Source: Lepisosteus oculatus
Lineage: Eukaryota; Chordata; Actinopteri; Semionotiformes; Lepisosteidae
Direction of reading: 5' to 3'
NCBI RefSeq assembly: GCF_040954835.1
Contig: NC_090706.1
Location: forward strand, 35,535,148 to 35,599,147
Length of the DNA stretch: 64,000 nucleotides
Position 1 is the first letter of the stretch. Each line of letters opens with the position of its first letter. The translations under genes and the position numbers were made by a program. Positions 1-64,000 of this stretch are shown here, one piece after another. Below the pieces are notes generated by a model that did no database searches, was not told the DNA's origin, and saw nothing but the letters and a program-made list of their open reading frames with translations.

Positions 1-842
1 GTAATACATTAAATGTGATTAGAACATGTATACCAGCACTACATACTGTATGCTTTGGATTTACCATGACCTAGAGTCCAACAGTGTTTGTATACACATG
101 CTATATCTAGGGCAACATAATTTCTGATATCATCTCAAAGAATATACTTTCTATGATGGAATTCAAACTCAATATTTCTCTCAACAGACTTTATTATAAA
201 GCCCTCAGGACAATTCCGGATCACCCAGACAGCATTTTGTACCTCCAGCAACCTTATTATAAAGCATATCACCCAAACCCTAATATAAGACAAGTTCAGT
301 CATGAACAAAGAAAACTCTGCCAAGTCATATAACAGATAATTAAAATATCTAGGTCAGCAGTTCCCAAGTTTTACAAACATTGTTTTTCAATTTTCAGCA
401 TTTTACCTAAGATATTTAACAGTCTGTATTCAGTAAACAGTCAGAATGTATGCAACTTGCATTATGTAAAATTAGTCATTACCTCAACAAATAATTTGCA
501 AAGCACAGTAGGACCTTTGCACGCACATATGTATATTGAGTAATTTAATGAAATGGCTGGTGCAGTTTTCATTACTTTGAAAACAAAATGTAAGGTTGGA
601 GTGATGAGTTTTAACCTTAAACCTGATTCTGCATCACATTTGTCCCCCACAGCTACTGCCGGGTCTCCAGATACCACCCCCTACATCTTGGATGAAATAC
701 TCCTTTTTGTTTCTAGCTTAACAGTGTGATATTTTAGCTCTTTTTCTATTAGTTTTGCATGCATGATGGGGTAAATATATGCTAAAAAGATCCAAGCATT
801 GGCAGCACCTATACTTCATTTTATTTTTTTTCATGAACATAC

Positions 843-1752
843 CTCTAACTCCTCCTTTTCAAGCCATAGACTTATCGTGACAGGTTTGCCACACACTAGT
901 GCTGTCTTGGTTGTACTGTAAAATTCTACCATTTTGCTTGCTGCTTCTTTTGTTGGTAATTCCAGTAGTGCCTAATATAACAAGGAAATCAATGTATATT
1001 AGAGACAATGTTAGACACTTACAAATCTGTTCCAAAAAGAGCTAAAAAATAATCTGCTGCTTCAATCACAACATATTATCTGCATGCTATAACATTTAAG
1101 GCAGTATGTCAAGTTTTGTAAGAAAAATGTCATGTTACATATGTCACAGGGTACACCAACCATAATTAGTATTGCTATTACTTAAGTGTTCCTTTTTATA
1201 TACAACACCACTTTTATAGTATCTATGATTCACTCCAAAAATATATAAACCTCTATTTTTCTAACAGCACTACCATCAATGTACCCAAGATTACATTAGC
1301 ACTGAAATGTTTCCCATACCAGAAATAAGGGGCTAACAGAGACCTGTTGAATCTTTATTGTAAAGAAGCTCATACATAAATTCAATTCAATTCAATTTAA
1401 GTGGACAGGAACATACAACTTTTTACATTTAATACATATCTACAAACCACATGATCAATCATCATTTTTTCAGAGTGGTGTATAACGAACAACAAACTAA
1501 ATGACGTATATTAATGTCAAAAGGTAACATCAGTGTAGCCCCATAGCTGTAGTGAACATTTATTGAAGTTACTGGCTTTATGTGATAATAGGAGATGTGC
1601 CACTAGCTCAAATTATTAAGGGCACTTACTTCATTTTTGTAGTACTGTATTAGGTGCTTGGTAACTTTCCCAAAAGGTTTGGCAAGATAAAAAATGTCCT
1701 CCTTAGAGCCATATCCTCTTCTGAAGTCTTTAATGACAACAACTCTTCCAGC
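843..1752 (-). CDS. matr3l: matrin-like gene, exons 14-15: RRM3
   Basis: Exon 14 is 1752-1630 (41 codons) and exon 15 is 971-843 (43 codons), both phase 0. Beta-1 is GRVVVIKDFRRGYGSKEDIF and the beta-2 region is LAKPFGKVTKHLIQYY. After the intron comes ALLELPTKEAASKMVEFY, then KPVTISLW. The split position matches RRM1 and RRM2. The donor GTATGT at 842 shows that the gene continues toward position 1. No further exon could be fixed between 1 and 842. Confidence 0.85.
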
Positions 1753-4700
1753 CTGTTAAAAAGCACACAATATTTTCACCTTAATTGCTGTAGGGCAAAC
1801 ATTCTTTGTCCTCGGCAACAGAAAAGAGAGAAAACAAAATTGTATACTAACCCTTAAAGATTCCTGCAGGTGTCCTAAAAGGAAAATGAAGACATTTCAG
1901 GACTTTCTGTATTTCTAATAACACTTTTATACTCATAAACTGAGTATGTATGGACCATAAACTGTCATTTCTCATGCAAAAGTTAGGATATTAAATGCAC
2001 AGCCAAAAGACATAAAAAGAACAAATAATACTTTAACATTGGAATAGAAAAATCTTGTAATTTATTACACTTAAGATACACTAACGCTCCCGCATATATA
2101 ATGAAACAAAGGTGACAAAGCCAGTACACTTTTCTGATGGTGGTACAAAACATATAATATATTTCAACAATCATCTGGGAACCATTTATCGGGGGCAGCT
2201 CTCAGCCATTAAGCAGATTCACTGCATTGCTTATGCTGTCATCCCATTTACCAATTAAGTGCATTTCTTGTATGAGTATGCATGTATGCGTTTACACCAA
2301 ACAGACTCACTGATTTATAGTTTAGAAACAACTTTTCTCTTCTGCTTTTTCTAGGTACACTAAAACTTGAATATCTTAGAGCTTCTGATGAATTTGTATA
2401 GCATCACTCTTAAAAAATCCTAAAACATTTAACATCATCAGAAAAAGCCTTACTAGAAGACGATACTTCAGATTCTTTTTCCGATGTATTTTCTGAATTT
2501 TCAGCATCTTCATCTAGCTCATCCAGTGTAACAAAGTCATCCAAATTCTCTGGAAAATCCATTTCTAGCATCTCTTCCTTTAAAAAACAACACATTGGAA
2601 AAAATAGAATACAAATTATAGAGCTGTGAATTTCTTCCTGAGCATGTTTCCTTAGAAATATATTTTCAGTGATGAAACTTTTACAATTTTCAATTACATT
2701 ATTTAGCTATTTCTTAAAATGTCAAAATCTGAAATATTCTGCTAGATGTGACAGATGCACATCTGCATGTACAACCCTTTAAAAAGGTTTTAAAACAGAT
2801 GACACTCAAAGATTTTATTAACAGATAAAACAAATGCAAGATGTTTAAATTATACATTAAGAAGATAGATCAGTACTCAATTTATTGGTACAAGAAGTAT
2901 TAGCAATGATTAACAAAAACTAAAAAAGTAGTCAGATTCAATTTTAACTCTACATTACTGATCTAGACATTCCTAAAATAAAAATATAACATTTTGCTAT
3001 TATTAATAATAAATGGCACCGTTTACAATACATTAAATCAATGTGAATTTTAAGGTTCTTGGAATTTACAGAGTGTCAGATAATAATACCAAAGTGTTTT
3101 CTTTCTTCTTCTTTTTTTCAGCATGGAATAAACCTATTACTTGTTCAGTTGGGAATAGGATTGAATGCATCCAGTTTCTCCACAGCATCTGCACAATTCA
3201 CTAAATGCTTTGCGTTACTTTTATCAGAATTGTATTCTTTAGCATTTAACAGTTTTCTAGCAATCCAGTTCTTTAGCAGTAGTGATATAGATATTATATA
3301 AACGGAGGGATCTTCAATTTCAGTATTAATTACATGACAATCCTTTAAACATTTTATTATTCCATTTTCCAGAACATATGATGCTATGTGTTATCACCAC
3401 AGTAGAATTCCTTACCTCTTCACACTCATTTGACTCCACAGCTTCCTTTTCTTCTGTTGATGTGGCTTCTTCCTTTACTAACTCTTCCTTTGGGATCTCT
3501 GAGTTTTCTGCAGATTCCACTGGCAGCTCTTTCATCAGATCCTGCGAATGAGAATTCTCTCCAGGTTTTGCCTCTGTATTCCCACACAATTCCTTTGAAC
3601 TCTCCTGAGATTTCTCCTCCAGGTTCTGTTCCATTAAAACCTCTGCACTGTCAGGCGATTTTCTTTCTGGGACATCTGCCTCCGTCTCCACACCCTCCAC
3701 CGACGTCTCCATTGGTTCCTCTCCTGGGGTCCATGATGCCACATCATCTTGTGCCACATCTTCCTTGGCATCATCCTCATCCTCCTCTACCATCATTCCC
3801 TTATCATCTTCATCAACTTCCACATCCAACTCACCCAACACATCATCTTCATGCTTGTGCTCGTCGTCAGATTTTTCCTCCTCCCCTGTAAGGTCTTCCT
3901 TTTTCTCTGTGGAATCCCCGCGTGTAGGAGTCCTTTCCTTGTTTCTGGAATGAGAGCTCCTGGAAGACTCTTCACTCCTATGCTTACTGCTGTGCCTTCT
4001 GCTCACTTCACCCCTTCTAGAGGGTGCCGAATCGGGGCTCATCCTAAAATTGTCACACAATCATCAGCTCTACAAGACAGCTCTCAGTATGTGATTCTAC
4101 TAAAGCTGAAATACTACACAGAAACATAGTTCATACAGATATAATCAGCCCCGAAACAATTAGTGATGGGCAAAGTCTAACATATCAACTTCAAATTGTA
4201 AATAAAATCTGAACACTCTCCTGACTGTATGAATGATATATTACGATTTAAATTATTTAACGTACATGTTACTGAGAGGAATTAAAATTGGAACCAAGAT
4301 ATTTTTTTTTAGTGCTTCTCAGTATATATACTTTTTCCCCCTAACAGTTGTGGATAATGCATTAGCAAGGTATGATAAAAAAATTGGAATAAACATGCTG
4401 TAGATGAACATTTTTCATTGTACATCTGTGAAGGTATATTCCTTACCTAAGCCTTTTGTGTGTTGTCCACAATTTTACCTTCACACTCTTGCCATTGATC
4501 CTGAGCATATTGGAACTGTAGTATTTCACCATTATCTCAGCATCTTCAAAATCTGCCATTTCTATAAGAGCCTACAAAACATAATGAAAAAATGGAAACA
4601 ATAAACAAAAATCAATTATCCTTATGTTAATAGCCCTCAAATGCCATTTTTTTCTCACTACTTACCTCATTTGTTGAAAATTTAGAGCACTGCACTTCCC

Positions 4701-7700
4701 CAAACAGCTTAGCTACATCAATGAGTTCAGATTCTATGTCTTTTCCTACTGGAAGGTGAGAAACACACACCACAGCATAACCTTGATTCTTTGAATGTTT
4801 TTCAGGCACATCCAGTCTAGGGGTCTAAATGAATCATAAGGAAAAAAAGCTTGATGTTAAGCAAAGCATATTATGGACACCTATAAACAGGAGAACAATA
4901 AGACTCTGTAAATGCTCATTTGACTTTAAAATCTGGTTTTACTCTGTGTACATGTCTACTAACAGTTACGAGACATTTAAAACAATCACAAATGTAGAGG
5001 AAGAGAGTGGGGAAAAAACTGTCTGGCTGAAATTTTAAAGTTGGAAAAAAGTAAATAGAAATGTTCTTCGTGGTTAAAATAAAATAAAGACAATATTCAG
5101 CATTTGTTCAAAAGGGAGTATTTTAAATTTTTATATTTATCTTCCAATTTGACCAGATAGAAAAATTAATGGCATACTTGGTGGTAGAATTATATGAGAA
5201 TTGTTAAACATATTAATCTAGATTCTATTTTATAAGATAGCCTGTAACAATATAATAATACTTACCTTAATGCTCTCAACAACAGGGGACAAATAGATGA
5301 GTAGCTTTATATCTTTTACAAAGAATGGCTTCTTCTGATAGTGGTTAACCACAGTTACTGCTTCTTTGTGTGTAGACATTTCCAAAAAACCCTAAATAAC
5401 AGAGTAATTGAAAAATGTTGCTGACTTCAGACATGTAAAATTCTCAATCAATGTTGTTGTGCATGGAGTCACAATGTTTCTCAGCATTTACAATGTAACA
5501 ACTTAAAATGTAAAAAGAAGTGGATAGAAAATGGATGGATAGATGATTTTGCAATCAGGAGCGTTTTCTGCATGTGTATCTTTCCTTAAACCTTAGTACA
5601 CACAAGTTTTAGATGTCTGTGTCTAGTAAAAGAAAAAATAAGCTGTGCTCTAAACGCTACTGAAGTTTTGGATGATACTTCCTTGATTACTTAGCTTGGG
5701 AGGTTTTCACCACTACATTTGCAGTTTCAACCTCAGCATCCTGTGATTTATGTTTTAAGTGAGCTCTTAACTATATACATGAACTTAAGATTTTCTGAGA
5801 TAAATCAGAATAATAATATTCCCAAGTGTAAAACAGGCATCTAAAAACCCTGCTAGACTGTAGTTAAGGACTGTGCCATAATTCCAAGACTACTACTACA
5901 CAGAAAACTAGAATTTAATAGTTAAAGAAATATCATATCAGCTACAGTATCTACCTGTATCATATAAATATCACAAATATCACCTGAGCAGAAGTTAAAA
6001 GTTTGACTTTCTTCAAGTTTACATGTGAACATGAAAATGTTCAATATGGTCAAATGTTTCCTTTAAACTCCTTTGCTATGGAATTCTTCAAGAACTAAAT
6101 CATTAACTTTAGAATATGAATGGTGAACTGTTAGTACAGATGAAAGGATCTTTTAACAATATGCAAAGGTATCAACACTTTTACAATGTTTGCTAATTAA
6201 GCAGTATAAATATGAATCAACCAGAAGATAAAAGTAAAGATTATGCTAAAATTCAATAAAGGAATACATGGAGGTTATGTGCCACAGATGTTCATCTTAA
6301 ATTAACAAATAAGTAATTAAAAAATACATGAAGGATCTAAAAACAAACTCCACATGCTGTAAACCCTTAGTGCTAGAATACAACCTATTATTATAAGAGT
6401 CCTACCTTACAAGGGAACACCAAGTGTTTAACAACAGTCCCAAATGGCTCAGCCAGTTTTAGCAAATCCTTGACATCCAAAGTCCCTTTTGGAAATTTAG
6501 TGACCACCACTCTTGTTCCTGCCTGGTGTCAAGAATAAAAACATTCACTGCTGTGACTTATCTTTACCCACAACACAAATAATTCCAGAACAAAACTTTG
6601 CACAGCTCAATTAATGCATTAAGGAAAGATAATCAAATGCCCTCATGATGTTTTCTAGCAATTGTAGTTGAACATTGTCAAATACACTCAGTGAAGTTTA
6701 ACAATAATTAATTAGTAATAAGTACGAAGATGTATAATAAGTATCTATAAATAGAATATCATACAGTACTTACCCCTCCAGTTCATTTACTGAATTTGCC
6801 ATTTAAAGAATTATCCAGTATGAATACACAAAACATAAACTGTAGCAAGTTTAATACTGCATCATTTCAAGTAGTTTAAATTTCAAGTTCCACTGAAAGT
6901 CTATACTGCGTGCACTCATATGGTCCTAAATCCATACAGTCATACAACGTCAACAGCAAAGAAAGAATACATACTTATGAAATACTACAGAAAAGCAATA
7001 CAGCAGGTTTCTTTAGAATGGAGGTCAAATACAACAAAGACTGACTCTTCAGTAATTATTTTGAAGCAAAGGAAAAAGATTACCTTTGGTTTCAGAAGGG
7101 GTCGTCTTTCTGGTGGAAGTGTAGCCCTTTCACCTTAAAACCAGAAGAATTCAAATACAAGTGTTGGTTTCTTACACCACTGTACATGGTCCGTACATGG
7201 CAACAATAGCAATAATCCTTATATAGGCAGATAATTTAAACTGATAACAGAAAGAGAAACTCTCTCTTCTCCACAAATTTAGCTCATTACATATTGAGGA
7301 AATGTTTAGGAAGTTAGATAAGTTCGCCTATTTCCAATTTGTATGGGAAAAAAGACAAGTGGGATTCTTAGAGGCCTTAGCATTTAGCCAGCCTAGATTC
7401 TTGTGTTTAATTAAAGCTGACAGCTCAGGGCTAACTTTAAAGCTTTTAAACGGTGCATGATTGTAGACAACATTTCTAAAACTGTTTTTAAAGTAGGTCC
7501 CAAGGATTTTTGACAAATGAGAGAAACTCTGATCCAGCTTATTAAAGCCAGGTTATGAAGATAATCCTGTACATTAAAATTCTTAAAACTTCCTAAGTGT
7601 TTCTTAAAATGACAATTGCTTCCAGGAAGAATAAAGTAAGGTTCCAAATGAGGAACCTTGCTTGACTAGTATCTTAGACATAATTGAAATTGACAAAAAA

Positions 7701-10338
7701 AAATAGCTCCAGTGATCACATACTGCTCCAGTCCTAGAATGGCCACCTCAGCTACAGTATAGCTGGAAAAGTCAGCAGGAATGAAGCACGAATGGCAAAA
7801 CTAAACTGACCTTTGAGTAAGCAATAATCAATTTGTTGGAAACTTCAGTGGGCATGCATCTAGGACAGAAATAATATGGGGGGAGGGAAACTATACAGCA
7901 AGTTTGGACTATCGCCAGGCATCACAACAGTTTGTGTTCATCCATCTGTAATTTCCAACACTTCGTACTTGCCTACTCAATAGCATCAGCCAAATGAAAA
8001 ACGGTGCTTGTTTTTATTACCCGCAGAACGATCTGAACTATATGGTCTCCTCTGTGAGCTGCTTGACCGGGATCCTGCTCTTCCGGAAGACAAGAGGTCA
8101 TCTGGTGGATACGAGTCAGGCCTTGCAGGAAGAAAATACCGTCAGGTCTCTGTTCTATGTTTTTAAACATGTTGTTGCTGTATTAAACTGATAACAATAA
8201 TTGTTGCAATAACTAGATCCTTCACATTAAAAGTGAATTTACCAAATAACATGGATTACATATCACTACTATTAAGACAAATTCAACAATTAATGCACAT
8301 TCTTAACCACTACGATTGCCAAAAAATTAAGTACATTTCAAGCGGTATAACAGGTGACTGGAGCACAGGACTACATTTAGCAGACAGTATAAAGAAATCA
8401 AACTCAGCCTTATGTTGTATTTGCAGGCTGTGTATTCTGTAACCTCTTTGCAGTTTACAAATCACACTACTCACATTCTGTTCGATATGAATTGTGGATC
8501 CCATCCTGGATATCTACAAAGTAATAAAAAAAATAAAGAATATAAATCACTTTAAGAATTTATGTAGGTGTAAGTTAAGTGAATTTCTAAATTAATTTCA
8601 TTAACACTTTAAAGTTTCAATATTCTTGGACATCTTACAAAGCAATACAAAATGAATACAAAAAAAACTGTAATCTAGCAGAAACAATGGCTGTTATCTT
8701 ATATTGTATTAAAGTACATCTCGGCTCAGTGCAAGTACAACTTACATGCGAAGGAGGTCACGTCGATTCTCTGCATGTCGGACCCCATTAATGTGCTGAC
8801 TCCAGGCCTAAAAAAAAAAATCTGTTTTTTTTCATGATACTACAACATAGCTAGTCCTACAAGGGCCTTTCAAAATCCAAGTGAAAATCAGAATTCTAAA
8901 ATTCTGCTACAGCCTCCATTGCTGCTGTTCATAGTTTGAAATGACAACAAAGTCTTAATGTTTTGTACATTTGTTAGTATAGTTATGCATTTTGAAGACC
9001 TGATTTAAACGGATCTCTTTTTTAAAACCTATTGTGCTTTACTTTTCCTAACACTCTTCAACAAAATATAAGGATGTTATTAAGTACCCAAAACCAATAA
9101 GTGAAAGAGGCGACTGTAATATTTCACTATTAACTAATACTGAGAAATTTTCCTATTTTGCTTGGATGGCCTATTAACGAGAGAGACAATGGTGTGTAAA
9201 AAGAGGACATCTATATTTTGATGATTTTAAACAGAATTTATTTCTAAAGAACTGGTGAATGATATGTTGTAAAAATACAAAACAGGTCACCACAATGCAA
9301 TTTAGTTAAGTGGTGCTGACTGTTTCATTTTGAATTCCGAGTGCAATTTTACCATCACAGATCAACACTTTGGTGGTAAACAGATTCGATTTTATAGGAG
9401 TTTGGGACATTTTATGGATGTCCAAAGACGTAACTTCAGCCACGTTTTAGTTTTTGCAAACTTGCAATTCAACCTTTTCGAAAAAGCAGCAGTAAAATGT
9501 TGAAAAACAAAACAAAGTTGCAAACAAATTAAAAAAAAATAAACATGAAACACTGAAGCTCGTGGATTACAAAGGGAAGAGAGACGAAACCAACCAAAGT
9601 GGAAAAACAAAAACTTACCCTGCTTGAATTCACATCAAAATCACAAAGAGAGCAAACGTGTGGAAAAGAGCGGGGCATTAATCCATGAAAATCATCGACC
9701 TCGAATGATGACGGAGACCGTGGTCTGCTCTCTACATAAGGTCTCTCGTGGGACGGTTTCGAATAACGGAGATCTCGATCTTCTCTCGCTCTATCTGCGC
9801 GATCTTCTCTCCCAGATTTTCCATAATTGTAATCAACCACATAACTGTGGACCGGAGATTTACTGCTAGATCTGGGGGGCCTACTACTGGGCCCAACGTC
9901 CTGCCACTTGTCCTCTGAAGGTTTGTACTGCTGCTCTCTTGGAGGGGAGGCACTACGCTGGCTGCGATGGTCTGATGAATGACCTCTTGCACTTTTCTTT
10001 GCTTTAAGCTGCATGATAAGATGAGGCAATGTTTCCACAGTAATCTTATTTTCCGGAATCTGTGCCAATGCATCCAAGTCTTCAGGTGACAGACCAAGAG
10101 TAGCAAACAAATTAAGAGCATTCGTATTTTCTCCAGAGCTCTGGGAAGGGTGAGACTCCTGGGATTTGCTTGCAACCTCCAAAGATACAGTGCTGTGAGA
10201 CAGCTCTGGTGGCTCACTGTAGGTATTCTGGGCCTGCTCTTCACTTACATCCATATTTAAAGTTTCTGGAGAAGCACTGACATCACATCCAGCTGTAAAT
10301 GCTTCTTTATCACTACCCAAAGGGAGATTTTCAGCCAT
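843..10338 (-). CDS. matr3l: Matrin-3/ZNF638-like nuclear RNA-binding protein (3' end beyond window)
   Basis: Spliced gene read on the minus strand. Coding exons, 5' to 3': 10338-9619, 8807-8746, 8513-8475, 8121-8021, 7133-7084, 6522-6406, 5391-5266, 4824-4666, 4571-4447, 4043-3416, 2577-2454, 1874-1852, 1752-1630, 971-843. All have AG/GT borders, and phases join into 842 codons without a stop. Domains: N-terminal helix motif (about 73-115), matrin-type zinc finger (C229, C232, H245, H251), RRM1 (about 325-400), RRM2 (about 419-495), acidic Ser/Glu-rich segment (500-709), RRM3 (from about 759). MATR3 and ZNF638 are nuclear-matrix/splicing-associated RNA-binding proteins, so a role in nuclear RNA processing is inferred. 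The N-terminus and finger look closest to MATR3, but three RRMs and a VTLDE motif recall ZNF638; fish matrin-3-like genes are the best guess. The C-terminal finger expected in the family is not in the window. Confidence 0.9.
1852..2577 (-). CDS. matr3l: matrin-like gene, exons 12-13: VTLDE motif and 23-nt microexon
   Basis: Exon 12 is 2577-2454 (124 nt, ends phase 1). It encodes an acidic segment with FPENLDDFVTLDELDED, resembling the repeated VTxDE motifs of ZNF638. Exon 13 is a microexon of 23 nt (1874-1852) encoding HLQESLR, flanked by TTTTAG and GTTAGT. It is needed to bring the frame from phase 1 to phase 0 for RRM3; skipping it would shift the frame. Confidence 0.72.
3094..3146 (+). repeat. 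Fragment of hammerhead-bearing repeat family (3' end)
   Basis: The run CAGCATGGAATAAACCTATT and its flanks match the reverse complement of the repeats near 24.69-24.77 kb and 49.60-49.73 kb, up to the shared end ACTTGTTC. Only the part 3' of the ribozyme core is present. It lies in the intron between exons 11 and 12 of the matrin-like gene. Confidence 0.7.
3416..4043 (-). CDS. matr3l: matrin-like gene, exon 11: large acidic Ser/Glu-rich region
   Basis: This 628-nt exon encodes about 209 residues. It starts with an Arg/Ser-rich piece (SRRHSSKHRSEESSRSSHS), which turns into a long Glu/Asp-rich low-complexity stretch ending NECEE before the GTAAGG donor. Matrin-3 has a comparable acidic region after its second RRM. 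The sequence is predicted to be disordered. The many open frames on the opposite strand here are a by-product of the biased GAN/TCN codons and are not genes. Confidence 0.88.
4447..4824 (-). CDS. matr3l: matrin-like gene, exons 9-10: RRM2
   Basis: Exon 9 is 4824-4666 (53 codons) and exon 10 is 4571-4447 (125 nt, ending in phase 2). Beta-1 reads GYAVVCVSHLPVG, followed by the helix segment VAKLFGEVQCSKF. After the intron, beta-3 reads ALIEMADFEDAEIMVKYY, with the terminal strand KSVKVKLW. The donor GTAAGG at 4446 joins AG to G of exon 11, restoring an Arg codon. Confidence 0.88.
5266..6522 (-). CDS. matr3l: matrin-like gene, exons 7-8: RRM1
   Basis: Exon 7 is 6522-6406 (39 codons) and exon 8 is 5391-5266 (42 codons), both phase 0. 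Exon 7 contains the beta-1 strand TRVVVTKFPKGTLD and the helix-1/beta-2 region LLKLAEPFGTVVKHLVFP. Exon 8 contains the beta-3 strand KGFLEMSTHKEAVTVVNHY and the last strand. An intron between beta-2 and beta-3 recurs in RRM2 and RRM3, as expected of RRMs copied within one ancestral gene. The beta-3 strand lacks the aromatic pair of classical RNP1, as is common in matrin/PTB-type RRMs. Confidence 0.88.
7084..8121 (-). CDS. matr3l: matrin-like gene, exons 5-6: Arg/Ser-rich linker
   Basis: Exon 5 is 8121-8021 (101 nt) and exon 6 is 7133-7084 (50 nt). Exon 5 encodes a Ser/Arg/Pro linker including RAGSRSSSQRRPYSSDRSAG, comparable to the RS-type stretch between the finger and RRM1 in ZNF638. Exon 6 encodes a short basic Pro-rich piece, GERATLPPERRPLLKPK. 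The exon 5 acceptor follows a pyrimidine tract (GCAAG|G). A longer open frame over the same bases is a shadow, because it does not join exon 4 in phase. Confidence 0.75.
8475..8807 (-). CDS. matr3l: matrin-like gene, exons 3-4: second half of zinc finger
   Basis: Exon 3 is 8807-8746 (62 nt) and exon 4 is 8513-8475 (39 nt). Exon 3 encodes AWSQHINGVRHAENRRDLL, carrying the finger histidines H245 and H251. Exon 4 encodes IYPGWDPQFISNR, matching the family pattern of a YPxWxP motif directly after the finger. Donors are GTAAGT and GTGAGT. The phase-2 borders (AT|A, then AT|G) join cleanly to both neighbours. Confidence 0.85.
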
Positions 10339-10375
10339 TGGGTGAACCGGGGACAAAAAAATATAAATGTGAACA
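9619..10375 (-). CDS. matr3l: matrin-like gene, exon 2: start codon, N-terminal motif and first half of zinc finger
   Basis: The start codon A is at 10338. The proposed acceptor is just upstream (AG at 10377-10376) and the donor GTAAGT begins at 9618. The exon supplies codons 1-240. It begins MAENLPLGSD and is Ser/Glu-rich to about residue 72. The motif LGLSPEDLDALAQIP follows, running into a helix ending LPHLIMQLK; matrin-3 has a closely similar segment in the same place. A basic Arg/Ser/Pro linker comes next, then DFHGLMPRSFPHVCSLCD, nearly identical in pattern to the matrin-3 zinc-finger start. The finger is split by the intron: its two cysteines are here and its two histidines are in exon 3. 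The same frame extends upstream of the chosen ATG to another Met, but the acceptor lies between them. Confidence 0.88.
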
Positions 10376-11051
10376 CTATATATTAAGGACAGAATAAAGA
10401 TACAGACCAATAATCAGTCTCAGAGTCCAAAATTGTAGTGAGAAAAAAAAACAGGAGAATAACCTTAAAAGATGAAGGATTCCTCTTCTGAGATGATAGC
10501 AATATTCTGTGTAGATGAAACAATATATAAAGAAAACTGATTAAATAAAACTCATTAAAATCTGAGCCTTTTGTTAGTCATGTCAGACTGTTGGGAGGTT
10601 TGTACTTGGCACGTTTACAGAAAACAGGAATTTCTTCCTACGCAGGTAATACAGAAAATGTCAAATAGGCATGGCCCTCTAAAATCCCGGCTTGTGAGCC
10701 TCAATAATATACTTTCAGTAATATAAAAATAAATTCTAAATACTAATAAAGTATTATGTCAACTTGTCACATGCTTACTAATCTCATACTGAATGCAGTC
10801 TCATCCTTTCATGATCTCATGCTGTTATTAGTAACCCATTGCTTGAAACCTGCCAATGATCTTTGATCGCATTAACAATTAATTTTCTCCTTCTAAAAAA
10901 CTTGCAATACAAATTAATTTCAATACCACTATAACATTGTTAAAGCAATGCATATTCCTTCTGTATTCTGACTTACTACAACATTAAGCACAACTAAATC
11001 AGCATTTGTTTATCAAAAATCATTATAAATAAGCATGTTTTTCATTAAATA

Positions 11052-12414
11052 CAGTGGTGTGAAAAAGTAAGTACACAGCATGAAAAGGTTCGTCTTTTTT
11101 ACATTTGTGGACAAAAGGATACTTCATCATCATTTTAACAATACTGATAGATAAACGTGATCTTATTTTTTTTAAAATAATAAGATCAAAAGAGCTCTCC
11201 GAGGTCCTCAGAAGAAAGATTGTTGATGCCTATGAATTGGGGAAGGGGTTTTAAAACCATTTCCAAGCAATTTGTAGTCAATCACTCCACTGTCTGAAAG
11301 ATCATCTACAAATGGAGAAAGTTTCAAACCACTGGTAATCTATCCAGGCCAGGTCGTCCCACCAAATTCAGCCCAAGAGCTGACCGAAAGATGCAGCAGG
11401 AAGTCTCCAACAACCCCAGAATAACATCAAGGGAGTTACAGGCAAGTCTTGCCTCAGTCAATGTCAAAGTGCATGAGTCAACCATCTGATAGAGACTGCA
11501 CAACTTTGCCCTACAAGCAAGGTCAGGAAGGAAGAAGTCTCTGATCTCAAAAAAGAATATAGGTGTACGACTGAAGTTTGCCAGACAACACCTGGGTGAA
11601 GATCAGGACTATTAGAACAATGTGGTCTGGACAGATGAGACAAAGGTTTGCTGTTTGGCCACAATGCCAGACATCATGTTTGGCGAAGACCAAAAACTGC
11701 CTTTGACCAAAAGAACCTCATAGCAACTGTAAAGCATGGTGGTGGAAATATTGTTTGGGGCGGCTTTTCTGCCTCAGGGCCTGGCCAGCTTGCCATTATA
11801 GAGTCAAGCATGAATTCCACATTGAACCAGAGAGTACTTGAGGAGAATGTGAGGCCATCTGTCAAAAAGCTGAAACTGAACCTTAAGTGGACCTTGCAAC
11901 GAGACAATGACCCAAAACACTCAAGCAAATCCACAAAAGAATGGCTCAAAAAGAAGAAATGGAGGGTTCTGGAATGGCCAAGACAAACCCCAGAGCTTAA
12001 TCCCATAGAAATGCTGTGGGGACTTGAAGCGGGCTGTACATACAAGAAGGCCCTCAAAACATCACACAGTTGAAGGAGTTCTGTAAGGAGGAGTGGGCAA
12101 AAAATGTTCCAAGTCGATGTAGGAGACTGATAGACAATTACAACAAACACCTACAAGAAGTGATTTCTGACAAAGGGGGCAACACCAGCTATTGAAGCCA
12201 GGGCCTGTACTTATTTTTTCCACAGCAGACAATTGCACTTCTGCCTTTTTTTGTTGAATAAATGATTGCAAATAATAATTTTCATTGTTATTTGTTAAAC
12301 TAGATCACCTTTATCTATCAGTATTGTTGAAATGAAGATCAAATATCCATACATGCAAATATGTTGAAAAACACACACTTTTTCATGGGGTGTACTTACT
12401 TTTTCACAACACTG
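11052..12414 (+). mobile_element. Degenerate full-length Tc1/mariner transposon
   Basis: The element is about 1.36 kb, flanked by TA at 11050-11051 and 12415-12416. Its imperfect terminal inverted repeats are roughly 110 bp (left CAGTGGTGTGAAAAAGTAAG, right inverted CAGTGTTGTGAAAAAGTAAG). Each repeat also carries the inner match CAATACTGATAGATAAA. The interior encodes a recognisable but broken Tc1 transposase. It is inserted in intron 1 of the matrin-like gene, in the opposite orientation. Confidence 0.95.
11185..12190 (+). pseudogene. Tc1-like transposase pseudogene
   Basis: The N-terminal helix-turn-helix part is broken by a stop near 11236 and another in the STV segment near 11297. The longest intact piece is 11648-12073 and contains GHNARHHVW, TVKHGGGNIVWGGFSASG, QRDNDPKH and WPRQTPELNPIEMLW. 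The DDE triad can still be traced: D in TDET near 11635, D in DNDPKH, and E in NPIE. A frameshift follows MLWG, after which the family pattern of a basic RAVH-type motif is only seen in another frame. No functional enzyme is expected. Confidence 0.93.
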
Positions 12415-13883
12415 TATATTGTATAAATTAAGTACTGTTTGATAGAAGACCACATTGTTACTGAACTGGCTGTAAACTAATTTTGGCTTTAAAACAGTAG
12501 TTCTGATCCTAGAATAACCCTGTCTGTCATGGTCTTACAACTGTACTCTTGATTAAATAGACTAATTAATAGACTTATTTCTTCATTTGAACTTCTTTAT
12601 TGATTAGATCTTTTGAAACCATTTCTGTCTTTGGCTACCCAAAAACCTGTTCTATGTGTTTTTACAAACACATTTAAAAATCAGAACCCATTCCTTACTC
12701 AACCTGCCTGTCAAATGCTTCATTTTGTGTCTAAGCACCTCTTAACAGGTTGACTGGACATATTGTCCATTGACAATCTCAAACACTCCAACCAAAACAA
12801 ATTGGTTTACAGACATTCCACAAAACTGAACAAGGACAGGTGTAGAATTAAGAAAAAAAGATCAAATTTCTGATGACCAACCCATGCTAACTGGCAGTCT
12901 TAATAATTAATTGGCCACCAGGAAGAGGCGATATCTTCCAGGACCAGGAATGACAACCACTGATCTAGGTAACCATGAATACCTTAATGTTTCCCTCGTG
13001 CAAATCGATTTCTTAACGCAGAAAATGTGATTATTTTTATTACAAACCATTCATAACAAGGCCTCCCTGCCACGCTCAAAAACCCAAGGTTACAACAGAT
13101 GTCAGACTATCCCATCTTGCAGGTACTCCTTTGTTTCCATCGACTACAAAGATAAACGAATAACATCTGGCAACACTTATTCTACTATTTCATACCCAAT
13201 GAAACCAAATGTGGTATACAGTATTTACAGAATTCCTGAATTCGCAAATTGTTGAGTGCGTTCACAAAACAAAAAACAAACAAAAAAAACAGTCGGATCA
13301 AATACGCCTTTTCTTTTACAGGTCCGTTATACTAAGTCACGAACCCCGGGGATTCAACCGCGTTTGTGTTGCTGCTCTCAGGTTTTCTAAGAATTACTTT
13401 AAAAACGGCTAAGCCACAGATCGTTCGCTGCACCGCTACTTAAAAGAACACGACTGCAATTTCTAAAGTGACAAGTATTTTTTTCCCCATTTAACATTTT
13501 AAGAAAGTAATAACTACATTGGGCAGTGGACGATCCCTCGTCTACTGTTTACCTTGGTAGGCAGAAGAACGATTTGATATTATTTATTTCAAAAGGATTG
13601 ACTCGACGCAGGGAAGGTATGTTTGAGACTAAGGCCTACAGTCACCATTCGCCTTTTACCGTTTTGTAAACTGCAATGATCCAGAATATTTAAAGTAATC
13701 AATGCTGCTACTCGTTTCTGACTTTCGGGATTCTTAGGTCACACTGATCATGGCGTGGTCAAAAGGGAAATGATGTTATGTGAAACACTATGCATAACCA
13801 GAAAGGGGAATAGTTAATGCATGTTCTCACAATTCGCTAACATTATGCTTAAAGAGATAAGACTCTTTAAAAAAAAAACTTAC

Positions 13884-13960
13884 CTTGAACGATTTAGTTT
13901 TATTATTGTTTTCACAGAAACACCACAACACCGTCTTCTCACACAAGCACAGCCACTTCC
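13884..13960 (-). other. matr3l: matrin-like gene, proposed non-coding exon 1
   Basis: A strong donor (CAAG|GTAAGT, GT at 13883-13882) lies 3.5 kb upstream of coding exon 2, beside promoter-like motifs. The 5' boundary is approximate, as no transcript data are available. The intron to exon 2 would run 13883-10376 and contains the Tc1 element. Confidence 0.55.
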
Positions 13961-14050
13961 GGTAGTAGTTTTTTTTTCTTGGAGAATGTCTGAGCTCTGA
14001 TTGGAGGATTTCTAACTCTTGCCATTTTTCACCCATCACCCGGATGTTAA
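13950..14050 (-). promoter_or_regulatory. Proposed promoter of matrin-like gene
   Basis: An ETS-type CTTCCGG core sits at about 13956-13962. An inverted CCAAT box (ATTGG at 14000-14004) lies about 40 bp farther upstream relative to minus-strand transcription. Both are just upstream of the proposed non-coding exon, a common layout for TATA-less housekeeping promoters. The role is inferred. Confidence 0.45.
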
Positions 14051-15045
14051 TTGATGGTTCGTAATACGCTTTTTTTTATGGGTGCTGGCGATTTTGAGAA
14101 TACTCATTAATTCCTACACAGAAAGCATATTGTACATAAGCGTTTAGTTTAAATTTATATATAATATAGTTTAAATTCAAGGAGCATACATGCTTCTGTG
14201 AGTGTTCGTAAAAATAGGAATGCTTCCCTCCCCTAAATATTTGTTAGATGTATGTAGGCACTAATATATAAAAACATTTGTATATTTATCTTTTCCTACA
14301 AATCCCATGAACTGGTATTGTATTTATCATTTAACAACTAAAATAAACCAGTTTAAAAAAGTTCTTTGATATCAAGTGTTCTATTTTATTCTTCTTAAAA
14401 CCTTAGTGTCCCAAGCAAGAGGTACTGCCATTGTTTGTGTCGTAATTATGACCTTAAATGATTTGCAGGACTTCAGCCCAACTCTGACAGAACAGACAGC
14501 ATATCAGGGAGGTACTAGTATGCTGTGCCAGAGTTCACATGTGCTCTCCCCATCCTGGCACTCTGACCACCAGTAAAAATACTGATGCCTTTACCCAGAT
14601 GGCCTCAGCAATAGATAAGCTGAAGACTCTTTAGGAGAACTTTGTGGAGGAGCTCCTTAATCAATACCGGACAGAAACCTAGTACTGCAGCAGGGTTTGG
14701 GAGTTCAAATGAATTTTGCAGTCTAAAGCATAACATTTAGTGCTTGCAATCATTTATTGCTGAGAAAACTCATGAGGTTTACTGTACTACAATACTACCA
14801 ACAATCTATGCTTGGCCTCAGTGCTCACCATTCAGTTCACTTCCAGTTAAAACCTGTTGTATCAGTAGTCTTCATTAATGAAACACTATATATGTATATA
14901 GCGGGGACCCAATCTTTTCCCAGCATTCATCTCTTTGCAGCTCCCTTTTTCCTCAATTTCATCCTTGCAACAGCTATGTAACTTGTTCCACCTAGTAACA
15001 GTAATCTCTTAAGGTGGTATTGCTGGAAAACTAATGAATGAGCAC
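14050..15045. other. Intergenic region between divergent genes, no gene seen
   Basis: AT-rich sequence upstream of the matrin-like promoter. The open frames are short and show no family resemblance. No strong repeat was recognised before the SINE-like copy starting at about 15046. Confidence 0.5.
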
Positions 15046-15470
15046 AACAACATAATAATAATAATAATAGTTCCTAACATTTATGTAGCACTTTTCTGGA
15101 CACTCCACTCAAAGTGCTTTACAGATAAAGGGAGCTCCCATCCACCACCAATGTGCAGCATCCACCTAGATGATGCACAGGTACGCTCACCACACATCAG
15201 TTTTCAGTGGGAGAGGAGAACAGAGTTATGAAGCTAGTCCATAATGGGGATTATTAGGAGGGTACGACTGGTAAAGGCCAATGGAAAATTTGACCAGGGG
15301 TATCACCCCTACTCTTTTCAAGACACACTGTGGGGATTTTTAATGACCAAAGAGAGTCAGGAACTCAGTTTTACGTCTCAATAGAAGAATGGCACCTTTT
15401 TACAGTATAGTGTCCCAGTCACTAGTCACTATACTGAGGCATTAGAACCCATACAGCCTATGGAGGCTCC
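15046..15470 (-). repeat. SINE-like dispersed fish repeat, long copy
   Basis: Begins with a short (ATA)n tract, then the signature GGACACTCCACTCAAAGTGC, TTTACAG, a C-rich CCACCACCA segment, GATTATTAGGAGGG and AATGACCAAAGAGAG. The same blocks recur in order near 16.0 and 19.3 kb, and the distal part near 46.4-46.7 kb. The microsatellite-like end suggests a retrotransposed SINE or LINE-tail read on the minus strand. The family name is not assigned. Confidence 0.7.
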
Positions 15471-15511
15471 CTACTGCCCCTGTTCTAGCATAAACTTAGT
15501 TTTTCCCGGGA

Positions 15512-15711
15512 TCTCCGTGAAGTTGGCCCCCACACATACAGCACAATCGATTAAACCCACCGTCTTCGTTAGTTCTACGTTTGTGTCGTTGAAAGTAGCG
15601 TTTGTGCTGCTTTCGTTCCCGAGATATAGCGCCTTGTGTTCCCGGTGATCACGTGACCATGCAGGGTGACTTTGACCTCCAGTGACCCCGTCTGCCGAGT
15701 TTAAGCGTCTG
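15512..15711 (+). repeat. Local repeat A, copy 1
   Basis: A block of about 200 bp running from CTCCGTGAAGTTGGCCCC to GTGACCCCGTCTGCCGAGTT. It includes TTTGTGCTGCTTTCGTTCCC, a GAGATATAGCGCCTTGT segment and a TCACGTGACC E-box. It shares its whole length with copy 3 near 16.73 kb and its first half with copy 2. Confidence 0.8.
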
Positions 15712-15825
15712 TTACCGGTGCGAGAGTAACAGTTCTGCAATCGTGTTCCTCTGTTTGCCCGGGTGGGGGGCGGCGCTGGATTTTGCATTTTAATATCAGT
15801 GTCTTCTGTGCGTTTGTGTGAGCAT

Positions 15826-16155
15826 GTCTGATGTCCTAATCAGAAGAGTTGCGGGTGGAGTCTCAAAAAGCGAACACTAGCAAACAATTGCTTGCTCTTA
15901 CCAAGAGGCTTTAACGAGCACGTCTTGATACTTCATAGCGGTGTGCTTTTAAAAAATCTGAAGTGATCAGTTTCTCATTGTCTCCTTAAATAAACACGCG
16001 CACCAGGGGACGTGTAATGTCCCTATGAATTGGCTTCATCCCAGTGGGGCTGCACACTGGTGGTGGTGGAGGGAAGTCCCCATTACCTGTAAAGCGCTTT
16101 GAGTGGAGTGTCCAGAAAAGCGCTATATCATCAGTGTAAGCAATGATTATTATTA
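15826..16155 (+). repeat. Left arm of a ~330-bp inverted duplication
   Basis: From CCTAATCAGAAGAGTTGC to CAGTGTAAGCAATGATTATT this stretch matches the reverse complement of 19255-19606 with only scattered differences and small indels. It contains the SINE-like signature (AAGCGCTTTGAGTGGAGTGT) joined to a unique-looking segment (CAAACAATTGCTTGCTCTTA). Both arms share that composite structure. Confidence 0.88.
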
Positions 16156-16221
16156 AGTGGCAACCCACTGAAACTAAGCAGGTGTGAGACTGGTCACTAC
16201 CTGCATAAGAGACCTCCTGGG

Positions 16222-16340
16222 AAAAGCTCTGCAAAGCTGCACCCTCTCAGACAGCACAAACGATGAAATCCGCCTCATTCGTTAGTGCTACGTTTGTGCC
16301 GTTAAAAGTAACTTCCCAGCTGCTTCCCAGAGCATGTATT
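16222..16340 (+). repeat. Local repeat A, copy 2 (partial)
   Basis: Contains AGACAGCACAAACGATGAAA and TTCGTTAGTGCTACGTTTGTG, matching the first half of copies 1 and 3, and diverges after TTAAAAGTAA. It sits just inside the left arm of the inverted duplication. The inverted copy 4 sits just inside the right arm. Confidence 0.72.
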
Positions 16341-16725
16341 GAGCTTCCTAGTGCACGCGTATGTATATGACGCTTTTATTAGCAGACCATTCTTGCAATT
16401 CAAGGTACGACGATTTTGTTAGCACTGTAATGCGACTATAACAATTCCGTGTTAAGTCTGTGGAATTTCCAAATTAGGTGTCTTTTGGCGTCGAAAATAT
16501 CATACTAATTTCGTGGGTTTCATACAAGTTTAAAAGCATAATGAAGGATCAAACACGATTCAAATTAATATTTTAATACTTTCGCAGTTGTTTATTCTCA
16601 TGGCGCCTCACTTGATACTACCCTTGGGGGCGATGCATTAACTCTAGCCTCTAAAACCAAAACGTGCGTGCACGTTCTTCTGGTATGTTATGCTGATGTC
16701 CGCTTAATATTTAAAGGTAAGGTAA

Positions 16726-16945
16726 AAGCTCCGTGAAGCTGGCCCCCCTACAGACAGCACAAACAATTAAACCCACCTCATTCATTAGTGCTACGTTTGT
16801 GCCGGTTTGTGCAGTTAAAAGTAAAGTTTGTGCTGCTTTCGTTTCCGAGATATAGAGCCTTGTTTTTCCAGTAATCACGTGACCATGCACGATGACTTTG
16901 ACCTCCAGTGACCCCGTCTGCTGAGTTCAAACGCCCTGTCACAGT
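16726..16945 (+). repeat. Local repeat A, copy 3
   Basis: Parallels copy 1 from CTCCGTGAAGCTGGCCCC through TTTGTGCTGCTTTCGTTTCC and AATCACGTGACCATGCA to TTTGACCTCCAGTGACCCCG. The two copies are roughly 85-90% alike by eye, and this one has a short extra GTTTGTGC insertion. Confidence 0.8.
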
Positions 16946-17139
16946 TCAGCCCGTACACTTAACATTTTAAAGACAACCAATATCCATAAACATATGAGCC
17001 TCCTTAGATGTGAATAATACTAAGACATGACGCATGCCAACAAGTTAACCACCTATGACATAAACCTGTGGTTGTAATGTATGTAAAATCACTGATTGTA
17101 AGATCTATGGTTTTTATTTTAAAAGGCACGTTTTCCTTT

Positions 17140-17300
17140 TCTGTCCCTACCGTGACACGCTGTTGCCAAATGCGTAACTGCGGGATACCATCGCGACAAG
17201 ACCTCCGCAGCATGTCATGGTAGGGACCCCATGTATATCGCGGCAGTGTATATTACGAGTGGCGCCTTGTTCCATGCCACCCTGGCACTGCTGTCGCAAC
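17140..17300. other. CpG-rich left flank of the minisatellite
   Basis: GC/CpG-rich sequence including GAGTGGCGCC and CTGTCGCAACAT. The right flank (17785-17890) reuses the same words in another order (GTCGCAACAGTGGCGCC). This suggests that flanks and array share an origin. No gene is seen. Confidence 0.5.
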
Positions 17301-17800
17301 ATAGGTCTCATATCAGGACATGATACACCCAGATAGGACGTGTCCTGATATATGGATTTTTTGTCTCGACATGAGGTCAGCATATCCTGTCAGGGTATGT
17401 CCTATCGCAACATATGGGCTCCATGTCGTGACATGGGGGCGGGGCATTTTGTCGGGGTATGTCATATCGCGATATACGGGTTTCATGTCGCGACATAGAG
17501 CGGGGGCACTTTGCCGGGGTATGTCATATCGCGATATACGGGTTTCATGTCGCGACATGGGCGTGGCCAGTTTTGACATGTCGCGATATAGGTCCTTTTA
17601 TGTCGCGACATAGGGCGGGGGGAATTTTGCCGTGGTATGTCATATCGCGATATACAGGCTTCATGTCACGACATGGGGGTGGGCGTTTTGTCGGGGTACG
17701 CCATATCGCGATATGTGGGCTCCATGTCGCGACATGGGGGCAGGGGCGTTTTGTCGGGGTATGTCCTATCAAGATATATGGACTAAATGTCGCAACAGTG
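17300..17800. repeat. Palindrome-bearing minisatellite, unit ~62 bp
   Basis: About seven clear units begin near 17395, 17457, 17519, 17575 (shortened), 17634, 17695 and 17758, with a degenerate unit from about 17330. A typical unit is GTATGTCATATCGCGATATA, then CGGGTTTCATGTCGCGACAT, then a G-rich spacer and TTTTGCCGGG. Each full unit carries two perfect palindromes, ATATCGCGATAT and CATGTCGCGACATG. In the unit at 17457 the two TCGCGA centres are 21 bp apart. The array is CpG-rich in an AT-rich region. Open frames on both strands across it are by-products of the repetition. Confidence 0.95.
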
Positions 17801-18033
17801 GCGCCATGAGAGTGATGCGCCAGTCGCAATTGGTACCGCGATGTGATCGTGGTATCGGAGTCGTGAACGCGCTGTGGATGCCGTGACATTCTTTGTCTGC
17901 TATTCAGTTTTAACCTCAGTGCGACTTCTCTTAGATTGATCAGTAGCTGGAAACCAATGGATGTGTAACTGTATATCCAGCGTGTTCATCCAGCACACAC
18001 GGTACACACAGAACTTCCGCTGTGGCGCTTTGC

Positions 18034-18100
18034 CCAATCAGAGTGTCGATTCACACTCTTCACCCAATCGCGGCCCGAGCTGTTCGGGGGTTTAGCCAAT
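18034..18100 (+). promoter_or_regulatory. Triple CCAAT-box cluster, orphan promoter-like
   Basis: CCAAT occurs on the plus strand at 18034-18038, 18064-18068 and 18096-18100, with start-to-start spacing of 30 and 32 bp, close to three helical turns. Regularly spaced CCAAT boxes are typical of NF-Y-driven promoters. No coding exon is recognised immediately downstream; the next known coding exon on this strand is shootin exon 1 at 21577. Confidence 0.5.
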
Positions 18101-18746
18101 CACGGGTCTGAGAGCTGTTCAAGGAAGCAGCGCCAGGTGGATCGGCTTGTTTACTGTCAATGAGAATCTATTTTTAAAACGCTTTACTTATTTGCAAAGT
18201 AACTACATCGGCTTGTTTTTTAACGTCTTTATTGACTCAAAATATCCCGTACTCTTCGAAACAAATATATTTTTTATTTGCAATATAACTGTCTCCGCTG
18301 CTTTCTGTAATGAACACATGGTATTTGAACAATTTGATCGTGTATTTAAGGTAGGGGAAACACCTTCTGCTTTGTACTTCAAAAATGAATAGAAATGTAA
18401 AGCCTATGATCATTGTATTATTATGCTCGCGCTTTCAATTTTGTTTTTTATTGTTAAATTATATCGATCTTGAAACTAATACCTAAAAATGTGAACATGG
18501 GCTCTCGTGTTGTACCAGCGGTAATTTGGAAACTGGTGTCTCTTCACCAATTAAAGGAGTACACAAGCAATACATTTTCGAGAACATGGTTAAAAATTAA
18601 AAGAAAACACCTAACCCAATGAACTAACATAGTAACTTCTTCCTCCATGTAAGACTGTTTATTCGTGTAAAGGCTGCAAAGCCTGGGGTCAACAGATCAA
18701 AAGATCACGGCTGAAAGATCTAGTAGTCGTGACTTTGCTGTTTAGT

Positions 18747-18766
18747 ACGTCACAGAGTGACGTCAC
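18747..18766. promoter_or_regulatory. CRE/ATF-type palindrome
   Basis: ACGTCACAGAGTGACGT (18747-18763) is a 17-bp perfect inverted repeat around a central 3-bp spacer. It overlaps a full consensus CRE, TGACGTCA, at 18758-18765. Binding is inferred from the motif only. Confidence 0.45.
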
Positions 18767-18909
18767 AGCCAGGAAAAGAAGGCGCTATATTGAAATATAT
18801 TGAAACATCCACCCCACCCGAGCAGACAGACACAGAAAACAAATTACCCCCATTGTTTTAATCACAATCAGGAGTTCAAGTACCGAGTTTGGTGGTATCT
18901 GTAAACTTC

Positions 18910-19080
18910 CTTTAGATAGTCACTTGATTACCCGAAATACAAGGCGCTATAACTCGGAAATGAAAGCAGCACAAACGCTACCACAGTGACACAAACCGGC
19001 ATAAACGCAGCACTAACGATTGCGGGGAGTTTCGTCGTTTGTGCTGTTCGACGGGCGGGTGAGCAACTTCATGGAGCAGG
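18910..19080 (-). repeat. Local repeat A, copy 4 (inverted)
   Basis: The reverse complement contains AACAGCACAAACGACGAAAC, CGTTAGTGCTGCGTTTATG, GTTTGTGCTGCTTTCATTTC and GAGTTATAGCGCCTTGTATT, in the same order as copies 1 and 3. It mirrors copy 2 relative to the inverted arms. Confidence 0.78.
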
Positions 19081-19239
19081 ACAAGCAAACGTGAGCTCGT
19101 CGCTTCATGTTTGCGCATAAGACCCCCGTAAATACAAACACACGGATAATGACATTCATAAAAAGTGCAACAGTGATCTTGTTGTTCGTAAAGTTGCAGA
19201 TTCAAGCATTTTTGAACACGGCTCGACTGACGGGTCGAA

Positions 19240-19242
19240 TCT

Positions 19243-19286
<44 letters not shown>

Positions 19287-19606
19287 TGCTTACACTTATA
19301 TAGCGTATTTATGGACACTCCACTCAAAGCGCTTTACAGGTAATGGGGACTCCCCTCCACCACCACCAGTGTCCAGCCCCACTGGGATGAAGCCAATTCA
19401 TAGGGACATTACACGTCCCCTGGTGCGCGTGTTCATCTAAGGAGACAGTGAGAAACTGATCACTTCTTCAGATTTTTAAAAAAGCACACCGCTAGGAAGT
19501 ATCAAGACGTGCTCGTTAAAGCCTCTTGGTAAGAGCAAGCAATTGTTTGCGAGTGTTCGGTTTTTGAGACTCCACCTGCAACTCTTCTGATTAGGGCATG
19601 TGATAT
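19240..19606 (-). repeat. Right arm of the inverted duplication, with (TAA)n end
   Basis: 19255-19606 is the inverted partner of 15826-16155. It begins at a (TAA)n microsatellite (19243-19286), followed by GGACACTCCACTCAAAGCGC. It runs through GTCCCCTGGTGCGCGTGTT to CAACTCTTCTGATTAGGGCA. The sequence from 19607 to about 19705 continues as a SINE-like fragment with GGGGATTATTAGGAG. Confidence 0.88.
19243..19286. repeat. (TAA)n microsatellite
   Basis: An uninterrupted run of about 14 TAA units forms the end of the SINE-like repeat. Confidence 0.95.
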
Positions 19607-20243
19607 TTGTGACATCAGCTATCACTCAGTGGGGAGGAGAGCAGAGTAATGAAGCCAATTCATAGATTGGGGATTATTAGGAGTTGCAGGGTGATATGGC
19701 TGCTGGCACATGAAACAGCTAAAAGTAATCTAGAAGATGTCATTTAAACATTTTGTGTTAAGTGCAATTTTAAAATAACACTTATTATTTTACCGTGGTG
19801 ATTTCTGCAAAACTGTGCTGCAACAACACTACACACCTTTTACAAATGTCGTCTATACATCATTTTCACTCCCTAAAGGTGTGGGATAAAGCCCAATGGT
19901 TGCACGAATTACGAACAATAAAAAAGCTAACATTTTATGATGAGACCCTATTGAGGAGAGGATGGATGAATGGATCACAGTCCCCGGACAACAGCAGTAG
20001 CACTTCATTTACTGAGTTCATTTCCGTATCACATTGATACAATTCATCACCGCACTCTACCGTAGTATTTGGATAATGTGTACTACGAGAAAAACCCAGT
20101 GAAGAAACCAGTCAAGCTAAATTAGCCTTTTCTAACTTTGGTTTATTTGTCCGTTTTAAACAAGTGCAAAATCCAAACATAAAGTAGGGCTGCGTTGCGT
20201 GTAATCCCGCAATTTGCAGTTACACCCTGTATGGGACCATTAT

Positions 20244-20618
20244 ATTGTAACGCGACGGGTTCGGCGAGGAGAGAGACCGTGACTCAGGCTCTTCTCAACT
20301 GAGAACACGGCGCTTAATTAATCGCCATGTGGCACAGCAGCCACCAGAAGAGGAGAGAGAGAAAGAAGCTGATGCGATACAACAGACTGGTGTCAATTCG
20401 GGTACAGTTACACTGGTGGTACATAAAAGGGGTGCCAAACCAGGAACTGTTTACACGAGTCCGAGCGATCTGGCTACACCGGTACCGCAACGGGTCAGCT
20501 GCACTGGCCAGCGGTTCTCCTAGTCCCCGCCCTGGCCACCACCACTCCCTTCCTGCCCCTCGCCGTGCACGCCAGCCGGGCGCTCTTCGGCCGCAACGCC
20601 AGGGGAGGGCGCTACAAT
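20244..20618. mobile_element. GC-rich non-autonomous element with short terminal inverted repeats
   Basis: The left end ATTGTAACGC and right end GCGCTACAAT are inverted repeats matching at 9 of 10 bases. The interior is about 355 bp and GC-rich, unlike its surroundings. The same terminus, ATTGTAACGC, ends the element at 44071-44306 although their interiors differ. Target-site duplication is not clear. Short open frames inside have no recognised family. Confidence 0.5.
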
Positions 20619-20744
20619 AGTTTCCTTCACATATGATGGACAATTGAGAGATGCAGATCGAACTAGACAGCATGCATTTTGACTGTGAAGGGAAACCAGA
20701 GAACCCGGATTAAAATACTTTCTTATACGTGGATAACATACTGC

Positions 20745-20822
20745 GCATAGGGCGCCCCCGTCCGGATGTGAACCCTGGTGCCAAGAGCTGTGAGACGAGG
20801 TTGCTAACAGCGCCTTGTCATT
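20745..20822 (-). repeat. tRNA-derived SINE fragment
   Basis: The reverse complement has a B-box-like GGTTCACATCC and an A-box-like TTAGCAACCTCG, separated by about 30 bp that include CTCACAGCTCTTGG. It cannot be a functional tRNA because the acceptor stem does not pair convincingly. Confidence 0.5.
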
Positions 20823-21576
20823 GACCGGTGATGGTGCAGAGTCCTGTCCCCACCCTGGAGTCTTGAAATCTAAGCATGCAAACTAAAACCAGCAGAATCG
20901 ATGATTAATAATTCTAGTGAACCTGAAATGATCTAGCAGGAAACATCACTGACATTACTTTTAAGAAAAAAAAAGACAAAGAACATCTCCTAATTTTGTT
21001 GCTCCTTTCAAAATAACTGGCAAAAGATTAAGATGCATACATTAAAACAGTGGTTTTTTTCCCCCCATGTGCAGAATCTGAATGGTTTACAGCTGTGGTG
21101 CCACACATAGCCTGATATTGTCTCAGTTTTTAAAGAGATCAGTTATTTTAGTCAGACGCAGGTGGTAGGCTCAGTCGCGCCATGCGGCAAACCTCAGGTG
21201 CCCCACAGGCTCAGGCTGGGCATTGTACGTTTTCGTTCTGCATGTTCAGTGAGGGGTGGAGCCCCAGTAAGCATGACAGCCAAGTGAGACATTTCGAAAA
21301 GGCTCTTGGAGTAGAGCGCCGACGGCAAGAGGGAGGAAAAGCCGTGCGGAGCCTGTCTGAGACACCGGCTGGGTACCGCAGATGCAGGGCGCATGCCTAC
21401 TAAACACCCTGGCATTAGCAAAAAAAAAAGGTGTTCATTTTTCCCCCGTGGACGATTGTACGCATATATCAATATATAAAAACTGATTTTCGTACATAAA
21501 TTCCTTTTTTTTTCTTAGCCCTCTGCGTGTCTGTTCTGTAGCGTGGGTTTTTTTTCCTGTTCGATTTGGGTAAACG
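20823..21576 (+). other. Upstream region / 5' UTR of the shootin gene
   Basis: No coding exon is supported. The 21.16-21.42 kb part is relatively GC-rich and may contain the promoter and transcription start. No TATA box is evident at a fixed distance, so the start site is left open. Confidence 0.4.
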
Positions 21577-21660
21577 ATGCTGCCTTGTCCATCTTCACCG
21601 ATGCCGGTGAAGGAAACCGAAGGCGATGAAGAAATAGAAGCACAGAAAGTAAAAAAGGAG
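21577..21660 (+). CDS. shtn1: shootin exon 1: divergent N-terminus
   Basis: The 28 codons MLPCPSSPMPVKETEGDEEI followed by EAQKVKKE end at GTAAGA. The exon is in phase 0 with exon 2 at 25979. It does not resemble the usual shootin-1 N-terminus by eye, so it is the least certain coding exon of this gene. A second in-frame ATG lies at codon 9. Confidence 0.6.
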
Positions 21661-24600
21661 GTAAGAAACGCTGCTTAAAAAAATAAGTTCGTGGTTATGA
21701 ACTCCCTCTTTGTGCCAAGTGATGTTTAAATATCCAGCATTGCTATTACGTTTTATACACCTGCCATATATAGTGTAGAATTGGTTTTAGGTGAGGTATG
21801 ACAAAGAAGGAGTATTATTTTATTATACGTTATTATAACAGAGTACATACATTTTAAATCTGTTACACGTATAATCAAATTATTATATGTGTTCCATGGA
21901 ATGCATTTGTATCGTATTGTCGGGGAAATAATTTTAGGTGGTGCCTGAAAACTGAGGCAGTCTTTGACTTGCTTTTTCGGTGACCTAACAAATAGGGAGT
22001 AGTGAGACACCCTTCTCCATTTCTTTTTCTCTGTCTTTTGGCAGTTTTCTGCTCAGGGCATTGTACAGTTTGTAAAATACAGGAATCGCTTGTGCATATT
22101 TATTTAATTGGGATTTTGCTGCTGGACAGCTTTGTATAAGACTTGTCTAGCTCCCTGCCGTGCCGGTGACTGTACTAGAATCTTATCTTCACAGCAGATG
22201 TCATATCTATGTGTCTACGCATCACATTTAGTATTTCATGCAGAATTTGTATGCTGGTCACTACATATTAATATCATATGATATTCACACAGATTTTGCA
22301 CCACATCTGCTTAAGGGATACAATTGCAGCAATTAATGGCATTTCAGCATACAGTACAATATAAATAAGAAAATTGAGCAAAGTCACATGCTCCATGTGT
22401 ATGTATTTATAGAACATGGATCAGTGCATTTTCAGGTACACTTGGGACAACTTTTAATTTCACTAATGCAGGAAATTACCTTTGTCCCTGTATCTTAACT
22501 AATAAATTCACTTAAACTTCATTATGCCAAGCTTAAGACTGCAAACCTCAATCTCATTGACTTTTGAAAGACTGTGTGTCTTAATGAATTTAATTGACTG
22601 TAAACTCTGTGTCTATTGTAGTCCCAATACTGTCAACAATGTAGCTTATTATCTTTTATGAAAATGCCAGTGCCAAAAATGTACTAAAAAACTTACTGAT
22701 TTATTGTTTAAATATCTGTTTATACTTAGGCAGTTTACTGCTAAACACATGGTACAAGTGTGAAGAACTGAACATGATACATGAACTGATACAATCTTTT
22801 GACAAAAGTGCTAGTCAAAAACTTAAATTGGTTTACACACAAAAGTGTGATTTAAATACAAAAGTGGGCCAGAATCCCTATTCCACTTTTTCTAGCTTCG
22901 GAAAAGCTATCTGTAAATAGGGCCAGCTGATGGCTGTTAAAAAAGATGCCAGACAATTATTTAGCTTCTCTTTTTAGCTGTGAAAAGAGAGATTTTTGAG
23001 AAAGCACTTGTTCAGGATGGGTTTTTATATGACTTGATAGATTTTAACATTTGTAATTTTGCAATTTCTGTCAGCTAAGGACTGCTTTCTATTTGAGCTC
23101 AATGACTGATTATACTTTTGCAGGGTGCTGTCAATTCAGCTGCAAGAAGGGACACTTCAATATGGTATAAATAAAAATAAAGGTTTTATATTTTGAAATG
23201 TTTCTTAAAAAAACAGAAAGCAGTGTGAGAAACATTCAACTTTCAGCTATGTTTGAGTCTGTGCTCATCTTGGAATTCCTTAATTTGTTAACAGATTTAT
23301 AACAATTGTAAATGTACAGCATTCTTTTTTGAATCCCAAAGGGCAATAAATTGGGACAGAGGATTTATTTAAATTTGTATAACTATTTTAGAGTTTGACA
23401 CCTCCAAATGTAATTAAAATGTAACTGATCACCGTGCTCCAAAATATAATGGACAAAGGTGTAAATATTAATCACTGAAGGTTTTATTTTTAGCGTTGGT
23501 ATATTTATATATTTTATTTTATAACATTTCTGCTTGTGATTTGTAGTGTGTAACAATTTGTATGACAAGGATAGGCAATCCCAGTCTTTGAAAGTCAGAG
23601 TTCTGCAGCCTTTACAAGTACTTTTTCAACTGGCAGCTATTAAAGACCTAAAAAAGCAGTTGACTGGAGAGTTTGTCTAAAAAATTAACACAAGTAATTA
23701 AGATTAAAGGTTTAATGAACAACACAGGATACAGTGGTTTAAGTGTATTACTTAAATTTCCTGATATATGAGATGATCACACTTTCTAAGGTTTGAGGTC
23801 TGACATATTTCGAATGAGAAAAAGATTTCCAAAGAAGTGGTTGATGCTAGCTGTTGATTTCATTTGAAAAAAATCAGTCCAAATGGATTCTTTGCAGTCC
23901 AGGTGATTTACACTTAGTTCTTAGTTCAAGTAAGAAAGAACACTGTATTCTACTTTATGCCTGAATCTATGCTTGTACAGGAGATGTCTGATTAGCTTAG
24001 CATGATGCAGGGAATGGCCTAGTTTGTGCTACAAGCCTCTTCATCCCTAGAAAATGCATTAGGTCTTTCCTAACCTGTTCTCTTTCCATTTAACTCTTTG
24101 AGCACATGTCACAAAGAACATACTCGAACTTGCTGAAACCAGAAGATTCCATCATTATTTTTATTTAATGTGCAGTCTGAAGATTTCCTCACCTAATTTT
24201 GTCCTTTTATTGTTTTGAAATTCTTTTAGTATTTGAATCTGGAAATGCATATTAAAGATTCATTAATTTAGGAGTTGTTGGAGCTTTCTTTCTGACAAAA
24301 TGGTAAAAAAAACAGGAACTTGACTGTTTTTGTACATAAAGATAAATAGCAGTATCATATACAGTAACTGTTCTTTATTATTACCACCACATAGAAACAG
24401 GTATGCAATGAGTACTAATAATATTTTATTTTAGCTATTGATACATAGTAGTATTAGTAGCTGTTTATTAGGAGTAGCCTTGCAGTTTTGCAAGGTTTTA
24501 AACCTTTCTAAATGTTAATTTGTGGAATTGCTTTGTGTCCATTTTAGATTTCTTTCTTTGCATACACTGCATGATTATAAAATGTAGAATAGATTTATCT

Positions 24601-27600
24601 ACTTCTGTGAGAGAAATCATTGGTAAAAGTAATGTTACCTAAGCTTGGCATTAGTAGCTGACTGTATTGATAGAAGGAGTAAACACAAACAAGTAAAGGT
24701 TTATTCCATGCTGAAAAGAGAAGAAAAGAAACACAACATTTCGGCTGTGGAGCCTTCGTTTGTCTTTGAGTTTGGTACTCATCTGAGAGCTAACACAACA
24801 CTGTCAATAGCACTTTTCACAACATGGAAGCTTTGTGAGTACCACCCATTGATCTCCATAGTACACTAAATACATCCCACATGTTGAAAATATATAACAT
24901 ACATTAATTCCAGTACTAGACAGCTTTTTATTGTGAACTTCCATGGTGAGTGATGTGATGTGGTGATGTGGGGGATGACTCAATGAATTATATCTTCCTA
25001 AGAATTAAACAAAAATATACAGCATGTTGTAAAGATTTTCCTTAAAAATTCTGTTAAACTTTCATTGTAAATCTGTACTGACATCCTTTTGAGACATGAG
25101 ACTGTGTAATTGGAAAGAGAAGATAAAAACAGCTTAATTACTAGGCCGAATCCAGGATTTAATGACCTAGAGATGCATATAAAGTATCTATAAAATACCT
25201 GACCTCTGCACACTGCATTTTCTGGGGCATTGTTCTAGATTGTGCATTGTTGTATTTCATAGTAGCTATCATGCTGTACATAGTACCAAACTAATTTAAA
25301 ATTATTATGCCCCTTAATGCCATTTATGAAGAAAATGATCTGTTTCAGCAGAAGACATCCCAGAATTGCCTTGGAAAACCTTTTGAAAACCTAACTTGCA
25401 TATTAGGGAGCAGCCATGAAGGATAGCAATGCACTTGTTTTTTTAAACGTTTCCAAAAGTGAGTTCAATTTCTTTTATTATATACCAAAGAATATTCAGT
25501 GGTGTGATCGACCATAGAATCTTTTGCACAGCTGAATGAGGCTGATGGATAAAGTGTGCTTGTGTGATCAAGACCAAGAAATGGATTTTAGCATCTGAAA
25601 GAAAAGCCCGGGATGGAATGGCACATTTTGCACTTGCAGCAAATTAAAATAAAAAACAACCTTTGCAACATTTCTGTGACAATGAATACATACATCTTAA
25701 GGATTTGGACCTGCAAAGAGCACTGGTGTTTGTGAATCACTAATATATGCTTTCAGATGTTATTTTCACACTTTGGAATTGGCTGTGTCTTGTAATATGA
25801 GATGACACATTTCAGTGCTCCAAGCAACAACCTGTTGCTAGCCTGGACCAATACATAGGCAGCAGCATATACCAGTTAATTTATGAAGGCAAGTGAACTC
25901 CTCAAGACCTTTGCACATTGATGATTCAATCAAGCCTTGGTTACCACACGTCTCTGATATCTGTCTTCTTGTTACCAGTATAAGCGACTCACAGAACAGC
26001 GAGATGAGGCCGAGAGGCAGCTGAAACACATCAAACGAGGTGAGTGATGGGTTTTGCTGTGTGGGCGATAATTAGAGGTAAAAGAAGAGAAAGATATTGA
26101 AATGTTTGCTAAAAATAGCTGCAGAAACTGACAGTTGTTTCACTTTGTGTTGTTATTTTTAGTAACAGCCAGTCATCACAAACCATATAAAATTGTGCCA
26201 GTTAATAAGAAAAAACTTGCTCATTTTTAGCATGCATTTGTTTTGTGTATGGATCTGTGTGTAAGGTGGTGGAACCGAAAAACAACATACCATATGTCTT
26301 TCAGAGGTGTTACCCTAAGTAAATAAAACTGGCTAGTAAAATGTATATCCTAAACAGCAAGCCTGTACAATATTGCTACCATTTTAATTTCACAATCTGA
26401 TTATCTCAACGACTTGTTGAGTTTTCATATTAGTTGAAGTGGTGGGGTGGCCTTGACAGGCCTCAATGGGTTCAAGGTATTTTGGAATGAGTTGTAAATA
26501 AAGGTGCTTTTTAGTTGTAAGCTAAATATTTAACACGTTTTGATTACAATCTGACAGTTTAGAGATTAGTGTTGCATCCAGTCTATGAAACTCATGTTGT
26601 CTCCCACAATGTTCAGCAAATGTCTCCTTCCCCAACACTCAAACACATGCACCTTCTCAAGCAGAAAAACAAGCAACAACTTAAATCTCCTCCTCATATG
26701 TTCACAACAACAAAAATATGGAGATAATAAGTTGATGTAGACAATAAGTAGGTTTAGAACATTTGATTCTAGAGTTTGCAGTTTTTAATGGGGTCCTGAC
26801 TTCTGAGTATTTTAAGTTCCTAAGCAACACAAATAATAACATTATTAAAATAATACTCTAATTACAATCCCAACTTGTATTTAAAATGAGCTTGTGGCAA
26901 TGCACTGCATACAGTACCATTAAAATAACTGGTCTGTGTTGGTTAAGAATCCTTTGAGAACTCTTGAAATGTGCTATACTGAAATAATACTCATCTTCAT
27001 AGAGGTGTTCTAGACACAGGCCTTCCATTGTCTTCTCCTTTGTCACTGCAACTCAACACTGCCCAGAATGGCCAATATAGAAGTGTTTGAAAAGATATCA
27101 CCGTTTCCATGACTACTCAGCCTGTGGCTCAACAGAGAGCCTGCAGCAATGATGGATTTCCACTAGATGAAATTGAACCCAGTAACACCTAGATTCCTCA
27201 TATTTAAATATCTGTTGCAGTGCCATCATCAGTCTTGTACGATTAGTAAGAGAACAGCATGCAAGAGCAGACAAAAATCAATTTGCTTGGTCTGATCAAC
27301 AGTTTATTATGTCAGAGTGTTGTGATGTCATTAAGGTTAAAATGAGCTTTGGACTAAGAGAGTCCTTAAATAACGTGCCTTTTGTATCTAATATCCTATA
27401 AATAAAAGTCAGACATTTATCTAAGAAGAAATCTATCCAAGAATCTAAGTCTGACAGGGTGACTAAAAGCACAGGACATCTGTTTTTCTCAGTTTTAAAA
27501 TGTTCAATTTTTAAATGTTCAAAAACTATATTATTGATCAGTTTTATCTTTCACTTCTTTAGGCCCAGTTAAAATATTTTATTTACAGTAAGTCCTTGTG

Positions 27601-30600
27601 AATTCTTTGCATTGTGCATGGAACATTATTGCACAAAAGAGTGGAAAGGAAGGATGACATTCCACCCGTGTCTAGAAATTTAATTGAACATTATTAGACA
27701 TTGAATATGAATAAAGAAAATAGTGGTCCAATCATAATGTCATTCTGAGAACACCTTGGGAGAGAAGTGGAGCTCTTTATACTGGTACTGCTTCTCAGGA
27801 GGCCATGTAGTCAGTGGCAAATGCTTTACTCCTCCCTGTCATGTTATTTTATTGAATTATTAAAATCTTTAATGATAAATTATTCATCATTAGAAAATGA
27901 ATGTCTGTTCCTGTATTACACTGCTCTATTGTGATTCCTGCTGGGTGCTTGTTACCTCTTACTGTAATTTTCATGGGCACATTTACACTCTAGTGAGAAG
28001 GCACCCCTTTAAACCATCTTTAATGTTAGCTTGCAAAGTAAAGGGTTAGGGCTAACAGAATTTGTATGAGCAGAACTCTAATGTATAGCACCTGAAAACA
28101 GTGTTAACAGTGAGCAACAAAGGAAAACTGGAGTTCTGACATGGGACAGACACTTGAAGACCTAAAACCTCTTGATGCTGAATCGAAGTGAGGAATGGCT
28201 ACCTAAATTAGTGGAATAATGGTTATTAATATTATATCTCAGTGCCAGACCTGTACTACGAAAACTATTCAGTTGCAATTCAGTTAACCTGGAGAAGACC
28301 GATGCCTGTTGGAGAGAAGTCTTGTTTCATATTTCAAATTTTGAAGCCTGAAACACAGTACTACTTTAACACATATTATAAACATCTTTATTTCCATCTA
28401 TTTACCATTAGTATATTCAATACTATGCATTTAGATATCAATTTAAGTTCCAATACCTAATGAACCATAACATTGTGTACATATGTTTACCTTTACTTTG
28501 GATGGATTTGAAATATTTGCAGTTTTGTTCTTACAATGAGTGGTTTTGGCTTTTGCTGTTATGTTGTCTTGAGTCCTGTGTGGAATGTTTTTTGATGACA
28601 TGACAATGGCAGATTTTGTGACTACCCATAAAAAAATTGTATAGCAGATGCCTCCATCTCCAGGCTGTCTTGGGATGGAACATTAGGCTGATTTAATCCC
28701 TTAACACCCATGCAGACTTATTCTATGTTATGAATTTGTAAGAATGTCACTTAAGCTTTCCTTCTAAAGTGTGACGTCTTTATGTCCTTCTTCTCCTATA
28801 AAATAACCTTTTATCAACCATTCGAAGTATGTGAACTCCAGTCAGAGGTATTTAGAATGAAGTGCATATTTAATAAAATTACTTGTTTCAGGAGAATTAA
28901 ATATTGCATACAGTATGTCATTGTTTGAAATAGATCTCTAAGTGATGATTAGACAGAAATATAATAATAATTCATTTTACTGTGCATCAAAAAAACAACC
29001 CCACTCTCATTTTTTATTTGAGAATTTGAAACAGCATTTCACATCTTCAATTTTATTGTAGAATCTCACCCTATTTCCTGAAGAAATAATGCTGTCATTG
29101 TCACACTCAATGTGTTGTTTGTTTTCCATTTCCATATTAATATAGAATCTTCCCTGTTTTTTTAATGTTTTATTTCTTGGTCGATTGTTAAATGTACAGT
29201 AGTCAATGACCAAGAATAGCCAAGTGTGATATCCCTGAACACAAATCTGGAGCTGTTCATTAGGACAACACAACCAGAAAATTGCTGAGTCTGTGTTCTT
29301 TCCCTCCTGCCAGGAACTAACTCCCACGTTCTACAAACACCATCTCAGGGCTTTGTGTCCCTAACTAGCTTCTCCCATCTGAGTGAATCGTGACAAATTA
29401 TTCCTCAGGTAGCGTTGAGTTATCTAGATCTTAACATTCACCAAAACACAATTTTTTCCCCAAGCAAGATGCTTTACCTCGATTGCTCCGGTTGTGTAAA
29501 CAAGCAAACAAAATTATTTTATTCAAAAATGCAGGAAATTATAAACTCACACTGTACATTGCTTTGGATAAAAGTGGCAGCCACATAAATTAATACTGGT
29601 AATTTTGTTCAATGAATGAGCTTATTATTGGCGTGGTAAGGAAATTAACCTTTTTAGACTAAACATACACATAGTCAATTTCATATACTGTAAGTAGAGT
29701 ACCAGCTTGCACATTATTGAGAATGTGATTTATTCACTTGACTATTTTTTCTCATTTTCTTGTTTGGCATTTTATGGAAAAGACCATGTAGAGGGACTTT
29801 TATATCTTCTAATTAAATTTGCGTCTCATGGTTTTACATGTTCTTATTTCTGGAACTCCTTTGACAGGTGCCATTTTTAATGCAGAGAAGAAAAGCACAA
29901 GCACTGGACTTTGGCCAAAATAAACTCTGCCGGATTGCATTTCATTTACATTATTTATGAGTGTGGCGGCTGGCCTCAGTGCTAAAACTGTGGGATATTT
30001 ATTTGGCACATATACAAGCAATTCAGTGTGTGCCTTTCATTCTATCAACTCATTAGCCTTATTGCAAATGCTGTGCAATTCATACAACATGTATGAACCA
30101 ATGTAAAGTCTCTACTTAACTAGACTCATTGACGGAACAGGTCAAAGTGCCTTACTCCCCAATAAGCTAATGTATTATCATTGCATTTTGTGTCTTATCA
30201 TGATAAATTTATGTCTATATTTGAATTTCTTCCAAACACAGTACTGTATACAAAAGTAACAGACTGGATATCCTCCTCTGAACTGCACCCCATAGAACAT
30301 GTCAGTTTGTAACTTCTTAACAAAACGTTAATTTAAGTGTATCTTAACTTGTTCATTCGTATTGGCTAATCCCATATATAATTCTTATCACATGTCTTTT
30401 GAGAACTCACTCTATATGCAGTATATTGTAGAACTTGTTCTCTCAGATATTGTACAAATGTAGTTTACAATCCATTTATATTTTTATTAGAAATAATTAA
30501 GTGAAACAGAAGCAAAAGTATCTACTAAACACGTGCTCCGCTGTAGTTGTTCATTAGAATGTAGCTTTCTGAAATGTGAACTCCAAATAATTAACCTTGT

Positions 30601-33600
30601 GATACAGCATAATTAATGCAATGATTGCTAAAACTGATGTCATATGATGTCAGATGTTTTCTACAAAGTCAAGTTCTGTTATATCTGTATAGTACACTCC
30701 TGTTTGTTTTATTCAGACTATACATAGAAAGATTGTAATTCAGATTTCAAAAATCAAATGAGGACAGGAAGCAAAGGAAACAATCTGATGCAGAAACCAT
30801 AATTAATATTGAACAAGGACCAGATTGCCCAGGAAAATCTCATCACTAGAAAATATTCCCTACCTAGAGAAGCTAGCACTGTTAAACATGCTCTTGAGAG
30901 ACGAATTACAGACATCTTCCATTTGTGAGTGGATTTACATTTTATGCTAGATGGGGAGATTCACACTTATTTACTTTGAAGGGAAAGAGAAATATTAAGT
31001 TATACTGTGTGAAATGCATGCATTAACTAATACTGTTAATACAGCAATACATGGCACCATAATACTTGTTTGCCTAGCTGCAGGAACCTCTTTTCTTGTA
31101 AAGTGATTATTGCTAGTTGAAAGATTAATTTCTAAACCAATTTTCTACCACCACCATGTTTTGTCATGAGAGACCTTGCTTTCTTCCTGGTTAAGAGCAC
31201 AGAAGGGCTGTAATTCCAGTGATTCAGAATGTTGCATCAGCAGTTAATTTTAGCTGCTGGTTTCAGCATTCTGACAAAATGATGAACAGTATTGAGATAG
31301 ACTGAGGGCTCAACTACACAGGAATGTAGCAAAGAGAGGGGTGAATACATTCTTCCATTTCTGGAACAAAGCCATCTCATCATGTCGTACCCTCACTAAG
31401 TGTGGCTAGATTTGTCTTCTGTTCAGTAGTCTATGAGGCCTATTTAATATTCAGTAGTGACCTTAATTTTTATTTCACAAAGTTGTCATTGTCTATGTTT
31501 TGAGCTGACAAAAATAAACATGGTGCTGTGATGCTGGCGCTGTTGTCATCCAATTTCTATTTGCATGTGGGTGTCTTAATCAGAAAAGAACTAAACATTC
31601 TGTTTGAGTTTGAGGAATATTTTTGTGGTTTTGTGCTTTCAGTTGCACATGATCACTGTGTTCCAGGGGTGCATATCCTGTATACTGTATATTGAATTGT
31701 ATTGAAGATGATTTGCACTGGTATATTAGACATTATGGTATGTGGCAATAACCATTCTGGAAATTTACAAATAATTAGCAATTAGCATTCAGCTATTCAA
31801 ATAATTCCAGATGTAATTTTTCCTATGTCTGTTTAATTGGACTACTATGTCTATGGCAAACAGAGAGAAGTAAACTAAGGGATGTAGACCTCTAACCACA
31901 GAAAACAGATCAATACATCTGTGTCAGAACAGCCAAACGATAAATTGCAGGAAAGACTGCTTCTAGTAAAAGGCATCCCAGGGGGAATGCTCTTTAGGAT
32001 GTTCCTGCATGAATAATTCAGAGGCTGTTTTTTAAATGTCCTCATACCTTTCACATTTTTAATTACTTCTGCATAATGCATACCAATTATCTGTGTGGAA
32101 TACAACTTATTTTTGTATCAGCTTCACACCATGTTGTTGCAGTTTGAAGTCTTTTTCTTTAATTGGTGATGTCAGAATACAACCTCTAACAGATAACTGT
32201 TAAAGACCCACCATAAGTGAGACTGGAGCTCTCTTAAGAAGGGATCTCTGTTGTGTTGGATCTTAACACTAGGATGCAGGGTATTCAATGGTAGACCACC
32301 TGGGGATAAGAATTCACACCTCTCCAGAGTGTTATAATTTTTAACAACATTCTTTATTTCTGAACTTTTGTAGAGGAATTATTTTTTTTACTATGTCATT
32401 ATTGTTTGTTACAACTAAATAAAGTAAATCTTTTGAAAGCTCTAACAATGAGTAGAAAGTATTTTTCTCATACTATATGTGGCTTCTCAAACAAATTACA
32501 ATTATTTTTGTGTATTCCTCTTGGACGAATCCCTTTAAAAGGACAACATAAGAATGCACAGAAATCTTGAAGAAAAAAGCTACAACATCTTGTTTCTGAC
32601 TTTATTGCATCAGGGTTCCAGAGAGGTAGCTTAAAAAAAAGTCTGCAATTAATGTTTAAAGTTTATAGTACAGAATGATGCAGCTGCTGTTTTAGCCCTG
32701 TGATACTCCCTATCACAATTTGTGTTTTGCACAATTTCAGCAAGGCACAAGTGCAAAGAAAAGACGAGAAAGGCTATTGCTTGCTATTTCCATTAAAAAA
32801 GATATTTAATTTCACATTTAATGATCTTAATTTAGAGCCCTGGGACTTCTTAATGTGATTGTCTCTGTACAGTAACTCATCTTTCCAGCCATTAGCTATT
32901 TGCCTGCCTTTCATTTTGTAAGCAAAAGTGAAAGCCTTTGTGCCAAATAAAAAAAAGCATATGGATATAAAAGTAAATTAACCTTACAATATCAGAAAAG
33001 GAACATACGGTATATGCTTCCATCTATTACTGAGTTAGCTCGACTCAGTAGTGAAAGCAGACTGTTTTATTTGGCATTGCTGTAATTCAGTAGGCCTGGC
33101 AATACTATGAAATTGAAACTGTTAAGGAGATATCTGTTCAATAGATGGTGTTACATTTGGCTGTATTAAATAACCTGTACATTTAATATTATAAACTGTC
33201 ATTGAAATGAAGCCCATTGTTAACACTCAGTAGATGATAAAATCCGTCTCTTGCCATTAAGACATTCCATATTGCTTGAAACTCAAGAAGGTTGATATTA
33301 AAAGCGTCCACAAAGCTTTTGTTTAGCCTTAACTTCCCACTCTCTTTGTACACATGCAGTGCATTCTGCTGTGTCTTCTCTGTTACCCACTATCTTATCA
33401 GTTATAAGTCCTAACTCTGTGCCTCATTCTTTGAGCTCTGTTTGGTTAATCCTTCAAACAAATCCCCAGTGGTCTTTGAACGGTGTTTTATTAAACTTTT
33501 CAGAGATACAAATGAACAAATTGATGAACAAAAAAGCAAAGAAAAATGCCCACACCCATTTGTCTTATATCCAATAACATGTCCAAATTCCACTGGGTCT

Positions 33601-36600
33601 AACACTCTGTTAATGATGCATGCTGTTTGTCAGCAGCTCACTTTTGTACACAGAATAGAAACCTCCTTTTTCATGTCGTGCTGAGTCATTGGGTAAACTG
33701 CTGCTTTTTCTTAAGCAGGGCTACTTCATCAAAAACTTAAGACCAAACTGTAGATTAATTTAGCTTCCACAATTGACTTTTTGTGTCACCAATTGTCACC
33801 TGGGAATTAAAGTGAATTCCAAGTTTTGAGTTTCAGCAAAAAGAGAAGTAATACAAATAGGTAAAACCAGAACCTCTTTCTTTGTAAAAATGACATCACG
33901 GTCACTTTGCTGACATAGTGAGTACCGTATAGTATTTTCTTCCCATACTTTAAAACAAAGAGCAGAAGACCATGCATTACGTGAATAAGTACACTGGATA
34001 CACTGGACTGGAGCATGTCATAAACAGTTCAACACAAGCCACGCCACACAGTTCTAGGACGTCTACACAAGAGCCAACCTTCTGATTACTAAAACAAAGA
34101 CAAATCACTTTTATACTAAGGCACATATTGATTAAGTCTGAGAAAGGCATGCAAGTCATAGAACAGTGGTCCATGTCCAGCAACATAAATGGCAGTAAGC
34201 ATGGAAACTGATTCAAGTGATCTCCTACAAACTGCACTTCCCAGCTGTTCCCCTTGGCTGTTTAATCCCGCCTGCTGGGGGTACGTCATTGTTGTGGATG
34301 AGGCCTCTGTCAGTCAAACTGTTATCCCTATTTTTGCCTTGACTAAAATTCTTACAATGACTAGAACATATCTGAGAAAAGAAAGTTCTCTTTCTCTTTG
34401 CTCTCCTTTTATCTGAAAATCACAATGTAAGATAATGCACTTGATGTAAATATCCTTGAACAGAAGGTCTCCAGTTTTAGTATTTCAGTGTGTTTCTATT
34501 TCTACAATACAGAGATGTTTCAATGGCAACTTTGTTAGATTTAACAAGAGATACCAAGTCATGGTAATTTATGGAATGTTTGGTAATGCGCAGAGAGAGC
34601 TAACTGAGTCTGTGATTCTGCTTAATTCTCTTGGAAAGAAAGTAGGAGTGAAAAAATCTCAGGTGATTCAGTTACTGAGAATTTTCTTTTGCTTATTTTT
34701 CAGCATTTCCTCTCTACCTGACTCAGTGATCCGTGATCCTGTTAATGTAACTCTAGAAAATGTAGATCAATTATATCACACTGCAACAAAACTACACCTG
34801 AACTGACTCAGCTTCTTTTTAATGCGCCTTCTGATGGTGACATGAGAACCTGGCAAGCATTTGAAAATGAGGAGAATTGCTAACTAGTTATTTTTCTCCT
34901 TTGGTGCCTGCTTAACTGTATACTTTTATAATTTTGTTAGGGCAAACAGTCAGGGCTAATTATTTTTTCTAGTGATTCATGTTTTATACAAATACGAAAA
35001 GTAAAAAGCACCTTTAATTCAACTGTTGTTTATTGTGATATAAACATATTTCTTGGCTTCAGTTCTCTTTGATTGTGACCGCAGACAACACAAGATACCC
35101 TCTGCTTGTTTTCCAAATAGTCTGGCATGAGCTTGGAGGTGATGGCAGTGTGTGTCACATTGTGGGATTATCTTTCCTGCTGTCTGACTCACTTAAAGAG
35201 CTGGAACTTCCAGGCTTTTAGGCATGAGAACACACACATTGCACACAGCTAGCTCCATCTGGTCAGCTAACAGATTATGAAGCAAAGTCAGTTGAAATCA
35301 TTTTTCCTGAGGAGCGAAGTCCCAGGAATGTATAAAATATCTGGTACCATGAGGTTAGAGAACTGAAAAAAATCCTTCTGAAAAGCAAACAAGTTAAACT
35401 TCAGGAGTGAATCTGATGTGCCATTCTCTTTATGAATGTGAATAAATGTTAATACATTTAAAATACATTTAAGAAGGTAAATTGGATCATCTCCTCAACG
35501 CTTTCTCTTCAAAAAGTGCATAGTAAAGTATATTATCTGGGAGTGAAGTATAATGATCATCATTATTTCCTACTTTGGCAGTGGAGAAGAGTTTTGTTAT
35601 TTCAGTAATCCAAAGACGATAAAAGAAAACAAAACCAAAATAAATATATATATAGTTAGAGTGTGCTATTTAATTAACCTTAAACCAATGAAAGATCAAT
35701 AAAAATGATTTACATTCAAAATCAATCCCAGAGCAAAGGCAACACAGGCAAGAATTTAGTTATTTCGTTATTTTCAGGATATGATTTCAATTAGTCTCCC
35801 ATTCTGATCTGAGAAATTATATTTCCTTGGTATCTATGATGTAATTAACCTATTACATTATTTTCTGACTGTATTTCTGTACTTTATATTTGTTTACTTT
35901 CTGCAATTCAGACAGCCAACATGGAAGATATAAAATTAGGCCCATCAGCATACATGTTCATTCCTCTGCCATGATAACAAGGATGAAAATATGAAATAAC
36001 TTTTATTTCACTGGTATATTAAAAACTAAAATAAATAAAAAATCCCCCCTGTCCTTATGAAGGAGTGTCTCCTACATACTACTCTAAAACCATGGTTCTG
36101 ATGACTGCCTAATTCTATCATTCTGGTTTTCCTACCACTTAAATACAAAGTGTATTGTTTCTCCTATTTCTTAGTTTCACAAATGGTTATTGAGGAAGTG
36201 AGCGTTCTGCAGACGCAGCTGGAGATTGAGAAGTCCTGCAGAGAAAATGCAGAAGCTTTGGCAACGAAGGTGAGCACAGTTATCATGCTGTCATCCCAGC
36301 AGATTGCACAATTCTGTAATCACAGTGTAATCACAACTGTAACATCATCAGGAAACACCTAGCTTTGCTTTAGAGATTGATTTTGATAAGCACTCCTCAC
36401 GTCAGTTTCAAACAGTGTGAGGTCACCTACAATGTAGAAGGAACAGCTACCATTCACTTGCGGTTGCAGCCAGCACAGGTATGTGGTACAGTATCTCTGA
36501 TCAACTTAATTTTGACCTTATGTGTGGGTAAAGGACAATACGTACTGGTTTTGTTATATCAATTATTCATGCCAACTCTTATGTTTTCATGGGCATATGT

Positions 36601-39600
36601 AAGGATACAGAACTGAATGATTCTTAATTCCGGTGCGACTTTTTTTTTCAAATATATTTAAAATTTGGAATGTTTTTTTTCTATCAGTCACTCAGGACTT
36701 TTCCTAAGGCCTCACATTGTATCTGTGAGGATAGCAGGATGCCACCTGTTTTCATTACCGTCCCAGAGCTCGGTTGTATTTGCAGCTTAACTGTGAGAAT
36801 AGGAAGCTGAAATACCTCAGCCTGACATCAAGGCCCTGTCTGGATGAGCTCCTGCCCAGCATCTCGGACTGCATTGCACTGGAAGAGGAAGCTGAGCCTC
36901 AGGACCCTAGCCCTGACCCCTTCACCCAGTACCAGCAACAGGTCAAAGGTCTGCACCTGCATTTTTATAATGTGACACAAATACTCTAGCCTACTGTTTT
37001 CAGGACCGAGGTCTTTCCTTACCTGAGTCTAATTTACATTCAATCAGGAAGAGCTAGCTCTACCCAATAGTTACACCCATTAGAAAGATTGTTGTTTTTG
37101 TTTCTGTGTAGTGCTGCACCTTTTGCATTAGAAACTCAAGAGAGGCTTTCCTGATCTGGCAGGAAAGAATGTGTATCCATTGCACTGGGGACACTGATAA
37201 GACCCAAATGATGGATAAACTCTGCACCACATGCAATAAAGTGTCACAGAGTAGGAGGAGTGCAGAAATTCTCCAACACCCCAATAACAGAGGATTAACT
37301 CTCTACCTTGTTAGTTATGCATGTCATGAAAATGCTTTCATTATCTGATAATTACTGTACCTTTCTGTTCTATCTTTGTTAAAATTACACTGAAATTTTA
37401 ACTACCATGGCTAGAATCACAACAGGGAGACAAGTCTATCAGAATGTAAAAATGTAATAAATATATATAAATAACCTGCAAACAAGTGCTTTTAATCATT
37501 ACTTCAACATGAAAAATTATTTCTTATGTAAATCCAGAGAAAAAGCCGTAAGTTCATGCTCTGCTCATTCCTGTACATACTTGCCAATGAACCATGTAGC
37601 ATTGAAGGTGACTCTATGTTTTTCAGACCTACAGGAGACTGTGAGCGTTCTGCTGGAAGAAAAGAAACAGCTCACCTGTCAGCTGCAAGACCAGCAGAGC
37701 CAAATTGAAGAGCTGACCGCACGTGTGAGTGCTGGACATGTGTGAAATATGAATGGAACAAGTCTCCATTAAGTCAGTCCTGTTCTGGGGAGCAGGGTAA
37801 TTGAGGGAGAGCTGAAGAGTAGAGCTAGACTCTAGCTGTGTGGCTTCACAGTACTGTTTTGAAATAGCGAATTGGTAGGTTTTAATTGCATCTCATTACT
37901 TATTTAAAATAGAAACTGTGAAAGCAGAATGACTATTTTAACTAAATGTGAGTGAACTGAAATATAAGGGCTTATCTGTTATTTTTAGAAGGTTTCACAC
38001 ATAATTAAGAAGAATGACTGTGGTTAAGAACAGTACTAATAACAACTGCCCCTTTTTGCAGCTGGAAGCCTAGTACTTTGTGAACTGGGTATATCCTGGT
38101 CCATATGATGTACAGGATCTGTCCTTAAATAAGTGGTACCTTTCTGGTTAGTTAGCTCCTGAATAGTGTCTTTATCGGGGAGCATATTTAGCAAAGGTAG
38201 AAGACTTATTAGAAATGAGCAAATATTGTAGAGCAGCCACTGGTTTTCAGGGGCATAGTAGTTTAATGTACGTTAACTCTGATGTTTCAGATTGAAAAGG
38301 ATCAGGCTGAGATGAAGGAACTCCATAAAACTGTTGAGCAGCAGAGCAAGACTATCAAGAGGTTCAACAGAGGTGAGAGTCAGTAATGTCGGGCTCTGTT
38401 GAAACTGCAGTTTTGTTCATACACAAAAAAACACTCCCTCTTTAGGAGTTCCTCCTTAAACTGCAGCCATTTGGTTTTGCCATTCTCATATTTCACCAAA
38501 AATGATCAGCTTTAGGTTCAAATGTTAATGGCACTGGTAGCTAATGTAATGTTCTTTCTGCTAGTTAATTGGATAATTCATTTAAAAGACTCCTTGCAAC
38601 ACTTAAAGGTTCATCTATGGCGGCATTTTGATTTGATTTAAGGGTGTTTTTCCTCAGATGGCCTGTAAGAACTATTTATTAAAAAGTCATTAGAAACATT
38701 TTCTCAAATGATCAATTATGCCATCTTACTAAATATGTTTTAAATTGCTGTTTATGTTCTATTAAGTATTGAAGTCTGTGACTGACCTCACTTTTCTACT
38801 AAATATTACATTAGTAGGAGTATAAAATAATACTCATCACAGGCCTGTTCTGTGTAATCTGTCGTTTTTAAAGATTGTCACTGCTTTTCAACTAGTCAGC
38901 TCAATTGATTGAATCATTTCCCTGGGCGACAAACCGTAACTAGCTGATGTCATATTGATTTTTTTACTCAGGGTTTTCTTCATTTATTCTTGATCTGTAA
39001 AGAGACTAAGGAATCTTTAATGAGGTTTGATAAGAAGGTGTACCTTTGTACTGACATGAAAGAAGCAAATTTAAGGAATACTGGAGCTATATCTTTTCCA
39101 TTGAAGAATTCTAAAAGAATGATACAGTATTTTAACTGCTTGAGGAAGATTATCTTTGACAAACATCAAAGGTGGAACCTTTTGATCAACATATGTCATA
39201 CTGTAGTTATTAGTTTTTCTTAATTTGGAACAGTAGACCTATAAACATGCAAAAATAAAAATAATAATTCAACAAGGTTGAATGAAAAGGGGAAAACAAA
39301 ACATATCAAACAATTAATCTCATAGAAAATGTGACACATGCAGCCTAGTTTAACTTGGATGCCAAACATTCTACTGTTTGGTGATGGTCCAGCCTGTTAT
39401 TTTCTACTGAAATAATTCCTGGATTTTCCCTTGCATAACCAGACCATCTTTAAATAGTATTGATTTCTTTTCTTGGGGTTTAGTGCCACAGATGCAATAT
39501 AAAACATGTTTATTGTTGAGGTAACAATTTCATGGAGTACAGAAATGTGCTTAATCAGATCCCATCAATGCTAATAACTATGTTCATTTACAAAAGTCTA

Positions 39601-42600
39601 AATCAGTTTCATAACTGGAGGAACTAAGATTTGGATTTGGGAATTGTGCTATATCAGTCTGTCTCTGGCTAAAACTGTGGATAAATCCTAATTCATTGTT
39701 GCATGTCAGAGTGATATTCTCATTTAAAAAGCTCAGAAATGGGATTAAAAGTGCGTTAAAGAATAAATTGTGACAATGTTTTTATTAAAGGACGGTGTAT
39801 ATTTTGTTATTGACTCATGTACACATATAAATGACAGGTCATGCTCCTTTTAATCTGAAAAAAGGGAGAGAGAGAGAAACCATTAGTCCTTTTAATTCCA
39901 AGGACACACAGTAATGAAATTACATGTCTTATCACGTCAGTACCGACTGAAAAAATAGCTTTTGCAAAAAGTAATTACAATGACCCTGGGTTTTAAAAGC
40001 CTTTGCTGACAGCTTTCTGTGCCTCTGTGAGCAAAGGCTCATGGTGAAGTATAGGCTTTCTAGTTCGTTTAGTTTCTTGCAATGAAAATACTCGATGTGG
40101 TCGATGACATCATTAACTCTGCATTCCACTCAAGATATCAAATTAGCTACAGTTCTAACCCAGAACACGTACATTGTAGTTTCTTCATTTATTTTTGCAT
40201 TTTTAATTTGTTTCAAATATATTTTCTGTTAATTTCATACAATTAGTCCAAATAACACAATACAATATATCAGTAGTCTGCAATATATTAGGCTGTAGCC
40301 AGTAAAAAAAGTTCTTAATTTTGTTTACAACTAAGCTCTTGAGATGGAAAGGTTTTCTGATCATGCTTGATTAGGCTTTGTTTCACATATTTTTAACAAC
40401 TGTGTAGCTGCGTGAACAGTATAATATCAAGATTAAACAGCTTCCCAGGAGACACTACCTCGTGTTCCTGTCTCTGCAGCAGCAAAAATCAGCCTTTAAT
40501 AAAAAAAGAAGATGAAGAACCATAGGAGCAGTCTGACATACTGTATATGGACACACATGCTCTCACGCAGGCATGTCCACACACTTTTTGCAAATGCAAA
40601 CGCACTGGGCACACGATGAACACGATGAAGGGCAGCATCGCGGCTGGATGATGTAATCCCCACTGGGCCTCCCAGTCTGATGTCAGCTCCATGCAGAGAT
40701 GGACCTTCCTTCCCAGCTTTCCCATCACAATTGTATGCATAGCTGCCTTAATTAAATTTGACTTATGATGCTGCCATTACTGGCCTACAGTAGCTCATTA
40801 ACTAGATGAAGACTGTAGCTTCTGCGCAGAAAAAATAATTAAGAAATGGTGTTTGCGAGAGGCAGGGACCAAGTGCATTAACAATTAAGAGGATGGGGTT
40901 TAATAATGAATAGCAATACCATGGACGCGGCTCTTAGACTGTTTTTTTTTTCCAATGCAAACAGCATTGCTCCATTTGAATTAAACCACAGACAATCTAG
41001 TTGCTGAATTTGAACTCAAATTATACAAAAATCAATATTGCACATTACTGATCATTCATTTTTTTATTGTTTTTGCAGCCATGTTTCCTCATTCACATAC
41101 AACTTTATCCACAAAAGCTAGACATAATGGCCCCCTCCTTTGAAACCTTTCTTATTGTCTTAAATGTTCGTGTGGAGTCTAGAGACACTCTTGATTCTAA
41201 CCTACAGCATTTATCATTTGAGTTGGAATTCAGAAGACATGGCTTCATGGACACCCCCCGATACTAATTCTTACATACCACAATAAATATTGCAAGTGTG
41301 TTATTCCTTCTGTGAATTGCAGGTCTCTTAATGCCTGTAACAGTAATCTATACAGTATGAAGTCTTTGTGGTAGGCAGTTGGGTTTCCATTCACTGGGAC
41401 TTCACAGCCTTGAGGGAGCTGGTTATAAAGTATGTGACGAACCATGTGGAAATATATTGTCCTTTGATGGCTTTTTTTAACCTTTTTTTATACTGCTAGA
41501 CTTGAGTAACCTCTTTTTAAAACTTTTTAGAGAGGTGTAGAGTTGAGGTCTTTAATACATGTACATTAATATATGTATTAATATATTTATATATGTATAT
41601 AAATATATATAATATATGTATATTCATATATTTAATTCTGCTGATTGCTCCTTCTGCATTGTGGTGCTTGATATTTGAATGCAGTCGTACAGATTCCACT
41701 GCCTTTTTGTCATCTGATGATACTGTGCCTTTGACGAAACACCTAGCACCCAGCAGAACATTAACGATTCATCCATTCAGGCAGAAATGGTTTAAAATGA
41801 TCTAGCAAAAGAAATATTATGTATATCTAAAGAATTGAAAGTCTAAAATGAAATGTGAACACAAGCAGCATCAACACTACACTACAGGAATGATACTGTT
41901 TTTCCAGGACTTTTATCCATGTGTTTAATGAATGTAATGGATAGTGTCTAGTTCCATCCACCAAAGAATGAGGAGAGCAGGAAAGGTCTGGCTAAATTAA
42001 TGTCTATTGAGTATACAGTGTAGAATTACAGTAACTTCAGTCTCATGATAAATTGCACCATTCTCTTTTTACGTCCACACAGTCTCAGTAATGGCTGCTC
42101 AGGAGTATGAGGACCTGAGGGAGCAGTTGGATCTGGAACAGAGCCTGAGGCAGAAAGCCGAGTCCTACGCTCATGAGGTATGATGGGAAAGCAGAGCCTG
42201 GATGGTATCTGTGTCAGAGCAGTGCCAAGAGTGGCGCTAGAATGCATGTATTGCAGACATGGTTGGAAACCAAATCTAGATTTGTATAATTGTGCCACCA
42301 GCTTCATAACCTATGCAACTACATACAGTAGCAAATTGTACTTATTTATAGAACATTTATGTTTGAAAAGTTACTGTTGCATTATCTGCAACATCAGAAA
42401 ACTGCATCTACTGAAAAATGTTTTCCCCGTGATTTCCGCTAGAAACAAAAGATGCATCCAGTGCACAAGGCAAGATATGTCCATTACATGAGACCCATTG
42501 CGGTGCATATAGGTTTGAGTATACAGGTCTGAATTTTTCAATTGGATTTTTAATTAATATTAATTTTATTGAGGTGATCTTTCTATTTACCAGTAATTTT

Positions 42601-45600
42601 AGAATAAAGCTGAAGGTATAAAATCTCATTTTTAGACGCGTACTGAAGTGGATTTCTACGTCAGCAAGGGGACTTTTGCTGTTCTGTCAATCCATCAACT
42701 TTACAGTACACTCTATTGTTGTCCTACATGTAGACTAGACTTAAATATACATATATATATACGGTATGTTGCAGCTGATAAGTCTGTGTGGTTACATACA
42801 CTGTTATTTGATTTTGCTGACCAGTGTTCTGTGACCTCAAGATCTAATTTTCCAGAATTCAGCTGAGAGACGCCATGGCTTGTGGCAGCCAGTTTCTTAG
42901 GCAAGGACAATTCTCTACATCACCCTGGATGCAGCATGGTTTTTAGCCCTCCTTCCTGCACTGTGTTTGGGTGGTGGACACTGGAAAGTCTCCACTCACT
43001 TGGAATCATTCCAGACTGCAGTGCGAGCTGGTGCTGAAAGCAGGCTATGATCTACATTGACAGATGCTGGTCAAGCAGAAGGAAGCCAACAGGCAGAGCA
43101 TGATTCTTCTGCAGCAGGCAGACCCAAGCCTTCAGCTCCTCAAAGCCCTGGAGGATGTGGCCAGTATCACCAAAACACTGGAGGACGAGCGTCAACAACA
43201 CCAGCAGAAGGTAAGCACCCAACCGGAGGGTTTCTGTTAGGCTTCTGTAGGGCCTGAACTGAGAGATCCAAATGCAGATTTACTGTGCCTCTTGGACGGA
43301 TATAAGCAGCCTTTGTAGGGACCCACAGACTTGAATGGAATATTTCTGGTGCTAAATTGTAGTCTGTTAAGTGTCATGTCAACGTATGAGTCAAGTCTCT
43401 TGGTATTAGTCTCTGAATAAAGATACCCTCACATTTGTATTACACGTAAAAAGGATCTTTTCCTTTTCATTACAGGGTACCTTCTATTAAATGATTAAAA
43501 TAAGGTTTAATTATGTTTATGCACACTAATTATGGCACTTCTTCACATCCCATCACACATTCCATCACACTATGAATTTGTAGAGAAAGGTCTGTACAAC
43601 AGTTTGCGTTGCAGCCTCTGAATTTGCTCATTGGAGTTCATGTTTTTCTCCCAGGAAAGTAACTCCAATGTCAAAAAAGTTATTTTTCATTCATAATTTC
43701 ATGCCTTGTTGCTTTGACTTCCACACAAATACCATAAATTGAGATTGCTGCCTATGATCATTTTGCTGCAAGATCAGTTCTGTTTTCCTGCACCCATGAG
43801 TTGACATACAGTATTTGGTCAGTTTCCACACATGGGATTTGTACTATACATTAAACAAACAAAGGAGTAAATGACACTTCAATTTTCTCTAACATAATGT
43901 CACAGCTTATTACCCATAAACTCATATGACTTATACAATTGTGTGATATGCAGACGTTTTGTCTGAAACACCAATGTGAAAACTATAATTATGCATTAGC
44001 ATAAATATTAGAATCCCTCACTAGTGTTGTATATCACATAAAGCATACTGTAGGCGTAAAAATATTTTATATTGTAACGCTTACGGCCGACAGGCACTGT
44101 GTAAGAGCCGGCGTACCAGAGCAGGTGATGTCATCGCCCTTCCCTGTGATAGCAGGACCACAGCTACTGGGCTGTGGAGAGATTTAGCTCACGGGGCTGG
44201 GTCCCTGCTGAGTGACGCGGGAGTCCTTTGTTCAAGCCCCCGACGGTGGGGGGCCGACCTAATGCGGCAAGGGCGCCCGCCTTAGCCCCCGTTGCGTTAC
44301 AATATATTAACAAAGGTGCACAATTAATTATTTTTAAAATGTTAATCATTAATGAAACACTTGGTTGCCAAAAGATGCTTTTGGTACAAGGTTGAAGGGA
44401 TTATATGGTAAATACTGAGGCAAGCTAACAGTGACTTGCAAGGGAGCATAGCAGAAAACCACCATTCTCTCTATGCATTAAGTAGAAGTCCACAGGGCGT
44501 GTGAGTGCTGTAGACTTTAAAGCAATTCAGTGTCATGGAATGACAAACAGGCCACATGCTGCAGTAATTTAATCTGAGGTTATCAGGCACAGGTGGAATT
44601 TCTATAACAATAACGTAGAATTCTGTTCTCGCTCGTTCTTAATGACCCTCCTGGGGCATTTGTAGAAACACGAGCAAATGATTACAAGGAAGGTCGGAAT
44701 GAAATACGGCCAATGAATACTTCAAACAGACTTTGGTATTACTCATATTCATTGATGATTGTGATGGAATGACACATCTTACAGAAACATGTATAATAGA
44801 TTGCCCTCCCTGTAGTGCTGCGGTTATGATACATCTTTAGATGTGTTAGATTGATTGTGACTTTAATGCCACTGTGTCGTAACACAATGCCACTCACCTT
44901 TACACATTCATTACACCTAAAATGATCAGGAAAATTTGGAATTTTATAGCCTTCGTTTATTAATTGAAGTACTGTGAGCTGTCTTGCGAAGGTTAAATTC
45001 CCAGTTTGTATCTTGAACAAGAAGTTATCAAGTTCACAGGCATGTGGAATAAGGCTGCTGTGGTACAATAGTTTGTTGAAGTGTTTATGTGTCTTCATGC
45101 TGTTGAATCGGATCTACCTAAATATAGCACTGATCACCTCCATTCATTCCTTCCACTTCTGTCATTGATTATGAAGCTTATATTAGCTGATATTGGATGA
45201 AGTGGTTAGAAAATGGATGGCTGGTTGTTCACTGATCACATGCGAGTACTGCAATGTGTTTTAGTCCTGCAGCTTGAGTTCCGAACTCTGCTGTGAAACC
45301 ACCCTCATTCAGCAGCCAGTAATAAAATACATCTCTAGAAAAAAGACATAAACCACAAACTGAAAATCCTTCTTTTTAGACTGTCCAGCTGTTCTGCTTG
45401 TGAGGGTGCACAACCACCTACTTTATGCCCTAGAAACAAATCCTGCTCTCCTCTAATCCTGAAACTTGGCCCGCCAGACTGTGCAGTCTGCTCACCAGAG
45501 TGCAGTAAACCCCAGAAGAAAGAAATCAGTCTCCCTGTTATGTAATAAAGGGCAAATATTAAACCTGACACACCACCTTCTCTGTGTATTCTTGAATGTG

Positions 45601-48600
45601 TCTTGGAGGTTTATGAAGTATTTGTAATTCCAATGATGTTATATGATTAAGTGTTATAAATGCATATAAAACAATATGATATATGTCTGAGACTGATGTA
45701 CAGTACTTTGTTTGGCCTTGTTATACAGTCACAGTAGAAACGATAGCCCTGTTTACATTTAAATGGAAAGATTCACATCATTATTCGCAGGGTGTATGTC
45801 ATGAACTTGACATTTAAAGCCCCAAGGCAGACTAAATTCAGGTTGTTTTAAAACTGGTTTAATTAAGGGGACGGGGTGGAAGGCAGGAAAAAAACAGGAA
45901 TAATTTCTTATATAAGTTTTAGTTTGCAAACCTGGCTCTGCACTTAGCCTTAGACATCCAAAAAAGCCCTGCAAACAGGCTCCATTTCTCCCGGCAGGTA
46001 AAGGAATTGGAACTTGAGCTGCAAGAGTCTGCCCTCCGGCTCAAGCTCTCAGAGCAGCAGAAACACCTGGAGCTGGTGGAGGAGGAGAAGCGGGAGGCAG
46101 ATGTTCGGATTCAGCAGCTGGAGGAGAAGAACAGCCAACTGGAGAGCCAAGGTGGGGGGGCAGCACTGTGGAGCAGAGTAGCGGATTTCGACCCCAGTTG
46201 TTGAAATTGCTCAGCATGTGTTAAAATGTTGCAGTGGCTGGGCCAGCCAAAACAAACAGTAGAGCAACATGACCTAGAAAATGCAAATTGATGTGGAAAC
46301 ATCTGGAAATTCTTAATGAGAATAACTATATGAATAATGAGATTCTGTCCAGAGATTGGATATTGGATATTCCATAGTATCTTGCTGGATCCCTGCTGTG
46401 TTGCTATTACTTTGTTGCTTTAGGTCACAGTTTATTGGTAGACCAGTGGGTGGCACTACTCCCTCTGGACCAGAACTTCTAAGCCTATGCTCCAGGATGA
46501 TGACAGGAAACCGTGCTGTAAGCGGTTCTATCCTTGGATGAGCCATTAAACTTTCCTGTCTTTCATTAAAGATCCCGTGGCACTGTTCGTAAAAAGAGCA
46601 GGGATGCTATCCTCAGTGCCCTGACTAAATTACAGTCTTGGCCAACACAATTTGGCCTCCTAAATTCAGCTGGTGAAATAGTTTGTGAAATCCCTACCTG
46701 ATCTTTCGTTTAATGGTTTTGTTGGTAAGTTATGTCTGTCACAGGTAAGATAGGTGGGTGCAATACTTCAGTGATTAATTGGATTCTGTCATTTATGTAA
46801 AGTATCTTGGCATATCTTTTGATGAAAGTGTTTTATGCATTTTATTAGTAAAGCCTTTCATCACAACACAAATGAATGATTATTGTATCTTTCCACAGTG
46901 CAGGAGCTGCTAGATGTCCAGAAGACCCAGCCGTCAGAACTGGGGACAGCTCCTGGGACAGCACCTCCACCCGCTCCACCCCCCCAGCCACCCCCTCCCC
47001 CTCCACCTCCTCCGCCCCCTCCCCCTCCTCCCCCTCCCTCACGTTGCAATCCCCTCAGGTAAAACTGGAAAATTAGAAAAAAAACTAAAAGCTATAGATT
47101 GCTACATTGCATTTAAAGAGGACTAGAATATATGGATCTACAACCTTAATCTCTACTCTTTTCTTCAAGGACCTCAAGAAAAGAGAGTGTTGCTTAATCT
47201 AGTACCTTCTTATTTTTTTTAAATACAATACTGAGTGTTCAGTTTTGGTCACCACAACACAACATTAGTCTTGTGTTGATTCAGTGGCCTTCTCTTATTT
47301 ACAGACTTTATTTTCTTCTTTAAATCTTTAAGTTTAAAGTTAATCTCCTTTACAGTGCTTTACATAAAGTACAATATACTGTATATGCAGCATTTTCCTT
47401 TATTTTACAATCCACGCTTTGGTGCTGTCTTCTTTAGCTTTTGAGCAGTGCTTTAGAGAGTTACTGTATGTGTAAGAGCTGTAAAAGGTGTTTGTAACAA
47501 GTAGAAACCCAAGTCCAGGAAGCCAGAGCCAAACTTATTTGTCATATTTGATCTGTTTTAACACAGCTCACTCATTGCAATAATGAGAAAATCCTCAAAG
47601 AACTCCAAAGGACCTCTCAAGGCTGAACCTGCACCTGGTAAGTTTGGGATCTCGCTCTTTTGAGACTGGGGTAGCAGCAGACATGCCGCAAAGCCTTGGG
47701 TGCTGTATTTTCCGTGTGCCCCTCTCTGCGGTCTCAGCCCTCTGCAATTTTAATGATGTGGCTTGTGTCCTGTGTCCTTTGTGAAGTGAGCGGGCCAGTG
47801 GATGATGTGAAGGTGAAAGCAGTAAATGAGATGATGGAGAGGATTAAGCATGGGGTTGTGTTGAGACCTGTCAAGGGACAAGACACCAAGGTGAGAAAGA
47901 ACTACTTGCTGTAAGGTGGTATGGTGAATCACAATAATTTATAATCTTTTGTTTGACTTATGACCAAAGTAGGAACTTTCTGGCATTACTTCAAGCCCAA
48001 TAAAATAACAGAAAAATACAGTTTTGAAGATACAACTGCTTTATGAAAGGTTATACGTATGTAACAGATTGACAGGATTATGTAAGCTTGGCATGTGCTG
48101 TATTTAAGAAGATGGTCATGTGAGTGGTCAAAAATATTAGAACAATACAAAAGAACCTTTTTATATATCAGATATATAATTTATCTGCACATTTCATTCC
48201 AAATCATTTCTTCTAGGTGCAGATACCATATACTTCTTTTCAGTACAATCAGCTCGCTTGTTATAAAATGCTTGTAATTTAGTAGCTGCCTGTGATTATG
48301 TTGTGTAGTGACATGATTTTTGTTAAACGACCCTGTGCTTTATTTATCAATTGAAATTGCAATCCATGACATTTTGGAGTTAAGTCTTTTTTATTACAAA
48401 ATGTGTGTTTGTGTTTATAGCTTTAATGTTTATGTCCTACTATATTCCCTTTTCACTTTTTTATGTGTTTCATGGCGGACATTATCCATGAAGAGATTTG
48501 GTCCTAAGGTAGGGAAAATAAATATCTTATAAATGGTGACTGAAAGAAAACATTGAATTTCTACTGTTTACTTTAGACAGTAGTTTTCTTTCTTTATCAA

Positions 48601-51600
48601 TTGTGTCAGTTTTGCTGGCAGCATTTTATTTTATCTGGATATAGAAGTTCATTTCTATGTCACAATAAACTAACCTGACTTGAAATTACTCTCAGTATGT
48701 AAATAAACATATTCTTTCCAGTCTCCACACACAAACTATATTCATTAGGTAAACAATTGTATCTATAAGCCAGATTTTATAGGAACAGAAACAGATTTTT
48801 AAATGCAATGCCATTATATGTTTTATTGATTAACTTTAAAGCACCATGACAACAAACCATCTTGGAAAGGCCATAAAAAAATCAATGTGGTATTTGTAAA
48901 ATGGCCTTGAGATCCAATTCTTGGCTCCTATGTGGCTCCTATTAGGTTAAAATATGAGATTCCAGTTTTTTTCCACATATGATTAATGTTAAAGAAATTA
49001 GTTCTTCAGTACTAGCATTTGTCTTAAAAAAAACTTAAAAGATTATTTGACAAAGCTACCTTTTTAAGAGGAATTAGCAGGTTTGCAGTGTTACTAGCTT
49101 CAAAGTAGCTGCAGTCACCTTTTATTAAACTGAGGTCAAGACATCTGGAGGGGTCAGAATGTGGTTTTATGGGGTCATGGAGAGACCACAAATCTTTTTG
49201 TCTCTTGTGAGCTTTGACAAATAAATCAAATGCACAGCAATATTCTTCCTGGGAAAAAATGTTTTTAAAGACAATTTCTAAATATTGTGGTATGGAATTG
49301 TATTGTTTTCTAAAAACGTTTTCTTACAACAGTTCTCCTTTTTTCTGCCAGCAGCCCCAGCCACCTGAAGAGAAACAACAGGAGAGTGCCATGGAGGAAC
49401 TGAAGGGCATTTTGGTAGATTTTCTGTTTCATTACATGTTTTTTTTTTCCTTTCCTCTGGGACTCTACCAAGAGACATACACTATGTACATGTATACTTT
49501 TTATAGTATAAAGACAGTATGTTTAAGACCCACCAAAGGTTTAGTTAAAATGTGGGAAACAAAAACCCAGTTTCAGAAGTAGACCTAACATACTGTAAAG
49601 GAACAAGTAATGGGTTTATTCTATGCTGAAAAGAGAGGAGAGAAAACACAACGTTTCGGCTGTGAAGCCTTCTTCAGGTGTGAGCCCTCACTACGCTGAT
49701 GCAAGCTACCCACCTGGACTAACATACTGTATACATTTCTATTCATCCTGATTTTAGGTTAGCATTTTTTAGCTCCTACTCCATTCCTTAGACTCCAACC
49801 TTCAATGAAAATCCAAAACATGCAATGGAGATTTACTATTGTAAATATATTTTTTATTCTACAATGGAAATGCACCCAGTAATGGCCGTCAAGAGAAACA
49901 TTGATGTTTCCCTGTGGTACTGTACATGCCATTCAACAAATAGCCCTCAAATTCTGGTTACACCTAAAGCAGAATGGCCCACACTCCGTCCAGTACACAG
50001 GTCTGCAGAGCCAGGAGTCAAGCTTTACCTCAGCCCCTCATGTCCAGCAGAATGAGAGATTCGTCAAGCTGAGTCACTGGGACATCACAGAGCTGCTGAA
50101 CCACACAAGAGGAGGTAGCTTCCTCATCTAAACAGAGTCTGCTTCAGAGGCCAATTAGTAACTGGAAGAGAGCGAATCAAATCACTTACCAAACTGGAGT
50201 ACTACATATAGGGGAAATATAAGACCCAAACCTGTGATGGATACTGACAATGTATTTGATCACTGATTGCAGTCTAGAGGTCATCACAAACATGGGAACG
50301 TAGAGATGTGGTCTGTGTGAATTGGGGCATTGAAACAAAATATCAGTTAGCACTGTACTGTTTGAAATACAGCACATTCTTTCAGCATTTCAGCAGCCAG
50401 GGACCTGACTTCACATACAGCCCCTGAGCAGAGCTAGGGTAGTCTAGATCTACAGCATATTACTTAATAAGCCACAACATTAAAAACACCAGGTGGGAAA
50501 GACCCACAAATATAACACAAAGTACTTCTGCTACTAATGGTTGTTACGCCAACAACGATGTTGAAAGTTTCATTTTCTAACTGTGTACTTTCGCTGTTAA
50601 AAAAACACTTCTTTTTGTTTTTGACATAATAGGACAATGTTAAGAAGAGCCCTAGCAGGGGGTTTCCTGAAGTAGCTCCTGGTAAGAAGGACAGTGAACT
50701 GGAAGTGATTCTGAGGAGGCGACGGAAACAAGCCTGTGACCCTGAGACAGGAGGTGACTTTCTTGGTTAACACACAGACAGCTGCGTCCCTGTGATACAG
50801 TAACCTCAAATTCCACTGATGGACATGGATTTCAGTTTTCTAGTTTCAGTATCCTACTTTAAAGATATGTATTTATTTAATGTATGACATCCTTCTATTT
50901 TTTTCTTTGGTGAGGTTTTTTATGGGAAACAGATTATTTAGCGGTTCTTAATGTTGCCACTAGATGACGTTATCTACCTTATCCAAGTACTTGTTTAAGC
51001 TAAGGATCCTTTAGATGGTGGATTTTAACAGGAGGAATCGAGGAATACAACTTGCTGAGCATTTTAGCTCTGATTAATACATATTATTATTTTGATAATT
51101 CTAATAATGTCAAATATAGCTGTTTTGTTTTCTTTAGGTTGCATTTTCACTTTGTTTTAGTGTTCAGTAAAAATTGTTTACTCAGTATTCATGATTGTGT
51201 GCATTCAGTTTAACATTTCCGGCAATAATGTTCCATTTCAAGCATGAAAGTTTCCCTTTAAACTCTGAACAAGTCTTTTTACAGAAATGGGCAGAAATGC
51301 ACTTGATTTTTTAATTTGGTTTTACTGCATACTTTCGAGGTTTTCTTATTCATCAATATTTTGTTCTGTCACATCCCAGGAGACCCCATAATGATTAAAG
51401 GCAGCTGTCACAGCTTCCCAGCAATGAGCTACTAGAAATGATTACAGGATAGAAGATGCCTTCTATCACGATTCTAAATGCTCATTTTGTTTTCTCTGAC
51501 AGATGACAAGGAGAGTGAAATGAGCAAGGTCTCCTCTTCTGAAAGCTTGAATGCCAGGCACAGTTCAGATTCTGGCAAGGAGCCTATTGCATCCTGCAAT

Positions 51601-52249
51601 GAGGGCAGTGTGCACAGCTCTCGGGCTGACAGGGGCACAGGAGAAGTGGTGGCTAATGGCTGCTATGGCAGGTAATTGCCTTGACCTCTCCGTCGTATAC
51701 GACACATTGTTAAACTGTAAGCATCTTGACTTTTAATTCTCCAGCTGCTCCTTTTGTGTTCTGTTTAGCAACTGAACACTGAACTGAGCAGTCACATTCT
51801 CAAATTTTTGCTAAATTGGCACTGTCCGAATGCCAAGTAGCTCTGTAGTAGAAGAAAGACACTCTGTCTGCACACATGCACTGAAAAAGAAAGTTTCCAT
51901 TTCTATCAAATTTTGCGAAAATGTTCCTATTCCTGAAAAGCAGACATCCTCACATTGGAAAACACCTTCAGTTAAACTTAAAAGTATCCAAACTAACTAC
52001 CCCTTACAGGTTTATGCACCACGACTTGAATGCAATTATGGGTTTGTTTGTTTTTGGAAGTTATAAAGAATGCTTTTGTTACTTGTGATCTACAGTGGTG
52101 AGGACAATGAGAAGAAATCAGCAACTAAGTGCGCACAACCTAACGGATTTAGCCATGCTCTTCCAAACCGTGATAAGCATGGCATCCAGACTGCAGGCTC
52201 TCCGGATGGCCCCCTCCCTGTGAATGGTAGCACTGATGCTGAGTGTTAA
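21577..52249 (+). CDS. shtn1: Shootin family protein (SHTN1/KIAA1598-like)
   Basis: Coding exons: 21577-21660, 25979-26039, 36175-36269, 36786-36948, 37627-37724, 38291-38372, 42083-42177, 43064-43210, 45998-46151, 46899-47058, 47567-47637, 47787-47890, 49352-49414, 50633-50753, 51503-51671, 52096-52249. Phases join without a stop into 606 aa plus TAA, close to the roughly 630 aa of human shootin-1. Residues about 29-326 are mostly coiled coil, including SQMVIEEVSVLQTQLEIEKS and MAAQEYEDLREQLDLEQSL. Next come 17 prolines (about 352-372) and the WH2-like EMMERIKHGVVLRPVK. Shootin-1 links the actin clutch to cell-adhesion receptors at axonal growth cones and supports neuronal polarity. The divergent N-terminus leaves open that this is a fish shootin paralogue rather than the strict shtn1 orthologue. 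Confidence 0.93.
21661..25978 (+). other. shootin intron 1
   Basis: A 4.3-kb AT-rich intron from GTAAGA to CCAG. It contains a degenerate copy of the hammerhead-bearing repeat (24689-24765) and otherwise no recognised feature. A further phase-0 exon cannot be excluded, but none is needed to keep the frame. Confidence 0.6.
24689..24770 (-). repeat. Degenerate copy of hammerhead-bearing repeat
   Basis: AGGTTTATTCCATGCTGAAA through ACACAACATTTCGGCTGTGG matches the copy at 49.60-49.73 kb. It diverges after GCCTTC, so the ribozyme core is lost: the CTGANGA side is missing and GAAAC is changed to GAAAT. Confidence 0.8.
25979..36269 (+). CDS. shtn1: shootin exons 2-3: start of coiled coil
   Basis: Exon 2 (25979-26039) encodes YKRLTEQRDEAERQLKHIKR. 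Exon 3 (36175-36269) encodes VSQMVIEEVSVLQTQLEIEK, then SCRENAEALATK. The human counterpart has RQERDEAVKKLEEFQK followed by ISHMVIEEV, an unmistakable match. The intervening intron is about 10.1 kb (26040-36174). Confidence 0.92.
26040..36174 (+). other. shootin intron 2 (10.1 kb)
   Basis: No other gene or full-length transposon was recognised. The stretch at 32.65-32.97 kb is dense in homeobox- and E-box-like words and could be a conserved regulatory element. Most open frames are under 110 codons and lack family resemblance. Confidence 0.55.
36786..38372 (+). CDS. shtn1: shootin exons 4-6: coiled coil
   Basis: Exon 4 (36786-36948) encodes LNCENRKLKYLSL, then an acidic/Pro-rich linker. Exon 5 (37627-37724) encodes DLQETVSVLLEEKKQLTCQL and a heptad-rich tail. 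Exon 6 (38291-38372) encodes EKDQAEMKELHKTVEQQSK. The Gln/Glu/Leu heptads support a parallel coiled coil. All borders are GT-AG. Confidence 0.9.
38373..42082 (+). other. shootin intron 6
   Basis: A 3.7-kb intron. 40740-40920 is dense in TAAT/ATTA words, a possible enhancer. 41560-41640 is an AT-rich simple repeat of TATATA/TTAATATATG type. No gene is seen. Confidence 0.5.
41560..41640. repeat. AT-rich simple repeat
   Basis: An alternating TATATA-type tract with interspersed TTAATATATG and ATATGTATAT words. No other function is indicated. Confidence 0.8.
42083..46151 (+). CDS. shtn1: shootin exons 7-9: coiled coil
   Basis: Exon 7 (42083-42177) encodes VSVMAAQEYEDLREQLDLEQ. Exon 8 (43064-43210) encodes QADPSLQLLKALEDVASITK and ends DERQQHQQK. 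Exon 9 (45998-46151) encodes VKELELELQESALRLKLSEQ through to ENKNSQ-like heptads ending LESQ. The joint QQHQQK|VKELE is as in human shootin-1. The exon 9 donor is GTGGGG, weaker than its neighbours. Confidence 0.92.
43211..45997 (+). other. shootin intron 8
   Basis: A 2.8-kb intron that contains the tRNA-like element at 44071-44306. No coding sequence is recognised in the remainder. Confidence 0.5.
44071..44306 (+). mobile_element. tRNA-like element with terminal inverted repeats
   Basis: A 236-bp GC-rich block in AT-rich intron sequence. The left end TATTGTAACGC and right end GCGTTACAATA are perfect inverted repeats. The interior has an A-box-like TTTAGCTCACGGGGCTGG and a B-box-like TTGTTCAAGCCCCC about 30 bp apart, resembling a tRNA-derived pol III promoter. 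A SINE normally lacks inverted ends, so this could be a SINE captured by a DNA transposon. It cannot be a working tRNA, since no acceptor stem is seen. Confidence 0.6.
46385..46700 (+). repeat. SINE-like dispersed repeat, distal part
   Basis: GGATGAGCCATTAAACTTTC, CATTAAAGATCCCGTGGCAC, GTAAAAAGAGCAGGGATGCT and TTTGGCCTCCTAAAT appear in the order expected for the distal part of the family at 15046-15470, inverted relative to it. It lies in shootin intron 9. Confidence 0.6.
46899..47890 (+). CDS. shtn1: shootin exons 10-12: polyproline and WH2-like helix
   Basis: Exon 10 (46899-47058) ends the coiled coil and encodes 17 consecutive prolines before SRCNP. Exon 11 (47567-47637) encodes SLIAIMRKSSKNSKG. 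Exon 12 (47787-47890) encodes VKAVNEMMERIKHGVVLRPV. Proline runs recruit profilin or SH3 proteins. The helix followed by LRPV resembles a WH2 actin-binding motif; that is an inference. The proline run is encoded by mixed CCN codons, so it is not a simple one-codon expansion. Confidence 0.92.
49352..50753 (+). CDS. shtn1: shootin exons 13-14
   Basis: Exon 13 (49352-49414) encodes QPQPPEEKQQESAMEELKGI. Its acceptor is a CAGCAG tandem, so the exon may also start at 49355. Exon 14 (50633-50753) encodes KKDSELEVILRRRRKQ. The human protein has the matching order ELKGIL, then SETELERILRRRK. Confidence 0.9.
49598..49732 (-). repeat. Hammerhead-bearing repeat, best copy
   Basis: Read on the minus strand it runs CCAGGTGGGTAGCTTGCATC, CAGCGTAGTGAGGGCTCACA, CCTGAAGAAGGCTTCACAGC, CGAAACGTTGTGTTTTCTC and ends AACCCATTACTTGTTCC. 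It shares long blocks with the copies at 3.1 and 24.7 kb. The central part folds like a hammerhead ribozyme (separate entry). Confidence 0.85.
49649..49698 (-). ncRNA. Hammerhead-ribozyme-like motif
   Basis: Minus strand, 5' to 3'. Stem III strand CAGCG (49698-49694) and the cleavage dinucleotide UA (49693-49692) come first. A stem I hairpin follows, beginning GUG and closing CAC (49691-49678), then the core CUGAAGA (49677-49671). Stem II is GGCU/AGCC with a UCAC loop (49669-49658), then GAAA (49657-49654) and CGUUG (49653-49649). CGUUG pairs with CAGCG, including one G-U. The core residues of CUGANGA and GAAA are all present. One extra A at 49670 precedes stem II, and stem I has a mismatch, so activity is uncertain. 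Confidence 0.55.
51503..52249 (+). CDS. shtn1: shootin exons 15-16: C-terminus
   Basis: Exon 15 (51503-51671) encodes a Ser-rich stretch with KVSSSESLNARHSSDSGKE. Exon 16 (52096-52249) ends GPLPVNGSTDAEC followed by TAA at 52247-52249. The region is low in complexity, poorly conserved and likely disordered. A terminal acidic/Ser-Cys ending is also found in human shootin-1. The two exons join in phase 2. Confidence 0.85.
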
Positions 52250-54205
52250 CCTCAGCAACAGGGCACAGGCAAATGGCTGGGGTAGGGGGAGTTGGGGTGA
52301 CAGCTGCACAATTTGCACACCATTTAAAGAACAAAGGTTTTTTTGTATGTTTAGATAACATGATTTCAAAGCTTTAGGTTCACTAGACGTTTTTAGATGC
52401 ACATGCTGTCTGCTAGCGGGGGTTGGTGTCTGCTTAAGGAATGCACTGTTGTTTGGTATGTAATGGATGATATTAAGTTGTTTTGTCTCTCAATCTTTTA
52501 TTAGACTAAGGCACCGAAAAGCAGGAGAGCTCAAAATTAGGTCTTCAAATGAGTACCCAAGCCACACTAAATTATCTTATACTGTAGTTCCATGAATTTG
52601 TAAAAGATAGGGTTGAATCCCTATTGTTCTTACTGTAGGTTTCCTGTTTTGAAAGCTTTGACTTATAATCATATTTTTGTGTTAACTTATTAATGCTTTA
52701 TTGGAAATCAGGATTTGCTTCATATAAGAAAAAAAAACACAAACACGTTTTACTTTCAAACTTAATTTATTCTTTAACTCAGTAGTTAAGGTGTCCACAT
52801 TCCACTTAAATGCACTGCCTGACATTTAAACAAAATAAAAAAAAAGTCACACAATTATATGGTGAACTATGCTAAATTATATGCAATGCTAACTTTTGTG
52901 CACAGATGTCAACAAAACAGTGATATACATAAAAGGTTTGCAGTCCTGTCGATATTTTTGGGACAGCTTTGTCAGATAAGTTTAAGTGTCTTCTGCCTAC
53001 CTCCTTGCAAGAGAATTCACTTGCTTGTCAATCCAAAAATTGTAAACCAGAATGAAAACACTAAAGGCTAAGGAAACACAAATGCTAAAAATGTCTTCCA
53101 CATTTCACCAAAGAGGTAGTTGTACTGCTTTGGTTACATAATATTCCAGAGGTTCAGCACACTTTAAGTGCTGTGAGTTCCCTCTGTTCTAGATACAAGG
53201 TGCTACTGTATATATTCCAGTTCCATTATCGTTTCATTGCTGGAGTATGGCTACATGTAGCAGGCCCACCAATACAATTTGGAAGCAAGAGTATCCCACC
53301 AAGACCTATGCTATGCACAGAGGTAAAGTCTAATACCTCTATGTGTTCAACAAGAAAAAGCCTTTAAGTCTGTATTGCACTATTAGTTTTTAGGTAATTG
53401 TTCTCATAATTCAAATCAGACACCTCTAAAAAGATTTCATAAGTGAAAGTCTGAAATACTTTTTTTTCACTACAACAAATTAAGCCTGAAGACACCACAT
53501 TGACAAATGAAACTTCACCTGTGCTCTCTCAGTGCTTATGCAGGTTATTAGTGAATCGCAGCTGTTAAAATGCTCCCATTGAACAAAACACCAAATATAC
53601 CCTTTAGAGTTTATGCATACTCACCTGTTTAACTGAATATATAGAGGTTGCTGTACTCTCTTATCATTCATGAATTTGACTACTGAGGAGTTGCTGTGTA
53701 GATGTTTTTTTTTTCTATAGTCCCTTTTTTGGAGGGTACTGAATTTTAAGTTCAAGTAAATAATTTCAAATCAAGAACTAATTTCTAGTAAAACAAGATA
53801 AAATCTCCTAAAGGTTGCTCCCTAGAGACCATAAATATTGTCAGCCTCCCTTTCAGGTAGTCCAAGTTCTAAAGTACTGTTAACATTTTGAAGTAAGCCT
53901 ATGTCTATTCATTATGTGGCCAGATGTTAATGGAACAGTAGACTTACTATTACATTTAACCACAGTATAATGTATTGCACCTGATTGTTCACCTTTTTGT
54001 TGCCATCTAATGTTCTGTAACACTGTATGGTAGTGGTTTGTGTGAATATGGGTTTGCTGGCTCCAGATTACAGTGTACACTTGAGATGTAAAGACTTGCA
54101 ATGTGGTATCATCCTATTCTTAGGTTTCTAAAACTCTTCACCGCTTTCCATTATTCATATAAGTTTTTTTAAAAATTTGCAACAAATAAAGTTTTGGCAA
54201 TTTGA
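52250..54205 (+). other. shtn1: shootin 3' UTR
   Basis: About 1.95 kb from the TAA stop to shortly after an AATAAA signal at 54185-54190. It has no coding content. Alternative, earlier poly(A) sites cannot be excluded. Confidence 0.5.
54185..54190 (+). terminator. Candidate poly(A) signal of shootin gene
   Basis: AATAAA followed about 20-40 bp later by a GT-rich stretch (GAGTGCTCGTCTTCTGTTTT). Confidence 0.5.
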
Positions 54206-55480
54206 GTGCTCGTCTTCTGTTTTCATTACTTCTGCTTTTCAGTCATATTTTCAAATGACTTTGTCTCAGGGGAAAAAATAGTGTTCATCTTTTATCAGAA
54301 TGTTGGAATAATAAAATACAGCTACCATTTTTTATAACAAAGACTACATCATTGGACTTTGCTTTCATTCCTGAGCCTAGAGAAAAATAAATTTAATAAA
54401 TTGTAGCTGTATTGCACCATTTTTGAAAGCGATAAAAAATCAAGTTATACAGGAAACATAAAGGAGAAGCATCGTGGGTTTGACCGTGTTAGGATTCCAG
54501 ATACTGTACTGAATGTATAGGACTACAGTATCTGGACTATGTGTTTATACAAAAATGTGTCAGAATTATTCTTACTTATAAAGAAAAACAAATATATATG
54601 TGAGCAATTCACTTTAGTGAAATAACATTAAATATTTTTTTCCAAAATATTGGTCGACAGCACATATTTTTTCCATAACTCACGCTGTAGATAAAGATAA
54701 TTAAGTTTAAGACTGTTGTGTCGCATGACCTTTTTTTAACCTGTTTGGGTTTCATGAAAATACCAGAAATTCGTTTGGTAACATTCGATACCATGATAAG
54801 CACATATTCAGATTTTTCTTTTTGCTATATTTATGATATTTTGCTTATCCTCCAAATTAAACAATCAAAACGTTTTAACTGATGCTTAGCAAGTTTATTT
54901 GGGTAAAAAACAGGGTTTTGCATGATTTCTGCACAGTCTTAGCAAAGATAAATCAGACGAATACAAAGATGGAATTTTTAAGGCAATAGTTTTATTTATA
55001 CTGTCTTGATAAAAATTAAATTAAAAACATTTTTAGATGAAAAGGCTTGGCTGAGACATTGCTTGTTCTTATACTGCTCGTCGGCTGTGACATCACAAGG
55101 AACCTATGCAGAAAGTAACAACCGCCCTTTTCTAAATCGTATCACGCATCAGAGAAGCAAATGGAGGTAGCATTTAATGTAAAAAAAAACCCTATGTAAC
55201 AATTGTAAACTTTAATAACTGTTAAATAAAAAAGCAAAAGCGAGTTGCGAAACCATTCAAACCCTGACTACCGCAGCTAGCTTTCGAGACTGTGCTAGGT
55301 GTTGTAGACGACACATAACAGACCTGTTCTAGAAGAGCTGTGTAACGTAACTGAAAAAGTAAATTTTGTGCAAACCTACAATCTGCCGCAAAGATGCAAA
55401 ACGCAACAACTAATATTAAAGGTAAATTCGTTTTCCGGTGCCGTATGCGACTCCATATCCGCCCTCAAAGCTGTACACCG
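54206..55480. other. Short intergenic region before THOC3
   Basis: An AT-rich spacer of about 1.3 kb between the shootin poly(A) signal and the THOC3 promoter. No gene or strong repeat is seen. Confidence 0.5.
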
Positions 55481-55484
55481 GAAC

Positions 55485-55545
55485 TTCACCAATCCCACAA
55501 TGCACCACGTCGCTGGGAAAGGAAGATCAAATCTCTTCCGGCGCA
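55485..55545 (+). promoter_or_regulatory. THOC3 promoter elements
   Basis: A CCAAT box (55489-55493) overlaps by one base region the start of CCCACAATGCAC (55494-55505), which resembles the ZNF143/Staf site. An ETS-type CTTCCGG (55535-55541) lies 13 bp before the ATG. There is no TATA box. This combination is typical of broad, constitutive promoters; binding is inferred. Confidence 0.55.
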
Positions 55546-55553
55546 CTTAAAAC

Positions 55554-58500
55554 ATGGCGTCTCAGTACTACCAAGATATGCAGGAGAGCTTCAGAAATAA
55601 CAACAAGAGTCGAGAGTTCCCGGCGCACAGCGCTAAGGTTCACTCGGTCGCATGGAGCTGCGATGGCAGGAGGTTAGCATCTGGGTCATTCGATAAAACC
55701 GCCAGTGTGTTTGTTCTGGAAAAAGACCGCCTGGTAAGTGAGGGTTTGTTTTCGAACATTGCCCCCATCCTTTTATTTATTTGGAAGAATGCCATCTGTT
55801 TACTTGCTTTTAGCATCTTAAAAGACTTGATTTACAACTTCAGTAATGGAATTTTTTATTATCTTAAGTTATTAAATTAACGAATATATTTACAAATGAA
55901 TGAACCTACGTGTCATGTCACCGTTGAAAGGCAGATGGCGTAGGTGCATTACGTCTGAATTCTGTCTGGTCGACTCTGAATTGATATTTCGTACAATTAC
56001 GGTAGATGAAATATGAATTATATTGTATTAATTGGCTCTAAGGTACTACACCTAGTGAAAATAGTGCCAATGCTATTATCATTATTATTATTACATTATT
56101 ACGTGAAAAGAAAATCATTCCACATCAAAAGTCTGAGCTCTGCATCTAAAAGTTCCATTATCGATAGCTCCGCTCATCTGTATTCGGTGTAGGTTTGCAA
56201 TGTCCTAAAGTAAAATGTTTATCACGAATAAAGTGCCATTTTATCTAGATATGTGTGTTAACATTCTTAAGTGGATGTATCCGTGACAATTCTGAAAAAT
56301 GTGAAGATGGATCTCTTTGATAGCTGACTTTAATCTGTTTTCAGGTGAAGGAGAATAACTATCGAGGTCATGGAGACAGTGTGGACCAGCTATGTTGGCA
56401 CCCTACCAACCCAGATCTCTTTGTCACTGCTTCTGGGGACAAGACAATACGCATCTGGGATGTTCGGACTACAAAGTGCATCGCGACTGTCAATACTAAA
56501 GGTTCAGAACAATATGTGTTTTGTTCAGAGACTCATTGATAAAAACACGCTGAAATGTGTATATACAATTCCTTGCATTTACATTGCTCTTTTAATCTCA
56601 AACTATCTAGAAATGGACCCACTTCATCTACTGCTCTAGTGAAACACTAATCTGGGTATGCACTGTTGTCCTGCTGCAGTGTAGATCATTGAGAAACTAC
56701 CTCACCTATTGAGGAGGAAATTCTAGGAGGTTGGACTGGGCAAACTGGGCAGTGACATTACTGGAACAGTCTCATCTTACACTATCATACACCTGTTACA
56801 TTTACTGATTTTTGTTTGCTGTTGACATAATCAGAGTAAACATTATCTCTATTGGAGGCATTAACTAACACGGGTGATTGAGAAATTACTGTAATTTTCT
56901 GAACCAACCTTTAGCCTTAGTTTGAAAGAATACATGAAACCATAATGTAAAGTTCAAATATAAAAAAGCATCTTTTTGTGTATTTTTTGTTAATTGAATA
57001 TTCGAGCAAAAGTGGATTTGTCCCATGATAAAAATGTTTGTTGGTCACTGTTGTTAATGGCAGTCTGGCTGATTGCTCATGTGCTCTTTCTGTGGCTAGG
57101 GGAGAACATCAACATCTGTTGGAGCCCTGATGGACAGACAATTGCAGTTGGCAACAAGGATGATGTTGTGACCTTTATTGATGCGAAAACCCATCGTTCC
57201 CGGGCAGAGGAACAATTTAAGTTTGAAGTGAATGAGATCTCTTGGAACAACGATAATGATATGTTCTTCTTGACGAATGGTAACGGCTGCATCAACATTC
57301 TTAGGTAAGGGAAAGCAATCTTTCTGTTCGTCAAAGTGATGAATTGTCTTTAATACAGATGTTTGAAAGAGCATAGGCCACTACAGTGTTTGTGTTTTAG
57401 CACATATATTCACAAATCATTTCCCACAGATACTGTTATTTTTTGCTATAATTGGTCATGTATATTGTAAATGTATAGCATTTATACAGTTAAGCATATA
57501 CACTATAATTGGCTGCATATCAGATTTAGTTTTTAGGACAAGTGTAAGTAATAGTATTTTTTTATTAACTCCCTGTGAATGAAGGTCACAGAATGATTGG
57601 GATGTGCAATTAGTGAATCTTTTTAACACCTTTACTAGTGATGATTATAGTGAGTTCTTCTGTTTCAGTTACCCAGAGCTAAAGCCAATCCAGTCGATCA
57701 ATGCTCATCCTTCAAATTGTATCTGCATAAAGTTTGACCCTACTGGCAAGTACTTTGCGACAGGGAGTGCGGATGCACTTGTTAGCCTGTGGGATGTGGA
57801 AGAGCTGGTTTGTGTCCGCTGCTTTTCCAGGTGAGTCCATACCTGCATGAACCCTGACTAATTCCAATTTTCTGGTTATAATGTAGTTCCAGTTGAACTC
57901 TTAGTATTTTCCTATATGGGGTGATATTATATGTATGAACATCTATTCTGATGTTTTGAGAAGAAAATATTCTGTTTGTACTATGCATATTATATATTGA
58001 CTATTCTTATAGCCATAAAAAGGACCCATAATACAACAATACATCTGTTCTAGATTCTCCATTGGTATAGTGCCTTCATGTAGGTGTTTAGAAGTAATTA
58101 TTACAGAAATAAGATTTCTTTAACAGCAGGTTAGGCCTCTGTGTGATATAATTTTTGTGTGACATTTAATTGCAGTTCCTGCTGATCACGCTGAAATGAT
58201 TGTGATCTGAATTGAGTCTGTGATGCATAAGATGAATGTTAGAATTATTCCTTATGTTATAGAGGACCTGCTGTGTCTTCAATATATTCCATACTGATTG
58301 ATTAACCTTTTTTTTTCTGAGGCTTGACTGGCCTGTTAGGACACTGAGTTTTAGTCATGATGGGAAAATGCTAGCCTCAGCATCAGAGGACCACTTCATT
58401 GACATTGCTGAGGTGGAGACAGGTAAGCATCTCTGACCTGAAAACCTAAGTAATAATATGTGCCAAAGTGGAAAAAGAAAATGCACTTTTGTAATTTTGT

Positions 58501-59898
58501 ATTGCACTAATGTATGGCATTGTGAAATTCAGTTTTAGAAATGCATTGATTTGTCAGATTTCCTACTTTCAACAAGGTTTTTTCCATTAATATCTTTACA
58601 AGGCATGACATAAGCTTCTATTCTAGTACTTACTTTATTTGACCTGAAAATCACCAGTTAGTGAGATGTTCTGTCTTGCACGTTTCATGCAGAGAACTTG
58701 CCACACACAATCAAGATTTGTTTTCCTTTTCCAAGGCTATATTTAGATGGCCTAGTCATCCCTTTTCATCAAGGGTGCACACAATATATAACAGTGAACA
58801 TCTACCTTAGTGAAAATAGACTTTGACATAAGCCGCACTTTATGTAGAATTCTTATTCGACTCCTAGATAACCTAGCCAAGTTAATTGCCAAAGTTAAAA
58901 CCAAAAACGGTTTGGTTAACTAACTGAACTAGTGTGAGGGAGAAGATGACTGCTATGTGTTCTTGGTATGAGGACATGTTTTGTCAATCAGAAATGAAAA
59001 GTATGTTTTCTGTGAGGATCAGCTCTCCCAGTGTGACCCCACACCTTCCTTAAAATTCTGGATAATATGCAGTTTCATAGAATAATGCTTTTCATACCAG
59101 GGAACCTACATTTCTATTGGTGTTTTCAAGCACTACTGCCACACTATAAAAAGTTGTAAAGTTTTGTTCCTAACTGAACCTACAAGTAGATATAGATGTG
59201 GTGCTGTGTTATAGGAAATTATGCCTGACTATGTGCCAGGCATATCTGAAAACCTATTGTAGAGATGTGGAAAGGTGCAAAACATGATTAAATTTATGAA
59301 AGAATTTCCATTGTATGAGCTGGCTGGAGGACTGTGGGCAGTTAATGCTACAAAACAAGGTGATATGTGTTGCACACCTGCCTGTCCATTAGTAAATACT
59401 ACTAGAACTTTTGAAATATCCCAGAGTGATAAGAACTGAAGAACATTGCATAGATTGCAGTCTTTCTTTATCACCAAAACAATTTGCTGGCAGAACAGAC
59501 TGTTTGTCAATCAGTAATGAACAGTTTGCTTTCCATTAGGATGGTTTTCAGGTCTTTCCGCCCAGCTAGCCGAATGAGGGAGAGCTGTCATCTTACAAAA
59601 AAAAAAAAAAAATCTCTAATGAAGGCTGTGCTAGATTTATAGTTATCGAGAGAGTAAGCACAATTTTATGATGCAGTGTAATCCTGCTGTGGTTGCATAA
59701 TTAGTTTTTTTTGCTTTTCTGAATAATTTGACAGGAGAGAAATTATGGGAGGTGCAGTGTGAGTCGCCAACATTCACAGTTGCTTGGCATCCCAAAAGGC
59801 CCCTGCTGGCATATGCGTGTGATGACAAGGATGGAAAATATGACAGTAACCGTGAGGCAGGCACTGTCAAGCTCTTCGGGCTGCCCAATGACTCCTGA
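55554..59898 (+). CDS. thoc3: THO complex subunit 3 (TEX1), WD-repeat protein
   Basis: Coding exons: 55554-55733, 56345-56501, 57100-57304, 57669-57830, 58322-58422, 59735-59898. All borders are GT-AG, and phases join to 322 codons plus TGA. THOC3 belongs to the nuclear THO complex, which couples transcription and splicing to mRNA export within TREX. The protein is a seven-bladed WD40 propeller. Visible blades include HSAKVHSVAWSCDGRRLASG, GDKTIRIWDVRTTKCIATV, NINICWSPDGQTIAVGNKDD, SADALVSLWDVEELVCVRCF and RTLSFSHDGKMLASASEDHF. It ends KLFGLPNDS, as in human THOC3. Human THOC3 is about 351 aa; the shorter length here is due to a shorter N-terminal tail. The start ATG is followed by G and sits next to the promoter. 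Confidence 0.97.
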
Positions 59899-61295
59899 GG
59901 CGAGACAACCAAACCAGTATGGTGATCTGGACTTTGTTTTTTATGTTTTAATGATATTTTCATAAATCATAGCACTGCCAGTAAGCCATTGCCTGAAACC
60001 GTCTGTTCAGATTGTGCTGAGGACGCAGTCCCATTTGCAGGAATGGCATCTTATCAACCCCTAACAGCCACACACCCGTAATAACCATTAAATTAGTCTT
60101 TAGTTTTTTACACCTATATGTATGATCGCCCACAACTTCTCAGAACGTCTGATTTTCATGTATTGGGTGAGTAAATGGGTTTTTCTGATATTTTTCTATT
60201 TTTAGTGGGTCTTTGATGTGTTTTTGTCTGAATCTGTCTGTTTTCTCTAATAGGTAGCAGTTTTTCATTTTCACCTACCCTGTGTGGGCTATGTTTTCTG
60301 TACCTGGAAAAGCAAAGCTTTTCAACACAACTCAATGACTGCTTTATTTCCCAAAGAAAATGGTCAAAAGTGTCAGTACTGATAAACACATTGTGTAATA
60401 CTGAATTACTTTTAGTAGCTGTCACTGATATGTTTTAATAAATGAAGGCAAAAGGAAAATAAGGTTGTGATATTTCATACTTAGGGACATGAAATGTTTC
60501 TTAGAAGGAACTTTTAAACTTGGACTGGCTGTATTTTCAAACTGATTTTGCTAATGTAAAGCAAGGCTTCATAAGTCAGTTTTGTAATGTCCATAAAATT
60601 GATACCGACTTCAGATGTGTAGGAAAGTTAAATTTATCTAATTAAGCCTTAATTGAGTGAGTGTTGCAAAACAATACCTCTGTAAGAAGCATTTTAAAAA
60701 TCTACAAAATCCAGTGGACCACTGTCCTTTTGGACAAATTGTCATGGTTTTATGGAAAAAGTGGTATACCAACCATCAACAGGAATGGGCAGGATCTGGT
60801 TCATCAAGCCATCTTGAAGACAAATGGGCAAGATTTTGTCTTCCAACACAAAAACTATCCCAAGGAAGTAGTGTGGGGAAAAATACTTGGAACATCAACA
60901 GGCTTATCGAACGCTAGCATTCCTTTTCCTTATTTGAACATAATTTACTCTGTATGTAGTTATGTGGATAATTACTGTAGGTTGTAAAAATATTTACATT
61001 TGTCATGTGGAAAATGTTACAGGATATTTTCAGCAACATTCTACATTAAGTATGGAAGGAATGCAGGTATAATGCTTTGTATAATGCAGTGGTTCAGTGC
61101 TTCTTAGTAATGTACATTATTACTTTTTTTAAAATCCCTTAATGTAGTGAATTTTGCTTAGTTCTGAATACTTATTGTGACACCTGCTTCCTCCCAAGAC
61201 AGTTTAATTATTTTCATTACTGTATTATGATCTTTGTTGCCATGCAGCAAAATTTTATTTTTTAGAAGTAACTTGAATAAAGAATATACAATCAA
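59899..61295 (+). other. thoc3: THOC3 3' UTR / downstream region
   Basis: Two candidate poly(A) signals are visible: AATAAA at 60437-60442 and AATAAA near 61276-61281, the latter followed by a T-rich stretch. The segment at 60660-60920 has a weak resemblance to the Tc1 helix-turn-helix region but is too degraded to call. Confidence 0.45.
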
Positions 61296-64000
61296 AACTG
61301 TCTAGTCTCTTTTTTTGTTTTCTGCTGCCATGAGGTTAAATGTCATCTAGAAGTCCAAAGATGGTTCTCTTTTTTCAAGGTTAGACAGGGTAATTGCACC
61401 AGAGGACAGTGCTTCTCGAAAACAGGATAAATACAAACAAACAAATTCAACATCAATATTAATTGATGGGAGATGGATGAAGGCCCTGTCCCAAACCATA
61501 CAAAGTCCTCTGAAACTGCAAGGCAGTGAGTCTTTATCGGTCATCCTTGGGTTCATGGAAGGTGGCCATCCTCCACATGGACATCAGACACTGAATTAGA
61601 TTATTGAAATCAAGGGGCAGTGTAAGATTTATTTTTATTTAAGAAGACATAGCGAGAATGAAACTGGCCCAAGCTTTTTAACGTGTTTTTTTTTGTAACC
61701 AGTAGGTGGCTCTCTTATTCCACACAAGCTTTTGACAAGTCAGCTGCTGTTTTTTTTTGCATTGCGCATGAATATTTTATTCTGTAGTGAACTATGTGTT
61801 GTATATTTTGGTTACAGCACATTAAATTTGCAGGACCATTACAAAGTTAAACAGTGTATTCTTTATATATCAAGGGTTCTAGCTTCCAGTGGGTGATTTG
61901 ACAGCATTGCTTTTCTTGAAGTCATGGTAATAGATTATTTACTTGCTTTCTTCTTGAATGTATAGAATTGTTTGTATTAGTTGTAAAATAATCGTGACCT
62001 AAAATATGAGCACAGGCTCCCAACACAGAACATGTCTAATTCTTAAATGTTGAGTGGGAAAAAATGTTTATTTTGAACTAAATTTTAAAGTTCTTCATGA
62101 TGTTACTTGAGAGTCAATTAGTGCTTAATGCACTTCGAAGATTGTTTTCTCCAAGGACCTAACCTGATCTTTCCAGAAAAACTAAAGCTCTCTCTTTAAT
62201 TTGGAAATGCTGCATGTTCTAGGATCTCTACAAACCTTCATGTAAAAAAAAAAAAGACAAAATCAAGTGGTAGATCCACTGTTAAGTGTGACATTAGTTC
62301 CTTATCATTGGGGTTTGATTGCTGACTGGAGTCATCTTTCTGTTTTTCTACCTGGTTATGCCATCCTTTTTTGTAACATGGTACAGTATATTCATTTTAT
62401 ATTGACAAAGTTTTATACATTTCTTATTTTTAACGGTGAGGTGCTAAATGAATTACTTTTATTTAATGTTTTACCATACTTTTTATAACTGCCTAGATTG
62501 TTTACATTCTGTGAACCCCTGAATAAGTCTTAAATCAGGCAGGTTCATCTTTAATTCTGCTAGTTTTTAGGCCAGGGTACAAATCCACTGATTGCTGGGA
62601 AATGGACCTCAGTGGTCCCTTGGATTTATTGCAGCTTCAGAACAAAAAAAACATTCATTGCGTTTCCCTTTCAAATGAACGAAATGAAGATCTTTGTACT
62701 TTGACTGACCTGTCTGTGGGAGATCAGAGAGCACTTGGATTTGTGTTTGTATCAGGTGATGGTGTATGGGAAGGGAGAAAAGTATGGTAGGTATCTTAAG
62801 TATGTCAAGAGCATCACTTAATAACCAACTTGGGCAGTTCATCTGGGGCCAGTAAAAAGGGAGCATTCACAACAATTCACTCAACCCTGGATTCACAGGA
62901 GCTAATTGAAATGATGCTTCTTAGAAAATCAGGTGAAGAGAAAAATTAAATCAGAGAATTGTCTCAAACTGCATAGTGAATCGCAAATGCAGAAACTCGG
63001 GATCATTGCTATTTGTGGATTTGTTTCTTTCTGCTGTTTCACAGTAAATCTTGGGATAATAAATAATGGGAGATACATTACAGGCAGGGAATGGAGGAGA
63101 TATGGCGTTGTATGCTGCAGCACTGCATGTTTTATTTCTTGGATAGGGCCAGAAGGATTAAGGGCACATCAGATTACTGATTTTCTATGGGGAAATCCAA
63201 GTAAAGGAACTCTTATCTGAAGAGTAATCGCACCACACAGGAGCAAGAATCTGTGCCATTCCTGTTGTCAACCATTGACAAGTATCTTTGGTAAGTAGAT
63301 GTTTTTCCTTGTCTTTCTTTAGTCATAAGAGTTCGTCTTAGATTGGAAGTGTATGTGCATTTGTTCATGATATTCCCTTTCTATGTTTGTTCAAAGAACG
63401 CAGATAACATTAATGTGGTGAATCTTATATGGTATCTGTTACAAAGAGAATTGGAGCACATGGGTATAAAGTCTTTAAAAGGAATATTGGGACCACTTTG
63501 AAAGGTTTTAACAACTTAAACAGTAATTATGCATCCAAAGGCAGAGAAACATTCCTATTACAAAACTGCATAACTGAAGTGCATACGTGATGTTTTCTTG
63601 AACTCTTCTTTCAAATAACGGGGGGGTGTGACCCTACAGAAACATGCCAGATGAATCACACACACTGCTTGTAAAGTTGTCCCCTGAAACCACAAAGAGA
63701 GGCAGGTAGGAGTTCTGACAAGGAAACTGCAATGTCCACTTTGGACCCTGGGCTATTGTCATGAGCTTTCCTGTCAGTTTCTGTGACAACCGGTGATGAG
63801 ACGTTCCCTTTACTCAGTTGTGTTCCCGTGCACTCCTGTGCATTACCTGAAGCAAAGCTACAATGGAAAGTTGTACATCATTTAAAATTCAGAGGAATGT
63901 CCATAGACAATGCTCAAGGGAAACAAGGGTCATGAGGAGTAGCTTCTGGGGAATTCGTAACATAGGATACATAAAATGCACAATATAACTAAGAAGATAT
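61296..64000. other. Downstream intergenic region, no gene seen
   Basis: 2.7 kb of AT-rich sequence. The longest open frames (about 70-95 codons, for example 62933-63220) have no recognisable family and no supporting splice structure. Confidence 0.5.

Follow-up and report, generated by a model that had tools for sequence, protein, structure and literature searches.

Tetris, a Foldback-type transposon of Drosophila virilis, is non-autonomous, has no apparent coding capacity, and combines modular ends with internal tandem repeats; its target duplications measure 8–10 bp, and a related element shares its ends (PMC4079207). The repeats of Tetris, about 220 bp long, lie in the terminal repeats and also build satellite arrays of kilobase size (PMC4079207). 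Rehavkus and aphid Phantom are both Mutator-related: the former combines a 9-bp duplication and terminal repeats with a minisatellite placed before the 3′ terminal repeat, and the latter has an 8–10-bp duplication, terminal repeats and a minisatellite after the transposase ORF, the hosts listed for Rehavkus and Phantom being invertebrates, with Tunicata and an ichnovirus also given for Phantom (PMC6446971). In Galileo, a member of the P-element superfamily with foldback-like ends, the transposase sites lie in repeats arranged in tandem within the long ends, are of the THAP type and have been tested experimentally (PMC3688188). In Hermes, finally, BED domains bind to a quasi-palindromic sequence close to the end of the element (PMC10368747).

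The element described here, from Lepisosteus oculatus, resembles Tetris in being non-autonomous and without apparent coding capacity, in its modular ends and internal tandem repeats, and in having target duplications (9 bp) and relatives that share its ends, in this case free of the array. Like Rehavkus, it joins a 9-bp duplication, terminal repeats and a minisatellite; this set of traits, found in Mutator-like elements, Rehavkus and Phantom, is not sufficient for membership. By contrast with Tetris, its palindrome-bearing repeats do not lie in the terminal repeats but form a single array in the middle of the element, built from 62-bp units that bear palindromes in pairs; in 37 copies this array measures 49–599 bp. 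As in Galileo, tandem repeats are proposed to hold repeated binding sites, but the core here is a BED/ZBED1-type word and its binding is predicted, whereas that of Galileo was tested. The closest counterparts in build are Tetris/Foldback and Rehavkus.

The copy analysed in detail lies in a stretch of 64,000 nucleotides (hereafter the window), and its features are as follows, in window coordinates.

15510–15983, plus strand: long-form outer left arm, which opens with a copy of the terminal repeat (ATCTCCGTGAAGTTGG); the repeat occurs again at 16225–16310.
16727–16886, plus strand: left-hand terminal inverted repeat, with AGCTCCGTGAAGCTG at its start; this is where the short form has its outer terminus, with an abrupt edge in several other copies.
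16887–17387, plus strand: left body of the element.
17388–17797, plus strand: minisatellite array whose 6–7 units, each about 62 bp, carry near-palindromes of two types centred on TCGCGA (TRF, repeat search, local alignments in 37 copies).
17464–17475, no strand: palindrome P1, ATATCGCGATAT, found again without mismatch at 17526–17537, 17642–17653 and 17703–17714.
17546–17559, no strand: P2 palindrome CATGTCGCGACATG; also exact at 17723–17736, and with one mismatch at 17422–17435, 17484–17497 and 17662–17675.
17424–17734, no strand: seven places matching TGTCGYGAYA, starting at 17424, 17486, 17548, 17579, 17601, 17664 and 17725.
17798–18915, plus strand: right body of the element (32 sequences over 17810–18560).
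18916–19077, minus strand: inverted terminal-repeat copy to the right of the body (repeat search, locus comparison).
19409–19614, minus strand: long-form right arm, which is truncated near 19614, short of the outer terminal repeat (repeat search, locus comparison).

The tandem array at 17388–17797 that an earlier note on this sequence had described, with a unit of about 62 bp, is real: TRF reports a period of 62 with 6.4 copies over 17388–17778, a related row extends to 17797, and the repeat search agrees on the unit. One unit junction is about 10 bp shorter. The note's centre-to-centre distances of 21 and 41 bp are right for the unit it quoted (palindromes at 17464–17475 and 17484–17497, with the next P1 at 17526–17537), yet its two perfect palindromes per unit were an overstatement, P2 being perfect only at 17546 and 17723 and the last unit having neither P1 nor P2 intact; similarly, its bounds of 17300–17800 come near the array limits, but the element as a whole spans about 15510–19614. 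Within the window, all four occurrences of P1 and all five of P2 (two exact, three with one mismatch) fall inside the array, and shuffled sequences contained none of either. Open frames cross the array, yet the two that were scanned gave no Pfam match above cut-off and a coding role was set aside; no RNA family reached the gathering threshold within the window.

The array forms part of the interior of a DNA transposon that is dispersed, has no recognised coding capacity, and shows terminal inverted repeats and 9-bp target duplications. The element ends read AGCTCCGTGAAGTTG...CAACTTCACGGAGCT, and at four or fewer substitutions these inverted sequences form the termini of the elements at loci L002, L005, L020, L026 and L040, as in class II (TIR) transposons. 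Among 40 end pairs, taken from 48 fetched loci that overlap and represent 37 distinct copies by position, 9-bp target duplications with at most one mismatch flank five distinct array-bearing insertions (six rows). The duplication is perfect in L002 (CTGTACTGC/CTGTACTGC) and L040 (CAGAGAAAC/CAGAGAAAC), and has one mismatch in L005 (the same insertion as L033), L020 and L026; a shifted control gave 0 of 240. When lengths of 8, 9 and 10 bp were tried, 9 bp alone fitted, and the duplication has this constant length, as in TIR transposons, in the five array-bearing insertions and in three array-free relatives. The remaining 34 of the 40 end pairs, which showed no matching 9-bp duplication, are taken as internal, truncated or wrongly paired ends. 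The five intact elements flanked by duplications measure 1633–2747 bp. A virus or LTR element was set aside, as the ends and 9-bp duplications favour a DNA transposon. hAT transposons make 8-bp target duplications, a length that did not fit here, and a hAT origin is disfavoured because the target duplication is 9 bp.

Used as a genome query, the array gave 56 matches, spread over many contigs, from the best 40 of 181 candidates, the main matches outside the window having 77–84% identity; the flanks are repeated in the genome as well (best 40 of 885 candidates for the left, best 40 of 179 for the right). The exact pattern P1-N9-P2 has 70 matches in 52 arrays on 18 contigs, with none in the control, and the exactness of the pattern makes 52 a lower bound. 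Comparison of the 48 loci revealed a sharp left edge at 16727 in several copies, while others continue into further end copies. Both array flanks recur together with the array across the fetched copies, which is not the behaviour of a stand-alone satellite, and the suggestion of a young expanding satellite in the earlier note is not supported: the array lies in a transposon that has been copied, together with its flanks, to many sites. That note had named thousands of dispersed copies of a known satellite as evidence against its reading, and dispersed copies do exist in the same genome (at least 52 arrays; 181 candidates for the array query).

Three array copies, at G000:C6:42638865, 42653988 and 42669165, share one orientation and follow each other at intervals of about 15.1 kb, probably reflecting the tandem segmental duplication of a stretch of about 15 kb. 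Copies also seem clustered in a few megabase-size blocks (C8 at 10.6–13.2 and 45–48 Mb, C6 at 41–46 Mb, C11 at 7–8 and 32–36 Mb, and others). At L010:2293–3519, the array is interrupted by inserted sequence that matches zf-RVT, a LINE-type domain (E 1.2e-7).

The window copy is of the long form. Its inverted arms, 169 and 133 nt long, show 95 and 92% pairing, and one alignment of the arms covers 329 bp at 93%. Terminal-repeat copies at 15510, 16225 and 16727, together with right arms that mirror the outer left arm in other copies (L017, L034, L036, L041 and L044), make up the long modular inverted ends characteristic of foldback elements. A SINE-like piece with a TAA tail is mirrored in both window arms, at about 16018–16155 and 19246–19408; it is missing from the otherwise continuous right arms of L017, L030, L037 and L044. 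We infer that the window arms were copied onto each other, by gene conversion or fold-back repair; alternatively, the mirrored pieces may be two separate insertions. Elsewhere in the window, a Tc1/mariner-like element occupies 11049–12417, its inverted repeats (11049–11168 and 12297–12417) flanking an ORF that matches DDE_3 (E 3.6e-9), and an ORF at 55551–55880 has a WD40/THOC3-type match (E 3.5e-12) and is likely an exon or a processed copy.

An 84-bp end used as query returned 614 candidates, of which the best 40 were scored. From 41 rows of this end search, 15 further loci were chosen as lying away from known array places, some such rows being left out. Array sequence is present in three of the 15 (L050, L057 and L059). 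These loci yielded 12 end pairs, whose 9-bp flanks agree at 9/9 positions in L058 and L062, 8/9 in L051, 7/9 in L057 and at most four in the other eight; L051, L058 and L062 are array-free relatives with the same ends. Because array-free loci carry the same ends, there is a larger family of end-sharing elements, of which the array seems to mark one branch. At L061:4591–5143, part of the end repeat (window 16777–16867) recurs about every 146 bp, as in foldback elements.

No autonomous partner was found among the 15 further end-bearing loci, and no transposase in the 12 of 80 listed ORFs that were scanned (5 of 40 from the first set, 7 of 40 from the 15 further loci). The Pfam MULE domain PF10551 gave no matches from eight candidates in the genome, and no domain above cut-off was present in the 354-aa ORF of L043 or in the scanned ORFs of the right body (17798–18915; Pfam). 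Across the ORFs scanned, the element has no recognised coding capacity. That the genome harbours a Mutator/Rehavkus-like foldback lineage, of a group whose occurrence in vertebrates is doubted, with non-autonomous members carrying a phased array of ZBED1 sites, is conceivable, but we regard it as unlikely.

The core of P2, TGTCGCGACA, matches on both strands, and exactly, the site of ZBED1/hDREF, the hDRE, given as TGTCG(C/T)GA(C/T)A (PMC6179265, PMC8775481, PMC6192621). The hDREs of these papers are promoter sites, whereas the matches here lie in a transposon array. A hybrid palindrome at 17579, TGTCGCGATA, also matches the hDRE, and the P1 core, TATCGCGATA, is one base off. In the 64-kb window, TGTCGYGAYA occurs at seven places (11 strand-specific matches), all in the array and none elsewhere; shuffled sequences contained 0.14 on average and one at most. 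One match to a short palindrome may nevertheless be due to chance, given the hundreds of known factor motifs. ZBED1/DREF is a host protein, a domesticated hAT transposase, and ZBED1 SELEX motifs resemble TATCGCGACATA. In literature searches, no paper pairing ZBED1 with TGTCGCGA was found, and PMC6192621 alone was found for its pairing with TATCGCGA; searches on the two 10-mers, and on Rehavkus, foldback and fish terms, returned no such array by title among the matches listed, an absence that is not proof of novelty.

The spacing of the palindromes is restricted. In the fetched copies, P1 and the following P2 are 21–22 bp apart in 244 of 252 cases, and the distance from P2 to the next P1 is 40–44 bp in 189 and 30–32 bp in 38 of 232, with five outliers (22, 34, 36, 38 and 39 bp, once each). 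Genome-wide, there are 302 perfect P2–P1 pairs within the allowed gap; among the 100 of these that were listed, 19 are at 30–32 bp, 80 at 39–44 bp, one at 47 bp and none at 33–38 bp. The 31-bp class is represented in 24 of 37 copies. Spacings of 21, 31 and 41–42 bp fit two, three and four helical turns, in keeping with the helical phasing suggested in the earlier note. However, the phase score (0.85–0.87) is nearly flat over periods of 10.0 to 11.0 bp and does not single out 10.5 bp, and its null is uniform and takes units as independent although they share descent. For these reasons, and with length classes that possibly stem from few events, helical phasing was not accepted as proven selection.

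With a probability of about 0.5, we favour the reading that the array is a cis-acting platform for a BED-zinc-finger dimer, which would belong either to the transposase of a putative autonomous partner or to a putative host ZBED1/DREF, the published site of ZBED1 coinciding with the P2 core. The bound word would be the 10-bp core TRTCGCGAYA, set at two, three or four helical turns, with one dimer per palindrome and the sites on one face of the DNA. Several loaded dimers might help end-synapsis, or a host activator might be attracted and keep the element DNA accessible. Constraint would have acted mainly on the mobile lineage before copies spread, inserted copies then decaying at about the neutral rate. 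Galileo and Hermes provide precedents (PMC3688188, PMC10368747). The array is central in the element and not subterminal, which counts against this reading. The clustered protein-binding platform mentioned in the earlier note gains from the identity of the core with a published ZBED1/hDREF site and from the clustered spacings, while binding itself is predicted.

A credible, if somewhat improbable, alternative is that the array is a passive passenger: a minisatellite made by slippage and without function. The apparent conservation of its palindromes would then reflect the spread of a few units by replication and unequal exchange, with more mutation and slippage in the G-rich spacers. The pattern of variation bears directly on this. 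Across 273 units (partial ones included) in 37 copies, the majority base is kept at 95.0% in P1 and 93.1% in P2, compared with 73.5% and 85.1% in the two spacers, and when 190 near-complete units are set against the closest unit of another copy, palindromes differ at 2.85% and spacers at 8.1% of non-CpG sites. The equal rates in palindromes and spacers that the earlier note had named as evidence against its reading are not observed, and taken by itself the difference would point to selection on the palindromes; the more telling comparison, however, is with the element's own unique flanks. Non-CpG divergence at 18 palindrome sites is 4.93%, against 4.65% in these flanks (p 0.63; 31 and 32 flank sequences; 4.9% from the majority over 16727–17300 in the 31), and 17.7% in the spacers. 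Because the palindromes diverge like the flanks, the excess sits in the spacers, where it is read as older between-unit variation in the mobile lineage. Inserted copies decay evenly, as the equal divergence of palindromes and flanks indicates; there is therefore no support for a function that inserted copies would serve in the host today, and present-day purifying selection on whole palindromes was not borne out.

Palindromes diverging at the flank rate, with the excess in spacers only, are as expected of a passenger. Some spacers contain long G runs, and the junction that is 10 bp shorter could be due to slippage in TGTCGGGGTATGTC, where TGTC recurs at a distance of 10 bp; by such a 10-bp loss the 31-bp class could have arisen without selection. 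A foldback element with internal tandem repeats is also known (PMC4079207). Against a passenger, spacer lengths stay near 31 or 41–42 bp (33–38 bp in none of the 100 listed of 302 pairs and in 3 of 232 fetched), whereas G-run slippage alone should spread lengths more broadly. Moreover, the kept sites form a known factor motif, and its core changes more slowly than A/T sites of the flanks: the eight A/T sites fixed in the hDRE diverge at 1.45%, compared with 4.03% at flank A/T sites (p 0.034), and at 1.13% in 200 internal units (p 0.013), values that come from sites picked after the motif was recognised, from units found by match-seeking alignment and from p-values that assume independent sites. 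The outer palindrome arms diverge at 9.2% (p 0.033), or 5.8% in internal units, and a few A/T positions in the spacers change almost as little as the core (2.2 and 3.5%). At the R and Y sites of the core, A/G or C/T exchanges make up 50 of 57 changes, although such transitions are the commonest kind in any case. The slower core sites and the more variable outer arms are taken as a hint of conservation centred on the 10-bp core TRTCGCGAYA.

It is quite improbable, in our judgement, that the array is a CpG- or methylation-dependent element whose paired CGCG cores are targets of a Kaiso-like methyl-CpG reader or of the CGCG-element factor. The latter is BANP. TCGCGA holds two CpGs, and the observed/expected CpG ratio is 1.33 in the array but 0.36 in the window, so that CpGs do persist, as the earlier note had stated. 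The persistence is not special to the array, however: the ratios are 1.05 and 1.04 in the majority sequences of the element flanks and 0.78 and 1.01 in the window copy's own flanks. High CpG content is a property of the whole element. CpGs are kept at 79–87% in palindromes and at 72 and 80% in flanks, and palindrome CpGs decay about as those of the flanks (8.5% versus 7.8 and 11%, the flank values varying with the cut used, 10.9 and 6.0% or 11 and 7.8%); special preservation of CpGs in the array was not borne out, as richness in CpG extends over the entire element, which decays at much the same rate throughout. The CGCG element TCTCGCGAGA resembles the palindromes and, by the title of the paper, is methyl-sensitive (PMC6192621), but its flanking bases differ from TRTCGCGAYA, and the same paper sets it apart from the hDRE.

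Action of the palindromes by shape, whereby cruciforms, hairpins or palindromic RNA would cause replication to stall, recruit nucleases or give rise to small RNAs, is very improbable: the array strand does fold at −82.1 kcal/mol, against a mean of −54.3 in 100 shuffles (z −7.8), but any palindrome array is expected to fold well, symmetry-keeping paired changes are near the chance level (both arms changed in 7 cases versus 4.7 expected for P1, and 11 versus 9.8 for P2), and the outer arms, which a hairpin would need, vary more than the 10-bp core (9.2% versus 1.45%).

Why foldback-type elements hold internal repeats is unsettled, and the work on Galileo proposes that transposase sites are multiplied (PMC3688188); the repeat described here, a short and regularly spaced word of a known factor set in fast-changing spacers, makes this idea directly testable. 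Whether Mutator-like elements occur in vertebrates is a question left open by PMC6446971, on which an autonomous partner with 9-bp duplications would bear. If the array is a platform for ZBED1, one transposon would exploit the DNA-binding domain of another, long domesticated, and the copying of the element would have sown dozens of ready-made ZBED1 site clusters genome-wide. Should ZBED1 indeed bind, at least 52 dense ZBED1 clusters would have been spread in this way, a natural experiment in transposon-seeded regulatory sites.
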